The notes below the pieces were generated by a model that saw only the letters and a list, made by a program, of their open reading frames with translations, was not told the DNA's origin and did no database searches. Both the position numbers and the translations under genes were made by a program. 64,000 nucleotides of DNA from Tabrizicola sp. (GTDB lineage Bacteria; Pseudomonadota; Alphaproteobacteria; Rhodobacterales; Rhodobacteraceae), in the NCBI RefSeq assembly GCF_030373185.1, contig NZ_JAUCZH010000001.1, positions 496,001 to 560,000 on the forward strand, read 5' to 3'. Positions 1 to 64,000 of this stretch are shown here, piece after piece (within the stretch, counting starts at the first letter, position 1; each line of letters opens with the position of its first letter).

Positions 1-344
1 TGCCGGAGGGCGCAAACCTGCGCTATCTGGAAACGCTGCATCTGGCGGGAGGGCGGCCCTATGTGCTGGAGACCCGCTGGCTGAACCCTGCGATCCTGCC
101 CGATCCCGGCCCGGATTTCGCGCAGGAAAGTGCGAATGAATGGCTGGTGACCCATGTCAGCCTTGTGGCGGGTGATATCGCCTTTACCGCCGAAGCCGCG
201 AACCCGCGCGAGGCCGAGGTGCTGGGCGTGCCGCCCGGCACCGCGCTGCTGGTGGCTGAGCGTACCACTCAAGGCACAAGCGGGCCGGTCACGCTGGTCC
301 GGCTGGCCCATGCGCCGGGACACCGGGTGCAGATGACGTTCTGA
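1..344 (+). CDS. GntR/HutC-family transcriptional regulator, C-terminal part (UTRA domain)
   Basis: The reading frame is open from the window edge and ends in TGA at 342-344, so only the last ~114 residues are present; the DNA-binding N-terminus lies upstream. The visible part matches the effector-binding UTRA domain of HutC-like GntR regulators: a segment reading YVLETRWLNP, then ESANEWL, then GVPPGTALLVAERTT and a closing VTLVRLAHAPGHR. HutC proteins repress histidine-utilisation genes and respond to urocanate, but the UTRA fold serves many effectors, so the ligand is not settled. It ends 4 bp before the converging LysR gene. Family assignment is firm; equating it with HutC itself is an inference. 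Confidence 0.75.
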   Translation, partial: PEGANLRYLETLHLAGGRPYVLETRWLNPAILPDPGPDFAQESANEWLVTHVSLVAGDIAFTAEAANPREAEVLGVPPGTALLVAERTTQGTSGPVTLVRLAHAPGHRVQMTF

Positions 345-347
345 GGT

Positions 348-1193
348 CTAGCCGAACTGCCGCCCGACCAGTTGCGTCAGCTTGCGGTGCAGCCTTGTGT
401 GGCGGTTCCTCAGATGCATCGCGGTGTGGATCGGCTGCTGGATCACCGGTGCGTCGTTGATGATCCGAAAGCGCCCGGTATCCACCAGCATCCGCGCGGC
501 ATCCGGCATCACATAGCCCGACCCGCCCATCGCCAGCAAAAGTGCTGCAACGGCGGTGCTTTGCCCGACTGACAGCGGTGCCTCGGACAGTTCCGGCAGC
601 AGGATCCGGTGAGTTCGTTCGAAAGCGGGCGAGAAATGCGCGAAGATCATTGTGGCGGGGTTCACCTCGGCCCTTGTGCGGGCGTCTGACGACACAAGGC
701 GACAGGCGATTTCCCCGACAGAAGAAAAATGCAGGTCGGGGTGGGCCTTGGGCGTGAACAGAACCGCGAAATCGAGCGCCCCGGTCACAAGGTCGTTGCA
801 CATCTGGGTGGAATAGTCGGGTTCAATGTAGAACGCCGTCTGCGGCAAGGCCTGCCGGAAGGCCGCGACCAGCGGGCCAAGGGTCGCCGCTGCAAGGTCA
901 TTCTGGATGCCAAGCCGAAGCGTCAGCGCCGCATCGCCTGACGGCAGCACCGCACGCCGCGCCGCGATCCATTCCTGCCGCAGCATTCTCGCATGGGTCT
1001 CGAACCGCAGGCCTTCAGTCGTAAGGTCGGTCCCTGCGCGCGACCGGCGGAACAGCGTGGTGTCCAGCGCCTGCTCCAGCGTCCTTACCCGGGCCGACAC
1101 GGTGGATTGCGTCACCCCCAGCCGGTCAGCGGTGCGGTTGAAGCTGCGGGTGTCCACAAGGTCAAGGAAGGTGTCGATGAGTTCTATCTGCAT
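348..1193 (-). CDS. LysR-family transcriptional regulator
   Basis: 281 residues when started at the Met of MQIELIDTFLDL; the frame runs 14 codons further upstream, but LysR proteins normally begin a few residues before the winged helix. The N-terminal HTH is clear (SFNRTADRLGVTQSTVSARV at about 18-37) and is followed by the linker helix and a periplasmic-binding-like effector domain. It is transcribed away from the flavoprotein operon that begins at 1372, the usual layout for a LysR gene controlling its neighbour. The 178-bp gap holds a 6-bp inverted repeat with a 7-bp spacer, a plausible binding site. The effector is unknown. Confidence 0.88.
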   Translation of the reverse strand: MQIELIDTFLDLVDTRSFNRTADRLGVTQSTVSARVRTLEQALDTTLFRRSRAGTDLTTEGLRFETHARMLRQEWIAARRAVLPSGDAALTLRLGIQNDLAAATLGPLVAAFRQALPQTAFYIEPDYSTQMCNDLVTGALDFAVLFTPKAHPDLHFSSVGEIACRLVSSDARTRAEVNPATMIFAHFSPAFERTHRILLPELSEAPLSVGQSTAVAALLLAMGGSGYVMPDAARMLVDTGRFRIINDAPVIQQPIHTAMHLRNRHTRLHRKLTQLVGRQFG

Positions 1194-1240
1194 TCTCGGG
1201 CCATGCTTCCTGTGGCCGATCGCCGGGGGTTTCACACCCC

Positions 1241-1274
1241 CGGACCCCCGTGGGATATTTGGGGACAGATGAAA
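1241..1274. repeat. Dispersed intergenic repeat, GGATATTT type
   Basis: The stretch reads CGGACCCCCGTG, then GGATATTT, then GGGGACAGATGAAA. Nearly the same words occur at 49811-49853, and a related unit with GAGTATTT occurs at four other gaps in this window. Unlike the other copies, this one lies between two divergently transcribed genes rather than just after a gene end. Confidence 0.6.
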
Positions 1275-1279
1275 TCTTC

Positions 1280-1298
1280 TGATCGGCTTTGTCGATCA
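1280..1298. promoter_or_regulatory. Candidate LysR operator (inverted repeat)
   Basis: TGATCG, seven bases, then CGATCA: a perfect 6-bp inverted repeat, centred about 95 bp upstream of the LysR start and 83 bp upstream of the operon start at 1372. LysR proteins bind dyads containing T-N11-A, which this fits in size. No other perfect dyad of this length was noticed in the gap. Binding is inferred from position and symmetry only. Confidence 0.4.
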
Positions 1299-1371
1299 AT
1301 AGCGCAGTGATTGCCGAATTGAAAGCACGTCACGGAAGTCCGATAGTGCGCGCAGAAATGGGGAGGCGGTC

Positions 1372-3813
1372 ATGGCGGAATTCGCAAGCGCGCGGGTGGT
1401 GATCATCGGGGGGGGCGCGGTCGGGGCCTCGGCGCTTTACCATCTGGCCAAGGCCGGCTGGACAGATTGCCTCCTTCTGGAAAAGAACGAGTTGACGGCG
1501 GGCAGCACATGGCACGCAGCGGGCAATGTGCCGACGTTTTCGTCCAGCTGGTCGATCATGAACATGCAGCGCTATTCGGCCGGCCTTTACAGGGGGCTGG
1601 GTGAGGCGGTCGATTACCCGATGAACTACCATGTCACCGGGTCGGTCCGACTTGGCCACAGCGCCGAGCGGCTTTTGGAGTTCAGGAAGGTCGCCGGCAT
1701 GGGCCGCTATCAGGGGATGGAGCTTGATATCCTGTCACCTGAAGAGATCCGCAGCCGCTATCCCTTTGTGGAAACGCATGACCTGACTGGCGCGCTTTAC
1801 GACCCCTATGACGGTGACATCGACCCCGCACAATTGACGCAGGCGCTTGCCAAGGGTGCCAGGACCATGGGCGCGCGGGTGGAGCGGTTCTGCCCGGTGA
1901 CTGCCGCGCGCTGGACCGGGACAGAGTGGATTCTGTCGACGCCGAAGGGCGAAGTGCGCGCCGAATATGTGGTGAACGCGGGCGGCTACTATGCCGCGCA
2001 AGTGGGCGCGATGTTCGGTCGCCGCGTGCCGATGATGGTGATGAGCCATCAATACATGCTGTTCGACACGATTCCCGAACTCGAAGCCTGGACGAGGGAG
2101 GTCGGCCACAAGCTGCCGCTGCTCCGCGATGTCGACAGCTCCTACTATCTGCGGCAGGAAAAGATGGGCTTCAACCTTGGGCCTTACGAGAGCAATTGCC
2201 GTGCGCATTGGGCGACGCCGGATGATCCGTTCCCCGAGGATTTCAGCTTCCAGCTTTATCCCGACGACCTTGACCGGCTGGAATGGCACATCAATGACGC
2301 CATGGCCCGGGTGCCTTTGTTGGCGCAGGCAAACCTGACCAAGGTGATCAACGGCCCGATCCCCTATACCCCCGACGGCAACCCTCTGATCGGGCCGATG
2401 CCCGGTGTGCCGAACGCGTTCGAGGCTTGCGTCTTCACCTTTGGCATCTGTCAGGCCGGGGGCGCGGGCAAGGTACTGGCGGAATGGATCACCGAGGGCG
2501 CCACCGAATGGGACATGTGGTCTTGCGACCCGCGCCGCTTTACCGGCTGGGAGGATCACGACTACTGCGTCAAGAAGGGGATGGAGGTCTACGGCCACGA
2601 ATACGCCATGCACTTCCCCCACCACGCCTGGCCCGAAGGCCGGATGAAGCGGCTGTCTGCGGTGCATGACCGGACAGCCGCCTTGGGCGCGCAGTTCGGG
2701 CCTTACAACGGCTATGAGCGCGCGCTTTGGTATGCGCGGCCGGGCGATGATACATCGGATGGGGCGCAACGCACTTGGGCGCGCAAAGGGCCGTGGTTTG
2801 GCGCCGTTGCCGATGAATGCGCTGCCGTCCGCGACGCCTGCGGCATCCTCGATTTGCCGGGCTTCAGCCGGTTCCGCCTGACCGGGGCAGGGGCGGCAGA
2901 CTGGCTGACGGCCCAGATCACCGGCAAGCTGCCCGCCGTCGGGCGGCTGGGCCTTGCCTATTTCGCCGATGACAAGGGCCGGATCGTCACCGAGATGTCG
3001 GTGGCCCGCCTCGCTGACGACGACATCCTTCTGATCACCGCCGCTACCGCGCAACTGCATGACCTGGGCTGGCTGGAGCGTCACCTTGCCCCCGGCCTGA
3101 GGCTTGCCGATGTCAGCGCCGACTGGTCCTGCCAGATCCTGACCGGACCGAAAGCGCGTGAGGTCCTGCAAGCGGCGGGGGCCGGGGCAGACCTGACGAA
3201 GGGCTGGCTGACCCACCAGGCCGCCCGCATCGCGGGGCGTGAGGTGATGCTGATGCGCGTCTCCTTCGCGGGCGAGCTTGGCTGGGAAATCCACTCGCGC
3301 CTTGCCGACACCCCGGCTGTCTGGGATGCGGTGATGGCGGCGGGCGCCCCCCTCGGCCTCAAGCCGTTCGGGATGTTCGCGCTCAACAGCTTGCGCATCG
3401 AAAAGGGCTACCGGGCGTGGAAGGGCGACCTTTCGACCGATTACACGGTGTTGCAAGGTGGGTTGGAGCGGTTCATCGACTGGGCCAAGCCTGATTTCCG
3501 GGGCAAGGCGGCTTTGGCTGCGGAAAAACAGGCCGGGGTCACTAAGCGGTTCTGCACCCTTGTGATCGAGGCCGCTGAACATGACCCGCCCTACATGGCG
3601 ACGATCTGGCATCAGGGGCAGGTGGTGGGCGAACTGACTTCGGGCTATTGGGGCCACCGCGTCGACGCCTGCATCGGGCTTGGCATGCTCAAGGCCGATC
3701 TGAACGTGGCGGGGCAGGAGGTCGAGGTTGAAATCTTCGGCCAGCGCTACCCGGCAACCGTCAAGGCCGATGCCCCGCTGTGGGATCCGAAGAACGAGCG
3801 GATCCGCGCATGA
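1372..3813 (+). CDS. FAD-dependent oxidoreductase with GcvT domains (dimethylglycine/sarcosine dehydrogenase-like), paralogue 1
   Basis: 813 residues, the usual length for the dimethylglycine dehydrogenase family. Order: N-terminal DAO fold with the dinucleotide motif GGGAVG (13-18) and STWHAAG (45-51), whose His48 lines up with the covalent-FAD histidine of the family; a central FAD-oxidoreductase region to about 430; then GCV_T and GCV_T_C domains that in relatives pass formaldehyde-level carbon to tetrahydrofolate. After WHAAG the chain reads NVPTFSSSW, unlike the LIGQLRGS of paralogue 2, so substrates may differ. A ribosome-binding site (GGGGAGG) precedes the ATG. First gene of an operon; its stop overlaps the next start (ATGA at 3810-3813). 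Oxidative N-demethylation is inferred from family; the substrate is unknown. Confidence 0.88.
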   Translation: MAEFASARVVIIGGGAVGASALYHLAKAGWTDCLLLEKNELTAGSTWHAAGNVPTFSSSWSIMNMQRYSAGLYRGLGEAVDYPMNYHVTGSVRLGHSAERLLEFRKVAGMGRYQGMELDILSPEEIRSRYPFVETHDLTGALYDPYDGDIDPAQLTQALAKGARTMGARVERFCPVTAARWTGTEWILSTPKGEVRAEYVVNAGGYYAAQVGAMFGRRVPMMVMSHQYMLFDTIPELEAWTREVGHKLPLLRDVDSSYYLRQEKMGFNLGPYESNCRAHWATPDDPFPEDFSFQLYPDDLDRLEWHINDAMARVPLLAQANLTKVINGPIPYTPDGNPLIGPMPGVPNAFEACVFTFGICQAGGAGKVLAEWITEGATEWDMWSCDPRRFTGWEDHDYCVKKGMEVYGHEYAMHFPHHAWPEGRMKRLSAVHDRTAALGAQFGPYNGYERALWYARPGDDTSDGAQRTWARKGPWFGAVADECAAVRDACGILDLPGFSRFRLTGAGAADWLTAQITGKLPAVGRLGLAYFADDKGRIVTEMSVARLADDDILLITAATAQLHDLGWLERHLAPGLRLADVSADWSCQILTGPKAREVLQAAGAGADLTKGWLTHQAARIAGREVMLMRVSFAGELGWEIHSRLADTPAVWDAVMAAGAPLGLKPFGMFALNSLRIEKGYRAWKGDLSTDYTVLQGGLERFIDWAKPDFRGKAALAAEKQAGVTKRFCTLVIEAAEHDPPYMATIWHQGQVVGELTSGYWGHRVDACIGLGMLKADLNVAGQEVEVEIFGQRYPATVKADAPLWDPKNERIRA

Positions 3814-4847
3814 CCGATCTGCCTGCCACCATGTCCGGCGTCCAGTTGATCGGCCATGGCGGACCGGAGATGCTGGTCTGGCGCGATGACATCCCCGTGC
3901 CGCGCCCCGGTCCGGGTGAGGTGCTGGTGCGGGTTCTGGCGGCGGGCGTGAACATGACCGACATCAACACCCGCAAGGGCTGGTATGGGGGCGAGGGGCG
4001 CGCGGCGGGCTGGTCCGGGCAGATGGGCTTTCCCCGGATTCAGGGATCAGATCTTTGCGGGCGGATCGTGGCGCTGGGGCAAGGGGTCGCTGGGCTGGCG
4101 CTGGGCGCGCGGGTGATCTGCCCGACCAACCAGCACGAACCGACGGCGGAAAACCCGATTGCCTTTGTGTCGATCGGATCGGAATTTGACGGGGCTTTCG
4201 CGCAATACTGTCTGGTCAAGACGCGGCATCTGCATGATGTCAGCGCCTCACCACTGACCGATATCGAGATTGGGGCGATGCCCTGCGCCTATGGCACGGC
4301 GCACAACCTGTTGACCCGGGCCGGCGTGGCGGTGGGCGAACGGGTGTTGATCACCGGCGCATCGGGTGGGGTGGGGTTGGCTGCGGTGCAACTGGCGCTG
4401 TTGCGCGGGGCCGAGGTGACGGGCCAGTGCAGCCTGTCAAAATCCGGCCCGCTTCGGGCGCTGAACGCCACGGTGCTGGCCCGTGACAGCCAACCGCGCG
4501 GCAACAGTTTCGACGTGGTGATCGACGTGGTTGGCGGCGATGGCTGGCAGGACAGGCTGGACGCGCTGCGTGCCGGGGGGCGCTATGCTACCTCGGGTGC
4601 GGTGGCCGGACCGATGGTCAAGGGTGATCTGCGCCGCATCTATCTGAATGACCTGACGATCTACGGCGCGACCCACCAGCCGCGTGAGGTTTTCGCCGGC
4701 CTTGTCACCATCATCAACACCGCCCGTATCCGGCCGGTGGTGTCCAAGACCTATCCCTTGCGCGATATCGCCCTTGCGCAGGCCGATCTGGCGGAAGGGC
4801 GCTACCCCGGCAAACTTGTCCTTGTTCCATCGGAGCCCGCACCATGA
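3810..4847 (+). CDS. MDR-superfamily NAD(P)-dependent alcohol dehydrogenase/quinone oxidoreductase
   Basis: 345 residues from the ATG that overlaps the upstream stop; an in-frame start 10 codons earlier lies inside the previous gene and is not needed. A GroES-like N-terminal domain (PGPGEVLVRVLAAGVNMTD) is followed by a Rossmann domain with GASGGVGLAAVQLA near 183-196. The cysteine cluster of the structural zinc site is not apparent, which favours the zinc-free quinone-oxidoreductase branch. It overlaps both neighbours by four bases, so it is very likely co-translated with the two flavoproteins and acts in the same pathway, perhaps reducing or oxidising a carbon-skeleton intermediate. Substrate unknown. 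Confidence 0.82.
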   Translation: MTDLPATMSGVQLIGHGGPEMLVWRDDIPVPRPGPGEVLVRVLAAGVNMTDINTRKGWYGGEGRAAGWSGQMGFPRIQGSDLCGRIVALGQGVAGLALGARVICPTNQHEPTAENPIAFVSIGSEFDGAFAQYCLVKTRHLHDVSASPLTDIEIGAMPCAYGTAHNLLTRAGVAVGERVLITGASGGVGLAAVQLALLRGAEVTGQCSLSKSGPLRALNATVLARDSQPRGNSFDVVIDVVGGDGWQDRLDALRAGGRYATSGAVAGPMVKGDLRRIYLNDLTIYGATHQPREVFAGLVTIINTARIRPVVSKTYPLRDIALAQADLAEGRYPGKLVLVPSEPAP

Positions 4848-7279
4848 CGATCCCCTCAAAAGCCCGCGCCGTCGTGATTGGCGGCGGCGTCTCGGGATGC
4901 TCGGTGGCCTATCATCTGGCCAAGGCGGGCTGGACGGATGTGGTGCTGCTGGAGCGTCGGAAGCTGACCTCTGGCACCACATGGCATGCGGCGGGGCTGA
5001 TCGGGCAATTGCGCGGATCGGCCAACATGACGCGATTGGCCAAGTATTCCGCCGATCTTTATCGCGGTCTGGAGGCTGAAACCGGCGTTGCCACCGGGAT
5101 GAAGCAGGTCGGTTCCATCTCGGTGGCGCTGACGGCCGAGCGGCATGAGGAACTCCTGCGTCAGGCCACCGTCGCGCGGATCTTCGACGTCGAGGTGCAT
5201 GAGATCAGCCCGGCCGAGGCCAAGGCGAAATACCCCCACCTCAACATTGGTGGTGTGGTCGGTGCCGTCGCCCTGCCGCTCGATGGCCAGTGCGACCCGG
5301 CCAACATCGCGATGGCGCTGGCCAAGGGCGCACGGATGCGGGGTGCGAAGATCTTCGAAGGGGCGCTGGTCACCAAGATCACCACGGCCAATGGCCGGGT
5401 CACCGGGGTGGACTTCGAGACCGCCGAAGGCCCCGGCCATATCGCCGCCGATGTGGTCGTCAACTGTGGCGGCATGTGGGGCCGCGACCTTGCCGCGCAG
5501 AACGGCGTCACGCTGCCCTTGCACGCCTGCGAACATTTCTACCTGGTCACCGAACCCGTCCAGGGCCTTGGTGACATGCCGGTCCTGCGGGTGCCGGACG
5601 AATGCGCCTATTACAAGACCGACGCGGGCAAGATGATGCTGGGCGCGTTCGAGCCTGTGGCCAAACCCTGGGGCATGAACGGCATCCGCAAGGATTTCGA
5701 GTTCGACACCCTGCCCGAAGACTGGGACCACTTCATGCCCATCCTCGAGATGGCCACCAACCGCATGCCCCTGTTTGAAACGGCGGGCATCCACACCTTT
5801 TTCAACGGCCCGGAATCCTTCACCCCGGATGATCGATATTACCTTGGCGAGGCGCCCGAGGTGCAGGGCTACTGGATCGCCGCCGGCTACAACTCCATCG
5901 GAATCGTGTCCTCGGGCGGCGCGGGGCAGGCGCTCGCGCACTGGATCACCGAAGGCGAGGCCCCCTTCGACCTTTGGGAGGTCGATATCCGCCGCGCCCA
6001 GCCCTTCCAGAAGAACCGCCGCTACCTGAAGGAACGGGTCACCGAAACCCTGGGCCTCCTTTACGCCGACCACTTCCCCTATCGCCAGATGGCCACCGCG
6101 CGTGGCGTCCGCCGCTCCCCGATCCACGAACACCTGAAAGCCCGTGGTGCAGTGTTCGGTGAGGTTGCAGGTTGGGAACGCGCCAACTGGTTCGCGAACC
6201 CCGGGCAAGACCCCGAGTACCGCTACTCGTGGAAGCGGCAGAACTGGTTTGACAACCAGCGCGCCGAACACATGGCCGTGCGGGAAAGCGCGGGCCTTTT
6301 CGACATGACCAGCTTCGGCAAGATCCGGGTGGAGGGTCGCGACGCCTGTGCCTTCCTCAACCGGATATCGTCAGCGCAGATGGATGTGGAACCCGGCCGC
6401 ATCGTCTATACGATGTTCCTGAATGAAAACGGCGGGATAGAGGCTGATCTTACAGTTTCCCGCCTCTCGGAAACCGCCTATCTGGCCGTTGTCCCCGGTG
6501 CCACCCTGCAACGCAACCTTGCCTGGATGCGCCAGCACGTCGGCGATGATTTCGCCGTCATAGCCGATGTGACCGCCGCCGAATCCGTCCTGTGCCTCAT
6601 GGGTCCGCAGGCGCGCGACATCCTGGCCAGGGTCTCACCCAACGACTTCAGCAATGCCGCCCATCCCTTTGGCCAGGCGCGTGAAATCGAGATTGGCATG
6701 GGCCTCGCCCGCGCCCACCGCGTCACTTACGTCGGTGAACTGGGGTGGGAGCTTTACGTCTCTGCCGACCAGACCGCCCATGTGTTCGAGGCGATCATGG
6801 AAGCCGCCCCGGACCTCAAGCTTTGTGGTCTGCACACGCTGGATAGTTGCCGCATCGAAAAGGCCTACCGCCACTGGGGCCATGACATCACCGATGAAGA
6901 CCATGTGCTGGAAGCCGGCCTTGGCTTCACGGTTTCCAGCAAGAAACCCGCCTTCATCGGCCGCGATTCCGTGCTGCGGAAGAAGGACGAAGGGGTCTCG
7001 CGCAAGATGCTCCAGTTCCGCCTGAAAGACCCCGAACCGCTTCTGTTCCACAACGAAGCCATTGTCCGCGATGGGAAAATCGTCGGCCCCGTCACCAGCG
7101 GCAACTACGGCCACTTCCTTGGCGGCGCGATCGGTCTGGGCTACGTCCCCGCCAAAGGCCAGACCGATGAGGACATCGTCGCCTCGCACTACGAGATCGA
7201 GGTAGCCGGCCAGCGGCATGAAGCCCTCGCCAGCCTCGCCCCGATGCATGACCCGAAATCCGAACGGGTCCGCGCATGA
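4844..7279 (+). CDS. FAD-dependent oxidoreductase with GcvT domains (dimethylglycine/sarcosine dehydrogenase-like), paralogue 2
   Basis: 811 residues with the same domain order as the gene at 1372: Rossmann motif GGGVSG (13-18), TTWHAAG with His48 as the probable covalent FAD attachment residue, central oxidoreductase region, then GCV_T (from about 440) and GCV_T_C. The segment after the flavin histidine, LIGQLRGSANMT, is the form I associate with dimethylglycine and sarcosine dehydrogenases, so this paralogue is the better candidate for a true DMG or sarcosine enzyme. In the family, methyl groups leave as 5,10-methylene-tetrahydrofolate and electrons pass to an electron-transfer flavoprotein. 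Its start and stop both overlap neighbours by four bases (ATGA). Confidence 0.9.
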   Translation: MTIPSKARAVVIGGGVSGCSVAYHLAKAGWTDVVLLERRKLTSGTTWHAAGLIGQLRGSANMTRLAKYSADLYRGLEAETGVATGMKQVGSISVALTAERHEELLRQATVARIFDVEVHEISPAEAKAKYPHLNIGGVVGAVALPLDGQCDPANIAMALAKGARMRGAKIFEGALVTKITTANGRVTGVDFETAEGPGHIAADVVVNCGGMWGRDLAAQNGVTLPLHACEHFYLVTEPVQGLGDMPVLRVPDECAYYKTDAGKMMLGAFEPVAKPWGMNGIRKDFEFDTLPEDWDHFMPILEMATNRMPLFETAGIHTFFNGPESFTPDDRYYLGEAPEVQGYWIAAGYNSIGIVSSGGAGQALAHWITEGEAPFDLWEVDIRRAQPFQKNRRYLKERVTETLGLLYADHFPYRQMATARGVRRSPIHEHLKARGAVFGEVAGWERANWFANPGQDPEYRYSWKRQNWFDNQRAEHMAVRESAGLFDMTSFGKIRVEGRDACAFLNRISSAQMDVEPGRIVYTMFLNENGGIEADLTVSRLSETAYLAVVPGATLQRNLAWMRQHVGDDFAVIADVTAAESVLCLMGPQARDILARVSPNDFSNAAHPFGQAREIEIGMGLARAHRVTYVGELGWELYVSADQTAHVFEAIMEAAPDLKLCGLHTLDSCRIEKAYRHWGHDITDEDHVLEAGLGFTVSSKKPAFIGRDSVLRKKDEGVSRKMLQFRLKDPEPLLFHNEAIVRDGKIVGPVTSGNYGHFLGGAIGLGYVPAKGQTDEDIVASHYEIEVAGQRHEALASLAPMHDPKSERVRA

Positions 7280-8106
7280 CAATGGCCGCCCGGCATCAGG
7301 CGTTCCACGACCTGCACCAGCAGGGCTGTTTCGTGATCCCCAACCCTTGGGATCGCGGCAGCGCACGCATGATGGCCGCGCTTGGCGCCAAGGCGCTGGC
7401 CACCTCCTCGGCGGCGCATGCCTTCACCATCGGCCGCCCCGATCTGGGCGGCGTCACGCGCGATGAGGCCTTGGCCCACGCGCAAGACCTGATCGCCGCC
7501 ACCCCTCTGCCGGTGTCGGGCGATTTCGAGAACGGCTTTGGCGACAGCCCCGATGACGTGGCCGAAACGGTGCGCCTGTCGGGTGAGGTGGGCCTGTCCG
7601 GCATCAGCGTCGAGGATACGCAGATGCAGCCCGGCAACCCCGCCTACGCCTTCGATCTGGCCGTGGACCGCATCCGCGCCGGGGCCGCCGCCGCCCGGGC
7701 GCTTGGCCGCCCCTTCATCTTTTGCGCCCGCGCAGATGGTGTCATGCATGGTAGCTACGATCTTGCCGAAGGCATCCGCCGCCTGCAGGCGTTTGAGGCT
7801 GCGGGGGCTGATCTGCTCTATCTTCCCGTCCCGCCGGGCAAGGCGGAACTCGCGCAAATCCTTGCCTCGGTGACCAAACCCGTCAACGCGCTGGCCGCCG
7901 GGCCGCTCAAATCGTCTACAGTCGCCGAACTGGCCACCATGGGCGTCCGCCGCATCTCGACCGGCAGCCAGATCGCGCGGGCCACCCATGCCATCATCCG
8001 TGACGCCGTGAACGCCATGCTGGGGGAGGGCAGCTTTGCCCCCCTGATGGCCACTGCCAGCGGTGACGAAATCGATGCACTCCTGCTCAAGGGATCAGAC
8101 CAATGA
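7276..8106 (+). CDS. Isocitrate lyase/phosphoenolpyruvate mutase family protein
   Basis: 276 residues, typical of the short PEP-mutase branch of the ICL superfamily. The chain carries CFVIPNPWDRGSARMM near the N-terminus, ALATSSAAHAFTIGRPD, the substrate-loop region LPVSGDFENGFGDSP and GISVEDTQ, all hallmarks of this family, which includes phosphonomutases, oxaloacetate hydrolases and 2-methylisocitrate lyases that cleave or rearrange C-C or C-P bonds at Mg-bound oxyacids. The catalytic KKCGH of true isocitrate lyase is absent. Start and stop overlap neighbours by four bases, fixing it within the demethylation operon. Which 2-oxo or hydroxy acid it handles cannot be told from sequence. Confidence 0.82.
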   Translation: MTMAARHQAFHDLHQQGCFVIPNPWDRGSARMMAALGAKALATSSAAHAFTIGRPDLGGVTRDEALAHAQDLIAATPLPVSGDFENGFGDSPDDVAETVRLSGEVGLSGISVEDTQMQPGNPAYAFDLAVDRIRAGAAAARALGRPFIFCARADGVMHGSYDLAEGIRRLQAFEAAGADLLYLPVPPGKAELAQILASVTKPVNALAAGPLKSSTVAELATMGVRRISTGSQIARATHAIIRDAVNAMLGEGSFAPLMATASGDEIDALLLKGSDQ

Positions 8107-9668
8107 CCGACGTGACCGCCGATCTGGGCGATATCTGCGAACCCGCCCGCGCCCGCCGTTCCGGTGGCCGTACCGCCCGCGTGGCGATGCGCGCCGCCCC
8201 CCTTACGGATGAGATGCGCCCCGTCCGCCCCGGCCTGCCCGGCGGCCAGTACAAGCCCCTGACCGAGGCCGGGGTGCAGCAGATCCACGCCGCCGCGCTG
8301 GACGCGCTGGAACAGATCGGCCTTTCCCAGGCCCCGCCCTCGGGCGTGAAGCTCCTGACAGATGCGGGCGCGATCCTTGGCGATGATGGCCGCATCCGTT
8401 TCCCCCGCGCGCTGGTCGAGGACATGCTGAACATCGCCGCGCGCGACATCACCCTTCACGCCCGCGACCCAAGGCATGACCTGCACCTCAGCGGCTCGAA
8501 CGTCCACTACGGCACTGCGGGCGCTGCGGTCCATATCGTGGACCCGATCACCAACGAATACCGCGAATCCACCGCGCAGGATCTTTATGACGCGGCACGC
8601 CTGGTCGATAACCTCGACAACATCCACTTCTACCAGCGCACGATGGTCTGCCGCGATGTGGTCGACAACAAGGAGATGGACCTCAACACCCTTTATGGCA
8701 GCCTTTCCGGCACCGTAAAGCACGTCGGCACCAGCTTCTCCGACCCATCGCACGTCGCCGATTGCTTCGAGATGCTGCACATGGTCGCCGGGGGTGAGGA
8801 ACACTGGCTGGAGCGCCCCTTCGTGTCGAACTCCAACTGCTTCGTCGTGCCGCCGATGAAATTCGCGGAAGAAAGCTGCATCACGATGGAGGATTGCATC
8901 CGGCGCGGCATGCCGATGCTTCTGCTCTCGGCCGGGCAGGCCGGGGCCACCGCACCAGCCCCCATCGCCCTGACCATCGTGCAGGCTGTCGCCGAATGTC
9001 TGGCGGGGGTGGTCTATGTCAACGCGATCAAACCCGGCGCGCCTGCCATCTTCGGCACCTGGCCCTTCGTCTCGGACCTGCGCACCGGGGCAATGTCCGG
9101 TGGATCAGCCGAACAGGCGTTGCTGACCGCAGGTTGCGCCCAGATGCACCGCTTCTACGGCCTGCCCGGCGGGGCGGCTTCGGGCATCAGTGACTCAAAG
9201 CTCCCCGACATGCAGGCCGGGTGGGAGCAGGGCATCACCAACGCCCTTGCCGGCCTTGCGGGCCTGAACATGTGCTATGAGGCGGTTGGGATGCACGCCT
9301 CCCTCCTCGGCTTCTGCCTTGAATCGCTGGTGCTTGGCGATGACTTGCTGGGCCAGACAATGCGCCTTGTCCGTGGCATCGACGTAACCCCCGATTCGAC
9401 ATCCATTCAGGCGATGAAAGAGGTCTGCCTTGGCGGGCCGGGGCATTACCTTGGCTCTGATCAGACGCTGAAACTGATGCAGACCGAATACATCTATCCG
9501 GTGGTCGGCAACCGCATGTCGCCCAAGGAATGGATGGAGGCAGGCAAGCCCCTGTTGCTTGATGGGGCGATTGCCCGCAAGAATACAATCCTCGCCAAGG
9601 CCGGATGCCGCGTCGATCCCGAGATTGACGCCGCCATCCGTGCCCGCTTCAACATCTACTTCAAGTGA
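8103..9668 (+). CDS. MttB-family (trimethylamine methyltransferase-like) protein, no pyrrolysine
   Basis: 521 residues, close to the family's length, read through without an internal amber codon, so it belongs to the non-pyrrolysine branch. Recognisable parts are LTEAGVQQIHAAALDALEQIG at the N-terminus, the DP-rich HIVDPITNEYRES region, PMKFAEESC and the glycine-rich FYGLPGGAASGISDSK followed by MQAGWEQG. In characterised non-pyrrolysine relatives the protein moves a methyl group from a quaternary amine such as glycine betaine to a corrinoid protein. No corrinoid-binding protein or reductive activator gene lies in this window. Overlaps the upstream gene by four bases. Methyl transfer is inferred; substrate unknown. 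Confidence 0.85.
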   Translation: MTDVTADLGDICEPARARRSGGRTARVAMRAAPLTDEMRPVRPGLPGGQYKPLTEAGVQQIHAAALDALEQIGLSQAPPSGVKLLTDAGAILGDDGRIRFPRALVEDMLNIAARDITLHARDPRHDLHLSGSNVHYGTAGAAVHIVDPITNEYRESTAQDLYDAARLVDNLDNIHFYQRTMVCRDVVDNKEMDLNTLYGSLSGTVKHVGTSFSDPSHVADCFEMLHMVAGGEEHWLERPFVSNSNCFVVPPMKFAEESCITMEDCIRRGMPMLLLSAGQAGATAPAPIALTIVQAVAECLAGVVYVNAIKPGAPAIFGTWPFVSDLRTGAMSGGSAEQALLTAGCAQMHRFYGLPGGAASGISDSKLPDMQAGWEQGITNALAGLAGLNMCYEAVGMHASLLGFCLESLVLGDDLLGQTMRLVRGIDVTPDSTSIQAMKEVCLGGPGHYLGSDQTLKLMQTEYIYPVVGNRMSPKEWMEAGKPLLLDGAIARKNTILAKAGCRVDPEIDAAIRARFNIYFK

Positions 9669-9675
9669 GGTCGCC

Positions 9676-11106
9676 ATGATCCCCGCCAACATGCTGAAAT
9701 TCTACATCAATGGCCAATGGGTCGATCCGATTTCCGCCAACCGGATGGGGGTTGAAAACCCCGCGACCGAGGAAATCGTCTGCGAAGTCGCCATGGGTAA
9801 CACCGAAGACGCCGACCGCGCGATTCTCGCCGCCCGCGCTGCGTTTGACGGCTGGACCTATCGCCCGGTGGCCGAACGCATTGCCATCGTGAAGCGCATC
9901 CTTGAGGTCTACAACGACCGCTACGAAGACTTCGCCCAAGTCATGTCCACCGAGATGGGGGCGCCCATCACCTGGGCGCGTGAGGCGCAGGCCTGGGCCG
10001 GTCAGGTCCATATCGAAGCCACGATCAAGGCCGCCGAGGAGATGGTCTGGGAATACAACCGCGGCACCACCCGGATCATCTATGAAGGGATCGGCGTCTG
10101 CTCGCTGATCACGCCGTGGAACTGGCCGATGAACCAGATCGCCTGCAAGGTCGCTCCCGCGCTGATCGCGGGCTGCACGATGGTCTTGAAGCCTTCGGAA
10201 ATCGCACCGCTCTCTGGCACCCTCTTCGCGCAGGTCTGCCATGATGCGGGCGTGCCGCCGGGCGTCTTCAACCTTGTGCATGGGGCAGGGCCAGAGGTCG
10301 GTGCGCGGATGTCCTCGCACCCCGAGGTTGACATGGTGTCCTTCACCGGCTCCACACGGGCCGGCACCGCGATTGCCGCCGCCGCAGCCCCCACGGTCAA
10401 GCGCGTGGCGCAGGAACTGGGCGGCAAGTCGCCCAACATCATCCTGCCGGGTGCCAATATCGCCGAGGCCGTCGCCGCGGGAGTGACCGCTGTCATGTCC
10501 AACACCGGCCAGTCCTGCGACGCGCCGACCCGGATGCTGGTGCCGCGTGCCAAGCAGGCCGAAGCGCTGCAAGTTGCGAAAGAGGCCGCCGAGGCGATCA
10601 AGATCGGTGATCCGCGCGATGAGGCAACGGTGATGGGCCCCCTGATCTCGAAGCTGCAATTCGACAAGGTCCAGCGCCTGATTCAAGCCGGAATCGACGA
10701 AGGCGCCACCCTTGTGACCGGTGGCCTTGGCCGTCCGGCTGACCTTAACCGAGGCTGGTTCACCCGTCCGACCGTCTTCGGCGATGTGGTCAACTCGATG
10801 ACCATTTCGAAGGAAGAAATCTTCGGCCCGGTCCTTGCGATCCAGCCCTATGACAGCATCGAAGACGCCATCCAGCAGGCCAACGATACTGTCTACGGCC
10901 TTGCCGCCTACATCGCCGGCCCGGTCGAAGACGCCAAACCCGTTGCCCGCAAATTGCGCGCCGGGACGGTGAACCTCAACTACCCCGACTGGGACACCTC
11001 CGCGCCCTTCGGCGGCTACAAGCAGTCCGGCAACGGCCGCGAATACGCCGATTGGGGCATCCATGACTTCTGCGAAGTCAAAGGAATCGTCGGCTACGGC
11101 GAATAA
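9676..11106 (+). CDS. NAD(P)-dependent aldehyde dehydrogenase
   Basis: 476 residues from the ATG of MIPANMLKFYINGQW; the frame opens 39 codons earlier inside the MttB-like gene, but that extension has no family match, and the start used lies 7 bp after the upstream stop. The ALDH hallmarks are present: SLITPWNWP, the general-base region QELGGKSPNII, the nucleophilic cysteine in NTGQSCDAP, and EEIFGPVLAIQPY. The C-terminal APFGGYKQSGNGREYADWG is typical of the non-acylating family. It would oxidise an aldehyde to the acid with NAD(P). Position between the MttB-like gene and the hydroxyacid-dehydrogenase-like gene suggests it treats the demethylated skeleton. Confidence 0.9.
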   Translation: MIPANMLKFYINGQWVDPISANRMGVENPATEEIVCEVAMGNTEDADRAILAARAAFDGWTYRPVAERIAIVKRILEVYNDRYEDFAQVMSTEMGAPITWAREAQAWAGQVHIEATIKAAEEMVWEYNRGTTRIIYEGIGVCSLITPWNWPMNQIACKVAPALIAGCTMVLKPSEIAPLSGTLFAQVCHDAGVPPGVFNLVHGAGPEVGARMSSHPEVDMVSFTGSTRAGTAIAAAAAPTVKRVAQELGGKSPNIILPGANIAEAVAAGVTAVMSNTGQSCDAPTRMLVPRAKQAEALQVAKEAAEAIKIGDPRDEATVMGPLISKLQFDKVQRLIQAGIDEGATLVTGGLGRPADLNRGWFTRPTVFGDVVNSMTISKEEIFGPVLAIQPYDSIEDAIQQANDTVYGLAAYIAGPVEDAKPVARKLRAGTVNLNYPDWDTSAPFGGYKQSGNGREYADWGIHDFCEVKGIVGYGE

Positions 11107-11124
11107 CCGACACGACAACCAACA

Positions 11125-11158
11125 GGGGCGGGCCAGAACCCGCCCCATTCCAATGGGG
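11125..11158 (+). promoter_or_regulatory. Two mutually exclusive hairpins in front of a start codon
   Basis: GGGGCGGG (11125-11132) pairs perfectly with CCCGCCCC (11139-11146) around a six-base loop. The last four C residues of that arm also begin a second stem, CCCCATT (11143-11149) with AATGGGG (11152-11158), whose loop is only two bases. The GGGG that would close the second stem is also the only Shine-Dalgarno-like sequence before the ATGs at 11161/11164. The first hairpin could free, and the second hide, that site. A plain terminator is less likely because no T-run follows. Confidence 0.4.
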
Positions 11159-11160
11159 AC

Positions 11161-12063
11161 ATGATGCACTACGGATATATCGGCCTTGGCAACCTTGGCG
11201 CGGCCTGCGCGGGTTGCCTTCTGAAAGCGGGTTTCAAGGTCACGGTCTATGACCTGAACGCGGCCCTTGCCGCCCCCTTGGTGGCAGCTGGGGCCACCCT
11301 GGCCACCAGCGCCGAAGGGGTCGCCGCCTCGGCCGATCACGTCATCACCTGCCTGCCATCGCCGGCAGTCTCGGAAAAGGTGCTGCGCCACATCCTGCCC
11401 CACATGAAAAAGGGCGCAAGCTGGGTCGAGATGTCCACGCTTGGCCGGGATGAGGTGCTGCGCCTGGCTGCCGTCGCTGCCGAAGGCGGCGTGCGGATGA
11501 TGGAACTGCCCGTCACCGGCGGCGTCCATCTGGCGCATCAGGGCAAGATCACCATGCTGGCCGGCGGCGACGCCGACCTGTTCGAACTGCACCATGGTGC
11601 CATGCAGGCGATGGGCGACAAGATCTTCCACATGGGGCCTTTGGGATCTTCATCGATCATCAAGGTCATCACCAACATGCTGGCCTTCATCCACCTGAAA
11701 GCCACGTCCGAGGCGTTGATGTTGGCCAAGCGCGGCGGGCTTGATCTGGGGCAGGCATGGCACGCCATCGCGGCTTCGTCCGGCAACAGCTTCGTGCATG
11801 AAACCGAAGGGGCGCTGATCCTGAACGGGTCATATGACATTGCCTTCAACATCGACCTAGCGCTGAAGGACCTCGGCTTTGCGCTAGGCTTCGGCAAGGA
11901 ATTCGGAGTGCCGCTCGACCTCGCCTCGATGACCAACCAGACCTACGTCGCCGCCAAGGCCGCCTATGGCGGCGAGGCGCAGTCACCGATGATTGCCAAA
12001 CTGCTGGAAGACCTGCTTGGCACCGACTTGCGCGCCGAAGGCTTCCCGTCCCGGCTTGAGTGA
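11161..12063 (+). CDS. NAD(P)-dependent oxidoreductase, 3-hydroxyisobutyrate dehydrogenase family
   Basis: 300 residues. The N-terminal Rossmann motif is GYIGLGNLGAACAG; the substrate-binding signature region reads ELPVTGGVHLAHQGKITMLAGG; the catalytic lysine lies in IIKVITNML. These define beta-hydroxyacid dehydrogenases, which interconvert short hydroxyacids and semialdehydes. Two ATGs are adjacent; the second (11164) has the better spacing from GGGG at 11155-11158. Pairing with the aldehyde dehydrogenase 54 bp upstream suggests an alcohol-to-aldehyde-to-acid sequence in the same pathway, but the substrate is not known. Confidence 0.87.
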   Translation: MMHYGYIGLGNLGAACAGCLLKAGFKVTVYDLNAALAAPLVAAGATLATSAEGVAASADHVITCLPSPAVSEKVLRHILPHMKKGASWVEMSTLGRDEVLRLAAVAAEGGVRMMELPVTGGVHLAHQGKITMLAGGDADLFELHHGAMQAMGDKIFHMGPLGSSSIIKVITNMLAFIHLKATSEALMLAKRGGLDLGQAWHAIAASSGNSFVHETEGALILNGSYDIAFNIDLALKDLGFALGFGKEFGVPLDLASMTNQTYVAAKAAYGGEAQSPMIAKLLEDLLGTDLRAEGFPSRLE

Positions 12064-12081
12064 GCCGGGCGAAACCGTTAA

Positions 12082-12166
12082 GACAGTGTGAATGCCCATG
12101 CTCAAGCCCTTGATTTCGCAATGGTGCTCACACTGTCCCCCTGTGGGACATCGCAGACAGGTGTCC
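12082..12166 (+). promoter_or_regulatory. Candidate leader RNA or operator: three overlapping hairpins
   Basis: GACAGTGTGA (12082-12091) is perfectly complementary to TCACACTGTC (12128-12137); the 36-base interior holds a second imperfect stem, TGCCCATGC against GCAATGGTGC. The 3' end of that arm is reused in TGTCCC (12134-12139) pairing with GGGACA (12145-12150), and GGACA (12146-12150) is reused again with TGTCC (12162-12166), ending two bases before the ATG at 12169. The three stems cannot all form at once. This resembles an attenuator or riboswitch layout, but I do not recognise a known class, and the 10-bp arms could instead be a protein-binding dyad. Confidence 0.4.
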
Positions 12167-12168
12167 GC

Positions 12169-13275
12169 ATGACCCCCGAATTCCAGGCACACATCGCCCG
12201 CCTTCTTCACCACCGCAAGGCGGGTCTCGGGCAGGGTGATCCCGTGGTCCCCCCGATCATCGCCTCGGCCACCTTCCACCTGCCATCCGTCCAGACGGGT
12301 GGCCACATCTACGGCCGCAACGGCAACCCCAGCTGGGACGCCGTCGAAGCCCAGCTGGCAATCCTTGAAGACGCCGAGACGGTCTCCTTTCCCTCCGGCA
12401 TGGCCGCCATCGCCGCTGCCTTGTTTGCCACGCTGAAGGCGGGGGATCGTCTGATCATCCCCTCGGACGGCTACTACGTCACGCGCGTCCTGTCTGACGG
12501 TTTCCTCAAACCCCTCGGCATCGACGTGCAGGCGATTCCAACGACCAGCTACGCCACCGCTGATTTCACCGGCGCGGCGGTGGTCTATCTGGAAACCCCC
12601 TCGAACCCCGGCCTTGATGTGGTCGACATCGCCGCCGTCGCAGCCCGGGCGCACAAGGCCGGGGCAAAGGTCATCGCCGACAACACGACGATGACACCCC
12701 TCCTTCAGCGCCCGCTGGACCTTGGCTGCGATCTTGTGGTGGCCGCTGACACCAAGGCCCCCGCCGGTCATTCCGACGTGCTTTTCGGCCATGTAGCAGG
12801 GCGCGACGGCGCCCTTGTATCCCGCGTGCGCGACTGGCGGCGGATGGCCGGGGCCATTCCCGGCCCGTTCGAGGCCTTCCTTGTCCATCGAGGCATTGAA
12901 ACGCTGGAGGTCCGCCTTGACCGGATGTGTTCCAGCGCTGGATTGATCGCTGGGCGGCTTGCCGCGCATCCGGGCGTGACTGGCCTGCGTTACCCGGGGC
13001 TGGCGGACGATCCATCGCATTGGGCGGTGGGGGGGCAGATGGCCAACGGCGGTTTCCTTATCGGGTTCGAGCTTGCCGATGCCGGGGTGGCGGAAAGCTT
13101 CCTGTCGCGCTGCCCGCTGATCGAGCAGACCACCAGCTTTGGCGGCACACATACGGCCGGCGAACGCCGGGCGCGCTGGGGGGATGCGGTGCCGGAGGGG
13201 TTCATCCGGCTGTCTGTTGGTGTGGAACCGGCAGAGCCGCTTTGGGCGGCAATCGCAGCGGCGCTGCCGGGCTGA
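12169..13275 (+). CDS. Cys/Met metabolism PLP-dependent enzyme (cystathionine gamma-synthase-like)
   Basis: 368 residues from ATG at 12169; a GTG-initiated frame reaches back to 12088 but would run through the hairpin region and adds nothing that looks conserved. Family marks: GHIYGRNGNPSWDAVEAQLAILE, the PLP-stacking region VSFPSGMAAI, the aspartate region KVIADNTTMTPLLQRPLDLG, and the internal-aldimine lysine in DTKAPAGHSDVLFG. It is somewhat short for the family (about 380-400). Enzymes of this fold join or break C-S bonds in cysteine/methionine synthesis. It sits after the demethylation operon behind a structured gap and may be separately regulated. Exact reaction (synthase, lyase or sulfhydrylase) not determined. 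Confidence 0.8.
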   Translation: MTPEFQAHIARLLHHRKAGLGQGDPVVPPIIASATFHLPSVQTGGHIYGRNGNPSWDAVEAQLAILEDAETVSFPSGMAAIAAALFATLKAGDRLIIPSDGYYVTRVLSDGFLKPLGIDVQAIPTTSYATADFTGAAVVYLETPSNPGLDVVDIAAVAARAHKAGAKVIADNTTMTPLLQRPLDLGCDLVVAADTKAPAGHSDVLFGHVAGRDGALVSRVRDWRRMAGAIPGPFEAFLVHRGIETLEVRLDRMCSSAGLIAGRLAAHPGVTGLRYPGLADDPSHWAVGGQMANGGFLIGFELADAGVAESFLSRCPLIEQTTSFGGTHTAGERRARWGDAVPEGFIRLSVGVEPAEPLWAAIAAALPG

Positions 13276-13288
13276 GCGGTCGAAAGGA

Positions 13289-13969
13289 TCAGAGGCTTTC
13301 GATGATCCGCGCCGCTTCGATCTTTGGATCGGCAAGCGGGGTGCGGTCCTCTCCGGGGAAAAAGCGGGCGCGGGTGGCGGTCGGCATTCCCGCGGGGGCT
13401 GCAATCACAACCCGCGGGCCATGCTTGCGGGTTTCGGACTGCCAGCTTTGTGCCAGCGCGATCTGCGCGGCCTTGGTGGCGCCGTAGGCACCGAAGAAGG
13501 GCTGACCGGCGCGGGGATCATCAAGAAAGAGCGCCGTGCCACCTTGCGCGCGCAAGAGGGGTTCGACCATCGGGATCAACATCCCCGTTGCGCGGGTGTT
13601 GGTGGCGATGGATTTGTCCCAGTCCTTTGCGTCAAGATGCCCGGCCGGGGCCAGCGGTGCCGCATGAACCGCAGCATGCACCCAAAGGCCAAGGCCCCCC
13701 CAGCGGTCATGGATCGACCGGCAAAGGTGGCGCATGGCGTCATCATTGGTCACGTCCATCGGCGCAAGCGTCAGCCCGCCCGCGCCGGGAAGGCCTGCGT
13801 GCCTCACCCGGTCGTCAAGTTCCTCCAGCCCGCCCACGGTGCGGGCGACGGCAACGACATGCCAGCCGCGATAGCAAAGCTGCTCGGCAATGGCGGCACC
13901 AAGGCCGCGCGAGGCGCCGGTGACCAGGGCGACTTTTGGGGCGGCTTTGGGGGCGGTGCTGGTGGTCAT
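13289..13969 (-). CDS. Short-chain dehydrogenase/reductase
   Basis: 226 residues, slightly short for a classical SDR. The cofactor motif is VALVTGASRGLGAAIAEQL near 13-31; the catalytic tyrosine and lysine sit in YGATKAAQIALAQSW. The usual catalytic serine region reads ALFLDDPRAG, lacking an obvious serine at the expected place, so activity may be altered. The C-terminus is trimmed. It lies after purF on the same strand, separated by a dispersed repeat and a short tandem repeat, and converges on the PLP enzyme 13 bp away. Substrate not known. Confidence 0.8.
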   Translation of the reverse strand: MTTSTAPKAAPKVALVTGASRGLGAAIAEQLCYRGWHVVAVARTVGGLEELDDRVRHAGLPGAGGLTLAPMDVTNDDAMRHLCRSIHDRWGGLGLWVHAAVHAAPLAPAGHLDAKDWDKSIATNTRATGMLIPMVEPLLRAQGGTALFLDDPRAGQPFFGAYGATKAAQIALAQSWQSETRKHGPRVVIAAPAGMPTATRARFFPGEDRTPLADPKIEAARIIESL

Positions 13970-13990
13970 GCGCTGATCCTTGCGGAGATG

Positions 13991-14031
13991 TCGAAGCCTC
14001 CGGCGGGAGTATTTTTGAAAAGAGCAAATGG
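13991..14031. repeat. Dispersed intergenic repeat, GAGTATTT type (left half)
   Basis: Reads GCCTCCGGCGG, then GAGTATTTTTGAAAAGAGCA. The same run occurs at 23751-23813 and 42054-42111, where the complementary right arm is also present; here the right arm is missing and a tandem repeat follows. It lies downstream of purF. Confidence 0.65.
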
Positions 14032-14034
14032 CAA

Positions 14035-14079
14035 GGGGCCAGCCTTGGAGGGGCCAGCCTTGGAGGGGCCAGCCTTGCC
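14035..14079. repeat. Tandem repeat, 15-bp unit, three copies
   Basis: GGGGCCAGCCTTGGA at 14035-14049 and 14050-14064 is identical; the third copy (14065-14079) differs in the last two bases. It starts just after the dispersed repeat and precedes the purF 3' end. No function is apparent. Confidence 0.8.
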
Positions 14080-14116
14080 GGGTCAGCCCTGGCCGCCGGG
14101 TGCGCCAGAGGCTGCG

Positions 14117-15580
14117 CTATTCGGCGGCCTTCATCTGAAAGCCTTCCTCGATCTTGTCGGATGGTGCGACCGGGTAATCGCCCGAGAAGCAGGCATCACA
14201 GTAGCGCGGATTGGCGGCGTCACGTCCCGCAGCCTCGCCTGCGGCACGGTAGAGGCCGTCAAGCGACACGAATTTCAGGCTGTCAACGCCGATCCAATCG
14301 CGCATTTCATCTTCCGACATCGTCGCGGCAAGGAGTTTGGAGCGTTCGGGGGTATCGACACCGTAAAAGCACGGCCAGGCGGTCGGGGGCGATGCGATGC
14401 GGAAGTGAACCTCGGCGGCACCTGCTTCGAGGATCATGTCCTTGATCTTGCGGCTGGTGGTGCCGCGCACAACGGAATCATCGACCAGGATCACCCGCTT
14501 GCCCTTGATGAGCGCCCGGTTGACGTTCAGTTTCAGCCGCACGCCCATGTTGCGGATGCTGTCGGTCGGTTCAATGAAAGTGCGGCCCATGTATTGATTG
14601 CGGATGATCCCCATCGCGTAAGGGATGCCGCTTTCCTGACTGTAGCCGATGGCGGCGGGGGTTCCTGAATCCGGGACGGGGCAGACGAGGTCGGCGTCCA
14701 CAGGGGCTTCGCGCGCCAGTTCCACGCCGATCTGACGCCGGGTTTCATAGACTGAACGGCCGCCGATGATGCTGTCGGGGCGGCTGAAATAGACATTCTC
14801 GAAGATGCAGAAGCGCGATTTCGCGGGCGAGAAGGGGCGGGTCGATTCCACCTTGTCGCCCTCGATCACTACCATTTCACCCGGCTCGATCTCGCGCACG
14901 AAATCGGCTCCGATGATGTCGAGGCCGCAGGTTTCCGAGCTTAGCGCCCAGCCGTGGTCGCTGATGCGGCCAAGGACCAGTGGGCGCACGCCCAAGGGGT
15001 CACGCACGCCGATCAGTTTGGTGCGGGTCATGGCGACGACGGAAAAGGCACCTTCCACGCGGCGCAGCGCGTCCTTGATGCGTTCTGACAGGTTCTTCTG
15101 GATCGACCGGGCCATCAGGTGAATGATGCATTCGCTGTCGGAAGAAGACTGGAAGATCGAGCCGCGTTCAATCAGTTCCCGGCGCAGGGCGGCGGCGTTG
15201 GTCAGGTTGCCGTTATGGGCAATCGCACAGCCGCCCATCGAAAACTCGCCAAAGAAGGGCTGCACGTCCCGAATCGCGGTGGCCCCTTTTGACCCGGCGG
15301 TTGAATAACGGACATGGCCAATGGCAAGCTGGCCCGGCAGCGTGTCCATCACGTCCGGCTTGGTGAAATTGTCGCGGACATAGCCAAAGCGGCGGGCCGA
15401 GTTGAAGCCGTGGTCGGGGTGATAGCTGACGATCCCGCCCGCTTCTTGCCCGCGATGTTGCAGGGCGTGCAGCCCGAGGGCCACGAAGTTTGATGCATCG
15501 GCAACGCCGGTGACGCCGAAAATGCCGCACTCCTCCTTCAGTTTGTCGTCATCGAAGGGGTGCGAAAGGAAGGGGGCCAT
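14117..15580 (-). CDS. purF: Amidophosphoribosyltransferase
   Basis: 487 residues, the size of bacterial PurF, which makes phosphoribosylamine from PRPP and glutamine as the first step of purine synthesis. The N-terminal glutamine-amidotransferase nucleophile is the cysteine of EECGIFGVTG, preceded by a 17-residue leader as in the processed Bacillus-type enzyme. GEFSMGGCAIAHNGNL is the glutaminase oxyanion region; the PRPP loop is VILVDDSVVRGTTS. Cysteines in SRFCIFE, PTAWPCFYG and RYCDACF match the four ligands of the 4Fe-4S subclass. Downstream of cvpA in a minus-strand series, as in many proteobacteria. Confidence 0.97.
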   Translation of the reverse strand: MAPFLSHPFDDDKLKEECGIFGVTGVADASNFVALGLHALQHRGQEAGGIVSYHPDHGFNSARRFGYVRDNFTKPDVMDTLPGQLAIGHVRYSTAGSKGATAIRDVQPFFGEFSMGGCAIAHNGNLTNAAALRRELIERGSIFQSSSDSECIIHLMARSIQKNLSERIKDALRRVEGAFSVVAMTRTKLIGVRDPLGVRPLVLGRISDHGWALSSETCGLDIIGADFVREIEPGEMVVIEGDKVESTRPFSPAKSRFCIFENVYFSRPDSIIGGRSVYETRRQIGVELAREAPVDADLVCPVPDSGTPAAIGYSQESGIPYAMGIIRNQYMGRTFIEPTDSIRNMGVRLKLNVNRALIKGKRVILVDDSVVRGTTSRKIKDMILEAGAAEVHFRIASPPTAWPCFYGVDTPERSKLLAATMSEDEMRDWIGVDSLKFVSLDGLYRAAGEAAGRDAANPRYCDACFSGDYPVAPSDKIEEGFQMKAAE

Positions 15581-15681
15581 GCGTGTGCGAATCCTTCAAG
15601 GCGCGTTCAAGGCGCGTTGCCGGTGGTTTACGGCAGCCGCGCCGGGCTGTCACGCCCTGAAACGCCATTCCGGTCGATGGA

Positions 15682-16299
15682 TCAGTTGCCGGCAGGGGCC
15701 TCTGGTGCGGTGGCGGGTGGGGTTTCGGCCGGAACCGGGGCGCCGCCGGGAGCGCAGACATTGGTCAGGTCATTGTAGCGGGCAACGATCCAGCCCGGTG
15801 CGTCTGTCGGGATGTTCTGATCGATGTTCGCCTGGAAGTTCGCAAAGACCAGCGCGGTGCGGGATTCGTCGATCATGGCAATCTTCTGATCCGACAGCAC
15901 CCGGTCATAAACGATGAAGGCGACGGCGATCAGCAGCACGCCGCGCGCGGCACCGAACAGAAAGCCAAGCGCCTGGTCAATCCCGCCAAGCGCCGACCGC
16001 TGGACCGCACCGGAAAACAGCGGCGTGAACAGCGCGGCCACGATCAGGCCCACGACGAAGACACCGGCAAATGCGGCAACGACCGAAAGCTCGCAGCTGT
16101 CGGACAGGAATTCGCCAACCACCGGCAGCTCCTTGACCAAAGGCTGCACACCGGGGGCGAAATAATAGGCCGCGACGGCCGCACCGACCCAGCCAAGGAT
16201 CGCCATAAGTTCCCGCACCAGCCCGCGCGAAAAGGCGAGGATCGAGGAGACGATGATGATCAGCGCTGCGCCACCATCAACCGCGGTCAAGTTTTCCAT
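15682..16299 (-). CDS. cvpA: CvpA family membrane protein
   Basis: 205 residues from the Met of MENLTAVDGG; the frame opens five codons earlier. Four hydrophobic segments are visible (about 10-27, 33-50, 74-95, 110-130), followed by a polar C-terminal tail ending in a Pro/Ala-rich stretch. The start MENLTAVDGGAALIIIVSSI and the segment AFSRGLVRELMAILGW match CvpA/colicin V production proteins of the inner membrane. The link to purF is the classic cvpA-purF order. In E. coli it is needed for colicin V production; the general role is not well defined. Confidence 0.9.
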   Translation of the reverse strand: MENLTAVDGGAALIIIVSSILAFSRGLVRELMAILGWVGAAVAAYYFAPGVQPLVKELPVVGEFLSDSCELSVVAAFAGVFVVGLIVAALFTPLFSGAVQRSALGGIDQALGFLFGAARGVLLIAVAFIVYDRVLSDQKIAMIDESRTALVFANFQANIDQNIPTDAPGWIVARYNDLTNVCAPGGAPVPAETPPATAPEAPAGN

Positions 16300-16334
16300 C
16301 GTTTTCGTCCCCAATCCTTAGCTTTTTTGCGGGC

Positions 16335-17693
16335 TTATCCTGCCCCGAACATTTCGCCCACAAAGGCCGTAAGATCCGGCATCTGCCGCACCGTCAGGCC
16401 CGTCGCCCCTTCAATCTTCGAATGAGACGGCACTGTCGCTTGTGAGAAACCAAGTTTCGAGGCTTCTTTCAACCTGTTTTCGGTCTGCCCCACTGGTCGC
16501 AATGCGCCGGAGAGGCTGATTTCCCCGAAAAGTACCATGTCTGGCGGAATTGCAACATCTTCGCGCGCAGAAAGCAGCGCGCCCGCGACTGCAAGGTCGG
16601 ACGCTGGTTCGCTGACCCGCAAGCCCCCGGCGACATTGAGAAAAACGTCAAGCCCGGTGAAGGGGATGCCGCAGCGAGCCTCCAGCACCGCAAGGATGGT
16701 GGAAACGCGGCCCGAGTCGAGGCCCACCACCGTGCGGCGAGGGCTGGCGAGGGTGGAGGGTGCGACAAGCGCCTGTATTTCAGTCAGCACCGGGCGGGTG
16801 CCTTCGATCCCCGCAAAGACAGCCGAGCCCGGGGCGGGCTGGTCGCGGTTGGCCAGAAATAGCGCCGAGGGATTCGGCACCTGTGCCAGCCCGCCGCCGG
16901 TCATCTCGAACACCCCGATTTCATCCGCCGGGCCGAAGCGGTTTTTCACTGCCCGCAGGATGCGGAACTGGTGGCCGCGCTCGCCCTCGAAGTAAAGCAC
17001 GGTGTCCACCATGTGCTCGACCACGCGCGGCCCGGCAATCTGGCCGTCCTTGGTGACATGGCCAACAAGGACAACGGCGACACCCTTGCGCTTGGCAAAG
17101 GTCACAAGCTCATGCGCTGCGGCGCGGACCTGACTGACCGATCCGGGCGCGGCCTCGATCTGGTCAAGCCACATGGTCTGGATCGAATCGATGATCGCAA
17201 GGGCGGGGCGTTCGGCATCCAGCGTGGTCAGGATGTCGCGCAGGTTGGTTTCAGCCCCAAGCCGGACGCGGGCATCGGTCAGCCCAAGGCGCTGTGCGCG
17301 CATCCGCACTTGCGCGGCCGCTTCTTCGCCCGAGATGTAAAGGCATTTCAGCCCCTTGCGGGCGAAACTTGCAGCGGCCTGCAAAAGAAGTGTGGATTTG
17401 CCAATGCCGGGGTCGCCGCCGACAAGGATGGCCGAGGCCGGAACAAGGCCGCCGCCCAGCACGCGGTCCAGCTCGTCAATCCCGGACGAGGCGCGGGGCG
17501 GGGCCGGTTCTTCGGTTGCAAGGTCCGACAGCGGGATCGGGCGGCCCTTGGCGCCCAGCGATTTCGGGCCGGTGGACAGCGGGGCCTCTTCAACGATGGT
17601 GTTCCAGCCGCCGCAAGCATCGCATTTCCCGGCCCATTTGCGGTGGCTGGCCCCGCAGGCGCTACAGGTGAAACTGTTGGAGGCTTTGCTCAT
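16335..17693 (-). CDS. radA: DNA repair protein RadA
   Basis: 452 residues, matching RadA/Sms, a RecA-related ATPase that drives branch migration of recombination intermediates. Order: N-terminal C4 zinc finger (CSACGASHRKWAGKCDACG, 9-27), RecA-like core with Walker A GDPGIGKST, the RadA-specific KNRFG motif (AVKNRFGPADE), and a C-terminal Lon-like domain containing GLDSGRVSTILAVLEARCG. It ends 36 bp before cvpA begins, so read-through is likely. All expected motifs are intact. Confidence 0.97.
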   Translation of the reverse strand: MSKASNSFTCSACGASHRKWAGKCDACGGWNTIVEEAPLSTGPKSLGAKGRPIPLSDLATEEPAPPRASSGIDELDRVLGGGLVPASAILVGGDPGIGKSTLLLQAAASFARKGLKCLYISGEEAAAQVRMRAQRLGLTDARVRLGAETNLRDILTTLDAERPALAIIDSIQTMWLDQIEAAPGSVSQVRAAAHELVTFAKRKGVAVVLVGHVTKDGQIAGPRVVEHMVDTVLYFEGERGHQFRILRAVKNRFGPADEIGVFEMTGGGLAQVPNPSALFLANRDQPAPGSAVFAGIEGTRPVLTEIQALVAPSTLASPRRTVVGLDSGRVSTILAVLEARCGIPFTGLDVFLNVAGGLRVSEPASDLAVAGALLSAREDVAIPPDMVLFGEISLSGALRPVGQTENRLKEASKLGFSQATVPSHSKIEGATGLTVRQMPDLTAFVGEMFGAG

Positions 17694-17724
17694 CCGCCCT
17701 TCCTGCCTGCAAAGGCGGCGCTCA

Positions 17725-18171
17725 TCAAGCCTGACGGTCGGTCTGCCCGGTCTGAGGTCCGCTTTTCCAGCTGATCAGGATCGAGGTCAGCACGCAGGCA
17801 GAAAAGAGGTAAAGACCCCATGCCGTTTCAATCGTGACCATGCCGACGCCTTGGACCAGCACGATATAGATCGCAATCAGAAAGATGTCGGCCATCGCCA
17901 GCTTGCCAAGCAGGTTGAGGGACGGCAGCGTCTTGGGACTGAGGAGGTTCCAGTGCAAAAGTGCGAGGCCGATGGTTTTGGCATAGGGCGCGAAGATTGC
18001 GAGGAAGGTGACGACAAGGGCCAGTGCGGCATCTGTCTTCCACAGCGCTTGCAGCCCGCTGATCACCGAGATTTCATCCATCCCGAAGATCGGCAGCAAC
18101 GCCGCGCGCAAGATCGGGGCGAACCAAGCGATGGGAAACAGGATCAGAAGGGCGAGATTGAGATACTTCAT
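17725..18171 (-). CDS. PqiA-like integral membrane protein
   Basis: 148 residues and about four hydrophobic segments (about 4-24, 47-66, 86-107, 115-134), i.e. a single PqiA half, whereas E. coli PqiA has two. The start MKYLNLALLILFPIAWFAPI and the polar-flanked LGKLAMADIFLIAIYIVLVQG are typical. PqiA works with MCE-domain proteins in lipid transport across the envelope. Here it lies between the Mla-type ABC genes and radA on the same strand, consistent with that role; no MCE-domain protein gene is in the window. It ends 32 bp before radA. Confidence 0.75.
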   Translation of the reverse strand: MKYLNLALLILFPIAWFAPILRAALLPIFGMDEISVISGLQALWKTDAALALVVTFLAIFAPYAKTIGLALLHWNLLSPKTLPSLNLLGKLAMADIFLIAIYIVLVQGVGMVTIETAWGLYLFSACVLTSILISWKSGPQTGQTDRQA

Positions 18172-18210
18172 CGATCTTTCCCCTTGGTGGGCCGCGGACT
18201 GAAGTGTTTC

Positions 18211-18256
18211 ACACCCTCCAGACCTCCCGTGGAGTATTTCTCAAAAGAGCAAAAGC
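18211..18256. repeat. Dispersed intergenic repeat, GAGTATTT type (variant)
   Basis: ACACCCTCCAGACCTCCCGTG is followed by GAGTATTTCTCAAAAGAGCA. The first part resembles the copy at 1241 (CACACCCCCGGACCCCCGTG) and the second the copies at 13991 and 23751, so it links the two repeat types. It abuts the stop codon of mlaF. Confidence 0.6.
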
Positions 18257-19002
18257 TAGCGGACACTTTCAATCGGCCCTTCGGCGCGGCCGTGGATGAA
18301 CTGCTGGACGTAAGGGTCTGACGTAGCGTCCATTTCCGAAACAGGGCCAGTCCAGCGGATTTTGCCGCCATGCAGCATCGCCACATTGTCGGCAATGGCG
18401 CGGACCGAGGTCATGTCATGGGTGATGGTCATCGCGGTGGCGCCCATTTCCACAACGATCTCGCGGATCAGGTCGTTGATGACGCCGGCCATGATCGGAT
18501 CAAGGCCGGTGGTGGGTTCGTCGAAGAAGATGATCTCGGGTTCCGCGGCGATGGCCCGGGCAAGGCCGACGCGTTTTTGCATGCCGCCGGACAGTTCGGC
18601 GGGAAAGAGGTCGGCGACTTCGGGTTTCAGCCCGACGCGGCGCAGTTTTTCGATGGCGGCCTCACGCGCCTCTGCCTTGGGCAGAGCTTTCGCGCCGCGC
18701 ATCAGCCGGAAGGCCACGTTTTCCCAGACGCGAAGCGAATCGAACAGGGCGCCGCCCTGAAACAGCATCCCGAAGCGGGCAAGGAAGGCGTCGCGGTCGG
18801 CTTTGGTGACGTCCTGCCCGTCAAGCGTGATGCTGCCGCTGTCGTGATGGACAAGGCCGAGGATGCATTTCAAGAGCACCGATTTGCCGGTGCCGGACCC
18901 GCCGATGATCACCATGGACGTGCCGGAAGCGATGGTCAGATCCACCCCCCGAAGCACTTGGTTGGACCCGAAGGTCTTGGTGACGGCGGCGAGAGTGATC
19001 AT
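18256..19002 (-). CDS. mlaF: Phospholipid ABC transporter ATP-binding protein (MlaF-like)
   Basis: 248 residues. Walker A is GGSGTGKSVLLK (34-45), the Q-loop is MLFQGGALFDSL, the signature is LSGGMQKRVGLARA and Walker B is IIFFDEPTTGLDPI. The GGALFDSL and GGMQKR forms are characteristic of MlaF rather than of amino-acid importers. With the permease MlaE it powers glycerophospholipid movement between the inner and outer membranes. It overlaps mlaE by four bases (ATGA at 18999-19002). The mlaD, mlaC and mlaB partners are not in the window, so the complex must draw on other loci. Confidence 0.92.
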   Translation of the reverse strand: MITLAAVTKTFGSNQVLRGVDLTIASGTSMVIIGGSGTGKSVLLKCILGLVHHDSGSITLDGQDVTKADRDAFLARFGMLFQGGALFDSLRVWENVAFRLMRGAKALPKAEAREAAIEKLRRVGLKPEVADLFPAELSGGMQKRVGLARAIAAEPEIIFFDEPTTGLDPIMAGVINDLIREIVVEMGATAMTITHDMTSVRAIADNVAMLHGGKIRWTGPVSEMDATSDPYVQQFIHGRAEGPIESVR

Positions 19003-19781
19003 GAGGTGAAGAACAGTTCGGTCAGGACATAGTTTGCTGCGAGGATCAGGACACTGGCGGAAACCACCGCCGATTTCGTGGCCCGGCCCACCCCCTGCGC
19101 GCCCCGGGCTGAATTCATGCCGTGATAGCAGCCCATCAGCGCCACGATGAAGCCGAAGACAGCGCCTTTGACCAGCCCTGAGCCCACGTCCCAGGCTTCA
19201 AGGAAGTCTATGGTGTTCTTCAGATAGGTGGCCGAGTTGAAATCAAGCCGGGTGATACCGACCAGCCAGCCGCCCATGATGCCGATGGCGTCGCCCGTCG
19301 CCACAAGGAAGGGCATGGCAAGGGTTGCGGCAAGGACACGGGGAACGGCAAGGTATTTCAACGGGTTGGTCGAAAGGGTGACCAGCGCGTCGATCTGTTC
19401 GGTGACTTTCATCGTGCCAATCTCGGCCGCGATGGAGCTTGCGACCCGTGCGGCGACCATCAGCCCGCCCAGCACCGGGCCAAGTTCGCGCGTCATCCCG
19501 ATGGCGACAATGGAAGGCACCACGGATTCGGCGTTGAAGCGGGCGCCACCGGCATAGATCTGCAAGGCCAGGGCGCCGCCGGTAAAGATCGCGGTCAGCC
19601 CGACGACCGGCAGGGAAAACCAGCCGATCTGCATCAACGAATGGCCAAGTTCACGAAAATAGAACGGTGGGCGCAGGATGTGGCCAACAATCGCCCCGGC
19701 GAACATCGCAACCCGTCCGATCGCGGCAAACGCGGCAAGGACGGGGCGGCCAAGGCCCGCCAACGCGCCCGTTGCGGTCAT
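18999..19781 (-). CDS. mlaE: MlaE-family ABC transporter permease
   Basis: 260 residues with five or so membrane segments. The family signature is plain: [20 protein letters not shown], then [32 protein letters not shown] and the C-terminal [20 protein letters not shown]. MlaE is the inner-membrane permease of the lipid-asymmetry transporter. Its start overlaps the alr stop by four bases (19778-19781) and its stop overlaps the mlaF start, so alr-mlaE-mlaF read as one unit. Confidence 0.93.
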
Positions 19782-20827
19782 TGGCTCCGCTCCTGATAGC
19801 GGCGCAGATGACGCGGACCAAGCGAGGTGAGGATCTCATAGCCGATGGTGCCGCCGGCTTCGGCAAGGGCGTCCACGGTCTGATGCGGACCAAGGATGTC
19901 AAGGCTGCGCGGAACTTCTGGCAGATGGGTGATATCGACCGTGATCAGGTCCATCGAGACGCGACCGACCAGGGGGCAGGGCGTGTCACCGTCCCACAAG
20001 GTGGCAATGTTGGAAAGTGTCCGGGGCAGGCCATCGGCATAGCCACCCGCCACCGTGGCGATGATCGCCGGGCTCTCGGCCACCCAGGTGCAGCCATAAC
20101 CTACGGTTTCCCCCGGGGCGACCTCGCGCGTCTGGATCACCGGCAGCGACAGCGTGACGGCGGGATGCGCGGTCTCATGGGGCAGGCCGCCGAAAAGGCC
20201 GATACCGGGTCGGGTCAGATCGAAATGGTAGCGCGGACCAAGAAGGATGCCCCCGGTTGCCGCAAGGCTGCGCGGCAGGCCAGTGCCATCGGTCATGGTG
20301 TGGAAGGTCTTCAACTGCGCTTCGTTCAGCGGGTGATCGGGCTCGTCCGCGCAGGCAAGGTGGCTGATAAGAAGTTCCGGGCCGGCTTCGATCAGGATGG
20401 GCGCAACGGCCTGCCATTCCAAAAGCTCGACCCCAAGGCGGTTCATGCCGGTATCAAGCTGCACGCCGAACGGGTGGCCGGGCAGCGCCTCCAGATGCCG
20501 GGTGATCTGATCGAGGCTGTTGAGCATCGGCGTCAGATCAAGATCGTGGATCATTTCGGTATCGCCGGACATGTGGCCCGACAGAACGGCGATTTGCGGC
20601 CCCTGGCCAAGCGCCTGCCGGATCGCGGCGCCTTCTTCGGCATAGGCGACGAAGAATCGCCGCGCCCCGGCCTGTGCCAGCTTTCGCGCAATACGCGTGA
20701 TGCCAAGGCCATAGGCATCAGCCTTCACCACCGCGGCAGTCTGCACCTCTGGGCCGGAAAGCCGGTCAAGCGCCCGCCAGTTGGCGACAATCGCATCAAG
20801 ATCAATGGTCAGGGTTGCAGTAGCCAT
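19778..20827 (-). CDS. alr: Alanine racemase
   Basis: 349 residues from the ATG of [17 protein letters not shown]; the long upstream extension in the same frame has no family similarity. The PLP-binding lysine lies in [12 protein letters not shown] (about 34-45). The C-terminal domain carries the catalytic-tyrosine region ETVGYGCTW and the active-site segment [17 protein letters not shown]. It makes D-alanine for peptidoglycan in the cytosol. Coupling by overlap with a lipid-asymmetry transporter groups two envelope functions. Confidence 0.95.
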
Positions 20828-20943
20828 GCGGGCTGTTTTCACCGCAGGACCGTCGGGGTCAAGGGAAAACCTCCGCAAGGCTTGACCTTGCGCCTGACTG
20901 CGCCGCGCGCGACTGTGGTGCGATCTGGTAGGAGGCGGGCGCA

Positions 20944-23706
<2,763 letters not shown>

Positions 23707-23750
23707 GATGCCTCGGACCATCTGGCAAGGGCTGCACAGAGGTTTGGTTC

Positions 23751-23813
23751 GGAAGCCTCCGGCGGGAGTATTTTTGAAAAGAGCAGATGGGCTTGCCCTT
23801 TTCGCAAATACTC
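23751..23813. repeat. Dispersed intergenic repeat, GAGTATTT type (full palindrome)
   Basis: GAGTATTTTTGAAAAGAGCA (23766-23785) faces an imperfectly complementary arm TGCCCTTTTCGCAAATACTC (23794-23813). Preceded by GCCTCCGGCGG as in the other copies. It lies after dnaB. The AT-rich arms could act as a two-way terminator. Confidence 0.65.
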
Positions 23814-23902
23814 ATCTACCCGAGCCGGTTGCGCGCGTCTTCGCGTGCAGAGGCGAGAAGACAGCTTGCCGCGGCACGCGGCTCAATCTGTCGGCAGCCG
23901 GT

Positions 23903-25408
23903 CTAGAAGCCCACGTCGGGGCCGCCCGCGCCTTGCCAGGGTTTCGCAAGATTGCCAAAGCGCGTGAAGCGGCCTTCAAAGCTGAGTTCCACCGTCCCGA
24001 TCGGACCATGTCGCTGTTTGCCGATGATCACCTCGGCCTTGCCATGGACCGATTCCATCAGGGTCTGCCACTGGGCCATCTTTTCCAGTTCATGATCCCC
24101 GGGCTTTTCCCGCTCGCGGTAGTATTCGTCACGGTAGACGAACATCACCACATCCGCGTCCTGTTCGATCGAGCCTGATTCCCGGAGGTCCGACAGTTGC
24201 GGACGTTTGTCCTCGCGGCTTTCCACGGCGCGGCTCAGTTGCGACAGCGCCACAACGGGGATGTTCAGTTCCTTGGCGATGGCCTTCAGACCCTGGGTGA
24301 TCTCGGACACCTCCTGCACCCGGTTTTCCTTGGAGGTGCCTTTGAGAAGTTGCAGGTAATCGATGATAAGGATGTCCAGACCGTGGGTCCGCTTCAACCG
24401 CCGGGCTCTGGCCGCAACCTGACTGATCGGCAGGGCAGGGGTGTCGTCGATGTAAAGCGGGCAGGCCTCCAACGCCTTTGCCGCTTCGACGAAGCGGCGG
24501 AATTCGGTTTCGGTCATGTCGCCCCGGCGGATCTGTTCGGACGGCACTTCGGAAGCTTCGGACAGGATCCGGGCCGCAAGCTGTTCAGCGCTCATTTCAA
24601 GCGAGAAGAACCCGACCACGCCCCCTTCGACCGATCCTTCGCCGCCGTCCGGCAGACGGCCGCGCTTGTGGGCCTTGGCGATGTTGAAGGCGATGTTTGT
24701 GGCAAGCGAGGTCTTTCCCATCGACGGACGCCCGGCAAGGATCAGAAGGTCTGACGGATGCAGCCCGCCCAGTTTCTTGTCCATGTCGACAAGGCCGGTA
24801 GAGATGCCGGCAAGCCCGCCATCGCGCTGATAGGCCGCATTTGCAACATTAACTGCGTCCGTTACAGCTTTGAGAAAGCTCTGAAATCCGCGTTCGGCAA
24901 CGCCCTGTTCGCCCAGCTTGTAAAGCCGCTGTTCGGCCTCGATGATCTGGTCCTTGGGTTCGCTTGCAATCTCGACCTTGGCGGCTTGGGCTGCGATGTC
25001 GCGACCAAGCTGGATCAGTTCACGCCGCACGGCGAGATCATAGATCATCTGGGCATAGTCGCGTGCCGCATAGGCCGAAATCGCCGCCCCCGCCAGACGC
25101 ACCAGATAGGCCGGGCCGCCAAGCTCCTTCAGCCCGGCATCGTCTTCAAGGAAAGCCTTCAGCGTGACCGGAGACGCCAGCGCGTTCTTCAGGATCCGTG
25201 CGGCGGCTATCTCGAAGATGCGCTGGTGGACGGGATCGAAGAAATGATGGGATTTCACCAGGGAAGATATGCGGTCAAAGACATCGTTGTTGGTCAGGAT
25301 AGCGCCCAGGAGTTGCTGCTCTGCCTCGATGTTGTGGGGCAGAACCTCGGAGTCGGGCGAGGGGGCGATTGCCGGAACAATCTGTCTGACGGTTGCCACT
25401 TCGGCCAT
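23903..25408 (-). CDS. dnaB: Replicative DNA helicase
   Basis: 501 residues from the Met of MAEVATVRQIVPA; a further 54 in-frame codons upstream show no similarity to DnaB. The N-terminal domain begins at LPHNIEAEQQLLGAILTNN, followed by the linker and the RecA-like domain with Walker A GRPSMGKTSLA, the Walker-B region LDILIIDYLQLL and the DnaB signature DLRESGSIEQDADVVMF. No intein is present. DnaB unwinds the fork as a hexamer. The upstream gap (25409-25633) contains two sites one base away from a DnaA box. Confidence 0.97.
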   Translation of the reverse strand: MAEVATVRQIVPAIAPSPDSEVLPHNIEAEQQLLGAILTNNDVFDRISSLVKSHHFFDPVHQRIFEIAAARILKNALASPVTLKAFLEDDAGLKELGGPAYLVRLAGAAISAYAARDYAQMIYDLAVRRELIQLGRDIAAQAAKVEIASEPKDQIIEAEQRLYKLGEQGVAERGFQSFLKAVTDAVNVANAAYQRDGGLAGISTGLVDMDKKLGGLHPSDLLILAGRPSMGKTSLATNIAFNIAKAHKRGRLPDGGEGSVEGGVVGFFSLEMSAEQLAARILSEASEVPSEQIRRGDMTETEFRRFVEAAKALEACPLYIDDTPALPISQVAARARRLKRTHGLDILIIDYLQLLKGTSKENRVQEVSEITQGLKAIAKELNIPVVALSQLSRAVESREDKRPQLSDLRESGSIEQDADVVMFVYRDEYYREREKPGDHELEKMAQWQTLMESVHGKAEVIIGKQRHGPIGTVELSFEGRFTRFGNLAKPWQGAGGPDVGF

Positions 25409-25633
25409 GGTCCTGCTCTCCTGCTGCCCCGGTCGTCTGATGCGACCTTCTTCGTCCGCAAACAACACCCGATAAGTCAGGGGAAATCTGCTGTATAAGC
25501 CTGAGGATAACCTGATCTGACCGAGTCTGCTACAGCCTGTGGTGGTGACCCATGGAAAAACCACGAGCACTGCCGTGCGAGAATCGCTTTACCCACAATC
25601 CCTGCACAGCGGTGCGCACAGGAAAATCCCGGC

Positions 25634-26314
25634 TCAGGCGGGCTTGCGCGCTTCCTGCCAGGCACGAGGGGATTTGAGGAAGCTTTCCACCTCGGTCAGG
25701 GTTGCGGCGTCAAAACTGCCCTGCGCACGGGCTTCGGCAAGGACATCCCACCAGGTGCAAAGATGGTGGAGTGCCACGCCATGATCGGCAAGACGCTGCG
25801 TCGTTTCGGGAAAGATCCCGTAGTAGAAGATCACTGCCGTATGGGCGCAGGTGGCCCCGGTCTCGCGGATCGCATCGACGAAAGACAGCTTGGACCCGCC
25901 GTCGGTGGTCAGGTCCTCGACCAGCAGGACGCGCTGACCTTCTGCCATCGCCCCTTCGATCCGGGCGTTGCGGCCGTAACCCTTTGGCTTCTTGCGGACA
26001 TAGGTCATCGGCAGCGCCATCCGCTCGGCCACGAGGGCGGCGAAGGGGATCCCAGCGGTTTCTCCGCCAGCGATGTTGTCAAAGGCCTCGAACCCCGCGT
26101 CGCGCATCACTGTCACGGTCAGGAAATCCATCAGGGCGGACCGGATGCGCGGGTAGCTGATCAACTTGCGGCAGTCGATATAGGCGGGTGAAGGCAGGCC
26201 AGATGCGAGTGTGAACGGGGTTTCGGCGTTGAAGTGGACAGCCTTGATTTCCAGAAGCGCGCGGGCGGTGAGCCGGGCAATTTCCTCACGGGGCGGGAAG
26301 GTCGAGGGGATCAT
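25634..26314 (-). CDS. pyrE: Orotate phosphoribosyltransferase
   Basis: 226 residues from the Met of [11 protein letters not shown]; the frame opens seven codons earlier. The PRPP-binding motif is [14 protein letters not shown], the orotate/dimer region [15 protein letters not shown] and the early [18 protein letters not shown] are all as expected. It forms OMP from orotate and PRPP in pyrimidine synthesis. Lies 63 bp downstream of pyrC on the same strand, probably one transcript. Confidence 0.96.
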
Positions 26315-26358
26315 GAGAGTCCTTTCGCGCCGCAATAACCTTCGGCGAACATTCCTTG

Positions 26359-26382
26359 GTCAGGGTCAGGGTCAGGGTCAGG
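26359..26382. repeat. Hexanucleotide tandem repeat (GTCAGG x4)
   Basis: Four exact copies of GTCAGG overlap the stop codon of pyrC (TCA at 26378-26380 on the plus strand). Slippage here would mainly alter the untranslated gap before pyrE, because each unit brings a TGA into the pyrC frame. Confidence 0.85.
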
Positions 26383-27418
26383 GCAGTACATGCCAATGCA
26401 CGGGGAAGCCGGGGTCGAACACGGTGACGGGGCCAGCCCCAGAGGCGATCTTTTCAGGGAAGGCATTGGGTTCAGGGCGTTTTTCCAGCCGCAGGACATC
26501 TTTGTTCACTGGCAGGCGGTAGAAGGCGGGGCCGTTCAGGGAGGCAAAGGCTTCCAACTGGTCAAGCGCGCCGTCCTCTTCGAAGACATGGGCCAGCAGG
26601 GGCATGGTGTTTGTGGCCGTAAAGCATCCCGCGCAGCCGCAGGCATGTTCCTTGAGGGCATCCACATGCGGCGCGGAATCCGTGCCAAGGAAATAGCGCG
26701 GATTGCCAGAGGTTGCCGCCCGGCGCAGCGCCAGACGATGCTTTTCGCGCTTGGCCACCGGCAGGCAGTAGTAATGTGGCCTGATCCCCCCGGCGAGGAT
26801 GTGGTTGCGGTTGATGATCAGATGATGGGTTGTAATGGTGGCACCCAGAGTTTCGCCCCCCTCGGCGGCATAGGCCGCGCCTTCCTCGGTGGTGATATGT
26901 TCCATCACCACGCGCAGTTCGGGCAGGCGGCGGCGCAAGGGATCAAGCACAGTGTCGATGAACACGGCTTCGCGGTCGAAGATATCTACTTCGGGTGTTG
27001 TCACCTCGCCATGGGTGCAAAGCGGCAGGCCAATCTCGGCCATCTTTTCCAGCACAGGCATGACCCGGGTCAGGTCTCGCACACCGGAGCTGGAATTGGT
27101 GGTGGCCCCAGCGGGGTAAAGCTTGACCGCCTTGACCAGCCCGCAAGCCGCAGCCGCCGCGACATCGGCGGGGTCGGTGCCTTCGGTCAGGTAAAGCGTC
27201 ATCAATGGCTCAAAGGTGGCACCGTCCGGGATGGCGGCAAGGATGCGGTCGCGGTAGGCCACGGCGTCAGCTGCGGTGACCACGGGCGGCACAAGGTTCG
27301 GCATGATGATCGCGCGGGCGAAATGGCGGGTGGTTTCGGGCAGCACGGCCCGCAACATCGCGCCATCGCGCAGGTGCAGGTGCCAGTCATCGGGGCGGCG
27401 GATCGAGAGTGTTTTCAT
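26378..27418 (-). CDS. pyrC: Dihydroorotase, class II
   Basis: 346 residues from the Met of [15 protein letters not shown]; the frame continues 104 codons upstream without conserved sequence. The metal-binding HxH is in [10 protein letters not shown] (11-20); the carbamylated-lysine region is [11 protein letters not shown]; metal histidines follow in LCTHGEV and [19 protein letters not shown] carries the catalytic aspartate. Length and motifs match the single-domain E. coli type. It closes carbamoyl aspartate to dihydroorotate. Upstream of pyrE on the same strand. Confidence 0.96.
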
Positions 27419-27761
27419 GGGATCGGCAGGTAGCGCAATCCTGACCTCATTGCCAGAGGGTTGCCGTGCTTGAAGCGCCATGAATTTCCTTAGCGTCGTC
27501 GCCACGCGTACTCTTGAGGCCGGCCCTTCCCTTGGCGCCCCTGGAATGGCCCCGCGCCTGCCAAAGGTCTGCCCGCCAATTGCGAGATGAATAGGGGCAT
27601 TCTGGAACACGTCGATTGCCGAACGTTCTGCCGGGGTCAGGCAGAACGGATGCCTGGCAAGGTGTTGACCGCCTGCCCGTCGCCGGTTTTTGCCAATCTG
27701 CTTTGGTGGGCCAGGGGCCATACCAGGCAATTGCGTGCTCTGACCAGTCGGGGGCAGGGGG
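27419..27761. other. 343-bp gap between pyrC and the next gene
   Basis: No convincing gene. A 36-codon plus-strand frame from 27480 and an upstream extension of the pyrC frame show nothing recognisable. The only structure I see is the hairpin at 27624-27648. The pyrC promoter must lie here or further upstream. Confidence 0.5.
27624..27648 (-). terminator. Hairpin downstream of the gene at 27762
   Basis: CGTTCTGCC (27624-27632) and GGCAGAACG (27640-27648) are perfectly complementary around a seven-base loop, about 115 bp after the stop of the minus-strand gene. No T-run follows, so termination is only possible. Confidence 0.35.
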
Positions 27762-28652
27762 CTAGACGTCGCCCGTCAGTTCAGCAAGGCGACGGGCAAA
27801 GCGGGGGGCATTCAGCCGTGCCGTGACCGAGCGGCAAATTTTCACCTCGCGTTTGCGATGACCGGTAAGGCGGGCGGCAGCCAGAATCGCGCGAAGGTAG
27901 CTGCCGTTCGATCGTCGCCCACGCCAGAGCCAGTCGAAATAGGAAGCCGAGAACTTGTTGTCCATCGCGGCTTCAAGAATCCGGTCCAGAACCCGCATTT
28001 CACGCAGCGTGTCTTCGGTGCCTTCACCGGTATAGCGGGCATAAAGCGGAAAGACCCAAGGCCGCAGGAACAAGGACGCATGCATCGCATCTGGCTTGTG
28101 CAGCGGATCAAAGATCAGCCAGACGCGCGACGCGCTTTCCGTCAGGTCGGGGGCGTAGCCGTAGCGGTTGCGGAAATTGATCCGCCGGGCGATGCGGTGA
28201 CGTTCGTCCCAGCCGGCGCGGGCCGGGTCCAGCGTGGCGCGAGGCGAAACCAGCACCAGTTCGGCACCCGGGGCGGTGATCGAGTAGGCCGCCGCCGCAT
28301 AGCCCGCAGGGCCGGCACCGTAGAAGATCACCCGGTCGAAATCTTCCAGAAAACCGTCATCCGACAGGCGGTCGAAATACCGAAACACCGCAGGGTCGCG
28401 CCACCAGGTCTCGCCCTCGGCAATGATGGTCAGAAGCGACCAGCCCCGGGCCTTGGCCAGTTCGAAATGTTCGGGAAGATTGTCTTCGCGGTCACGAATG
28501 GCGGCGGCGTCCTCGAACGTGACGAGAAGGACGGGACGTTCTTCGGCAAAGAAGGCCCAATGCCGATCGCCAAGGGCAAGGAAATCCCCGTCCCCGTCGG
28601 CAATCGCCAGCATCGCATGCCGCCAGTCAGGAGCTGCCCCCAAGTTGTCCAT
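27762..28652 (-). CDS. Uncharacterised protein, possible alpha/beta-hydrolase-like fold without nucleophile
   Basis: 296 residues from the second of two close ATGs (28652 has better spacing from GAAAG). I recognise the type from Rhodobacteraceae genomes, where it is sometimes labelled phosphoadenosine phosphosulfate reductase, but I see none of that family's motifs. The segment [19 protein letters not shown] (about 107-125) has the strand-elbow-helix look of an alpha/beta hydrolase nucleophile elbow, with glycine where the serine should be, followed by [13 protein letters not shown]. The C-terminal third is basic and Arg-rich. Lies downstream of a glycosyltransferase on the same strand. Function unknown; a non-catalytic or binding role is a guess. 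Confidence 0.7.
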
Positions 28653-28827
28653 CACCATCTTTCGTCACAACGCAATTTACTACCAACTCAAGTCAAATCT
28701 GGGGTAAATTCGTAGGCTCCACAAGGTTTTGCCCGTGCAGATGCGGGCCGTCACGGCAAACAACACTTTGCCATTGTTTCCAGCGCGGCCAGAGGCACAA
28801 CCTGCGCGTTCAGCCGTTGCGGGCGCC

Positions 28828-29865
28828 TCAACCCTTGGCCGCTTCGGGGCGAAAACGGCGCTTCCAGATGCTTTCGGCCACATCGCGCGGCAGGGCTCTA
28901 GTAGGCGGGGTCATCAAGAGCCTGCCAAAGAGCGCGCGCCAGGGCTCTTCAGCCATCAGCTTCAGGAAACGGGCATGCCGCCAGGCGACAGCGGCCTTGT
29001 GCAGTGGGCCAAGCACCGGGTCATGGTGAAGGTCTTCGCGCAGGGCATTGCTGTCCAGTGCAGCGATGCTGCGGTCCTCGATATCCGAGAAATTGCGGTC
29101 GACCCAATAGCCGGTGTCGAAATTCGATCCTTCGCGATTGGCGCGGCCTCGGTCGGTCTTCACAAGATAGCCTTCCATCGACCCAAGCGCATAGTGGTTC
29201 AACTGGGCAAGACCGTAACTGTCCCGCCCCGGATCGGTGAAGACCCGCGCGGTATGGAAGGGGAGGGGAAGAGCGCTGCCGGACCCGTCAAACCAAGCTT
29301 GCCCGGCCATACGGTCGCGGTCGGGGTTGCGCGGGCGGTGAACACCCAACTTGCCATAGCTGCCGTCGTTGCGAAACAGCGTCTTGAACATCACCGCGCG
29401 CCACGGCCAGTAAAGCACGGCAGGTGCTGCGCGGGTAAAAGTTTCGGTGACGGGGCGATCTTCATAGGCAACCACGCCGCCATTGCCGAACAGACGCCAT
29501 GTCAGCGGAATGGCGGTCGCCGTGGGCAATGCGGCCAGAAGTGCCGGAACGGTTCGATTGCCGGTGTGAATGTTGACGAATTCGTCAATGTCGATCGTCA
29601 GCAGCCAATCGGCGTCTTGCACCAGAGGATGCATGTCCGCCTGCTTCAAGGCCGCCCATTGCGGCCCTTCCTTGTGCGGACCGGGATTGCGCATATGAGT
29701 CAGCAAGCCCAGCACTTCCAGCCGGTCAAGCATCGCGTCGGTGCCGTCATCGCAGTCGTTGGAGAACACAAGGAAATCGGTAAACCCGCAGGCGCGGTGA
29801 TGGGCGAGCCATTCCAGGAGGAACGCGCCTTCGTTGCGCACCGTCAGGACCGCCGTTATCCGCAC
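28828..29865 (-). CDS. Glycosyltransferase family 2 (GT2_4-like) protein
   Basis: 345 residues with no signal peptide or membrane segment. N-terminal [20 protein letters not shown] starts a GT-A nucleotide-sugar fold; [13 protein letters not shown] and the metal-binding DxD in [14 protein letters not shown] (about 95-108) follow, then [11 protein letters not shown] and [15 protein letters not shown]. This form belongs to the glycosyltransferase branch that includes GT92-like enzymes. Sugar donor and acceptor are unknown; surface polysaccharide decoration is the usual guess. It precedes the uncharacterised gene at 27762 by 175 bp on the same strand. Confidence 0.82.
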
Positions 29866-29927
29866 CTCACCCTCCGACCGTTGCGCCGTGCCTGTTGCCT
29901 AGCACGGCGCAACGGTCCGCGGAACCG

Positions 29928-31160
29928 TCAGAAGAACGCCTGCAACCCGGTGATCGCCCGGCCAAGGATCAGGGCGTGGACATCATGCGTGCCTTCATAG
30001 GTGTTGACCGTTTCAAGGTTCACCATGTGGCGCATGATCTGGAAATCTTCCTGAATGCCGTTGCCGCCGTGCATGTCCCGCGCCCAGCGCGCCGCGTCCA
30101 GCGCCTTGCCGCAGTTGTTGCGCTTGACGATCGAGATCATCTCGGGCGCTGCGTTCGCCTCGTCCAGTAGCCGCCCGACGCGCAAGCTGCCCTGCAATCC
30201 CAGCGAAATCTCGGTCATCATGTTGGCCAGTTTCAACTGGAAAAGCTGGGTCTGTGCGATGGGTTTGCCGAACTGCTTGCGGTCAAGCCCATATTGCCTT
30301 GCGGCCGCCATGCAGAACTCGGCCGCGCCCATGACGCCCCAGCTGATGCCGTAGCGCGCGCGGTTCAGACAGCCGAATGGCCCCTTCAGCCCCTCGACAA
30401 AGGGCAACAGTGCGTCTTCGCCAACCTCGACGTCTTTCATCACGATTTCGCCGGTGATCGAGGCGCGCAAGGACAGCTTGCCCCCGACCTTGGGTGCGGA
30501 CAGCCCCGCCATGCCCTTGTCGAGCACAAAGCCCTTGATCTTGCCGCCATGCGCCTCGGATTTCGCCCAGACGACGAAAACATCGGCGATGGGCGCGTTG
30601 GAGATCCACATTTTCGCACCGTTCAGCACATAGCCGTTGGCGGTCTTCTTCGCGGTGGTCTTCATCCCTGCCGGGTCAGACCCCGCGTCGGGTTCGGTCA
30701 GGCCAAAGCAGCCGACCCATTCGCCTGTCGCCAGCTTTGGCAGATATTTCTGCCGCTGCGCTTCGGTGCCGTAAGCATAGATCGGATACATCACGAGCGA
30801 CGACTGCACCGACATCATGCTGCGGTAGCCACTGTCCACCCGTTCCACTTCGCGCGCCACCAGCCCGTAGGCCACATATGAGGCGCCCAGACCACCGTAT
30901 TCTTCCGGCACGGTCACGCCCAGAAGCCCCATCTCTCCCATCTCGCGGAAGATCGACGGGTCGGTCGTTTCCTCACGATAGGCCGCCACCACGCGTGGTT
31001 GCAGCTTTTCCTGCGCATAGGCGCGGGCCGCGTCGCGCAGCATCCGTTCCTCTTCGGTCAACTGGTCATCCAGACGGAACGGATCTTCCCAGTCAAAGCG
31101 GCCCAGATCGGGGGCGTCTTTTGCCTTCAGTTTCGGCGCGGGGATTACGGTATCGGGCAT
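29928..31160 (-). CDS. gcdH: Glutaryl-CoA dehydrogenase
   Basis: 410 residues from the ATG with GGAG at proper spacing; an ATG four codons earlier is the alternative. Acyl-CoA dehydrogenase fold with [51 protein letters not shown] and the catalytic glutamate in [20 protein letters not shown], which is the glutaryl-CoA form. It oxidises and decarboxylates glutaryl-CoA to crotonyl-CoA in lysine/tryptophan breakdown, feeding electrons to ETF. A LysR gene is divergent 91 bp away, as commonly found for gcdH. Confidence 0.94.
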
Positions 31161-31235
31161 GGCGGTCTCCATCTGTGTTGTGGCAAGGATTGCATGAAAC
31201 GCCGACCCGCGCTATCGAAAGCCCTGCATGGATTC

Positions 31236-31250
31236 ATGAGGAAAGCTCAT
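31236..31250. promoter_or_regulatory. Candidate operator between gcdH and its LysR gene
   Basis: ATGAG, five bases, CTCAT: a perfect 5-bp inverted repeat ending one base before the LysR ATG at 31252. Position suggests autoregulation by the LysR protein, but the arms are short and the site also covers the ribosome-binding region. Confidence 0.25.
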
Positions 31251-31251
31251 A

Positions 31252-32148
31252 ATGCTGCCCCGCCGTTACCTGCCCTCGATCCCCGCGCTCATGGCGCTTG
31301 AGGCGGTGGGCCGTCTTGGCACCGCATCAGCCGCTGCGCATGAGTTGGCATTGACCCAAGGCGCGGTCAGTCGGTCGCTGCAAGCGCTGGAGGATCAGTT
31401 GGGTGTCCCGCTTCTGATCCGTGAACGCCAGCGTCTGCGGCTCACCCCTGCGGCGGCGGATTACGTCACCGAAGTGCGCCGCGCCCTGCAACAGCTGGCC
31501 TCGGCCTCGCTGACCTTGCGGGCCAACCCGGCGGGGGGCAGCCTCAACCTTGCCATCCTTCCGGCCTTCGGGATGCACTGGCTGGCCCCGCGGCTGGCGC
31601 GTTTCACCGAGGCGCACCCGGAGGTGACGCTGAACCTGTCAACCCGCTTGCGCCCCTTCGACTTTGCCGGGTCCGGTTTTGACGCCGCGATCCATTACGG
31701 GCGGCAGGACTGGGCGGGGGTGGCATACCTGAAACTCATGGATGAATCGGTGCTGGCCGTCGGCGCACCTACCCTTGTGCCACAGCCCTTGGCGCGGGCC
31801 GAAGACATCCTGACCCACCCGCTCTTGCAGATGGAAAGCCGGACGGGTGACTGGGGCCGCTGGCTGGCGCATCACGGCGTGGTGGGGCAACGGCCGCCGG
31901 GGATGCTCTTTGACCAGTTCGCGACCATGGCGCAGGGTGCTGTGCATGGCCTTGGGCTGGCGCTCTTGCCGACCTTCCTGATCGCGCGCGAACTGGCCGA
32001 GGGGCGGTTGGTGCCGGTTTTTGGCGGTCCGGTTCCTGCGCTTGGAAGCTATCACCTTGTCTGGCCTGCGGATGTATCGCCCCGCGCCCCGCTCCTGTCG
32101 TTCCGCAACTGGCTTGCGGGACAGCTGGACCCGCTTCCAGACCCCTGA
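31252..32148 (+). CDS. LysR-family regulator (GcvA-like), probably of gcdH
   Basis: 298 residues. The N-terminal helix-turn-helix is GTASAAAHELALTQGAVSRS (about 24-43), followed by LEDQLGVPLLIRERQRLRLT and a substrate-binding domain with LNLAILPAFGMHWLAPRLARF, typical of the GcvA subgroup. It is divergent from gcdH and is the likely regulator of glutaryl-CoA dehydrogenase, with glutarate or its CoA ester as a possible signal. That link is positional. Confidence 0.87.
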   Translation: MLPRRYLPSIPALMALEAVGRLGTASAAAHELALTQGAVSRSLQALEDQLGVPLLIRERQRLRLTPAAADYVTEVRRALQQLASASLTLRANPAGGSLNLAILPAFGMHWLAPRLARFTEAHPEVTLNLSTRLRPFDFAGSGFDAAIHYGRQDWAGVAYLKLMDESVLAVGAPTLVPQPLARAEDILTHPLLQMESRTGDWGRWLAHHGVVGQRPPGMLFDQFATMAQGAVHGLGLALLPTFLIARELAEGRLVPVFGGPVPALGSYHLVWPADVSPRAPLLSFRNWLAGQLDPLPDP

Positions 32149-32490
32149 CCCGACAGAGATGAAAGGTGCAGCTTTGTCGCTCCGTCAACGGATCAGGCTG
32201 AACCCCTTCCCGGGCAAGCCGGACCTTGCGCCGATGCCGGAGGTATTCGCAAGATTTTGGTGCCACGTCTTTGGTATCGGGGGAAATCTCCGATCCCGGC
32301 AACGGGGGCGACACCTCCTTGCGGTTGACGCTGTTGCGTCGTTCGGCGGGGCTTTGCCGAAGGCTATCGATTTGCAAGCCCATGATATCGCATATCAGCG
32401 CGGATAAGGCTTTGTTGAGATATCGGGGGTGACGGGAACCGGATCGAATCGTCCGCGTTGTTGTCACGACTTTCATTATGAGGACTTGAT
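32149..32490. other. 342-bp gap upstream of the OmpA-domain gene
   Basis: An 82-codon plus-strand frame (32159-32407) has no family resemblance and no good ribosome-binding site, so I do not call it. The A+T content rises towards 32440-32490, where the promoter and leader of the downstream gene presumably lie; GAGG stands shortly before its ATG. Confidence 0.5.
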
Positions 32491-34776
32491 ATGAGAAAAC
32501 TTCTGGTTTCCACGACGGCGCTGTCCGTCGCTCTGAGCCCGGTCGGCATGGTGCCCTCTTTTGCGCAGGTGCTGGCCGAAGATGGATCGGTGGTCGGACC
32601 GGATGGATCGGTCCTTTGCGTGCCGTCATCTGACGTTGCCTGCGATCTGGATGCAATCATAGCGGCCTTTGAGGCCGAGCAAGCTGAAGCTGCCGCCGCA
32701 GAGGCTGCAGCAACCGCCGCAGCCGAGGCCGCTGCCGCCGAAGCGGAAGCTGCAACTGCGGCGCAAGCCTTGATCGAAGCGGAAGCCGCCGCCGCACAAG
32801 CCGCAGAGGCCGCCGCCGCCGCGGAAGCGGAATCGGCAGCTCAGGCCGCCGCCGAAGCGGATGCCGCTGCCCAGGCCGAAGCAGATGCAGCCGCCGCTGC
32901 GGCTGCCGCCGCCGAAGCCACCGCCGAAGCCGCCGCCGAAGCCGCCGCGGAAGCCGAAGCCGCCGCCGCAGAGGCCGCCGCGCAGGCCGCCGCCGAACTT
33001 GAGGCCGCGCTGCAAGCCGAAGCGGACGCCGCCGCCCAAGCCGCAGCAGAGCTTGAAGCAGCCCTTGAGGCCGAAGCCGCAGCAGCAGCGGAAGCCGAAG
33101 CACAGGCTGCGGCCCAAGCCGCCGCGCAAGCCGAAGCCGAAGCCGACTTGGACGCCGAAGCCGCCGCCGAGGCGGAAGCCGGTGTAGCAGCAGCAGCCGA
33201 AGCTGAAGCTGCCGCGGCGGCAGAGCTGGAGGCAGCGCTTGAGGCTGAAGCTGCGGCACAAGCAGAAGCCGAGGTTGACGCCGAAACTCAAGCCGAAGCC
33301 GAAACCCAAGCTGAAGCTGAAGCTGCGGAAGAAGCGCCCGCAGAAGCGGTCGTGGAAGAGACCCCGCCCGAGGCAGCAGCCCCTGAAGAAACAGTTGCTT
33401 CCGAGCCTGTGGTCGATGGCGTGATCGATTCCGCAACCGGTGAAGTCATTGACCCTGCGGTTGCAGCCGCAGCGGTTGCTGCTGCCGAAGCCGAACTTGC
33501 CATCTCTGCGGACGGTGTGATGATCGACCCGGCAGCCGGGCTGAAGGTTGCTGAACCGGAAACGGCGGAAGTGGTCGATCCGGTGGACGTGCCGGAAGTG
33601 TCGGAAACCGAAGTCGAAAGCCTGACTCAGCTTCTGACCCTTGATCCGACCGCTCTCAACCCTGAGTCCATTGCCGCCGCCGCAACGGTTGCCGCAATCG
33701 CTGCCGCAGGTGACAATACCGAAACCGGGGCGCTGCCGCTTGCGACGCCCGAGTCCGAAGACCTGCTGACCGCTGTGACCGAAACCATCACGGCGGAAAG
33801 CGTGCGGACCTCGGCTGACGAATTTGCCGCCGCACCGGTTGTGGTGGAAGAAGGCAAGAAGGACCGCCTGTCGAACCTTGAAAAGGCCGGACTTGTGGTT
33901 CTTGGCGCGCTTGTGGTCGGGTCGATCATCAAGGCGAACCGGGAAAATCAGGCCGACAGCCGCGTCGTCTCCAACACCGGCGACCGGGTGGTCGTGCTGC
34001 GGCCCGATGGCAGCTATCAGGTGCTGAAAGACGATGACACAGTGATCCGTCGCCCCGGCTCAACCGTCCGCACCGAGACATTCAGGGATGGGTCCACCCG
34101 GACGATCGTCGAACGCGATGACGGCACGCAGGTGGTGACGATCCGCGATGCAACCGGGCGCGTGCTGCGCCGGGCCAGCTATGACGGGCTTGGCCGCGAA
34201 ATCATCCTGATCGACGATCTGGCGCGGGAAGAGGTTGTCGTGGTGCGTGACCTGCCAAAGCCGGGCCGTCGGATCGTGATTTCGTCGAAGGACAGCGACG
34301 CGGCCCTGAAGCGTGAACTTGCGGCGATCGAGGCGGAACGGGCGGGACGCAAATTCTCGCTTCGCCAGATCCGCGAAATCCCGCAGGTGCGGGCGCTGGC
34401 GGCGGTGATCGATACCCAGAATGTCACCTTCGCCACCGGATCGGCCTCGATTGCGGCAAGCGAGGCGCGCAATCTGGCCGAGCTGAGCCGGGTGATGCAG
34501 GATCTTCTGGAGGTCAACCCTGGCGAGGTCTTCCTGGTCGAGGGCCACACTGACGCCACCGGTCCTGCGGCGCTCAATCTCGTGCTGTCCGACCGGCGCG
34601 CGGAATCGGTGGCCTTGGCCCTGACGGAATATTTCGACATTCCGCCGGAAAACATGGTGGTTCAGGGCTATGGCGAAACCGAACTTCTGATCGACACCCA
34701 GGTAAACGAGCCGCAGAATCGCCGGGTCGAAGTGCGGGTGATCACGCCCCTGATGCGGACCGCCGTTCTGCGCTGA
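32491..34776 (+). CDS. OmpA-family protein with long Ala/Glu-rich region
   Basis: 761 residues. A signal peptide ends near residue 26 (PSFA-QV). Residues about 55-285 are almost only Ala, Glu, Gln and Asp, expected to form one very long helix or coiled coil. An acidic linker follows with LTLDPTALNPESIAAAA near 377-393, then a hydrophobic stretch (about 465-481, AGLVVLGALVVGSIIKA), a beta-rich repeat region (RVVVLRPDGSY, then STRTIVERDDGTQVV) and a C-terminal OmpA domain (about 633-755) with the peptidoglycan-binding marks GHTDATG, LSDRRAESV and NRRVEVRV. Likely secreted and tied to peptidoglycan, the long helix spanning the periplasm. A strong terminator follows. Role not known. Confidence 0.85.
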   Translation: MRKLLVSTTALSVALSPVGMVPSFAQVLAEDGSVVGPDGSVLCVPSSDVACDLDAIIAAFEAEQAEAAAAEAAATAAAEAAAAEAEAATAAQALIEAEAAAAQAAEAAAAAEAESAAQAAAEADAAAQAEADAAAAAAAAAEATAEAAAEAAAEAEAAAAEAAAQAAAELEAALQAEADAAAQAAAELEAALEAEAAAAAEAEAQAAAQAAAQAEAEADLDAEAAAEAEAGVAAAAEAEAAAAAELEAALEAEAAAQAEAEVDAETQAEAETQAEAEAAEEAPAEAVVEETPPEAAAPEETVASEPVVDGVIDSATGEVIDPAVAAAAVAAAEAELAISADGVMIDPAAGLKVAEPETAEVVDPVDVPEVSETEVESLTQLLTLDPTALNPESIAAAATVAAIAAAGDNTETGALPLATPESEDLLTAVTETITAESVRTSADEFAAAPVVVEEGKKDRLSNLEKAGLVVLGALVVGSIIKANRENQADSRVVSNTGDRVVVLRPDGSYQVLKDDDTVIRRPGSTVRTETFRDGSTRTIVERDDGTQVVTIRDATGRVLRRASYDGLGREIILIDDLAREEVVVVRDLPKPGRRIVISSKDSDAALKRELAAIEAERAGRKFSLRQIREIPQVRALAAVIDTQNVTFATGSASIAASEARNLAELSRVMQDLLEVNPGEVFLVEGHTDATGPAALNLVLSDRRAESVALALTEYFDIPPENMVVQGYGETELLIDTQVNEPQNRRVEVRVITPLMRTAVLR

Positions 34777-34796
34777 TCTCAGGTTCCGGAACGGCA

Positions 34797-34822
34797 ACGC
34801 CGCAGGTTCGCGCCTGCGGCGT
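34797..34822 (+). terminator. Intrinsic-type terminator hairpin after the OmpA-domain gene
   Basis: ACGCCGCAGG (34797-34806) pairs perfectly with CCTGCGGCGT (34813-34822), loop six bases, beginning 20 bp after the stop. The following bases are TGTGCTGT, only a weak U-tract. Confidence 0.65.
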
Positions 34823-34902
34823 TGTGCTGTCTGGTGGGAATGGCCATGGTCCGGGTGGCTTGCCTCGAACCTTTCATCCAGCCCCGACCGCAGCCCGGTG
34901 GT

Positions 34903-34956
34903 CAAGGGAAGGGCAAAGCCTGCCGGGGTCTGATAGCCGAGTGCCGAATTGGGCCA
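34903..34956 (-). pseudogene. Remnant of IS3-family transposase C-terminus
   Basis: On the minus strand one frame reads WPNSALGYQTPAGFALPLT. This resembles the conserved end of the IS3-type integrase domain (HSALGY-TPA-F). Neither the upstream DDE core nor terminal repeats are seen, so only a tail survives in this 369-bp gap (34777-35145). The match is short, and chance similarity is not excluded. Confidence 0.45.
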
Positions 34957-35100
34957 GGCCGTGCCAAAAGACCGGGCGCTTTCCAGCGCGGGCTGGGTGA
35001 TGAAGCTGGATGTCAGCGGTCATGCGGCGGCAGGGGTGGCCAGACATTGGTCCAAAGACCCCTCGCGCAGCCCGCGCATCAGGCTTGTCGCAGATGAAAA

Positions 35101-35120
35101 CGCGGGCCAGATGGCCCGCG
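35101..35120 (-). terminator. Terminator of infC
   Basis: CGCGGGCCA and TGGCCCGCG form a perfect 9-bp stem with a two-base loop (likely opening to four or more), followed on the minus strand by TTTTC. It begins 26 bp after the infC stop. Confidence 0.75.
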
Positions 35121-35145
35121 CAATCAGCATCATTGCATGTGCCGC

Positions 35146-35685
35146 TTACTTCGGCCCGATCATCATCACCATCTGGCGGCCCTCAAGGCGCGGGAAGGAT
35201 TCGATCTTGCCGATATCGACCACATCAGCCTCGACCCGCTTGAGAAGTTCCAGACCAAGATCCTGGTGTGCCATTTCGCGACCCCGGAAACGCAGTGTGA
35301 TCTTTACCTTGTCACCTTCTTCAAGGAACTTGGCCACAGACCGCATCTTGACCTCGTAATCGTGGATATCGGTTCCGGGGCGGAACTTGATTTCCTTGAT
35401 CTCGATGACCTTCTGCTTCTTTCTCGCCTCGGCCTCACGCTTCTGCGTTTCATATTTGAACTTGCCGAAGTCCATGATCTTGCAGACCGGCGGAACCGCC
35501 GTGGGCGAGATTTCGACCAGGTCAAGCCCGGCCTCCTCGGCCATCTGCATGGCGCGGGCCGGGGTCACCACCCCGACGTTTTCACCATCTGCGCCGATCA
35601 GGCGGATTTCCGTGGCCCGGATGCGGTCGTTGATCCGGGGGCCGGTGTCGCGTTGCGGCGGGGCATTGTGGGGGCGGCGGGCTAT
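35146..35685 (-). CDS. infC: Translation initiation factor IF-3, probable AUA start
   Basis: 179 residues if begun at ATA (35683-35685). IF-3 homology starts at [40 protein letters not shown] and the C-terminal REMAHQDLG follow. There is no ATG, GTG or TTG at the conserved N-terminus. A ribosome-binding site AAAGGA is followed by CGATCACC and then ATA at good spacing; ATC (35691) is closer. The first ATG in frame is 22 codons upstream (35751) and would add a tail that looks non-conserved. E. coli infC uses AUU and so represses itself; the same is likely here. IF-3 binds 30S subunits and checks start codons. Confidence 0.93.
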
Positions 35686-35896
35686 GGTGATCGTCCTTTG
35701 TGTTGTTGTATCAAGCGAGCGCAATCTAGACTCGCAGCCCGCCTGCCGCAACCCGGCTCGCTGGGGTCAAATGCGGAAAAACGGGCTGGAACCGCCAATT
35801 TCGGCCGCATGCCAGCCCCGTGGTCTTTTCAATTGGACCTTCAACTGCCATATGACCCGCAGCGGAGCCCAAGCTCCGGTCATGGGAGTAAGTGAC

Positions 35897-36346
35897 ATGA
35901 ACAGAACAGTTGTCATCGGTGCCATTGTCGTCCTTCTTGCCGCGGGGGGCTATTACCAGTTCAGCTACAAGCCGGCACAAGAGGCCGCGATGATCGAGGA
36001 AGCTGCCCGCAAGGCCGAAGAGGCTGCCGCCGCAGCTGCTGCCGAGGCTGCCGCCGCCGCTGAAGCCGCCGCTGCCGAGGCCACCGCCGCAGCCGCAGCC
36101 GCTGAAGCAGAAGCCGCCGAAGCTGCGGCTTCTGCCGTGACCGAACAGAACGTCCTGATCGAATGGGCGGCCACGGCACTTGACCCGGCGGCGTTCGATC
36201 CGGCTGTGGTTGCCGAACTGATCGACGCAGCCAACGTCTCCGATACTGTCAAGGTGCAGTTGAAGACTGCCGTCGAGGCTGCCGCTGCAAACCCCGCACT
36301 GGTTGCCGAGACCGTGGCGCAGATCCGCACCGCACTTGGTCTTTGA
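35897..36346 (+). CDS. Small Ala-rich single-span membrane protein
   Basis: 149 residues from an ATG after GGGAG; the frame extends upstream across infC but that part is antisense shadow. One N-terminal membrane segment (TVVIGAIVVLLAAGGYYQF, 4-22) is followed by an Ala/Glu-rich helix (about 35-85) and a C-terminal part with ALDPAAFDPAVVAELIDAA (about 97-115). That last motif resembles LTLDPTALNPESIAAAA of the OmpA-domain protein 1.1 kb away, which also follows an Ala/Glu helix. A strong terminator lies 23 bp downstream. Not a family I recognise; a periplasmic scaffold role is a guess. Confidence 0.72.
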   Translation: MNRTVVIGAIVVLLAAGGYYQFSYKPAQEAAMIEEAARKAEEAAAAAAAEAAAAAEAAAAEATAAAAAAEAEAAEAAASAVTEQNVLIEWAATALDPAAFDPAVVAELIDAANVSDTVKVQLKTAVEAAAANPALVAETVAQIRTALGL

Positions 36347-36368
36347 CCGCAGGCGCAGTCCGTAACAC

Positions 36369-36398
36369 AAAGGCCGCAGGGGCAACCCTGCGGCCTTT
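36369..36398 (+). terminator. Intrinsic terminator after the small Ala-rich gene
   Basis: AAAGGCCGCAGGG (36369-36381) pairs perfectly with CCCTGCGGCCTTT (36386-36398) around a GCAA tetraloop. The A/T ends make it usable on both strands. Confidence 0.85.
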
Positions 36399-36504
36399 GC
36401 ACTTTTGTGAACCCTTGCTTGCAGGCCCGCCGCGTCATTGCGTCCCCCCGGGGACCGAAGCCTGCGACACGCGGCATCGGTAGCCTGAGGGGGCTGTGGC
36501 CGGC

Positions 36505-37353
36505 CTAGATCCCGTCGCCGACGAAGGCCTTTTCCACCACGAATTCCTGCGGTTCCGAGTTTGCGCCCTCGCGCAGGCCGAAGCCTTCAAGAATTGCCTT
36601 CACATCCACATTGAATGCCAAGGATCCGCAGACCATCGCCCGATCTTCCGCCGGGTTCATCGGCGGCAGGCCAAGATCGGCGAAGACCTTGCCCGAAGAC
36701 AGGTTGTCGGTCACCCGGCCCATGCGGATAAAGGGCTCACGCGTCGTGGTGGGGTAGTAGATCAGCTTGTCTCCGACCATCTCTCCGATCAGGGGATCGT
36801 CCTTAAGGCTTTCGACCAGTTGGCGACCGTATTCCAGCTCGGCCACCTCGCGGCAGGTGTGCATCATGATGATCTGGTCATATTTTTCGTAGGTTTCCGG
36901 TTCGCGCATCAGGCTGGCAAAGGGGGCAAGCCCGGTGCCGGTAGCAAGGAACCAGAGCCGCTTGCCCGGAAGGAGCGCGTCATGCACCAGCGTGCCAACT
37001 GGTTTTGGGCGCAGGATGATCTCATCCCCCGGCTGGATATGCTGAAGTTTCGAGGTCAGCGGCCCATCCGGAACCTTGATCGAATAGAACTCCAGCTCTT
37101 CGTCCCACGCGGGCGAGGCGATGGAATAGGCGCGCAGCAAGGGTTTGCCGTTATCGCCCATCAGCCCTATCATCACGAATTCGCCCGACCGGAACCGCAG
37201 GCTTTGCGGTCGCGTCACGCGGAAGGAAAACAGCCTGTCCGTCCAGTGGGTGACCTGCGTCACCGTCTGGGCATCGGGCAGATGCTGTTTGGCCGGAGGG
37301 GTCGGGGCAGCGGGAATCGGGCTTGCTTCGGTCATTGCGGTCGCTTCGGTCAT
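36505..37353 (-). CDS. fpr: Ferredoxin-NADP reductase
   Basis: 282 residues from the first ATG (a second Met lies six codons in, in a repeated ATGACCGAAGC). FAD-binding RAYSIASPAWDEELEFYSIKV and the NADP-binding GTGLAPFASLMREPE are typical of bacterial FPR, and the chain ends in a conserved-type EEFVVEKAFV-like tail (QEFVVEKAFVGDG). It moves electrons between NADPH and ferredoxin/flavodoxin. Following DUF934, cysH and cysI on the same strand with a 60-bp gap, it could supply the electrons sulfite reductase needs, since no CysJ flavoprotein gene is present here. Confidence 0.92.
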   Translation of the reverse strand: MTEATAMTEASPIPAAPTPPAKQHLPDAQTVTQVTHWTDRLFSFRVTRPQSLRFRSGEFVMIGLMGDNGKPLLRAYSIASPAWDEELEFYSIKVPDGPLTSKLQHIQPGDEIILRPKPVGTLVHDALLPGKRLWFLATGTGLAPFASLMREPETYEKYDQIIMMHTCREVAELEYGRQLVESLKDDPLIGEMVGDKLIYYPTTTREPFIRMGRVTDNLSSGKVFADLGLPPMNPAEDRAMVCGSLAFNVDVKAILEGFGLREGANSEPQEFVVEKAFVGDGI

Positions 37354-37413
37354 TGGATCATCCCGGCCTAGACCGGCCTCTATCTTCTAGCCTTGATTCA
37401 GGTCATGCGAAAG

Positions 37414-37821
37414 TCAGGCGCGCAGGCGGGCCTGATAATGGTGCTGCTGCCAGTCGGAGGCACGGAACTGCCACTGGTCGACGGGCTGGCGCGCGGCGAT
37501 CTCGTCCGGGATTTCGGCCCCGTCAAAACCCACCCGGCGCAGCATGGCATATTGGTCAGCGATCACTGGACCATGCGCAAGAAGCTGGCCGGTGTAGCCC
37601 ATCATCCGCAAGCGCCGGGCAACCGTGAAGGCGCGGCCATCGCTGAAGGCGGGAAAGGCCACGCGGATCAGCGTCAGGTGGTCCATATGGCCGACAAGCG
37701 CGGTCGGATCATCAGTGTTCGACAGATCCACAAAAGTGGCGTCAGGGGTCAGATCGGACAGCGCCACAGTCTTGCGCTGTGGGGCAGGGGAAAAGCCTGT
37801 ATCGGTCACGATCACGCTCAT
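37414..37821 (-). CDS. DUF934 family protein of the cysteine operon
   Basis: 135 residues from the ATG overlapping the cysH stop (37818-37821); the longer upstream frame overlaps cysH and is not used. Marks of DUF934: HLTLIRVAFPAFSDGRAFTVARRLR, then GYTGQLLAHGPVIADQYAMLRRVGFDG. These proteins travel with cysH and cysI and are often called putative oxidoreductases without proof. Cytosolic, no cysteines that would bind a cluster, so an accessory role in sulfite reduction is a guess. Confidence 0.85.
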   Translation of the reverse strand: MSVIVTDTGFSPAPQRKTVALSDLTPDATFVDLSNTDDPTALVGHMDHLTLIRVAFPAFSDGRAFTVARRLRMMGYTGQLLAHGPVIADQYAMLRRVGFDGAEIPDEIAARQPVDQWQFRASDWQQHHYQARLRA

Positions 37822-38567
37822 GCTGCGTTCTCCTTGGGGGGGCGCACGGCCTTGCCGTCGATGAAATGAATGCCACATTCGGTTTTTGACTGGCCACGCC
37901 AGCGGCCTGCGCGCGGGTCTTCGCCGGGCTTGACCGGGCTGGTGCAGGGCGCGCAACCGATGGAAGGGAAGCCCTTGGCAACCAGCGGATGCCGGGGCAG
38001 GCGGTTTTCCACCATGTATTCCTCAAGATCCTCGCGACCCCAATGGGCCAGCGGATTGACCTTGATGCGGAAGTCGCCCTCGTTTTCAAAGAAGTTGATC
38101 GTGCCGCGATCCGCGTTCTGAAACCGCTTGCGGCCAGTGATCCAGCCGTCAAAGGTGGAAAGCGCGCGCTCAAGGGGTTCGACCTTGCGCACATTGCAGC
38201 AGGCGTCGGTCGAATACTGGTGGAGCGTGCCGTCGGGGTCTTCGAAATTCACCCGCGCTGGGTTGGCCCGGATCGTGCGGATGTCGCACAGATGCAGGCG
38301 TTCGGCCAGGTCACGCTGATAGTCCAGCGTCTCGGCAAACAGCATCCGCGTATCGACAAACAGGACCGGGGTTTCCGGCGCCATCACGCTTACCAGATGC
38401 AAGAGCACCACCGACTCCGCCCCGAAGGACGACACCAGCGCCACCCGGCCCAGATCGGCGTCCTTCAAGGCATGTTCCAGCACGGCGGTCGCCGAGTGGT
38501 GGCGATAGCGCGCGTTCAGCGCCGCCACACGTTGGGCCACGTCGCCTGCGTGAATGTCACGCGGCAT
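37818..38567 (-). CDS. cysH: Adenylylsulfate/phosphoadenylylsulfate reductase
   Basis: 249 residues, started at the ATG of MPRDIHAG, which overlaps the cysI 3' end by 11 bases. The nucleotide loop is SSFGAESVVLLHLV (46-59). Two cysteine pairs, TDACCNVRK and IGCAPCTSP, are the 4Fe-4S ligands of the APS-reducing (assimilatory) branch, so APS rather than PAPS is the likely substrate. The catalytic cysteine is in SKTECGIHF near the C-terminus. It reduces activated sulfate to sulfite with thioredoxin/glutathione. Confidence 0.94.
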   Translation of the reverse strand: MPRDIHAGDVAQRVAALNARYRHHSATAVLEHALKDADLGRVALVSSFGAESVVLLHLVSVMAPETPVLFVDTRMLFAETLDYQRDLAERLHLCDIRTIRANPARVNFEDPDGTLHQYSTDACCNVRKVEPLERALSTFDGWITGRKRFQNADRGTINFFENEGDFRIKVNPLAHWGREDLEEYMVENRLPRHPLVAKGFPSIGCAPCTSPVKPGEDPRAGRWRGQSKTECGIHFIDGKAVRPPKENAA

Positions 38568-40227
38568 CTTTTTCGCCCTCGACCTCATAGAGCGCGGCCT
38601 TGAACGGCTCCATCCCGACACGACGGAAGGCTTGCAGGAACGTCTCTGACGGTTCCTGCCGCAGGCCCAGATAGGCGCGCAGGATGCGTTCGATGGCGGG
38701 GACAATCTCGGTATAGGCAAAGCCAGGGCCGGTCTTGTCACCGATGACGGCGGTTTCCGTGCCGTCGCCGCCAAGGGTGATCTGGTAGTTTTCCACCCCG
38801 GCCCGGTCCAGCCCCAGAATGCCGATATGGCCGACATGGTGATGCCCGCAAGCGTTGATGCAGCCCGAGATCTTGATCTTCAGCGGGCCGATTTCATGTT
38901 CAAGCTTCAGCGCCTCGAAATGGGTTGCCAGTTCTTGCGCGACTGGGATCGAGCGGGCGGTAGCCAGTGCGCAATAGTCCATGCCGGGGCAGGCGATGAT
39001 GTCGGACAAGAGGCCTACATTCGCTGTGCCAAGCCCGGCCTGCACCAGTGCAGCGTGCAGGCTGGGCAGGTCGGATTTGTGGACATGCGGCAGGATCACG
39101 TTCTGTTCGTGGCTGATCCGCAGGTCGCCGTGGCCGTAGCGTTCGGCAAGGTCGGCCATCAGGCGCATCTGGTCTGACGTGGCATCGCCCGGCGTCGCGC
39201 CATGCGCCTTGAGGCTGATGGTGACGATGGCATATTGCGCGTTGCGATGCGCGGTCAGGTTCGTATCGGCCCAGGACCGGAACACCGGATCGGCCTTGTA
39301 AAACGCGTCATGGCCATCAACCGGGGCGTTGCGGAAGGCGGGGGGCGCGAAGGCCGCGCGGATCTCTTCCAGAAGCTTCATGTCATTGCCACCAAACAGC
39401 GGGCGCAGTTCGGCAAAGCGGGCCTCGATCATCCGGGTGATTTCCTCGGCCCCGGTTTCATGCACGGTGATCTTGATCCGCGCCTTGTATTTGTTGTCGC
39501 GCCGACCAAGGGTGTTGTAGACGCTGAGGACCGCCTCGACATAAGGCAGAAGGTCGGCTTCGGGCAGGAAATCCCGCACGGTGACGCCGATCATCGGGGT
39601 CCGGCCAAGACCGCCGCCGACCATCACTTCAAAGCCGGGCTCACCCGCCGCATTGCGGACCATGCGCAACCCGATGTCATGCGCGCGCGTGACTGCGCGA
39701 TCATTCGGGCTGCCGGTGATGGCGATCTTGAACTTGCGCGGCAGGAACTGAAACTCCGGGTGGTCGGTGGACCATTGGCGCAGAAGTTCCGCATAGGGGC
39801 GCGGGTCGGCGATTTCATCAGCCGCAGCCCCGGCGAAATGGTCGGCGGTGACGTTCCTGACGCAGTTGCCCGAGGTCTGGATCGCATGCATTTCCACATC
39901 GGCCAGCGCCGACAGGATCGCTGGCACATCCGGCAGTTTCGGCCAGTTGAACTGGATGTTCTGCCGGGTGGTGAAGTGGCCGTAGCCCTTGTCCCAGGTG
40001 TCGGCGATCAGCGCCAGCTGCCTCATCTGGTGCGGTGAGAGGGTGCCGTAAGGAATGGCCACGCGCAGCATGTAAGCGTGCAATTGCAGATAGAGCCCGT
40101 TCATCAGACGCAGCGGACGAAACTCGTCTTCCCCAAGCGATCCATCCAGCCGCCGTTCGACCTGCTGGCTGAACTGCGAGACACGTGCGCGAACGAAGGC
40201 TTCGTCGAAGTCGGAATAGGAATACAT
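38557..40227 (-). CDS. cysI: Sulfite reductase hemoprotein (nitrite/sulfite reductase family)
   Basis: 556 residues. Two ferredoxin-like half domains, then the cluster/siroheme ligands CPGMDYC (C-x5-C) and CINACGHHHVGHIG (C-x3-C). GHFTTRQNIQFNWPKL and the TSGNCVRNVTADH region near the N-terminus are typical. It reduces sulfite to sulfide with six electrons; the ferredoxin- or FPR-linked form is likely as no cysJ is seen. Siroheme comes from the cobA product upstream in the same operon. The cys genes sit next to it and no nitrite-assimilation genes do, which favours sulfite. Confidence 0.92.
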   Translation of the reverse strand: MYSYSDFDEAFVRARVSQFSQQVERRLDGSLGEDEFRPLRLMNGLYLQLHAYMLRVAIPYGTLSPHQMRQLALIADTWDKGYGHFTTRQNIQFNWPKLPDVPAILSALADVEMHAIQTSGNCVRNVTADHFAGAAADEIADPRPYAELLRQWSTDHPEFQFLPRKFKIAITGSPNDRAVTRAHDIGLRMVRNAAGEPGFEVMVGGGLGRTPMIGVTVRDFLPEADLLPYVEAVLSVYNTLGRRDNKYKARIKITVHETGAEEITRMIEARFAELRPLFGGNDMKLLEEIRAAFAPPAFRNAPVDGHDAFYKADPVFRSWADTNLTAHRNAQYAIVTISLKAHGATPGDATSDQMRLMADLAERYGHGDLRISHEQNVILPHVHKSDLPSLHAALVQAGLGTANVGLLSDIIACPGMDYCALATARSIPVAQELATHFEALKLEHEIGPLKIKISGCINACGHHHVGHIGILGLDRAGVENYQITLGGDGTETAVIGDKTGPGFAYTEIVPAIERILRAYLGLRQEPSETFLQAFRRVGMEPFKAALYEVEGEKDAA

Positions 40228-40250
40228 GGCCTGGCCTTTGGTTTTCAGAA

Positions 40251-40306
40251 GAGTCGGGGCAGGCCCCGACCTACGGGCTGCTGTAGGTCGGGGTTCACCC
40301 CGACTC
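40251..40306. repeat. REP/BIME-like double palindrome inside the cysteine operon
   Basis: Arm 40251-40274 and arm 40283-40306 are complementary over 24 bases except three positions (two would be G-U wobbles) with an eight-base loop. Each arm is itself a hairpin: GTCGGGGC/GCCCCGAC and GTCGGGG/CCCCGAC. The word GTAGGTCGGGGTTCACCCCGA is of a kind found as dispersed REP-like elements in proteobacteria. It lies between DUF2849 and cysI. Confidence 0.6.
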
Positions 40307-40311
40307 GGCGA

Positions 40312-40614
40312 TCACGTGAAATCGGCTTGCTTGCCGTGGGCATAATTCGACGGGCCACGGGTGCGAAAGGCCTCGCGGAAATGCGTGGGTTCCGGGCCGT
40401 TTGCCCCGGGCTTTGCGTCGGCCAGATAGGCCCCGACCACCAGCAGCTTTTGCGCCGTCGCATGTAAAAGTCGCATCTGACCATGGGCCTCATCCTCGAT
40501 CAGCTCGGCCTCGTGATGGTGCGGCGACCAGCGGTCATCGGCGGTCAGATAAACCACATCGCCTTCGCGCAACAGGTTGGCGGTGACGACTTTCGCGGTG
40601 AAACGGCGGCTCAT
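40312..40614 (-). CDS. DUF2849 family protein of the cysteine operon
   Basis: 100 residues. Begins MSRRFTAKVVTANLLREGDVVYLT and has the His/Glu-rich DRWSPHHHEAELIEDEAHGQ, typical of DUF2849. Its ATG overlaps the cobA stop by four bases (40611-40614), and cysI follows after the palindrome. These short proteins are known only from alphaproteobacterial cysteine operons; function unknown. The HHHE run could bind a metal, but this is untested. Confidence 0.85.
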   Translation of the reverse strand: MSRRFTAKVVTANLLREGDVVYLTADDRWSPHHHEAELIEDEAHGQMRLLHATAQKLLVVGAYLADAKPGANGPEPTHFREAFRTRGPSNYAHGKQADFT

Positions 40615-41369
40615 GCGCGGGCCTCCTTGAGGGCGGGAAGGGTGGCGGCGGCCTGACGTGGGGCAAGGCCGAACAGGATGACGGCGGGGCCATGGGTTTG
40701 CGCCACGGTTTCGGGCAGGGTGGAAAGGGTGGCGGCCAGCACCCGTTCATCGGCGCGGCTGACGTTTTCGACCACGGTGATGGCGGTGTCAGGGGCCGCG
40801 TCATGCATCAACAGGCGGCCCTGAATGAAACGCGCGGATTTCTTGCCCATGTAAATCGCCGCAACCTCACCCTTGCGGGCCAATCCGCGCCAGTCCTGTT
40901 CCGCAAAACCGGCCATGTCATGCCCGGTGATGATCCGCAGGCTGGCGTTGCGGCCACGCTGGGTCAGGCTTTGGCCAATCCGCGCGGCGGCCACCGTGGC
41001 CGAGGTCAGGCCCGGAAGGATCGCAAAGCCGATGCCGGCCGCCTCCAGCGAAGAAATTTCCTCGTCCAGCCGTCCGAAGATTCCGCAATCGCCACCCTTC
41101 AGGCGCACCACCCGCGCGCCGGTTGCGGCTTCGCTGACCAGAGCCGCGTTGATGGCTTCTTGCGGTGTCGACGGGCCAAACCCCTCCTTGCCGACGTCAA
41201 TGCGCCGCGCCTGTGGCGGGATCAACTCCAGCACCTCATCCCCGACCAGCCGGTCATGAATCACCACATCCGCCGAGGTGATCGCACGAAGGGCGCCCAA
41301 GGTCAGGTGATCGGCCGCACCGGGACCGGCACCGACAAAGAGGACAGGATGGGAAGGCATGCTGAGCAT
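40611..41369 (-). CDS. cobA: Uroporphyrinogen-III C-methyltransferase (siroheme synthesis)
   Basis: 252 residues from the ATG of MLSMPSHPVLFVGAGPG; a second Met is three codons in. Methylase domain only (no CysG dehydrogenase/ferrochelatase domain). VGAGPGAADHLTLGALRAI and ADVVIHDRLV are present. The normally invariant GGDP of the SAM pocket reads GGDCGIFGRLDEE, an unusual Pro-to-Cys change. It makes precorrin-2 for siroheme, needed by cysI. First gene of the minus-strand cys operon, divergent from the Lrp gene 135 bp away. Confidence 0.9.
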   Translation of the reverse strand: MLSMPSHPVLFVGAGPGAADHLTLGALRAITSADVVIHDRLVGDEVLELIPPQARRIDVGKEGFGPSTPQEAINAALVSEAATGARVVRLKGGDCGIFGRLDEEISSLEAAGIGFAILPGLTSATVAAARIGQSLTQRGRNASLRIITGHDMAGFAEQDWRGLARKGEVAAIYMGKKSARFIQGRLLMHDAAPDTAITVVENVSRADERVLAATLSTLPETVAQTHGPAVILFGLAPRQAAATLPALKEARA

Positions 41370-41504
41370 GGCGAGACCTTTGGTTTGCTGTCCCAATATA
41401 GAAGATTTTCCCGCCTTGCCGCCAGTGACCCTTGCAGATAAGGACATTTGTTCCGATACTGCGTCGAAGTGGAACAGGGTTCCGGCAAAGCAGGGGTATG
41501 GCGA

Positions 41505-41966
41505 ATGGCGGCCCAACTGGACGATCTGGACCGGAAAATCCTGTCCGAACTGCAAACCGACGCCGAACAGTCGCTGGACGAGATCGCGCGCAAGGTCGGG
41601 TCATCCAAGACCCCGGTCTGGAACCGGATCCGCCGGATGCGCGACCATGGCGTGATCACCCGGACGACCGCGATCCTCGACCCCGAGGCGCTGGGGCTGG
41701 AGGCCTGCTTCTTCGTCCTGATCCGCACCTCGGAACATGAGGCGGAATGGCAGCGCAAGTTCCTGAAGGCGCTGAAGGAACGCCCCGAAGTGATGGAAGC
41801 CCACCGGCTGGCGGGGGATATCGATTACATCCTGAAAGTCCGCGTGAAGAACGCCCGCGCCTATGACACCTTCTATCAGGCGCTGATTTCCGAGGTGCGG
41901 ATCTACAATGTGACCGCACTTCTGAGCATGGAAGAGATCAAGTCGACGACCGTGCTTCCCCTTTGA
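41505..41966 (+). CDS. Lrp/AsnC-family regulator, probably of the cysteine operon
   Basis: 153 residues from the ATG of MAAQLDDLDRKILSEL; the frame opens 19 codons earlier. N-terminal HTH (SLDEIARKVGSSKTPVWNRIRRM) and a C-terminal RAM domain with HRLAGDIDYILKVRVKNARAYDTFY. Transcribed away from cobA-cysI; the shared gap contains an A+T-rich patch near 41392-41412 where a promoter could lie. Regulation of the cys genes is inferred from position and from similar layouts in relatives. Confidence 0.9.
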   Translation: MAAQLDDLDRKILSELQTDAEQSLDEIARKVGSSKTPVWNRIRRMRDHGVITRTTAILDPEALGLEACFFVLIRTSEHEAEWQRKFLKALKERPEVMEAHRLAGDIDYILKVRVKNARAYDTFYQALISEVRIYNVTALLSMEEIKSTTVLPL

Positions 41967-42015
41967 TCCACGCGATGAATTGGAGCGCTTGCGCGCAAGA
42001 TTCTTGTCTCGCCTC

Positions 42016-42200
42016 TGGCGCGCGAAGCCGCGCGCCAACCTGCTCGGACGTGCCTCCGGCGGGAGTATTTGTTGAAAAGAGCAAAGTGCCTTGCTCTTTT
42101 TGAAAATACTCTGGGGAGCTTGAGGGGCAAGGCCCCTCATCGTCTGAGGAAGAGCGGCACGCGACGACGAGGCATCGCCTGCGGCGCAGTCTTGCGCCGC
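42016..42200. repeat. Hairpin-dense convergent gap with a full dispersed repeat
   Basis: Between the ends of the Lrp and P450 genes lie four hairpins: TGGCGCGCG/CGCGCGCCA (42016-42037), the dispersed palindrome GAGTATTT...AATACTC (42063-42111), TGAGGGGC/GCCCCTCA (42121-42139) and GCGGCGCA/TGCGCCGC (42181-42200). Together they probably end transcription from both sides. Confidence 0.65.
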
Positions 42201-42220
42201 GCAACCTGGTCAGACGCGGG

Positions 42221-43399
42221 TCAGATGGTAACCAGAAGCTGCTGCAACCCGTGGAAGTGATAGACATTGCCATATTGCGGCTTTGCGGCAAGGCGCAGGT
42301 CCGGATGGTGATGAAAGAGGATCGGCAGCGCGATCTGCAACTCCAGCCGCGCCAGGGGTGCGCCGACGCAGAAATGCAGGCCGGCGCCAAAGCTTGCATG
42401 CGGTTTTGGTGGGCGTGCGGGAAGAAAGACATGCGCCCGATCCCAGGCGCCTGGGTCGCGGTTGGCGGCGGCCAGCAGAAGCGCGACCTGATCGCCGCGG
42501 CGGAAGCTGTGACCCATCACCTCGACATCTTCATAGGCCCAGCGGGTGAACATGTGCAGCGCCGGATCAAAGCGCAAAATCTCTTCGACCGTCCCGCCGA
42601 CCGCCTCTGGATCCAGCGCCGTCAGCGGGGTTTCGGTTTCCAGAAGTGTCTTCACCCCGTTGCCGATCGTATGCACCGTCGCTTCATGCCCTGCATTCAG
42701 CAACAGGATGCAGGTGGTGATCAACTCGTCGGTCGAAAGCCTTTCCCCCTCCATCTCGGCGGCGATCAGTTGGGTGATCAGGTCATCGGCGGGCCGGGCG
42801 CGGCGTTCTTTGACGTAAGACCGCAAGAAGTCCACGAAAGCTTCGGTCGCGGCGACGGCGCGGTCTTCCATTTCTCGAGTGCGACCGGCCATATACATGC
42901 CCACCATCGCATTCGACCAGCGCAAGAGTTCCGGGGCCATGGCTTCCGGCACTCCAAGCAGGCGGGCGATGATGCGGACCGGCAGAGGTTGGGCGAAAGC
43001 CTGCAAGAGGTCAAACTCGCCAGCCGGGAATGCCTCTGCCAGTTCGGAGGCAAGTGCGGTCACATCCGGTCCGAGCCCGGCGATCCGGCGCGAGGTGAAG
43101 GCGCGCAGAACCAGATTGCGCAGTCTTGTGTGTCGTGGAGGCTCCAACTCCAGCATCGAATGGGCCTCGACCGCGTAGAACGGGGCCAGATGCGGCGGCA
43201 CGGGGGGGGGATCGACCGGCTCACGGCCAAAGCGGCGGTCGCGGAAGATGGCGTTGACCGCCGCTGCATTGCCGGTCGAGACAAGGCCGTAGTCCTGCCA
43301 GTGAAAGAACGGCCCCAGCGCGCGGGCGCGTTCATAGAACGGGTAGGGGTTCTGGACGAAGGCCGGGTCAGTCGGCGCTTGCTGAAGTGTTTCCATCAT
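42221..43399 (-). CDS. Cytochrome P450
   Basis: 392 residues, soluble bacterial class. The I-helix oxygen-binding segment is LLNAGHEATVHTIGNG (the family threonine is present), the ExxR is EEILR, and the heme cysteine lies in FGAGLHFCVGAPLARLEL. No fused reductase and no neighbouring ferredoxin gene, so electrons must come from elsewhere. Its ATG overlaps the stop of the DMT transporter gene by four bases (43396-43399), so the two are probably translated together; oxidation of a compound that is then exported is one reading. Substrate unknown. Confidence 0.93.
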   Translation of the reverse strand: MMETLQQAPTDPAFVQNPYPFYERARALGPFFHWQDYGLVSTGNAAAVNAIFRDRRFGREPVDPPPVPPHLAPFYAVEAHSMLELEPPRHTRLRNLVLRAFTSRRIAGLGPDVTALASELAEAFPAGEFDLLQAFAQPLPVRIIARLLGVPEAMAPELLRWSNAMVGMYMAGRTREMEDRAVAATEAFVDFLRSYVKERRARPADDLITQLIAAEMEGERLSTDELITTCILLLNAGHEATVHTIGNGVKTLLETETPLTALDPEAVGGTVEEILRFDPALHMFTRWAYEDVEVMGHSFRRGDQVALLLAAANRDPGAWDRAHVFLPARPPKPHASFGAGLHFCVGAPLARLELQIALPILFHHHPDLRLAAKPQYGNVYHFHGLQQLLVTI

Positions 43400-44310
43400 T
43401 TGCCCCTTCCGATCAGCCCTTGTGCCACCAGCGCCCCGAACACGACAATCACCGCGCCAAAGCTCTGCGCCCAGTTCCAGGCACCCCCAAGGGTGAAGAC
43501 CATCAGCATGACATAGAACGGCACCGCATTCATGTGCATCGAGGCGGCCCCGATGCCGATCCTGCCGACCGAGATGATCCAGAGAAGCTGGCTGACTGCC
43601 ATCGACCCGATGCCAAAAATCGCAAGCCCGCCAAATTCACGCGGGCCGATGGCCGACCAGTCCGGCCAGGCACCGCGCAGGGCGCCATCGCCAATTGCCG
43701 CAATCAGGATCACGACGGCACAACCAGAAACGGTGACCGCGCTGCGGCCCAGTGGTGTCAGGTCTGGCAGCGCGCGCACCGTTTCGCGCGAACCCCATGT
43801 ATAGCACAGGACCGAGGCCAGCGCCGCAAGGACGCCTACGCCAAAATCAACGCTGCTCTCGCTGCCACTGACAGCAACAATTCCGCCGGCAACCGACAGC
43901 AGAAGGCCTGTCGCCAGGGCCTTCGTGAATGGGCGCTTGTCGGCCAGACATTCCAGCATGATCCCGACCACAGGCATCACCGCCGTTACGATGGCCACGG
44001 TTACAGGGTCGTTGAACCGCAGCGCAATGATCACGAAGAACGAAGCCAGCCCCAGTGTCACGAACCCGACCCAGGCCCCGGTCCGCCAGTTGGCACCAAG
44101 GACCGCGCCCCGCCCCTCCAAGAGCCACCAGACCGGCAACAGAACCATTGCCGCCAAAAGCGCCCGGCCAGCGGTCAAGGCCAGCGGCGACATGTGGGGG
44201 ATGATCAGGTCAGCCGCAGGCAGACCGGAAGCCCAGCTGATCATCGAGGCCATGCAGATGAGGTTGGCGACCAGCAGTGACCGTCGCGCGGTGGGGGAAA
44301 GCACTGTCAT
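43396..44310 (-). CDS. DMT-superfamily (EamA) transporter
   Basis: 304 residues with about ten hydrophobic segments in two EamA repeats, e.g. SLLVANLICMASMISWASG at the N-terminus, LTAGRALLAAMVLLPVWWLL, DPVTVAIVTAVMPVVGIM at the end of the first repeat and ASMHMNAVPFYVMLMVFTLGG in the second. EamA proteins mostly export metabolites such as amino acids or nucleosides. Coupled by overlap to the P450. Substrate unknown. Confidence 0.87.
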   Translation of the reverse strand: MTVLSPTARRSLLVANLICMASMISWASGLPAADLIIPHMSPLALTAGRALLAAMVLLPVWWLLEGRGAVLGANWRTGAWVGFVTLGLASFFVIIALRFNDPVTVAIVTAVMPVVGIMLECLADKRPFTKALATGLLLSVAGGIVAVSGSESSVDFGVGVLAALASVLCYTWGSRETVRALPDLTPLGRSAVTVSGCAVVILIAAIGDGALRGAWPDWSAIGPREFGGLAIFGIGSMAVSQLLWIISVGRIGIGAASMHMNAVPFYVMLMVFTLGGAWNWAQSFGAVIVVFGALVAQGLIGRGK

Positions 44311-44373
44311 GATTCCACGCTATAGAGGCCGCAAAAGGGCCAAAGCTGCTCTGTCCGCGACCCCCGAATGTCG

Positions 44374-45114
44374 TCAGGCCGAAAGGGCAGCGACGATTGC
44401 CCCGAAATCAGCGGCCTTCAGACTTGCCCCACCGACCAGCGCGCCGTCGACATGCGGCACAGCAAAGATCTCGGCCGCGTTCGAAGGCTTTACAGACCCG
44501 CCGTAAAGCAGACGCACGCCGTCCGCTTCCCCCCCGACCAGACCGCGCAGCCGGTCGCGCAGAAAGGCATGCACCTCACCAATTTCGGTCAGTGTTGGGG
44601 TGCGCCCGGTGCCGATGGCCCAGACCGGCTCATAGGCGACCACCAGCGTCGCTGCGGTGGCACCTGCCGGAACCGACCCGTCCAGCTGGCCACCGATCAC
44701 CGTCAGGGTCTGCCCGCCGTCGCGTTCCGCCTCGGTCTCGCCAATGCAGACCACCGCCATCAGACCGGCGCCAATCACGGCTTCGGCCTTGGCGCGCACG
44801 AGCGCATCGGTTTCGCCATGATCGGCCCGGCGTTCGGAATGGCCAAGGATCACATGGCTGGCCCCGGCGTCCTTCAGCATCGCGGCCGAAATGTCGCCGG
44901 TATGCGCGCCCGAGGCCTTGGGGTGGCAATCCTGCCCGCCCACCATCAAGGCGCTGCCCCGCGCCGCTTGGGCCATCTGCGCAATCAGCGTCGCGGGCGG
45001 ACAAAGCAGCATCTCGCAAGCCGGGGCAGGGTGCGCGGCCAGAAGCGCCTCGACTTCGGCAAGGGCCGCAGCCGTCCCGTTCATCTTCCAGTTTCCGGCG
45101 GCGAGTTTCTTCAT
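44374..45114 (-). CDS. tpiA: Triosephosphate isomerase
   Basis: 246 residues from the Met of [13 protein letters not shown]; nine codons upstream are not part of the family. Active-site features are all present: substrate-binding Lys in GNWKMNG, catalytic His in VILGHSERR, catalytic Glu in [13 protein letters not shown] and the phosphate loop [12 protein letters not shown]. It interconverts dihydroxyacetone phosphate and glyceraldehyde 3-phosphate. Follows the Fe-S genes on the minus strand across a gap with GC hairpins. Confidence 0.97.
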
Positions 45115-45225
45115 GGACCATCTCCCTTGCGCTGGGACCAAGGCCTATCGTCTCGCCCGCGAAAGGAAAAGCCCCAAGCGGTGACCTTCGCCCTTCCTCT
45201 CTGCGCAAATATCCTCTGGGGGTGA

Positions 45226-45265
45226 GCCCCGGACCTTTCCGGGGCGAGGGGGCGGAACGCCCCCT
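45226..45265 (-). terminator. Two GC hairpins downstream of the A-type Fe-S protein gene
   Basis: GCCCCGGA/TCCGGGGC (45226-45245) and AGGGGGCG/CGCCCCCT (45247-45265) are perfect 8-bp stems side by side. Next to them (45201-45220) is CGCAAATATCCTCTGGGGG, resembling the dispersed repeats in reverse. Likely the end of the ssb-side Fe-S transcript. Confidence 0.5.
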
Positions 45266-45359
45266 GACGGGCTCGCGGTGGCGCGCCTCGTGTCGGGGCG
45301 AGAGATCCGGGCTTGCGGCTTTGCCGCACCGTGAAGTCAGCGCTGCTAGCTGCGGGAGT

Positions 45360-45719
45360 TCAGGCGGCAGGCGCGTCCTTGAACTTGATCGACTCGCCGC
45401 AGCCGCAGGCTTCAACCACATTCGGGTTGCGGAACTTGAAACCGGCTTCCAGCAAACCCGCCTCATAGTCGATCTCGGTGCCGATCAGGAACATCTGCGC
45501 CATGGGCGCAATCATCACCCGGGCGCCGTCCTGCTCCACCACTTCGTCAAGCGGGTTGACCGAAGTGACATAGTCCATGGTGTATTCCATGCCCGCGCAA
45601 CCGCCCTTCTTGACGCCGATGCGCAAGCCGGATGAGCCCTGACGTTCCATCAACCGGGCGATCTGGCGGGTGGCGGCGGGGGTCAGGGTGACAGCGGCCT
45701 TGCCGGGAATGCCGAACAT
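45360..45719 (-). CDS. A-type iron-sulfur cluster carrier (IscA/SufA/ErpA family)
   Basis: 119 residues. The three conserved cysteines are in KKGGCAGMEY and the C-terminal EACGCGES. It holds or passes Fe-S clusters during assembly. The gene follows a MIP18/SufT-like gene by 66 bp on the same strand, so the two form an Fe-S pair separate from any main suf operon. Which of the A-type names fits cannot be decided here. Confidence 0.92.
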   Translation of the reverse strand: MFGIPGKAAVTLTPAATRQIARLMERQGSSGLRIGVKKGGCAGMEYTMDYVTSVNPLDEVVEQDGARVMIAPMAQMFLIGTEIDYEAGLLEAGFKFRNPNVVEACGCGESIKFKDAPAA

Positions 45720-45785
45720 CTGCGGTCCTTTCGGTTGACCTGAAGGTAGTCCCGACCGGGAACCCGTTCAAGCCTTAGCCTTCGG

Positions 45786-46139
45786 TTACATGAAGCCCAG
45801 TTCTAGCCGGGCCTCGTCGGACATCATGTCCATGCCCCATGGCGGGTCAAAGGTCATATGGACATCGACATGCTTGACCCCGGGCAAGGGCTCGATCGCC
45901 TCGGCCACCCATCCTGGCATTTCACCGGCCACCGGGCAGCCGGGGGCGGTCAGGGTCATGGTGACGTCAACTTCGGAATCGGCGCCAATCTCGATCGTGT
46001 AGACCAGACCAAGATCGTAGATGTTCACCGGAATTTCCGGGTCGAACACTGTCCGGCACGCCTCGACGATCTGCGGATAAAGCGGATGGTCGGTGCTGGA
46101 GGGCTTGATCAGCGGTTTGCCCTCGATCTGGTCCTGCAT
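45786..46139 (-). CDS. MIP18/DUF59 family Fe-S assembly protein (SufT-like)
   Basis: 117 residues. Signature: TVFDPEIPVNIYDLGLVYTIEI, then TMTLTAPGCPVAGEMPGWV with the conserved cysteine, and HMTFDPPWGMDMMSDEARLELG. Proteins of this kind aid maturation of Fe-S proteins in bacteria lacking parts of the standard system. Upstream of the A-type carrier gene, same strand. Confidence 0.9.
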   Translation of the reverse strand: MQDQIEGKPLIKPSSTDHPLYPQIVEACRTVFDPEIPVNIYDLGLVYTIEIGADSEVDVTMTLTAPGCPVAGEMPGWVAEAIEPLPGVKHVDVHMTFDPPWGMDMMSDEARLELGFM

Positions 46140-46218
46140 CGCGTTTGCCCCGGCGTCTTCATGGATGTTGACCGATTATATAGGGAATAGCCGGGTCAAG
46201 GTCCAGAGCCGCCGGAAC

Positions 46219-46250
46219 GATGCCGGGACGATGCCGGGACGATGCCGGCC
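46219..46250. repeat. 11-bp tandem repeat after ssb
   Basis: GATGCCGGGAC at 46219-46229 and 46230-46240, with a third copy cut after 10 bases and changed at its last base. It stands 12 bp after the ssb stop and could form nested GC stems; no clear role. Confidence 0.75.
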
Positions 46251-46261
46251 AGAACGCCCGG

Positions 46262-46792
46262 TCAGAACGGAATTTCATCATCCATGTCGGACCGCCCGCC
46301 CGAAGATGAACCGCCCGAAGATGAACCGCCCGATCCCCCGCGTCCGCCCGAAGACGAGCCGCTTCCCTGACTGCCATAGTCGTCCTGACCGCCACGGTCG
46401 TCATATCCGCCGCCACCGCCGCCACCCGAGCCGCCGCTGTCACGGCCACCCAGCAGCGTCAACTCGCCCCGGAAGGGCCGGACCACGACCTCGGTCGTAT
46501 AGCGGTCTGCCCCGGACTGGTCCTGCCATTTGCGGGTCTCAAGCTGGCCCTCGATATAGACGGTCGACCCTTTGCGCAGATACTGTTCGGCAATCTTGCC
46601 CAGCGCTTCGTTGAAGATCGCAACCGAATGCCATTCGGTGCGTTCCTTGCGTTCACCCGTCTGCTTGTCGCGCCAGTTTTCCGAGGTGGCGATGCGCAGG
46701 TTCACAACCTTGCCGCCATTCGGGAAATTCCGCACCTCCGGGTCGCGGCCGAGGTTGCCCACGATGATGACCTTGTTGACCGACCCCGCCAT
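46262..46792 (-). CDS. ssb: Single-stranded DNA-binding protein
   Basis: 176 residues. OB-fold from [20 protein letters not shown] to about 112 ([22 protein letters not shown] inside), then a Gly/Ser-rich linker and the acidic tip MDDEIPF that recruits partner proteins. The linker DNA contains short repeats (GATGAACCGCCCGAA). SSB coats single-stranded DNA during replication and repair. It is divergent from the lytic transglycosylase gene; no obvious SOS box was seen between them. Confidence 0.97.
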
Positions 46793-47021
46793 GCGATTCT
46801 CCCTGTATGTGTCGCCACGGCAGCTTCACCGCCGTTTGGTTAACAAACCTATACCGACGCTATAGGCAGCCGCAACTCGCCTTGGTGCGCAGATATCGGC
46901 AAAAGGTTGCTCCGGACCGCGGATGGTTCAGGGGCAGTGGACAAGACCAGCCGGATTGCGGCTGGAAATCTGGTGGCAGTCCGCTATAGTTTGACGGTTG
47001 CTGCTGCTATGGGTGGGCCGC

Positions 47022-47639
47022 GTGGGTAATCTTGGAAAATGCGTCACCGGTTTCACCGGTGCAGTCTTTGCGTTTGCAATGTCGGCGTCCGCGCCGCTTG
47101 CCGAAGGGTTGAAGCTGACCGGGTCCACCAAGTCCCGCAATGCGCTGTTTCAATCCCAGTCCCGGCTGATCGATGAAAAGCTTTCCAAGCAATACAGTGG
47201 ATCGGTCAAGCTGACGCCCAAGTTCAAGAAGGGCGAAGCCGGGATTGCGGAAGCAACGCCGCGCTACAAGGGCAGCTACAAGGGCGAATACCTGGAGGTG
47301 GCCAAGGCCGCCGCACGCAAGCATGGCATTCCCGAAGACCTGTTCTTGCGGCTGGTCCAGCAGGAAAGCGGCTGGAACCCGGGGGCGGTATCGCACAAGG
47401 GGGCCACGGGGCTCGCGCAGCTGATGCCGGGGACAGCCGATAGTCTGGGGGTCAAGATTGATGACCCGGCCCAGAACCTTGACGGCGGCGCGCGCTATCT
47501 CCGGATGATGTATGACAAGTTCGGCAGCTGGCGGCTGGCCCTTGCCGCCTACAATGCCGGACCGGGTGCCGTGGAACAGCATGACGGTATCCCGCCCTAT
47601 GCCGAGACCGAGAATTACGTCAAGGCGATCCTTGGCTAA
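47022..47639 (+). CDS. Lytic transglycosylase (SLT domain)
   Basis: 205 residues if begun at GTG 47022, preceded by GGTGGG; GTG 47013 and TTG 46998 are alternatives and no ATG is available. The N-terminus is a signal peptide ([17 protein letters not shown]). The SLT domain follows at about 85-200: catalytic Glu in [11 protein letters not shown], then [37 protein letters not shown] and [11 protein letters not shown]. It cleaves peptidoglycan glycan strands in the periplasm to the anhydro form. Confidence 0.9.
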
Positions 47640-47686
47640 GGCGGGCTGAAGCGCCCGCCCCGCCGATCTTTGATTGCAGGCACGGT

Positions 47687-49774
47687 CTATTCAGCCGCCA
47701 TCTTGATAACCGGTTCCATGCTGGCAAGAATTTCGGCCGACAGGTGGCACTTGATGTTATGGCCGCCTTCCAGCACCTGAACCGGGGGCATCTCGCGGTC
47801 ACAAAGGCCGCCCGGAACCTGAGACTTCCAGCGACACCGGGTCTGGAACGGGCAGCCCGGCGGGGGATTCATTGCCGAGGGGATGTCACCTTCCAGCACG
47901 ATCCGCTTGCGGGTGATCTTGGTATCGGCAATCGGCACAGCAGACAAAAGCGCCTCGGTATAGGGGTGATAGGGCGGCTGGAAGACCTGATCGGTGGTCC
48001 CCATCTCGACCACATGGCCAAGATACATCACCATGACCCGGTCAGACAGATAGCGCACGATGGACAGGTCGTGGCTGATGAACAGAAGCGTGGTCCGGTT
48101 CTCGCGCTGGATGTCCATCAAGAGATCGGTGACGGCGGCCTGCACGCTGACATCCAGCGCCGAAACCGGCTCATCTGCCACCACCACCTTGGCCCCGCCC
48201 GCAAAGGCCCGCGCGATCCCGACACGCTGCTTCTGTCCGCCGGAAAGCTGGCGCGGCATCCGGTCGGCAAAGGCGCGGGGCAGTTTCACCAGATCCAGAA
48301 GTTCCAGCATCCGAGCGTGGCGTTCGGCGTCCGAATTGCCATGCTTGAAGATCTCCAGCGCCCTGATGATCTGGCGGCCGACATTCATCGACGGGTTCAG
48401 CGTGTCGAAGGGGTTCTGGAACACCATCTGCACCGAGGACACCGTATCGGTGTTGCGCTTCTGGATCGGGGTCGACTGCACATTTTCATCAAACAGCATG
48501 ATTGACCCGGAAGTGGCCGTTTCCAGCCCCATCAGCACCTTTGCAAAGGTCGACTTGCCGCAGCCGCTTTCACCGACGATGGCAAGGGTTTCACCCTCTC
48601 GCGCCTCGAAGCTGAGGGTTTCGTTGGCCTTGACCACCTTCTTCTCGCCACCGCCAAAAGCGCCCGTGGCCACGTCATAGTATTTCCTGAGATCTTCCAT
48701 CCTCAGCACGACTTCGCCGATCGGGGCCTTTTGCTTGACCGCCCGCTTGGCGGGGGGGGCGTCCCAGTCAATCTCGGTCCAGCGCAGGCAGCGCGAGCCG
48801 TGGCGGTCGCCGCCGGGTACCGGATCCATCGGGATGTCGGCGGCATCGCAGCGGCCCTTCTCGAAGTAATCGCAGCGCGGGCCGAAGTTGCAGCCCGGAG
48901 GGCGTTCGTGGGGCAGGGGGAAGTTGCCGGGAATCGAAATCAGCGGTCGGGCGTTCTTGTCAGCGCCCGGCAGCGGGATCGAACGGAAGAGAGCCTGCGT
49001 ATAGGGGTGGCGCATCTTGTCGAAAACCTCGACAACATTGCCGGTTTCCACGGCCTCGCCAGAGTACATGACGCAGATCCGGTCGCAGACATCCATCACC
49101 AGACCAAGGTTGTGGCTGATGAACAGCATCGAGGTGCCGTATTTTTCGCCCAGTTCCTTGACCAGATCGACGATCCCGGCTTCCACCGTCACGTCAAGCG
49201 CGGTGGTGGGTTCATCGAGGATCAGAAGCGCGGGCTTGGCCATCAGCGCCATGGCGATGACGATGCGCTGCTGCTGGCCGCCCGAAAGCTGATGCGGATA
49301 GGCGTTGATGATCCGGTCAGGGTCCGGCAGGCGGACGTCGGCGACGATCTGGCGGGCCAGTTTCCACGCCTCATCCTTTGACATGCCGGAATGGATCATC
49401 GGCACTTCGGCCAGCTGCGCGCCGATCTTCATCGCCGGGTTCAGCGAGGCCATCGGTTCCTGATAGATCATCGCGATCTCGGAGCCGCGGATGTGGCGCA
49501 GTTCTTCATCGTCCATATTGGTCAGGTCGCGGCCCTTGAACTTGATCGATCCTGCGACGATCTTGCCGTTCTTGCCAAGGTCGCGCATCACCGCCAGCGC
49601 CACGGTGGATTTGCCGCAACCGCTTTCGCCGACCAGACCCATCGCCTCGCCTGCCATGACGCTGCAGGAAAAATCCATCACCGCCGGAATCTCGCGCAGG
49701 CGGGTGAAGAACGAGATCGAAAGATTCTCTATCTCGAGGATTGGCTTTGATGGATCCCAGGTGTTCTCAGTCAT
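47687..49774 (-). CDS. Dipeptide/oligopeptide ABC transporter, fused ATP-binding protein (OppD-OppF type)
   Basis: 695 residues carrying two full ABC domains. First: Walker A GESGCGKSTVA, signature LSGGQQQRIVIAMA, Walker B LLILDEPTTALDV; then an oligopeptide C-terminal region with CNFGPRCDYFEKGRC. Second: GESGCGKSTFAK, LSGGQKQRVGIARA, VVVADEPVSALDV, and a cysteine-rich end GCPFQTRCRWK. The cysteine stretches are typical of OppD/OppF tails. Last gene of the transporter operon. Powers uptake of peptides or similar solutes. Confidence 0.93.
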   Translation of the reverse strand: MTENTWDPSKPILEIENLSISFFTRLREIPAVMDFSCSVMAGEAMGLVGESGCGKSTVALAVMRDLGKNGKIVAGSIKFKGRDLTNMDDEELRHIRGSEIAMIYQEPMASLNPAMKIGAQLAEVPMIHSGMSKDEAWKLARQIVADVRLPDPDRIINAYPHQLSGGQQQRIVIAMALMAKPALLILDEPTTALDVTVEAGIVDLVKELGEKYGTSMLFISHNLGLVMDVCDRICVMYSGEAVETGNVVEVFDKMRHPYTQALFRSIPLPGADKNARPLISIPGNFPLPHERPPGCNFGPRCDYFEKGRCDAADIPMDPVPGGDRHGSRCLRWTEIDWDAPPAKRAVKQKAPIGEVVLRMEDLRKYYDVATGAFGGGEKKVVKANETLSFEAREGETLAIVGESGCGKSTFAKVLMGLETATSGSIMLFDENVQSTPIQKRNTDTVSSVQMVFQNPFDTLNPSMNVGRQIIRALEIFKHGNSDAERHARMLELLDLVKLPRAFADRMPRQLSGGQKQRVGIARAFAGGAKVVVADEPVSALDVSVQAAVTDLLMDIQRENRTTLLFISHDLSIVRYLSDRVMVMYLGHVVEMGTTDQVFQPPYHPYTEALLSAVPIADTKITRKRIVLEGDIPSAMNPPPGCPFQTRCRWKSQVPGGLCDREMPPVQVLEGGHNIKCHLSAEILASMEPVIKMAAE

Positions 49775-49810
49775 GGCAGCCTCGCGATTGCTGGAGCGGG
49801 CGGGACCGGG

Positions 49811-49853
49811 GGCCAGCCCCCGGACCCCCGGGATATTTCGGGACAGATGAAAG
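49811..49853. repeat. Dispersed intergenic repeat, GGATATTT type
   Basis: GGCCAGCCCCCGGACCCCCG is followed by GGATATTTCGGGACAGATGA. It is almost the copy at 1241-1274. It lies inside the transporter operon, just after the permease stop (49865 on the minus strand). Confidence 0.65.
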
Positions 49854-49864
49854 CCGGGCAGGCA

Positions 49865-51031
49865 TCAGTCCCTAAGGCTTTCTTCACGCAGGCCGTCGGC
49901 CAGAAGGTTGAGGCCGAGGACCAGACTCATCAGGGCCAGTGCGGGAACGACAGCGGCATGGGGAAAGAGGCTGAGCGTCTTCCTGCCATCATCGATGGTC
50001 GAGCCCCAGTCCGGGCTGTCCGGTGCCACGCCAAGGCCAAAGAAGCCAAGGGTACCAAGCAGGATCGTGGTGTAGCCGATGCGCAGGCAGAAATCGACGA
50101 TCAGCGGCCCGCGTGCGTTGGGCAGGATCTCCCACAGCATGATGTACCATGGGCCTTCGCCCCGGGTCTGGCCCGCAGCCACATAGTCGCGCGCCTTCAG
50201 GTCCATCACGATGCCGCGCACGATGCGGAACACGGTGGGCGAGTTCACGAAGACGACCGATACGAAGACGTTCAGAAGGTTCGGGTCCATCGACCAGACG
50301 CCCAAGGGATCCATGTTGAAGGCCAGACCGGAATAGGCCCAGAAGCCAAGCACCAGAACGATCCCGACATAGAGGTTGCGCTTTTTCGGGTCAGTGAAAT
50401 AGCGCGCGTTGAACAGGATGGTCAGGAAGATGATCGGAAAGATGAACAGGACCGCAGCCAGCACCACCGGGATTCCGGTCAGCCGGATCTCGGGCGTGAC
50501 CAGAAGGTAGAACAGCAGGATCACCGGGAAGGCCAGCACAAGGTTGGCAATGAACGACAGCGATGTGTCGAGCCGCCCGCCGAAATAGCCCGCAGGCACC
50601 CCAAGCGTGATGCCGACCATGAAGGCGAAGGCCGTGGCCGCCGGGGCGATCGACAAGACCGAGCGCGCGCCCATCACCATCCGGCTGAAGACATCGCGGG
50701 CCAGATGGTCGCCGCCGAACAGGAACCAGCCATACTGGCCCTCGGGCGAATTGGCCAGCGGGGTGCCTGGCACCTTGTTCTTCATGCCGGAAAACTGCGC
50801 CAGCGGGTCATGGGTAATGACCTGGTCGGCAAAAAGTGCCGTGAAGACCCAGAACATCACGATCCCAAAGCCGATCATGCCGACCGGGCTGTCAAAGAGC
50901 TTGCCATAAAGCCCCAGCCGCCGCTTGAAGGTGATGGAGACGGCATAGGTGACCACAAGCGCAATCCAGACCGGCAGGAATTGCACCGCGACCCGGCCGA
51001 GAATGGCACCCCAGGAAAGTAGTTCGTCCAT
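49865..51031 (-). CDS. Peptide ABC transporter permease (OppC type)
   Basis: 388 residues, longer than most OppC because of a roughly 100-residue insert with extra hydrophobic segments (RNLYVGIVLVLGFWAYSGLAF). The early DSPVGMIGFGIVMFWVFTALF and the HLARDVFSRMVMGARSVLSI segment are typical of OppC. The coupling-helix region reads VAAGQTRGEGPWYIMLWEILPNA. It forms the channel with the OppB-type protein 11 bp upstream. Confidence 0.9.
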   Translation of the reverse strand: MDELLSWGAILGRVAVQFLPVWIALVVTYAVSITFKRRLGLYGKLFDSPVGMIGFGIVMFWVFTALFADQVITHDPLAQFSGMKNKVPGTPLANSPEGQYGWFLFGGDHLARDVFSRMVMGARSVLSIAPAATAFAFMVGITLGVPAGYFGGRLDTSLSFIANLVLAFPVILLFYLLVTPEIRLTGIPVVLAAVLFIFPIIFLTILFNARYFTDPKKRNLYVGIVLVLGFWAYSGLAFNMDPLGVWSMDPNLLNVFVSVVFVNSPTVFRIVRGIVMDLKARDYVAAGQTRGEGPWYIMLWEILPNARGPLIVDFCLRIGYTTILLGTLGFFGLGVAPDSPDWGSTIDDGRKTLSLFPHAAVVPALALMSLVLGLNLLADGLREESLRD

Positions 51032-51042
51032 GGTGACGCCCC

Positions 51043-52122
51043 TTATGAAAGCCGGATGCGCGGGTTCAGGAAGACATAGCCGATGTCCGAGATAAGCTGG
51101 GTCACCAGCACCACGAACACAGCCACGACCGAACAGCCGAGCAGCAGGTTGATGTCATTGTTGCCGGCAGCCTGGACCAGCGTCCAGCCGAAGCCCTTGT
51201 AATTGAACAAGGTTTCAACAATCACGACGCCGTTCAAAAGCCATGGGAACTGTAGCATGATCACGGTGAACGGCGCGATCAGCGCGTTGCGCAGCGCGTG
51301 CCGCACAACCACCTGACCGAAGCTGACCCCTTTCAGCCGCGCGGTGCGGATGTATTGCGCCGTCATCACCTCGGTCATCGAGGCACGGGTCATCCGGGCG
51401 ATATAGCCGATGCCATAAAGGGCGATGGTCAGGACCGGCAGGGTAAAGCTCCAGAAGGTGATCCGGTCGGGCGAGGCGGCACCCTGAAACAGGGTCCGCC
51501 CGTCGATCCAGCCCCATTCCGCCAGCATCGGCGAAAGCCCGGTGACCGGAGAGGCGAACAGCGCCACAAGAATGACCCCCGACACATATTCCGGCGTGGC
51601 TGTCGAGGCGATGGAGAAGGTGGACAGGACGCGGTCAGTCCGGCTGCCTTCGCGCATGCCGGACACGACGCCGATAACCAGCGCTGTCGGCACCATCACG
51701 ATCATCACCCACATCATCAGCCAGCCGGTTGCGGCCAGTTTCTCGGACAGGGACGGCAGGACGTCTTTCTTGAAGAAGGTGGAAAAGCCCCAGTCGCCTT
51801 GCAGGATCCCGCAGAAGCGCGCGGCTTCGGCCGGGTCTTGTCGCGGTTGGATGCAGCGGCCGCGCGTCACCCCCTTGTCATCGGTGCGGGTCCAGCCGGG
51901 GACAACCCCAAGCCACTGGCCATACCGGGCAAAGACCGACCCGCCATGGCCATTTTGTTCGATCCAGGCGGCAACGGATTCATCCGTCATCCGCACCGAG
52001 CCTTCGCTGCGCGCCAGCTTTTCAAGGTTCGGTGGCAGGTTGGTCAGAAAGAAGACCACGAAGGTAAGGACGAAAGCCGTCAGAAGCATAAGCCCCAGTC
52101 GGCGCGCGATGAAAGTCAGCAT
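51043..52122 (-). CDS. Peptide ABC transporter permease (OppB type)
   Basis: 359 residues with the N-terminal helix FIARRLGLMLLTAFVLTFVVFFL and the conserved binding-protein-dependent transport motif region YIRTARLKGVSFGQVVVRHALRNA, split here for length. A roughly 100-residue periplasmic insert separates the first helix from the rest, as in the OppB/DppB family. Follows the binding-protein gene by 119 bp. Confidence 0.9.
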   Translation of the reverse strand: MLTFIARRLGLMLLTAFVLTFVVFFLTNLPPNLEKLARSEGSVRMTDESVAAWIEQNGHGGSVFARYGQWLGVVPGWTRTDDKGVTRGRCIQPRQDPAEAARFCGILQGDWGFSTFFKKDVLPSLSEKLAATGWLMMWVMIVMVPTALVIGVVSGMREGSRTDRVLSTFSIASTATPEYVSGVILVALFASPVTGLSPMLAEWGWIDGRTLFQGAASPDRITFWSFTLPVLTIALYGIGYIARMTRASMTEVMTAQYIRTARLKGVSFGQVVVRHALRNALIAPFTVIMLQFPWLLNGVVIVETLFNYKGFGWTLVQAAGNNDINLLLGCSVVAVFVVLVTQLISDIGYVFLNPRIRLS

Positions 52123-52241
52123 GGCTGTAGCCTTTGCTCCCTGCGGGCAATCAGGCCGACCCTTTCGGGCGGCGGCGGATGGCGGGGGTAGCTGTGGTTT
52201 GCCGGGCGCGCGTCATCCGCGCGCCCGGTCCGTTGCCTGCG

Positions 52242-53879
52242 TCAGACGAGCGACCACTTGTAGTGGTGATGCTCGTTCGACGGGTGACGCTCGACGTTGA
52301 AGCCTTCCTTGACGTGGGCAAACAGCGACCGCCAGTAGGGCTGGATGATATAGCCTTCATCCTGCAGGATCGATTGCAGCGTCGCCATGACCTCACGCCG
52401 CTTATCCGCGTCGGCCAGCGACAGCGCCTTGGTCATTGCGGCGTCGAACTCGGCATTGGCCATGCCGGATTCGTTCCACGACCCGGTTGAAGTATAGGCA
52501 AGTGCCATGTTCTGCACTGCCAGCGGCCGGTGGTTCCAGGTGGTCGAGGAGAAGGGATACTTCTGCCAGTCGTTCCAGAAGGTCGAACCCGGCATGACCG
52601 TGTGCTTCACGTTCGCGCCGGCGTCTTTCAGCTGTGCCACCACGGCTGCGGTGGTCGAGGCTTCGAACCCGTCGTCCAGCGAGATGATCTCAAGTTCGGC
52701 GTCGCCGAGCCCGGCTGCTTCCAGCGCCGGTTTCAGATTGGCCGGGTTGATCACCTGCGCCGGAAGCTCGGCATATTCCGGGTGAACCGGGCAGGAATGG
52801 TGGTTTTCTGCGGTGGTGCCAAGGTTGTTGTAACCCAGTTCCAGCACGACCGCCGGATCGACCGCCAGCTGGATGGCCTGACGCACAGCCTTGTCCTTGT
52901 AAAGATCGGACGTGGCCGAGTTCATCCGCACAACGAGGGTTGCGGCCGTGACCACTTCCTTGCGCTGCCAGCCAAGCGTTTCCATCTGCTCGATGAAATC
53001 ACCCGTTGTCTCGTAGTTGGCGTCGATCTCGTCCGAAGCGGCGAGGTTCACCATGGTCGACGGGTCGGTACCAAAGTCGATGTAGTGAATCTCGTCCAAA
53101 GGTGCCGTGCCGCCCCACCAGTTGTGGTTCGGCGCGCGGACCAGAACGGCCTTCTGGCCGACCGAGATTTCCTGCGGAACGTAAGGACCGGTGCCGATCG
53201 GGTTTGCCGAAGGATCTTCGCCGTCAACAAAGCTGGCATGGACAACGGCAGCCGGGTAGTCGGCCAGGTTCGGAACCACAGCCACGTCCGAGGTGGACAG
53301 GTTCAGCTGGACCGTCATGTCGTCAACCTTGACCACGGCACCTTCGCGCAGGCTCTTTGTCGCTTCGTCCACCAGACCGAGGAAGCGGCTGGCCATCGCG
53401 TTGCCTTCGACATTGCCGTCGGTCCAGCGGGCGAAGTTGCGCACCACGTCATCGGCGGTGAAGGCATCGCCGTTGTTCCAGGTCACGCCCGGGCGGACCT
53501 TCAGCGTGTAGACAGTCGCATCCTCGTTGGCTTCCCAGCTTTCCAGCAGGCGGCCTTCGAAAGTGCCGTCCGAGTTGTACTGGATCAGATATTCCAGCCA
53601 GCCGCGATAGACGTTGGAAATCTGCGGCCAGTCAGCCAGACGCGGATCCTTGGTGCCTTTCACTTCCATGGCGCAGCGGACGATACCGCCAACCTTGGCG
53701 TGGGCTTCGGCTTGTGCCGGGGTGGGCAGGCCGATCAGGCCATAAGCTGCGACGGCAGAGACGCCCATAGCGGTGGTGCGAGTGAGAAATTCGCGGCGGC
53801 TGATCTTGCCGGCCGCAAACTCTTCGGCGTGCATCTTTGCTGCCGGATGAAGCGCGGCAGCGCGGGTCTTGTAGGTCAT
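52242..53879 (-). CDS. Peptide ABC transporter substrate-binding protein with Tat signal
   Basis: 545 residues from the Met of MTYKTRAAALHP, 16 codons into the open frame. A twin-arginine signal is clear: SRREFLTRTTAMG at about 27-39, followed by a hydrophobic stretch and PAQAEA cleavage region. The mature part is an SBP_bac_5 protein: YTLKVRPGVTWNNGDAFTADD and ISVGQKAVLV. It captures peptides or similar solutes in the periplasm. First transporter gene; the AraC regulator lies 233 bp upstream on the same strand. Confidence 0.93.
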   Translation of the reverse strand: MTYKTRAAALHPAAKMHAEEFAAGKISRREFLTRTTAMGVSAVAAYGLIGLPTPAQAEAHAKVGGIVRCAMEVKGTKDPRLADWPQISNVYRGWLEYLIQYNSDGTFEGRLLESWEANEDATVYTLKVRPGVTWNNGDAFTADDVVRNFARWTDGNVEGNAMASRFLGLVDEATKSLREGAVVKVDDMTVQLNLSTSDVAVVPNLADYPAAVVHASFVDGEDPSANPIGTGPYVPQEISVGQKAVLVRAPNHNWWGGTAPLDEIHYIDFGTDPSTMVNLAASDEIDANYETTGDFIEQMETLGWQRKEVVTAATLVVRMNSATSDLYKDKAVRQAIQLAVDPAVVLELGYNNLGTTAENHHSCPVHPEYAELPAQVINPANLKPALEAAGLGDAELEIISLDDGFEASTTAAVVAQLKDAGANVKHTVMPGSTFWNDWQKYPFSSTTWNHRPLAVQNMALAYTSTGSWNESGMANAEFDAAMTKALSLADADKRREVMATLQSILQDEGYIIQPYWRSLFAHVKEGFNVERHPSNEHHHYKWSLV

Positions 53880-54112
53880 TCTTGTCTCCCTGACAGGTAT
53901 TTTTGTTTGTTGGTTTTGGTAACGCATTCACTCAGTCCGACGTCTTGGTCCGGTTTGCCGGTTTCCGCTGCCGCCAGTCTGCGCATCGGCGCACCCCACG
54001 GCCCATTGCGCAACTTTTTGAGCCTGACGTCAACGGCTGCTTTCGCCGCATGACAGCAAATTTACGACATTTACCTGTCGAAAACGTCCAATTCTCTGCC
54101 GAATTCGCGCGA

Positions 54113-54910
54113 TCAGGCGCCGCGACGGAAGCTGGAAGGTGATTTCCCCGTCAGATGGTGGAAAGCTCGGGTGAAGTAGGCCGGAGAGTTGAAGCCAAGT
54201 TGCTCTGCGATCCGCCCCACCGGCATCCGCGTTTCCGTCAGCAGCTTGCGTGCCTCGAAGATGCGGCGGTCTTGCAGCAAGGCGCTTGCGGGGCGGCCGC
54301 AGGCGCTGTTGCAGCACCGCGTCAGATGGGTGGGCGTTACACCCAGCGCGGTGGCGAAATCAGCCACGCCCATGCCAGTACGGAAGTTGCGTTCCAAAAG
54401 CGCGGTGTAGCGCGCGACCAGCCGCCGCGTCGCATCCGGTCGCGGGGAATCCGGGTCGGCCTTGCGGGCCTGCCGTTCCAGCCAGACGCCCAGAAGGCCG
54501 ATGTAATGTCGGGTCGCCCGATCATGCGCGGGGGTGTCGCTCTCGATCTCGCGCTGGATGGCGTCCAGCAGGATGTTCACTTCCTGTTGGGCATGCACTT
54601 CGCGGATGCGCAGGTGCAGCGGGGTCTTCGGCAGCACGATGTCGGTATCACGACCGAAGAAGAGCGCCGCGCCAAACACCTGTGGCCCGGCTTCGAACCC
54701 ATGCATGACACCAGCCGGAATGTAGATGGCGTTGTGCGCCGTGTAGCCCCGGGTCACCCCCGAGATGGTGATCCGGCCTTGACCCTTCGTGAACCACAAG
54801 AAGCACGGTTCCGAGATTGACCGCATCGCCTCTACCCGCCAGCGACCCCCTGCCATGAGGCGCGGAATCGCGACAAGCCGGGATGGCGAAGCGGGCGAAG
54901 CGACAGTCAT
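54113..54910 (-). CDS. AraC-family transcriptional regulator
   Basis: 265 residues from the ATG of MTVASPASPSRL (GGGA at suitable spacing); a TTG 12 codons earlier is the alternative. An N-terminal cupin-like sensor (YTAHNAIYIPAGVMHGFEAG) is followed by two HTH motifs in the last 100 residues: GVADFATALGVTPTHLTRCC and MPVGRIAEQLGFNSPAYFTR, ending in the usual FHHLTGKSPSSFR. It stands before the peptide transporter operon and probably controls it. Effector unknown. Confidence 0.9.
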   Translation of the reverse strand: MTVASPASPSRLVAIPRLMAGGRWRVEAMRSISEPCFLWFTKGQGRITISGVTRGYTAHNAIYIPAGVMHGFEAGPQVFGAALFFGRDTDIVLPKTPLHLRIREVHAQQEVNILLDAIQREIESDTPAHDRATRHYIGLLGVWLERQARKADPDSPRPDATRRLVARYTALLERNFRTGMGVADFATALGVTPTHLTRCCNSACGRPASALLQDRRIFEARKLLTETRMPVGRIAEQLGFNSPAYFTRAFHHLTGKSPSSFRRGA

Positions 54911-55025
54911 GGCGAAATATCCCACGGGAATGGCGTTTAGCCGCAAGCTTAAGCAGCGCGGGCATCACATCCCAAGCAAAATCGGACGCAGGCGGCCCAA
55001 GTTACCCACCGATGTTGCAAAATCC

Positions 55026-55046
55026 TGTGCATAACCCTGTGGATGA
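55026..55046. promoter_or_regulatory. Pair of DnaA-box-like sites
   Basis: TGTGCATAA (55026-55034) is a perfect reverse-strand match to TTATNCACA; TGTGGATGA (55038-55046) differs by one base. They are 12 bp apart in the gap between the miaA end and the AraC start. Binding by DnaA is inferred only from the sequence. Confidence 0.35.
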
Positions 55047-55083
55047 CCAGTTTCTTGCTGTAAGTTCACCTCGCAACCCCAAG

Positions 55084-55950
55084 TCAAGGCAAGGAAAGCT
55101 GCCTCCAGTCAGCCATGTTCGATCTGAACCATGTTCGCTGCCGCTTGGCGTATTGGCGGCTTGCGACAACAGCGGCCTCGGCGGCTTCGTCAAGGCTGAT
55201 CCGGCCTTGGAGGCAAGCGATCAGTTCCGGCCCGCCGATGGCGCGTGACGATGGCAGGGCGGGGTTCCAGCCGGGAAGGTTCGCCCGCGCCTCGTCCAGC
55301 GCGCCATTGGCCAGCATCGCGGCGAAACGGCGGTCGATACGGTCGTTCAGCCAACCGGTTTCCGGTGCAAGAGCAATGGCTTCGACTTGGTCACGTGGCA
55401 AGAGGGGCGGCGGTGTTTCGGCCTGCCACGCCGCAAGCCCGCGCCCGGTGGCACGCAGCACCTCCCACGCGCGCTGAACACGGACGCCGTTCTGATGGTC
55501 GATCCGCGCGGCGGTTTCGGGGTCAAGCTCGGCCAGAAGCCGCTCATGCCCCTCAGCCTTGATCCGGGCATCCGCCTCGGCCCGAATCCCGGCCGGAGTT
55601 TCCGGGATTTCGGCCAGACCACGGGTCAAGGCATTGAAATTGAGCCCCGTTCCCCCCACGATCACCACAGGCCGCGACAAGAGAGGGGCCACCTCGCGCA
55701 GCCAGTGTCCCACAGAATAGGCGATGTCCCGCGCGACATGCCCGTAAAGCGCATGGGGCAAGGCCGTTTCGTCTTCGGGGCTGGGTCGGGCCGTCAGAAT
55801 CCGCCAGTTATCATAGACTTGCAACGCATCGGCATTGACAATCAGCCGCCCGTCGCGCGCCGCGATTTCCATCGCCAGCGCCGATTTGCCGCTTGCGGTC
55901 GGCCCGGCGATCAACACCGGCGCCTCGCGTGAAATGCTTTCGATCCGCAT
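55084..55950 (-). CDS. miaA: tRNA dimethylallyltransferase
   Basis: 288 residues. Walker A is [13 protein letters not shown] (14-26); [24 protein letters not shown] and [14 protein letters not shown] follow, all typical of MiaA. The C-terminal [12 protein letters not shown] is the tRNA-binding end. The DSxQ-type Asp-Ser of many MiaA proteins reads DALQ here. It adds the isopentenyl group to A37 of UNN-reading tRNAs. Divergent from pyrH with a 92-bp gap. Confidence 0.95.
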
Positions 55951-56042
55951 CCCGAACCCCGCCCGATCCCCGGTTGAACCCGCCGCGGTTTTGCGACATT
56001 TTGCGGCTCAGTCCAAACAGAAAACGATATGCAGGGGGTGCC

Positions 56043-56783
56043 ATGTCCGGAACAGCCACCGAAACCGGTGCTGCGGTGAAATACAGCCGCGTGATGCTGA
56101 AGATCTCGGGCGAGGCGCTGATGGGGGATCAGGGCTATGGCCTGCATCCGCCCACCGTTGCGCGGATTGCCCAAGAGGTTAAGTCGGTCCGCGACCTTGG
56201 GGTCGAGATCTGCATGGTCATCGGGGGCGGCAACATTTTCAGGGGTTTGCAAGGCAGCGCCCAGGGGATGGAACGCACCACGGCGGATTACATGGGGATG
56301 CTGGCAACAGTGATGAACGCGCTGGCGATGCAGTCGGCCCTGGAGGAGATCGGGGTTTTCACCCGGGTCATCAGCGCCATCCCGATGGATCAGGTATGTG
56401 AGCCCTACATCCGTCGCCGCGCCGTCCGGCATCTGGAAAAGAAGCGGGTCTGCATCTTTGCCGCCGGCACCGGCAACCCCTATTTCACGACCGACACCGC
56501 GGCGACCCTGCGCGCCTCCGAAATGGCCTGTCAGGCGATCTTCAAGGGAACCAAGGTCGACGGGGTCTATGACAAGGATCCCAAAAAGCATGCAGATGCG
56601 AAGCGTTATAATGAAGTGAGCTATGACGAGGTGTTGGAAAAGCACCTTGGCGTCATGGATGCCACTGCCATCGCACTGGCCCGTGACAACGACCTGCCGA
56701 TCATCGTCTTCTCGCTTGACGAGCCGGGGGGATTTCGCGGCATTCTGGCGGGCGAGGGGACTTATACGCGCGTGCAAGGCTGA
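56043..56783 (+). CDS. pyrH: UMP kinase
   Basis: 246 residues from the ATG of [12 protein letters not shown]; the frame is open further upstream across the gap. The amino-acid-kinase start [26 protein letters not shown], the [11 protein letters not shown] active-site segment and [12 protein letters not shown] are all standard for bacterial PyrH. Makes UDP from UMP and senses GTP/UTP. First gene of the envelope/translation cluster; 211 bp separate it from frr. Confidence 0.97.
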
Positions 56784-56994
56784 AGCCGGACTTTCCGGCT
56801 TGGCCGCCCAGCTTGCGGCATGGTTCATCGCACGGACACGAATCAAATGCGAATCGCCGGTCGGGAGCTGCCATCCTGCCCTTGGGCTTCAAAGACTTGC
56901 GGCTTTGGCCTATACCCACGGGCTGCGGCTCTGCTATAGAGCCGGAAATCGCGACCTCGCCGTGACCGGCGGGCTGAAGTAAGGAGCCTTCTTC

Positions 56995-57558
56995 ATGGCA
57001 GACGACCTTGAAATCGACACCGACGCGCTGCAACGCCGGATGGATGGCGCGATGAACGCGCTCAAGACCGAATTCGCCTCGTTGCGCACCGGCCGGGCCT
57101 CGGCGTCGATCGTGGAGCCGATCCAGGTTGACGCCTATGGCCAGATGACCCCGATCAACCAGCTTGGCACGGTCAACGTGCCGGAACCGCGGATGGTGGT
57201 GATCAACGTCTGGGACAAGGCGATGATCTCTAAGATCGAAAAGGCGATCCGCGAAAGCGGTATCGGGATCAACCCGATCAGCGATGGCCCGCTGATCCGC
57301 CTGCCGATCCCCGAACTGAACGAGGAACGTCGGCGCGAGCTCTCCAAGGTTGCCGGCACCTATGCCGAAAACGCCAAGGTGGCGATCCGCAACATCCGCC
57401 GTGACGGGATGGACCAGATCAAGAAGGCCAAGGCGTCCGGCATGGGCGAGGATGACCAGAAGATGTGGTCCGAAGAAGTGCAGGAACTGACCGACAAGGC
57501 GATTGCCGCGGTCGACCGGGCGCTGGAAGCCAAGCAGCAGGAAATCATGCAGGTCTGA
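56995..57558 (+). CDS. frr: Ribosome recycling factor
   Basis: 187 residues. [21 protein letters not shown] at the start, [18 protein letters not shown] and the C-terminal [21 protein letters not shown] match RRF. With EF-G it splits ribosomes after termination. GGAG lies before the ATG. uppS follows after 28 bp. Confidence 0.97.
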
Positions 57559-57586
57559 CCAGAGGGTCTGGCGGGAGGGACGGCCG

Positions 57587-58321
57587 TTGTCCAAGGACTT
57601 GCAGAACGAGGTCGGCCTTAGGCCGGTCAATCATCTGGCGATAATCATGGATGGCAACGGCCGCTGGGCCACCAATCGGGGCTGGCCGCGTCTTGTTGGC
57701 CATCGGCGTGGGGCAGAACGGGTGCGCGAGATCGTGCGCACCGCCCCTGATCTTGGGATCAAATGGCTGACCCTTTACGCCTTTTCAACCGAGAACTGGA
57801 AGCGGTCCACCGAAGAAGTCCTTGGTTTGATGTCGATTTTCGCCCGCTACATCGAACGCGAGGCCGAAAGGCTGGCACAGGCGGGCGTGCGGATGCGCTT
57901 TATCGGGGAACGCGGCAGGCTTGATCCGAAACTCCAGCGTCTCATGGCCGGGATCGAGGCGCGGACGGCGGGGCTGGACCGGCTGAACCTGACGGTCGCG
58001 GTCAATTACGGTGGGCGGGATGAGATCTTTCGCGCGGCGCGCAAGATTGCCGATGAGGTGGCCTCGGGCCTTCTGGACCCCCGCCACCTGACCGAAGCCG
58101 CCTTTGCCGAGCGCCTGGATACCGGCGGCCTGCCGGACCCCGACCTTGTGATCCGCACCTCGGGCGAGACCCGGACCTCGAACTTCCTGCCATGGCAGGC
58201 GGCCTATGCCGAATATGAATTCACCGGCACGCTCTGGCCGGATTTCACGGCCGAGGAACTGGCCGGAATCGTCAATCGCTTTTCCAACCGCGAACGACGC
58301 TTCGGCGGGGTGCAGGGATGA
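57587..58321 (+). CDS. uppS: Undecaprenyl diphosphate synthase (UppS)
   Basis: 244 residues from TTG 57587, chosen because GGGAGGGA lies 7 bp before it and the earlier in-frame ATG falls inside frr. The catalytic Asp is in LAIIMDGNGRWA; LVGHRRGAERV, YAFSTENWKRS and the RTSGETRTSNFLPWQAAYAE segment follow. It makes the C55 lipid carrier for peptidoglycan and other envelope polymers. Its stop overlaps the cdsA start by four bases. Confidence 0.95.
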   Translation: MSKDLQNEVGLRPVNHLAIIMDGNGRWATNRGWPRLVGHRRGAERVREIVRTAPDLGIKWLTLYAFSTENWKRSTEEVLGLMSIFARYIEREAERLAQAGVRMRFIGERGRLDPKLQRLMAGIEARTAGLDRLNLTVAVNYGGRDEIFRAARKIADEVASGLLDPRHLTEAAFAERLDTGGLPDPDLVIRTSGETRTSNFLPWQAAYAEYEFTGTLWPDFTAEELAGIVNRFSNRERRFGGVQG

Positions 58322-59139
58322 CGCCTGCGCCGTTGCCCGACGGTCAGACTGCAACCGCGAAGTGGGGCGACCTGCGCACACGGATCCTGTCGGCTATCGT
58401 CATGATCCTTGTGGGGGCGGCGGAAATCTGGCTGGGCGGGATAGCGTTTGCCGCGTTGGTCATCGTGTTGACCGCCCTTATGATGTGGGAGCTGGCCACG
58501 ATGACCGCGCCTGCCCGGCGGAATACTCCGGTGACCCTGGGTGTGGTGGCGGGGGCGGCGCTGACGGCGGCCTTGGTCTTGCGGACCGAAGTGGCGGTTT
58601 TGTTCCTTGTGGTGCCGACGCTGATGCTGGCCCTGACGCCCCGGCGCGACCGCAGACTGTCATCGGCCTATGCGCTGGCCATCATGCTTGCGGGATATGG
58701 TCTGGTAGACCTGCGCGACGGGGCAGGGACGCTGGCGATCCTGTGGCTGGTGGCGGTGGTCATTGCCTCGGACGTGCTGGGCTATTTCGCGGGGCGGATG
58801 CTTGGCGGGCCGAAGTTCTGGCCCGCGATCAGCCCGAAAAAGACGTGGTCCGGCACGGTGGCGGGCTGGATCGGGGCGGCGCTGGTGGGGGCGGCCTTCT
58901 GGTCGGCCGGTCATGGCGGGATCTGGTTGATCGTGCTGTCTCCCATCGTCGCCTTTGCCGGGCAGATGGGGGATGTGGCAGAAAGCTGGCTGAAGCGGCG
59001 GTCTGGGGTCAAGGATGCCTCGCGGCTTATCCCGGGGCATGGCGGGGTGCTGGACCGGTTCGATGCATTTATCGGTGCGGTGGTCGCGGTGATGGCGCTT
59101 GAGCTGTTCCTGCCCGTGGCCCCTGCGATCGGGGGCTGA
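58318..59139 (+). CDS. cdsA: Phosphatidate cytidylyltransferase
   Basis: 273 residues with about seven membrane segments. The family signature near the C-terminus is intact: ESWLKRRSGVKDASRLIPGHGG then LDRFDAF (positions about 222-250, shown in parts). It makes CDP-diacylglycerol for phospholipid synthesis in the inner membrane. Overlaps uppS by four bases; dxr begins 3 bp after it. Confidence 0.95.
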   Translation: MTPAPLPDGQTATAKWGDLRTRILSAIVMILVGAAEIWLGGIAFAALVIVLTALMMWELATMTAPARRNTPVTLGVVAGAALTAALVLRTEVAVLFLVVPTLMLALTPRRDRRLSSAYALAIMLAGYGLVDLRDGAGTLAILWLVAVVIASDVLGYFAGRMLGGPKFWPAISPKKTWSGTVAGWIGAALVGAAFWSAGHGGIWLIVLSPIVAFAGQMGDVAESWLKRRSGVKDASRLIPGHGGVLDRFDAFIGAVVAVMALELFLPVAPAIGG

Positions 59140-59142
59140 CGG

Positions 59143-60327
59143 TTGCGCAGCATTTCCATCTTCGGGGCGACGGGGTCTGTCGGTGAACAGACGTTTGATC
59201 TGATCCAGCGTGCCGGGGGCGCGGATGCCTATCGGGTGGTTGCCCTGACAGGAGGGCAGAACATCACGCGGCTGGCCGACATGGCGCGTGAATTGCGGGC
59301 CGAAGTGGCGGTTTGTGCTGACGCTTCCAGTCTGGCGGAATTGCGCGACAGGCTGGCGGGGTCCGGGGTCGAGACCGCGGCCGGGCCGGAAGCGATTGCC
59401 GAAGCGGCAGATCGCCCGGCCGACTGGGTGATGAGCGCGATTGTCGGGGCGGCCGGCCTTGTGCCGGGGTTCCGGGCGCTCAGGCATGGCGCGACGCTGG
59501 CGCTGGCCAACAAGGAAAGCCTCGTGACCGCGGGGCCGCTTCTGCTGGCCGAGGCGGCGGCTCATGGTGCCACGATCCTGCCGGTCGACAGCGAACATTC
59601 GGCAATCTTTCAGGCGCTGACAGGGGAAGACATCGGCGCGGTGGAACGGATCATCCTGACCGCATCGGGGGGCGCGCTGCGCGACTGGCCGCTGGAAGCT
59701 CTGGCCAAGGCCACCGTCAAAGAGGCGCTGGCGCATCCGAACTGGGCGATGGGGCAGCGGATCACCATCGATTCGGCCTCGATGTTCAACAAGGCGCTCG
59801 AGGTGATCGAGACGCGGGAGTTTTTCGGCGTCACCCCGGATCAGGTCGAGGTGATCATCCACCCTGAATCCCTGATCCACTCGATGGTCGGTTTTCATGA
59901 CGGGGCGATCATGGCGCACATGGGCGCGCCCGACATGCGCCATTCGATCGGATACGCGCTGAACTGGCCCGCGCGCGACGCGCTGCCGGTGGCGCGGCTG
60001 GATCTGGCGCAGGTGGCGACGCTGACCTTCCGCGCGCCGGAAATGGCCCGCTACCCCGCGCTGCGGCTTGCGCGCGAGGTGATGGCGCGGCGTGGGCTTG
60101 CGGGGGCCGCCTTCAACGCGGCCAAGGAAATTGCGCTCGATCATTTTCTGGCAGGTGGCATCGGCTTCATGGACATGGCGGGCGTGGTCGAAGACACGCT
60201 GGAGGCGCTTGAGCCGGAAATGGGCCGATCAAATCTGCCGGAGGCCCTTGAGGATGTGGTGGCAATGGACCATCTGGCAAGGATAAGGGCGGGCGAGATC
60301 GCAAGCCAAAAGGCAAGGAGCCGCTAA
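59143..60327 (+). CDS. dxr: 1-deoxy-D-xylulose 5-phosphate reductoisomerase
   Basis: 394 residues from TTG 59143; no ATG or GTG is available at the conserved start RSISIFGATGSVGEQT. NADPH motif GATGSVG, LANKESLVTAGPLL, the metal-site DSEHSAIFQAL and the flexible-loop region SGGALRDWPLE are typical. It makes MEP in isoprenoid synthesis, upstream of the UppS substrate. Next to cdsA and rseP as in relatives. Confidence 0.96.
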   Translation: MRSISIFGATGSVGEQTFDLIQRAGGADAYRVVALTGGQNITRLADMARELRAEVAVCADASSLAELRDRLAGSGVETAAGPEAIAEAADRPADWVMSAIVGAAGLVPGFRALRHGATLALANKESLVTAGPLLLAEAAAHGATILPVDSEHSAIFQALTGEDIGAVERIILTASGGALRDWPLEALAKATVKEALAHPNWAMGQRITIDSASMFNKALEVIETREFFGVTPDQVEVIIHPESLIHSMVGFHDGAIMAHMGAPDMRHSIGYALNWPARDALPVARLDLAQVATLTFRAPEMARYPALRLAREVMARRGLAGAAFNAAKEIALDHFLAGGIGFMDMAGVVEDTLEALEPEMGRSNLPEALEDVVAMDHLARIRAGEIASQKARSR

Positions 60328-60330
60328 GGC

Positions 60331-61656
60331 ATGGACTTCATCGCAGCCATCGGCGGCACGGCCTGGACGGTGTTCTTTTTCATCGTGGCCCTGTCGATCA
60401 TCGTCTTCGTCCATGAATACGGCCACTATATTGTCGGGCGCTGGTCCGGCATCCATTCCGAGGTGTTCTCGGTTGGCTTCGGCCCGGTGCTGTGGAGCCG
60501 CCTCGACAAGCGCGGCACCCGCTGGCAGGTCGCTGCTGTTCCCTTCGGTGGCTATGTCAGGTTCATGGGCGATGCCGATGCGACCTCGGTCCGGCACGCG
60601 GATGTGTCGGGGCTGTCAGCTCGTGAACGCCGCCATACCATGGCTGGCGCCCCGCTGTGGGCGCGGTCGGCTACGGTTGTTGCCGGTCCGGTGGCCAACT
60701 TCATCCTGACCTTTCTGCTCCTCATGGGGATCATCCTGGCGCTTGGCATCCCTCGGGACGAGGTGACGGTCGGCAAGGCTCTGGCTCTGCCCGGGGTCGA
60801 AACCTCGCTTGTGGCGGGCGATGTGGTTCTGGCCCTGAACGGCAGCGCCACGCCTGATCGGGAAACCTTTGCGACGGTTGCGCGCGACCTGCCCGTGGAT
60901 GAGCCGGTGGTCTGGACGCTGCGCCGTGGCGACACGACAGTCGACGTCGCCGGTCCGCACCCGCTTCCGGCGCTTGTGGCGGGCGTGTCGATCCGGTCTG
61001 CGGCCATGGATGCAGGACTGAAAGGCGGCGACGTGATCATCCGCGCGGGCGGGCAGGATGTCAGCGCCTTCGCGCAATTGCCCGATATCGTGAAGGCGAC
61101 GGAAGGTGCGCCGATCGACCTGACGGTCTGGCGCGACGGCGCTACTTTCGACGTGACGCTGACTCCCAGGGTCCGCGCCCTGCCGAAAGAGGACGGCACC
61201 TTCGAGGAACGCTATCTGATCGGTCTTGAAAGCGGTGCAGCTTTCGAACCGGCCACCCGACAGCCCGGTCTGTTGGAGGCGGTGCAGCTTTCCGGGGCGC
61301 AGATGTGGACGATCACCACCACCACGTTCCGCAGCCTTGGAAAGATGATCGTGGGCCAGCTCAGCACCTGCAACCTGTCGGGCGCGATCGGCATGGCGGA
61401 AACCATGGGCGATGCTGCGCGCAAAGGGGCCATCGATTTCATCAGCATGATGGCCATCCTGTCCTTGGGTGTCGGGATCCTGAACCTGTTCCCGATCCCG
61501 GTGCTTGATGGTGGTCATCTGGTGTTTCACGCCTACGAGGCGGTGATGCGCCGCCCACCGTCGGACCGAGCCTTGCGCGTTCTGATGTCAATCGGCCTGA
61601 CACTGGTGCTGGGCCTGATGGCCTTCGCGCTGAGCCGGGATCTGATCTGCGTCTGA
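60331..61656 (+). CDS. rseP: Site-2 zinc protease (RseP)
   Basis: 441 residues, membrane-embedded. The zinc HExxH is in VFVHEYGHYIVGRW (about 27-40); the second motif is NLFPIPVLDGGHLVFH near residue 385. Two PDZ-like regions lie between (VAGDVVLALNGSATPDR and AGLKGGDVIIRAGGQDV). It cuts anti-sigma factors and signal peptides within the membrane. Starts 3 bp after dxr and stands before bamA, the usual order. Confidence 0.95.
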   Translation: MDFIAAIGGTAWTVFFFIVALSIIVFVHEYGHYIVGRWSGIHSEVFSVGFGPVLWSRLDKRGTRWQVAAVPFGGYVRFMGDADATSVRHADVSGLSARERRHTMAGAPLWARSATVVAGPVANFILTFLLLMGIILALGIPRDEVTVGKALALPGVETSLVAGDVVLALNGSATPDRETFATVARDLPVDEPVVWTLRRGDTTVDVAGPHPLPALVAGVSIRSAAMDAGLKGGDVIIRAGGQDVSAFAQLPDIVKATEGAPIDLTVWRDGATFDVTLTPRVRALPKEDGTFEERYLIGLESGAAFEPATRQPGLLEAVQLSGAQMWTITTTTFRSLGKMIVGQLSTCNLSGAIGMAETMGDAARKGAIDFISMMAILSLGVGILNLFPIPVLDGGHLVFHAYEAVMRRPPSDRALRVLMSIGLTLVLGLMAFALSRDLICV

Positions 61657-61719
61657 GCCTGAAACGGCGGCGATGCCTTTTTCGCAGTCATGGGCCGCAT
61701 ACCACAACATGTGGGAAAG

Positions 61720-61728
61720 TTATCCACA
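61720..61728 (+). promoter_or_regulatory. DnaA-box match upstream of bamA
   Basis: TTATCCACA is a perfect match to the DnaA consensus, between rseP and bamA and 15 bp before a possible -35 element. A single site, so chance is quite possible. Confidence 0.3.
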
Positions 61729-61742
61729 GGGACCGCATGCTT

Positions 61743-61771
61743 TTGACAAAGCATGGCTTTCCCGCTAGTCA
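61743..61771 (+). promoter_or_regulatory. Candidate sigma-70 promoter of bamA
   Basis: TTGACA (61743-61748), a 17-base spacer, then TAGTCA (61766-61771). The -35 is perfect and the -10 weak. A start near 61778 would leave a short leader before the ATG at 61802. Confidence 0.4.
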
Positions 61772-61801
61772 AACTCAAACGGCATGGAACGACGGGGACG
61801 C

Positions 61802-64000
61802 ATGATGCAAGGGACCTTCCGCAGGATCAGGGGACGGTCGTCCAAGGCCGGGGCGCGCGCGCGCCTGTTGGCAACGGCGGTTTTTATCGGCGCCGCAACG
61901 GCTTCTGCGCCGTTCCTTACGCCGGCCTACGCGCAGGTCTTCAGCTTTTCGAACGTCGTGATCGAGGGAAATGATCGCGTCGATCAGGCGACGATTCTAA
62001 GCTACGCCGGAATCGGCCGCGGGGCAGAGGTTTCTGCGGCCGCGCTGAACGACGCTTATCAGCGCATTGTAAACTCTGGCCTGTTCGAAACGGTTGAACT
62101 TGTGCCGCAAGGTTCGACGCTTTTGATCCGGGTCAGGGAATACCCGATCGTCAACGTGATCAACTTCGAAGGCAACAAACGGCTGAAGGATGAGCAGCTG
62201 GCCGAACTGGTGCAATCGCAATCCCGCCGCGTCTATTCGCCCAGCGTTGCCGAATCGGATGCTGCTGCCATTGCCGAGGCCTATCGCGTCTCTGGCCGCA
62301 TTGCCGCAAGTGTCACGCCAAAGATCATCCGCCGGTCGGACAACCGTATCGATCTGGTGTTCGAAGTCACCGAAGGCCGTGTGGTCGAGGTGGAGCGTCT
62401 GTCCTTTATCGGCAACCGCGCATTTTCGGACCGCCGTCTGCGGCAGGTTCTGGAAACCAAGCAGGCAGGGTTCCTGCGTACCTTCATTCAGCGTGACACC
62501 TTCGTTGCCGAACGTCTGGAACTGGACAAGAAGGTTCTGACCGACTTCTACCTGTCGCGCGGCTACATCGACTTTCAGGTGCTGGATGCCAGCGCCGAGG
62601 TCAGCCGTGAGCGTGACGCCACTTTCGTGTCCTTCACCATCCGTGAAGGCTTGGCCTACACCATTGGCGAAGTGACCGTCGTCTCGGAAATCGAAGGGGT
62701 GGACGCGGCCGAGTTTGCGGCGGTCCGCAAGATCCGGTCCGGGCAGACCTATTCGCCGCTTCTGATCGACAACAACATCACCCGGATGGAAACCCTTGCC
62801 CTCAAGAAGGGCTTGAATTTCGTTCGGGTCGAGCCTCGGATCACCCGCAACGATCGCGGGCAGGCCGTCGATATCGAATTTGCGATTGTCCGGGGCGAAC
62901 GGGTGTTCGTCGAACGGATCGACATCGAAGGCAACCAGACCACGCTGGATCAGGTGGTCCGCCGTCAATTCCGCACGGTGGAGGGCGATCCCTTCAACCC
63001 GCGTGAAATCCGGCAATCGGCGGAACGCATCCGCGCGCTTGGCTTCTTTTCGGACGCGCAGGTCGAGGCGCAGCCGGGATCCGGCCCTGATCAGGTGGTG
63101 GTGAATGTCGATGTCGAGGAGCAGCCGACAGGTTCGCTCAACTTCGGTCTGACCTATTCCGTCGCCAGCGGCACCGGTGTAAACATCGGCTTTTCCGAGA
63201 CAAACTTCCTTGGGCGCGGCCAGCGCCTGTCGCTCAGCCTCAGTTCTGGCACCGACACCCAGAATTCGAGCTTCAGCTTCACGGAACCCGCACTTCTGGG
63301 CCGTGATCTGAGCTTCAGCCTTGGCGCCTATTACCGGACATCGGAAAGCGCCAATTCGGTTTATGACACCCGCAACATCGGCCTTACCACAGGGATCGGG
63401 TTCCCCTTGGGTGAACAGTCCAACATCGACCTGCGTCTGCGTCTGTCCGATGACAAGATCTACAACTACACGGGCGATTCCCCGATCATTCAGGGCGAAG
63501 TGGATCTTGGCGCGCTGCGCACGGTCTCTGTCGGCTACAGCTACGAATATGACACGCGCATCACCGGTCTGAACCCCAAGGGCGGGATCCTGCTGCGCTT
63601 TGGTCAGGATTTCGCAGGCATCGGTGGTGACACGAAATACATCCAGACCACGGCACTCGCCTTGGCAGAAACGCGCGTCTTCAACGAAGAAGTCGCGGTT
63701 CGGGCGATATTCGAGGGTGGCGCGTTGACCTCGCTTGGCGACAATACCAGCCGGGTGACCGAACGGTTCTTTGGCAACGGCAAGATCCGCGGATTTGAGC
63801 CAAACGGGATCGGCCCGCGTGACCTTGATGCAACCAACCAGGATGCGCTTGGCGGCAACCTGTTTGCTGTGGCGCGGTTCGAGGCGGATTTCCCGCTGGG
63901 CCTGCCAGAAGAATATGGCATCACCGGCGGCGCTTTCCTTGACGTGGGATCAGTCTGGAGCCTGGACAACACCAGCGGCTTCGGCGGCAGCGAGGTTGAC
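61802..64000 (+). CDS. bamA: Outer membrane protein assembly factor BamA (3' end beyond window)
   Basis: 733 residues visible and still open at the window edge, so the last barrel strands are missing. I start at ATG 61802, with GGGGAC before it; an in-frame ATG at 61784 lacks a ribosome-binding site. A signal peptide ends at AYAQ (near residue 45). Five POTRA domains follow (first VFSFSNVVIEGNDRVDQATI; later RVFVERIDIEGNQTTLDQVV), then the barrel from about 435 with GSLNFGLTYSVASGTGVNIG and the lid motif IRGFEP. It inserts beta-barrel proteins into the outer membrane. Downstream of rseP as usual. Confidence 0.95.
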   Translation, partial: MMQGTFRRIRGRSSKAGARARLLATAVFIGAATASAPFLTPAYAQVFSFSNVVIEGNDRVDQATILSYAGIGRGAEVSAAALNDAYQRIVNSGLFETVELVPQGSTLLIRVREYPIVNVINFEGNKRLKDEQLAELVQSQSRRVYSPSVAESDAAAIAEAYRVSGRIAASVTPKIIRRSDNRIDLVFEVTEGRVVEVERLSFIGNRAFSDRRLRQVLETKQAGFLRTFIQRDTFVAERLELDKKVLTDFYLSRGYIDFQVLDASAEVSRERDATFVSFTIREGLAYTIGEVTVVSEIEGVDAAEFAAVRKIRSGQTYSPLLIDNNITRMETLALKKGLNFVRVEPRITRNDRGQAVDIEFAIVRGERVFVERIDIEGNQTTLDQVVRRQFRTVEGDPFNPREIRQSAERIRALGFFSDAQVEAQPGSGPDQVVVNVDVEEQPTGSLNFGLTYSVASGTGVNIGFSETNFLGRGQRLSLSLSSGTDTQNSSFSFTEPALLGRDLSFSLGAYYRTSESANSVYDTRNIGLTTGIGFPLGEQSNIDLRLRLSDDKIYNYTGDSPIIQGEVDLGALRTVSVGYSYEYDTRITGLNPKGGILLRFGQDFAGIGGDTKYIQTTALALAETRVFNEEVAVRAIFEGGALTSLGDNTSRVTERFFGNGKIRGFEPNGIGPRDLDATNQDALGGNLFAVARFEADFPLGLPEEYGITGGAFLDVGSVWSLDNTSGFGGSEVD

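Follow-up and report, generated by a model that had tools for sequence, protein, structure and literature searches.

An operon of Tabrizicola sp. (Rhodobacteraceae) would encode enzymes that demethylate a betaine, a trimethylammonium carboxylate, with one enzyme per methyl group. We consider it probable that the three methyls of such a compound, in the likeliest case glycine betaine, are taken off one each by an MttB-superfamily protein and two DMGDH-like flavoproteins, here called DMG1 and DMG2. The operon lies in a window (the whole stretch of DNA analysed) of 64,000 nucleotides. In the proposed first step, the MttB protein would move a methyl of the quaternary amine to an MtgC-like corrinoid protein encoded elsewhere, and an MtgD-like pterin-binding protein would hand it to tetrahydrofolate. 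DMG1 would then oxidise the dimethyl product in the fashion of DMGDH, giving a monomethyl amine and methylene-tetrahydrofolate, and DMG2 would treat the remaining methyl likewise. The electron acceptor would be electron-transfer flavoprotein (ETF), as suggested by a dyad common to the etf genes and the operon.

Organisation of the operon

The genes and predicted elements, in window coordinates, are as follows.

348–1235, minus strand: LysR-family regulator, divergent (Pfam HTH_1 and LysR_substrate)
1280–1298, no strand: predicted LysR-type operator TGATCG-N7-CGATCA, a T-N11-A dyad (upstream-region pattern counts)
1315–1325, plus strand: second conserved element, CGAATTGAAAG (conserved k-mer; position counted by hand)
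1372–3813, plus strand: DMG1, predicted DMGDH-like FAD/folate N-demethylase (Pfam, human DMGDH alignment)
3810–4847, plus strand: MDR-family reductase, accessory (Pfam)
4844–7279, plus strand: DMG2, predicted DMGDH/SARDH-like FAD/folate N-demethylase (Pfam, human DMGDH alignment)
7276–8106, plus strand: PEP-mutase/ICL-superfamily protein without the CGH motif, accessory (Pfam, 4iqd alignment)
8103–9668, plus strand: non-pyrrolysine member of the MttB superfamily, putative quaternary-amine:corrinoid methyltransferase (PF06253)
9676–11106, plus strand: aldehyde dehydrogenase, ALDH (Pfam Aldedh; best NCBIfam match BADH, below cut-off)
11161–12063, plus strand: beta-hydroxyacid dehydrogenase family, HIBADH/GarR-like (Pfam, NCBIfam)
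12088–13275, plus strand: cystathionine gamma-lyase-type PLP enzyme (NF005758)

The layout described in a sequence-only reading of this DNA was borne out when the junctions were re-read, with four ATGA overlaps (at 3810, 4844, 7276 and 8103), a 7 bp spacer between the mttB stop (ending at 9668) and the ALDH ATG (9676), and a 54 bp spacer between the ALDH stop (ending at 11106) and the hydroxyacid dehydrogenase ATG (11161). The domain content that it had claimed also agrees with Pfam: DAO, FAO_M, GCV_T and GCV_T_C in each of DMG1 and DMG2 (all above cut-off), MDR, PEP_mutase, MTTB, Aldedh and NAD_binding_2/11. It did not include the eighth gene, of cystathionine gamma-lyase type, which begins 24 bp past the hydroxyacid dehydrogenase gene and is likely the last operon gene in Tabrizicola, nor the divergent LysR gene and its dyad. 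The LysR protein likely starts at the internal Met of MQIELIDTF, as judged by eye.

A conserved core with optional additions

Conservation of the operon exceeds chance. All 32 Tabrizicola genomes contain a match to the MttB protein of at least 90% identity (only fragmentary in G016 and G025), and the protein is 90–95% identical within the genus. The gene order recurs in other families. The core across Tabrizicola, other Rhodobacterales (where the sequence-only reading had proposed to look for the gene set) and Rhizobiales consists of LysR, DMG1, DMG2 and the MttB-family protein, and Sinorhizobium loci such as L104, L111, L114 and L116 have these four genes and nothing further. DMG1 and DMG2 adjoin MttB in 44 of the 57 full-context loci, a DMG1 copy of at least 60% identity is likewise found in 44/57, and the LysR gene is divergent in 46/57; at L176 DMG1 is matched in two pieces only. 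No transporter was seen to recur beside the operon across the loci (by eye, uncounted).

The remaining genes are optional additions. The exact gene set of the window is found in four of 16 full-context Tabrizicola loci, the window included. Within these 16 loci, MDR is present in seven, the PEP-mutase-like gene in ten, ALDH in ten, and the hydroxyacid dehydrogenase and gamma-lyase-type genes in all; the corresponding counts in the wider set are 6/57 for MDR, 22/57 for ALDH, 37/57 for the hydroxyacid dehydrogenase (either strand) and 14/57 for the gamma-lyase type. The locus counts rest on tblastn; simple gene calling missed the PEP-mutase-like and MDR genes in several loci.

The sequence-only reading had proposed stepwise N-demethylation with transfer of the methyls to tetrahydrofolate, followed by an aldehyde and C–C cleavage pathway for the carbon skeleton formed by MDR, ICL/PEP-mutase and ALDH. 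The first part agrees with the conserved core of two DMGDH-type flavoproteins and an MttB-family protein, whereas the second is not supported: these three genes are gained and lost within Tabrizicola while MttB stays 90–95% identical, and therefore do not form a fixed carbon-skeleton pathway. In the alignment of the PEP-mutase-like protein to 4iqd, the KKCGH loop also has no Cys facing it; the Cys-Gly-His active-site motif of 2-methylisocitrate/ICL lyases is missing. It scores 65 bits (prpB cut-off 354), and a TIGR02317 profile search of its own genome for a true prpB matched the window gene alone. A single linear pathway that depends on MDR, ICL/PEP-mutase, ALDH and hydroxyacid dehydrogenase, all obligatory after demethylation, would fit the tight packing of the window genes and the loci that keep the whole set, but is very unlikely given this gain and loss and the missing lyase motif.

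For ALDH, the best NCBIfam match, BADH, reaches 407 bits and falls short of the equivalog cut-off of 668.6, while the gamma-lyase-type protein matches NF005758 with 503 bits, above the cut-off of 440. A simple glycine betaine route offers no role for the hydroxyacid dehydrogenase or the gamma-lyase.

The flavoproteins DMG1 and DMG2

DMG1 aligns with human DMGDH at 565 bits and keeps the WHAAG histidine, which we take to be the residue of covalent FAD attachment, together with the HQY and YYLRQE motifs. DMG2 aligns at 441 bits and also keeps the WHAAG histidine, but has YYKTDA where human DMGDH has YYLRQE. A covalent His-FAD is described in a published study (PMC5082570). DMG1 and DMG2 share with mitochondrial and bacterial DMGDH and SARDH the complete set of FAD, FAO_M and folate domains, as well as the WHAAG histidine and the His/Tyr motif. 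DMGDH and SARDH use ETF as acceptor, and a link of DMG1 and DMG2 to ETF is likely. A Glu in the DMG1 folate domain that had seemed unusual was dropped as a candidate feature, human DMGDH having Glu at the same position. DMG2 orthologues (74–77%) are found without DMG1 in some other clusters, and also in clusters with hydroxyproline-type genes.

The MttB protein and its partners

The MttB protein matches PF06253 with 364 bits (cut-off 25). It has Ile opposite the pyrrolysine (X) of 7xcl, and its reading frame contains no in-frame TAG codon. By sequence it belongs to a non-pyrrolysine clade, apart from the two MtgB-like proteins of the host. In the tree it is separate from the other four MttB proteins of the host and does not group with the MtgB-like proteins; L133, L134, L135 and L136 come together on a branch of 4.19 (100/100), where long branches were flagged, with the MttB protein elsewhere. 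Its match to 2qne, the glycine betaine methyltransferase, scores 196 bits, versus 424 and 386 for the host's MtgB-like pair. Away from the operon, the host genome encodes an MtgC-like corrinoid protein, with MtgE and DUF1638 next to it. It also encodes a methyl-THF:corrinoid methyltransferase domain (MtgD-like). According to the portions of PMC12155760 consulted, the known quaternary-amine substrates of non-pyrrolysine MttB-type proteins bear an acidic group.

Distant MttB relatives lie beside a flavin N-demethylase of DMGDH type (L040–L045, L048, L050, L051, L167, L169, L171–L173 and L175) or of OYE/TMADH type (L046, L047 and L174; L049 by eye), with L052 as an exception.

The MttB protein might instead serve elsewhere, taking methyls from a different donor or transferring none, with the real function of the unit resting on DMG1 and DMG2 acting on a dimethyl compound. 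This is improbable, although MttB occurs without adjoining DMG1/DMG2 in 13 of 57 full-context loci, and other DMG1/DMG2 units lack both LysR and MttB and adjoin EtfBA, and FolD and/or PurU. Two rhizobial LysR-DMG1-DMG2 units also have no MttB in the stretch read, but in both a GbcA-related Rieske protein takes its place, as expected if both proteins demethylate first, and the MtgC- and MtgD-like partners are present in the host genome.

A LysR-type dyad shared with etfBA

The dyad at 1280–1298 is a candidate operator through which LysR may act. The pattern TnATC-N9-GATnA occurs in 61 of 66 regions upstream of DMG1, or 58 of 63 distinct ones (three duplicate the same genome), and is absent from those of L062, L086, L100, L112 and L130 (5/66). 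Mononucleotide shuffles (200 rounds) gave a mean of 0.1 per 66 upstream regions, a test that is post hoc because the pattern was first noticed in the consensus of 40 of the 66. A fairer test is given by more distant loci, of which 21 of 25 were positive. The dyad is found in L168, L176 and L181 (3/3), in contrast to the LysR-less units L166, L180 and L182 (0/3), and is missing in L036 (cut at its end) and L037 (no recognised LysR). A k-mer of the second element, GAATTGAAAG, occurs in 39 of the 66 upstream regions (three regions being duplicates), and the element CGAATTGAAAG is possibly an activator or promoter element.

Within the window the dyad has a single match. The same half-sites precede etfB (etfBA) in 29 of the 30 Tabrizicola genomes read, the stretch read before etfB in G002 having no dyad. 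Exactly two sites occur genome-wide in ten genomes; by position, these are the operon and etfB in eight, etfB and another place in G013, and etfB and a short contig in G025 (the dyad places of G008, G016 and G019 were read separately from the main listing). Chance sites are expected at about 0.1 per genome (hand estimate from base composition). CTAG is rare in bacteria; the reversed pattern gave no sites in all 32 genomes but is a weak control because it contains CTAG.

Sharing of the dyad between the operon and etfBA would tie the operon to ETF, the electron acceptor of DMGDH, and the operon and its electron carrier are probably switched on together. EtfBA is also present in clusters with DMG1/DMG2 orthologues. 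The etf dyad could instead belong to another regulator.

The substrate

Gene content points to glycine betaine, demethylated to glycine, as the most likely substrate, with a near relative possible. In the two rhizobia mentioned above, the LysR-DMG1-DMG2 unit, which carries this dyad too and includes the GbcA-like Rieske protein, lies beside carnitine 3-dehydrogenase genes. Among the 57 full-context loci, a Rieske protein of this type lies beside MttB in four, a homocysteine S-methyltransferase occurs in four, and a choline-dehydrogenase-like GMC gene in eight (554 bits, under the cut-off of 605); a choline sulfatase adjoins L127. The Rieske proteins score 256–278 bits (three rhizobial ones 256–267), far below the GbcA cut-off of 670, and their substrate may therefore differ. 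Against glycine betaine, the host carries three soxA genes and the two closer MtgB-like proteins, so that this substrate would be served more than once.

The same three steps could act on another trimethylated betaine, such as one of the omega-amino-acid, hydroxylated or homoserine type, with neighbouring hydroxyacid dehydrogenase, ALDH, gamma-lyase, aminotransferase and TPP-enzyme genes processing the freed amino acid; this is a possible but less likely reading. The distance of the MttB protein from the host's MtgB-like pair and the hydroxyacid dehydrogenase in 37/57 loci favour it, as do R. leguminosarum DMG1/DMG2 orthologues with an AptA-type omega-aminotransferase (715 bits, cut-off 500). 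R. pomeroyi and Ruegeria THAF33 have a related set, LysR-MttB-class III aminotransferase-DMG-DMG-TPP enzyme, but the R. pomeroyi DMG proteins are only 33–41% identical. Across the wider set no accessory gene is constant, and certain Sinorhizobium loci lack all of them; the carnitine- and choline-linked contexts favour glycine betaine instead.

Hercynine (trimethyl-histidine), feeding adjacent histidine-utilisation genes, was considered since the window is immediately preceded by hutH and hutI, and hut genes neighbour 22 of 68 loci tested. It was rejected as local synteny and is highly improbable: all 22 hut-linked loci are close kin (MttB at least 80%), purF on the other side likewise recurs in close kin, lysR and the hut unit point towards each other, and no Rhizobiales locus tested has hut genes there. 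Homarine and a betaine-lipid origin (homoserine betaine) were also considered, and the open-licence PMC literature yielded nothing on this cluster for either.

Relationship to known systems

The sequence-only reading knew of no described pathway with exactly this gene set, and we found no description of this cluster in the open-licence PMC literature, but the principle of the first step is published for roseobacters, in a study of glycine betaine demethylation by Ruegeria pomeroyi MtgBCD (PMC12478193). According to the same study, marine bacteria with MtgC and MtgD have as many as seven pfam06253 proteins, the majority with no substrate assigned, and the Discussion suggests that the extra paralogues serve other methylated compounds. 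The Tabrizicola system resembles MtgBCD in its MttB-family protein, partners of MtgC and MtgD type encoded elsewhere (their use here being presumed), aerobic alphaproteobacterial host and tetrahydrofolate acceptor, and the host also has the MtgC-like, MtgE-like and DUF1638 locus. It differs in that a single operon, next to a LysR gene of its own, carries the MttB gene together with the genes of the two later demethylases, and in that the MttB product is separate from the remaining MttB proteins of the host, two nearer MtgB homologues being encoded elsewhere in the host.

Compared with the glycine betaine monooxygenase GbcAB, a GbcA-like Rieske protein replaces or adjoins MttB in related rhizobial loci, whereas the window operon has no Rieske gene and the related-locus proteins fall below the GbcA cut-off. 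Eubacterium limosum MtpB, MtcB, MtyB and MthB are likewise non-pyrrolysine MttB homologues, each acting on one quaternary amine (portions of PMC8604678 and PMC12155760); in contrast, E. limosum is an anaerobic acetogen with cognate MtqC/MthC, and those portions describe no oxidative demethylase partner.

The demethylation chemistry is known; the MttB branch is an unstudied and unassigned one. More tentatively, the operon and etfBA may together make up a small regulon under LysR that serves an unassigned betaine. Its two flavin demethylases would be fixed, whereas either an O2-dependent Rieske enzyme or a member of a new B12-dependent MttB subfamily could act as the first demethylase, and the substrate of this subfamily would be new for any MttB protein. 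A conserved unit that combines a quaternary-amine methyltransferase with the two later demethylases, and whose dyad recurs at ETF, offers a directly testable case, and might serve as a marker of how betaines are turned over by freshwater and root-associated bacteria. If true, the exchange of a B12 enzyme for a Rieske enzyme would show how a pathway stays functional whether or not oxygen or cobalamin is available.

Operon organisation and conservation

The operon is a real, conserved demethylation unit, whose gene overlaps and intergenic gaps had been given correctly by the sequence-only reading, as a re-reading of the sequence confirms; the domain names proposed there agree with a domain search of the operon proteins. 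Upstream is a divergent LysR gene, and the features needed here are the following.

348-1235, minus strand: LysR gene
1280-1298: dyad, a LysR-type operator candidate
1372-3813: DMG1, DMGDH-like flavoprotein
4844-7279: DMG2, DMGDH-like flavoprotein
7276-8106: PEP-mutase-like protein
8103-9668: MttB-family methyltransferase
24 bp downstream of the hydroxyacid dehydrogenase gene: gene for an enzyme of the cystathionine gamma-lyase type (503 bits against a cut-off of 440)

MttB matches of at least 90% identity occur in all 32 genomes of the genus, in two of them only in pieces. Longer stretches from 18 of the 31 congeners, together with the window, gave 19 loci, 16 of which span the whole operon. 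Genes for LysR, DMG1, DMG2, the hydroxyacid dehydrogenase and the gamma-lyase occur in all 16, the PEP-mutase-like and ALDH genes in 10 each and the MDR gene in seven; the exact gene set of the window recurs in four.

A wider set comprised the best 80 of at least 582 relatives (at least three genomes being shared with the genus set), with gene presence scored by tblastn with identity thresholds. Among the 57 of these 80 loci with full context were LysR (46), DMG1 (44), DMG2 (44), hydroxyacid dehydrogenase (37), ALDH (22), gamma-lyase (14), PEP-mutase-like (8), choline-dehydrogenase-like GMC (8), MDR (6), homocysteine S-methyltransferase (4), GbcA-like Rieske (4), aminotransferase (2) and TPP enzyme (1) genes, and tblastn found neither DMG1 nor DMG2 in 13. 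In four Sinorhizobium loci (L104, L111, L114 and L116) only LysR, DMG1, DMG2 and MttB were present of the genes tested. Identity to the window falls together for MttB and DMG2 (Spearman 0.84, n=78) and for MttB and DMG1 (0.59, n=75).

Since the presence of the PEP-mutase-like, ALDH and MDR genes varies between loci, the genes behind the full carbon-skeleton pathway of the sequence-only reading are optional, and that claim is not supported. The PEP-mutase-like protein, to which 4lsb and 2ze3 are the nearest solved structures, has no Cys opposite the Cys-Gly-His loop in an alignment to 4iqd, which leaves the proposed C-C cleavage by standard lyase chemistry unsupported.

Histidine utilisation (hut) genes end against the operon's LysR gene (contig C1 of the host, ~491,500-496,350, and window 1-345), with hutH and hutI assigned by family and hutF/hutC by eye. 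Of 68 loci tested, 22 have them as neighbours, all of these being close kin.

The two flavoproteins

DMG1 and DMG2 are DMGDH-type proteins of full length, matching human DMGDH with 565 and 441 bits, and both retain the WHAAG histidine in alignment to the human enzyme, which carries covalent FAD, yields methylene-tetrahydrofolate and uses ETF as acceptor (PMC5082570). More distant MttB proteins are paired with DMG1-type proteins alone (35-39% identical), and on five plasmids (L165, L170, L177, L179 and L183) the stretches read contain DMG2 orthologues (74-77% identity) but no DMG1. From these arrangements we infer that DMG1 would follow MttB and that DMG2 would act last. In S. americanum and A. 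tumefaciens 1D1609, DMG2 lies beside glycine betaine transporter genes and apparent hydroxyproline-breakdown genes (functions by our own reading); such a context, with only two methyls to remove, would fit a rule of one enzyme per methyl.

In S. meliloti Ak57, DMG2 is probably broken: its region (L168, 7418-9852) aligns only as three fragments, and the gene table lists no gene there. Elsewhere in the host (L142, contig C1, ~798,000-806,400), a DMG2-like gene (46%) lies near two others, one for a malate-CoA ligase (699 bits, cut-off 604), the other for a BhcA-like aminotransferase (578 of 650 bits), which suggests a C2/C1 assimilation cluster.

A dyad shared with etfB

Of 99 loci tried, 66 included the DMG1 start and 180 bp upstream, and a TnATC-N9-GATnA dyad precedes DMG1 in 61 of these 66 regions, against an average of 0.1 of 66 after shuffling. 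Counting distinct regions once, 58 of 63 have it, and among the more distant ones 21 of 25 do. The operon dyad is the sole such site within the window. The strict form, TGATCG-N7-CGATCA, has four copies in the host genome: at the operon, before EtfB and at two others. The etf copy (contig C2, 6103-6121) has half-sites identical to those of the operon and begins 164 bases before the EtfB start, just after the preceding gene, a cobalamin adenosyltransferase; EtfB and EtfA were confirmed by Pfam.

Upstream of etfB, the half-sites with a freely varying spacer are found in 29 of the 30 genus genomes read (the host included, G004 and G012 left out), the stretch read in G002 containing no dyad. By eye, the DNA ahead of the dyad differs from that of the host in three loci (L215, L216 and L228), which suggests that the dyad is associated with etfB. 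Genome-wide, the 32 genomes carry one to five sites; ten have exactly two, which in eight are by position those of the operon and etfB. The unit is probably LysR-controlled, and its LysR would be predicted from these sites to bind both dyads.

MttB and its candidate partners

The window MttB has no TAG in its reading frame and Ile at the pyrrolysine position of MttB in alignment. In a 50-row tree, for which the tool warns of long branches, the host's other four MttB proteins (L133-L136) form one group (branch 4.19, 100/100), apart from the window MttB and its operon-linked relatives. The match to 2qne, of the sequence family of glycine betaine methyltransferase 9yce, is 424 bits for L133, 386 for L134 and 196 for the window MttB.

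Glycine betaine demethylation in Ruegeria pomeroyi requires MtgC and MtgD, the corrinoid and pterin proteins, whose genes are set apart from those of the methyltransferase; the same source counts as many as seven pfam06253 proteins in a genome and suggests diverse methylated compounds as substrates (PMC12478193). The Tabrizicola operon likewise has no corrinoid gene, which a similar separation of partner genes would explain. The host encodes an MtgC-like corrinoid protein, which scores 200 bits with the MtgC model, under the cut-off of 370, and adjoins DUF1638 and an MtgE/Bhmt-type protein (617 bits, cut-off 338). It also encodes a methyl-THF:corrinoid methyltransferase domain (350 bits, cut-off 259).

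A further host MttB-family gene (L136, contig C10, 580-4169) overlaps an OYE/TMADH-like gene beside an oligopeptide-type ABC transporter (by eye), and is possibly a second betaine demethylation unit. On a Leisingera caerulea plasmid (L174, 93,801-99,942), consecutive OYE-like, Rieske and MttB genes adjoin a mandelate-racemase-family gene; this is another putative mixed betaine cluster. The R. pomeroyi megaplasmid (L167, 339,974-350,270) carries, in order, LysR, MttB, class III aminotransferase, two DMGDH-like and TPP enzyme genes, the last nearest to sulfoacetaldehyde acetyltransferase yet below cut-off; no assigned substrate for this unit was found in the literature searched.

The substrate

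Carnitine breakdown via carnitine 3-dehydrogenase leads to glycine betaine. Units in Neorhizobium NCHU2750 and Rhizobium CC-CFT758 adjoin carnitine 3-dehydrogenase and related genes and contain LysR (44%), DMG2 (76%), DMG1 (75% in the former; two pieces, 79 and 66%, in the latter) and the dyad, as in the operon. MttB is absent from the stretch read of both, and their Rieske proteins share 78 and 81% identity with that of an MttB operon, L118. A more distant pair adjoins carnitinyl-CoA dehydratase in R. conchae, and others lie beside glycine betaine/choline-type ABC transporter genes in Mesorhizobium and L048 (transporter scores below cut-offs in the latter); at L127, DMG1-MttB lies beside choline sulfatase (849 bits, cut-off 433).

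These carnitine, transporter and choline sulfatase contexts point to glycine betaine as substrate. Against it stand the spare MtgB-like proteins and three soxA genes of the host, the low GbcA score of the Rieske protein, and the R. pomeroyi relative, whose class III aminotransferase and TPP enzyme would suit another betaine. We give glycine betaine itself roughly an even chance. The demethylation unit represents the known B12-plus-flavin demethylation of betaines in a new form, whose MttB clade is unassigned.
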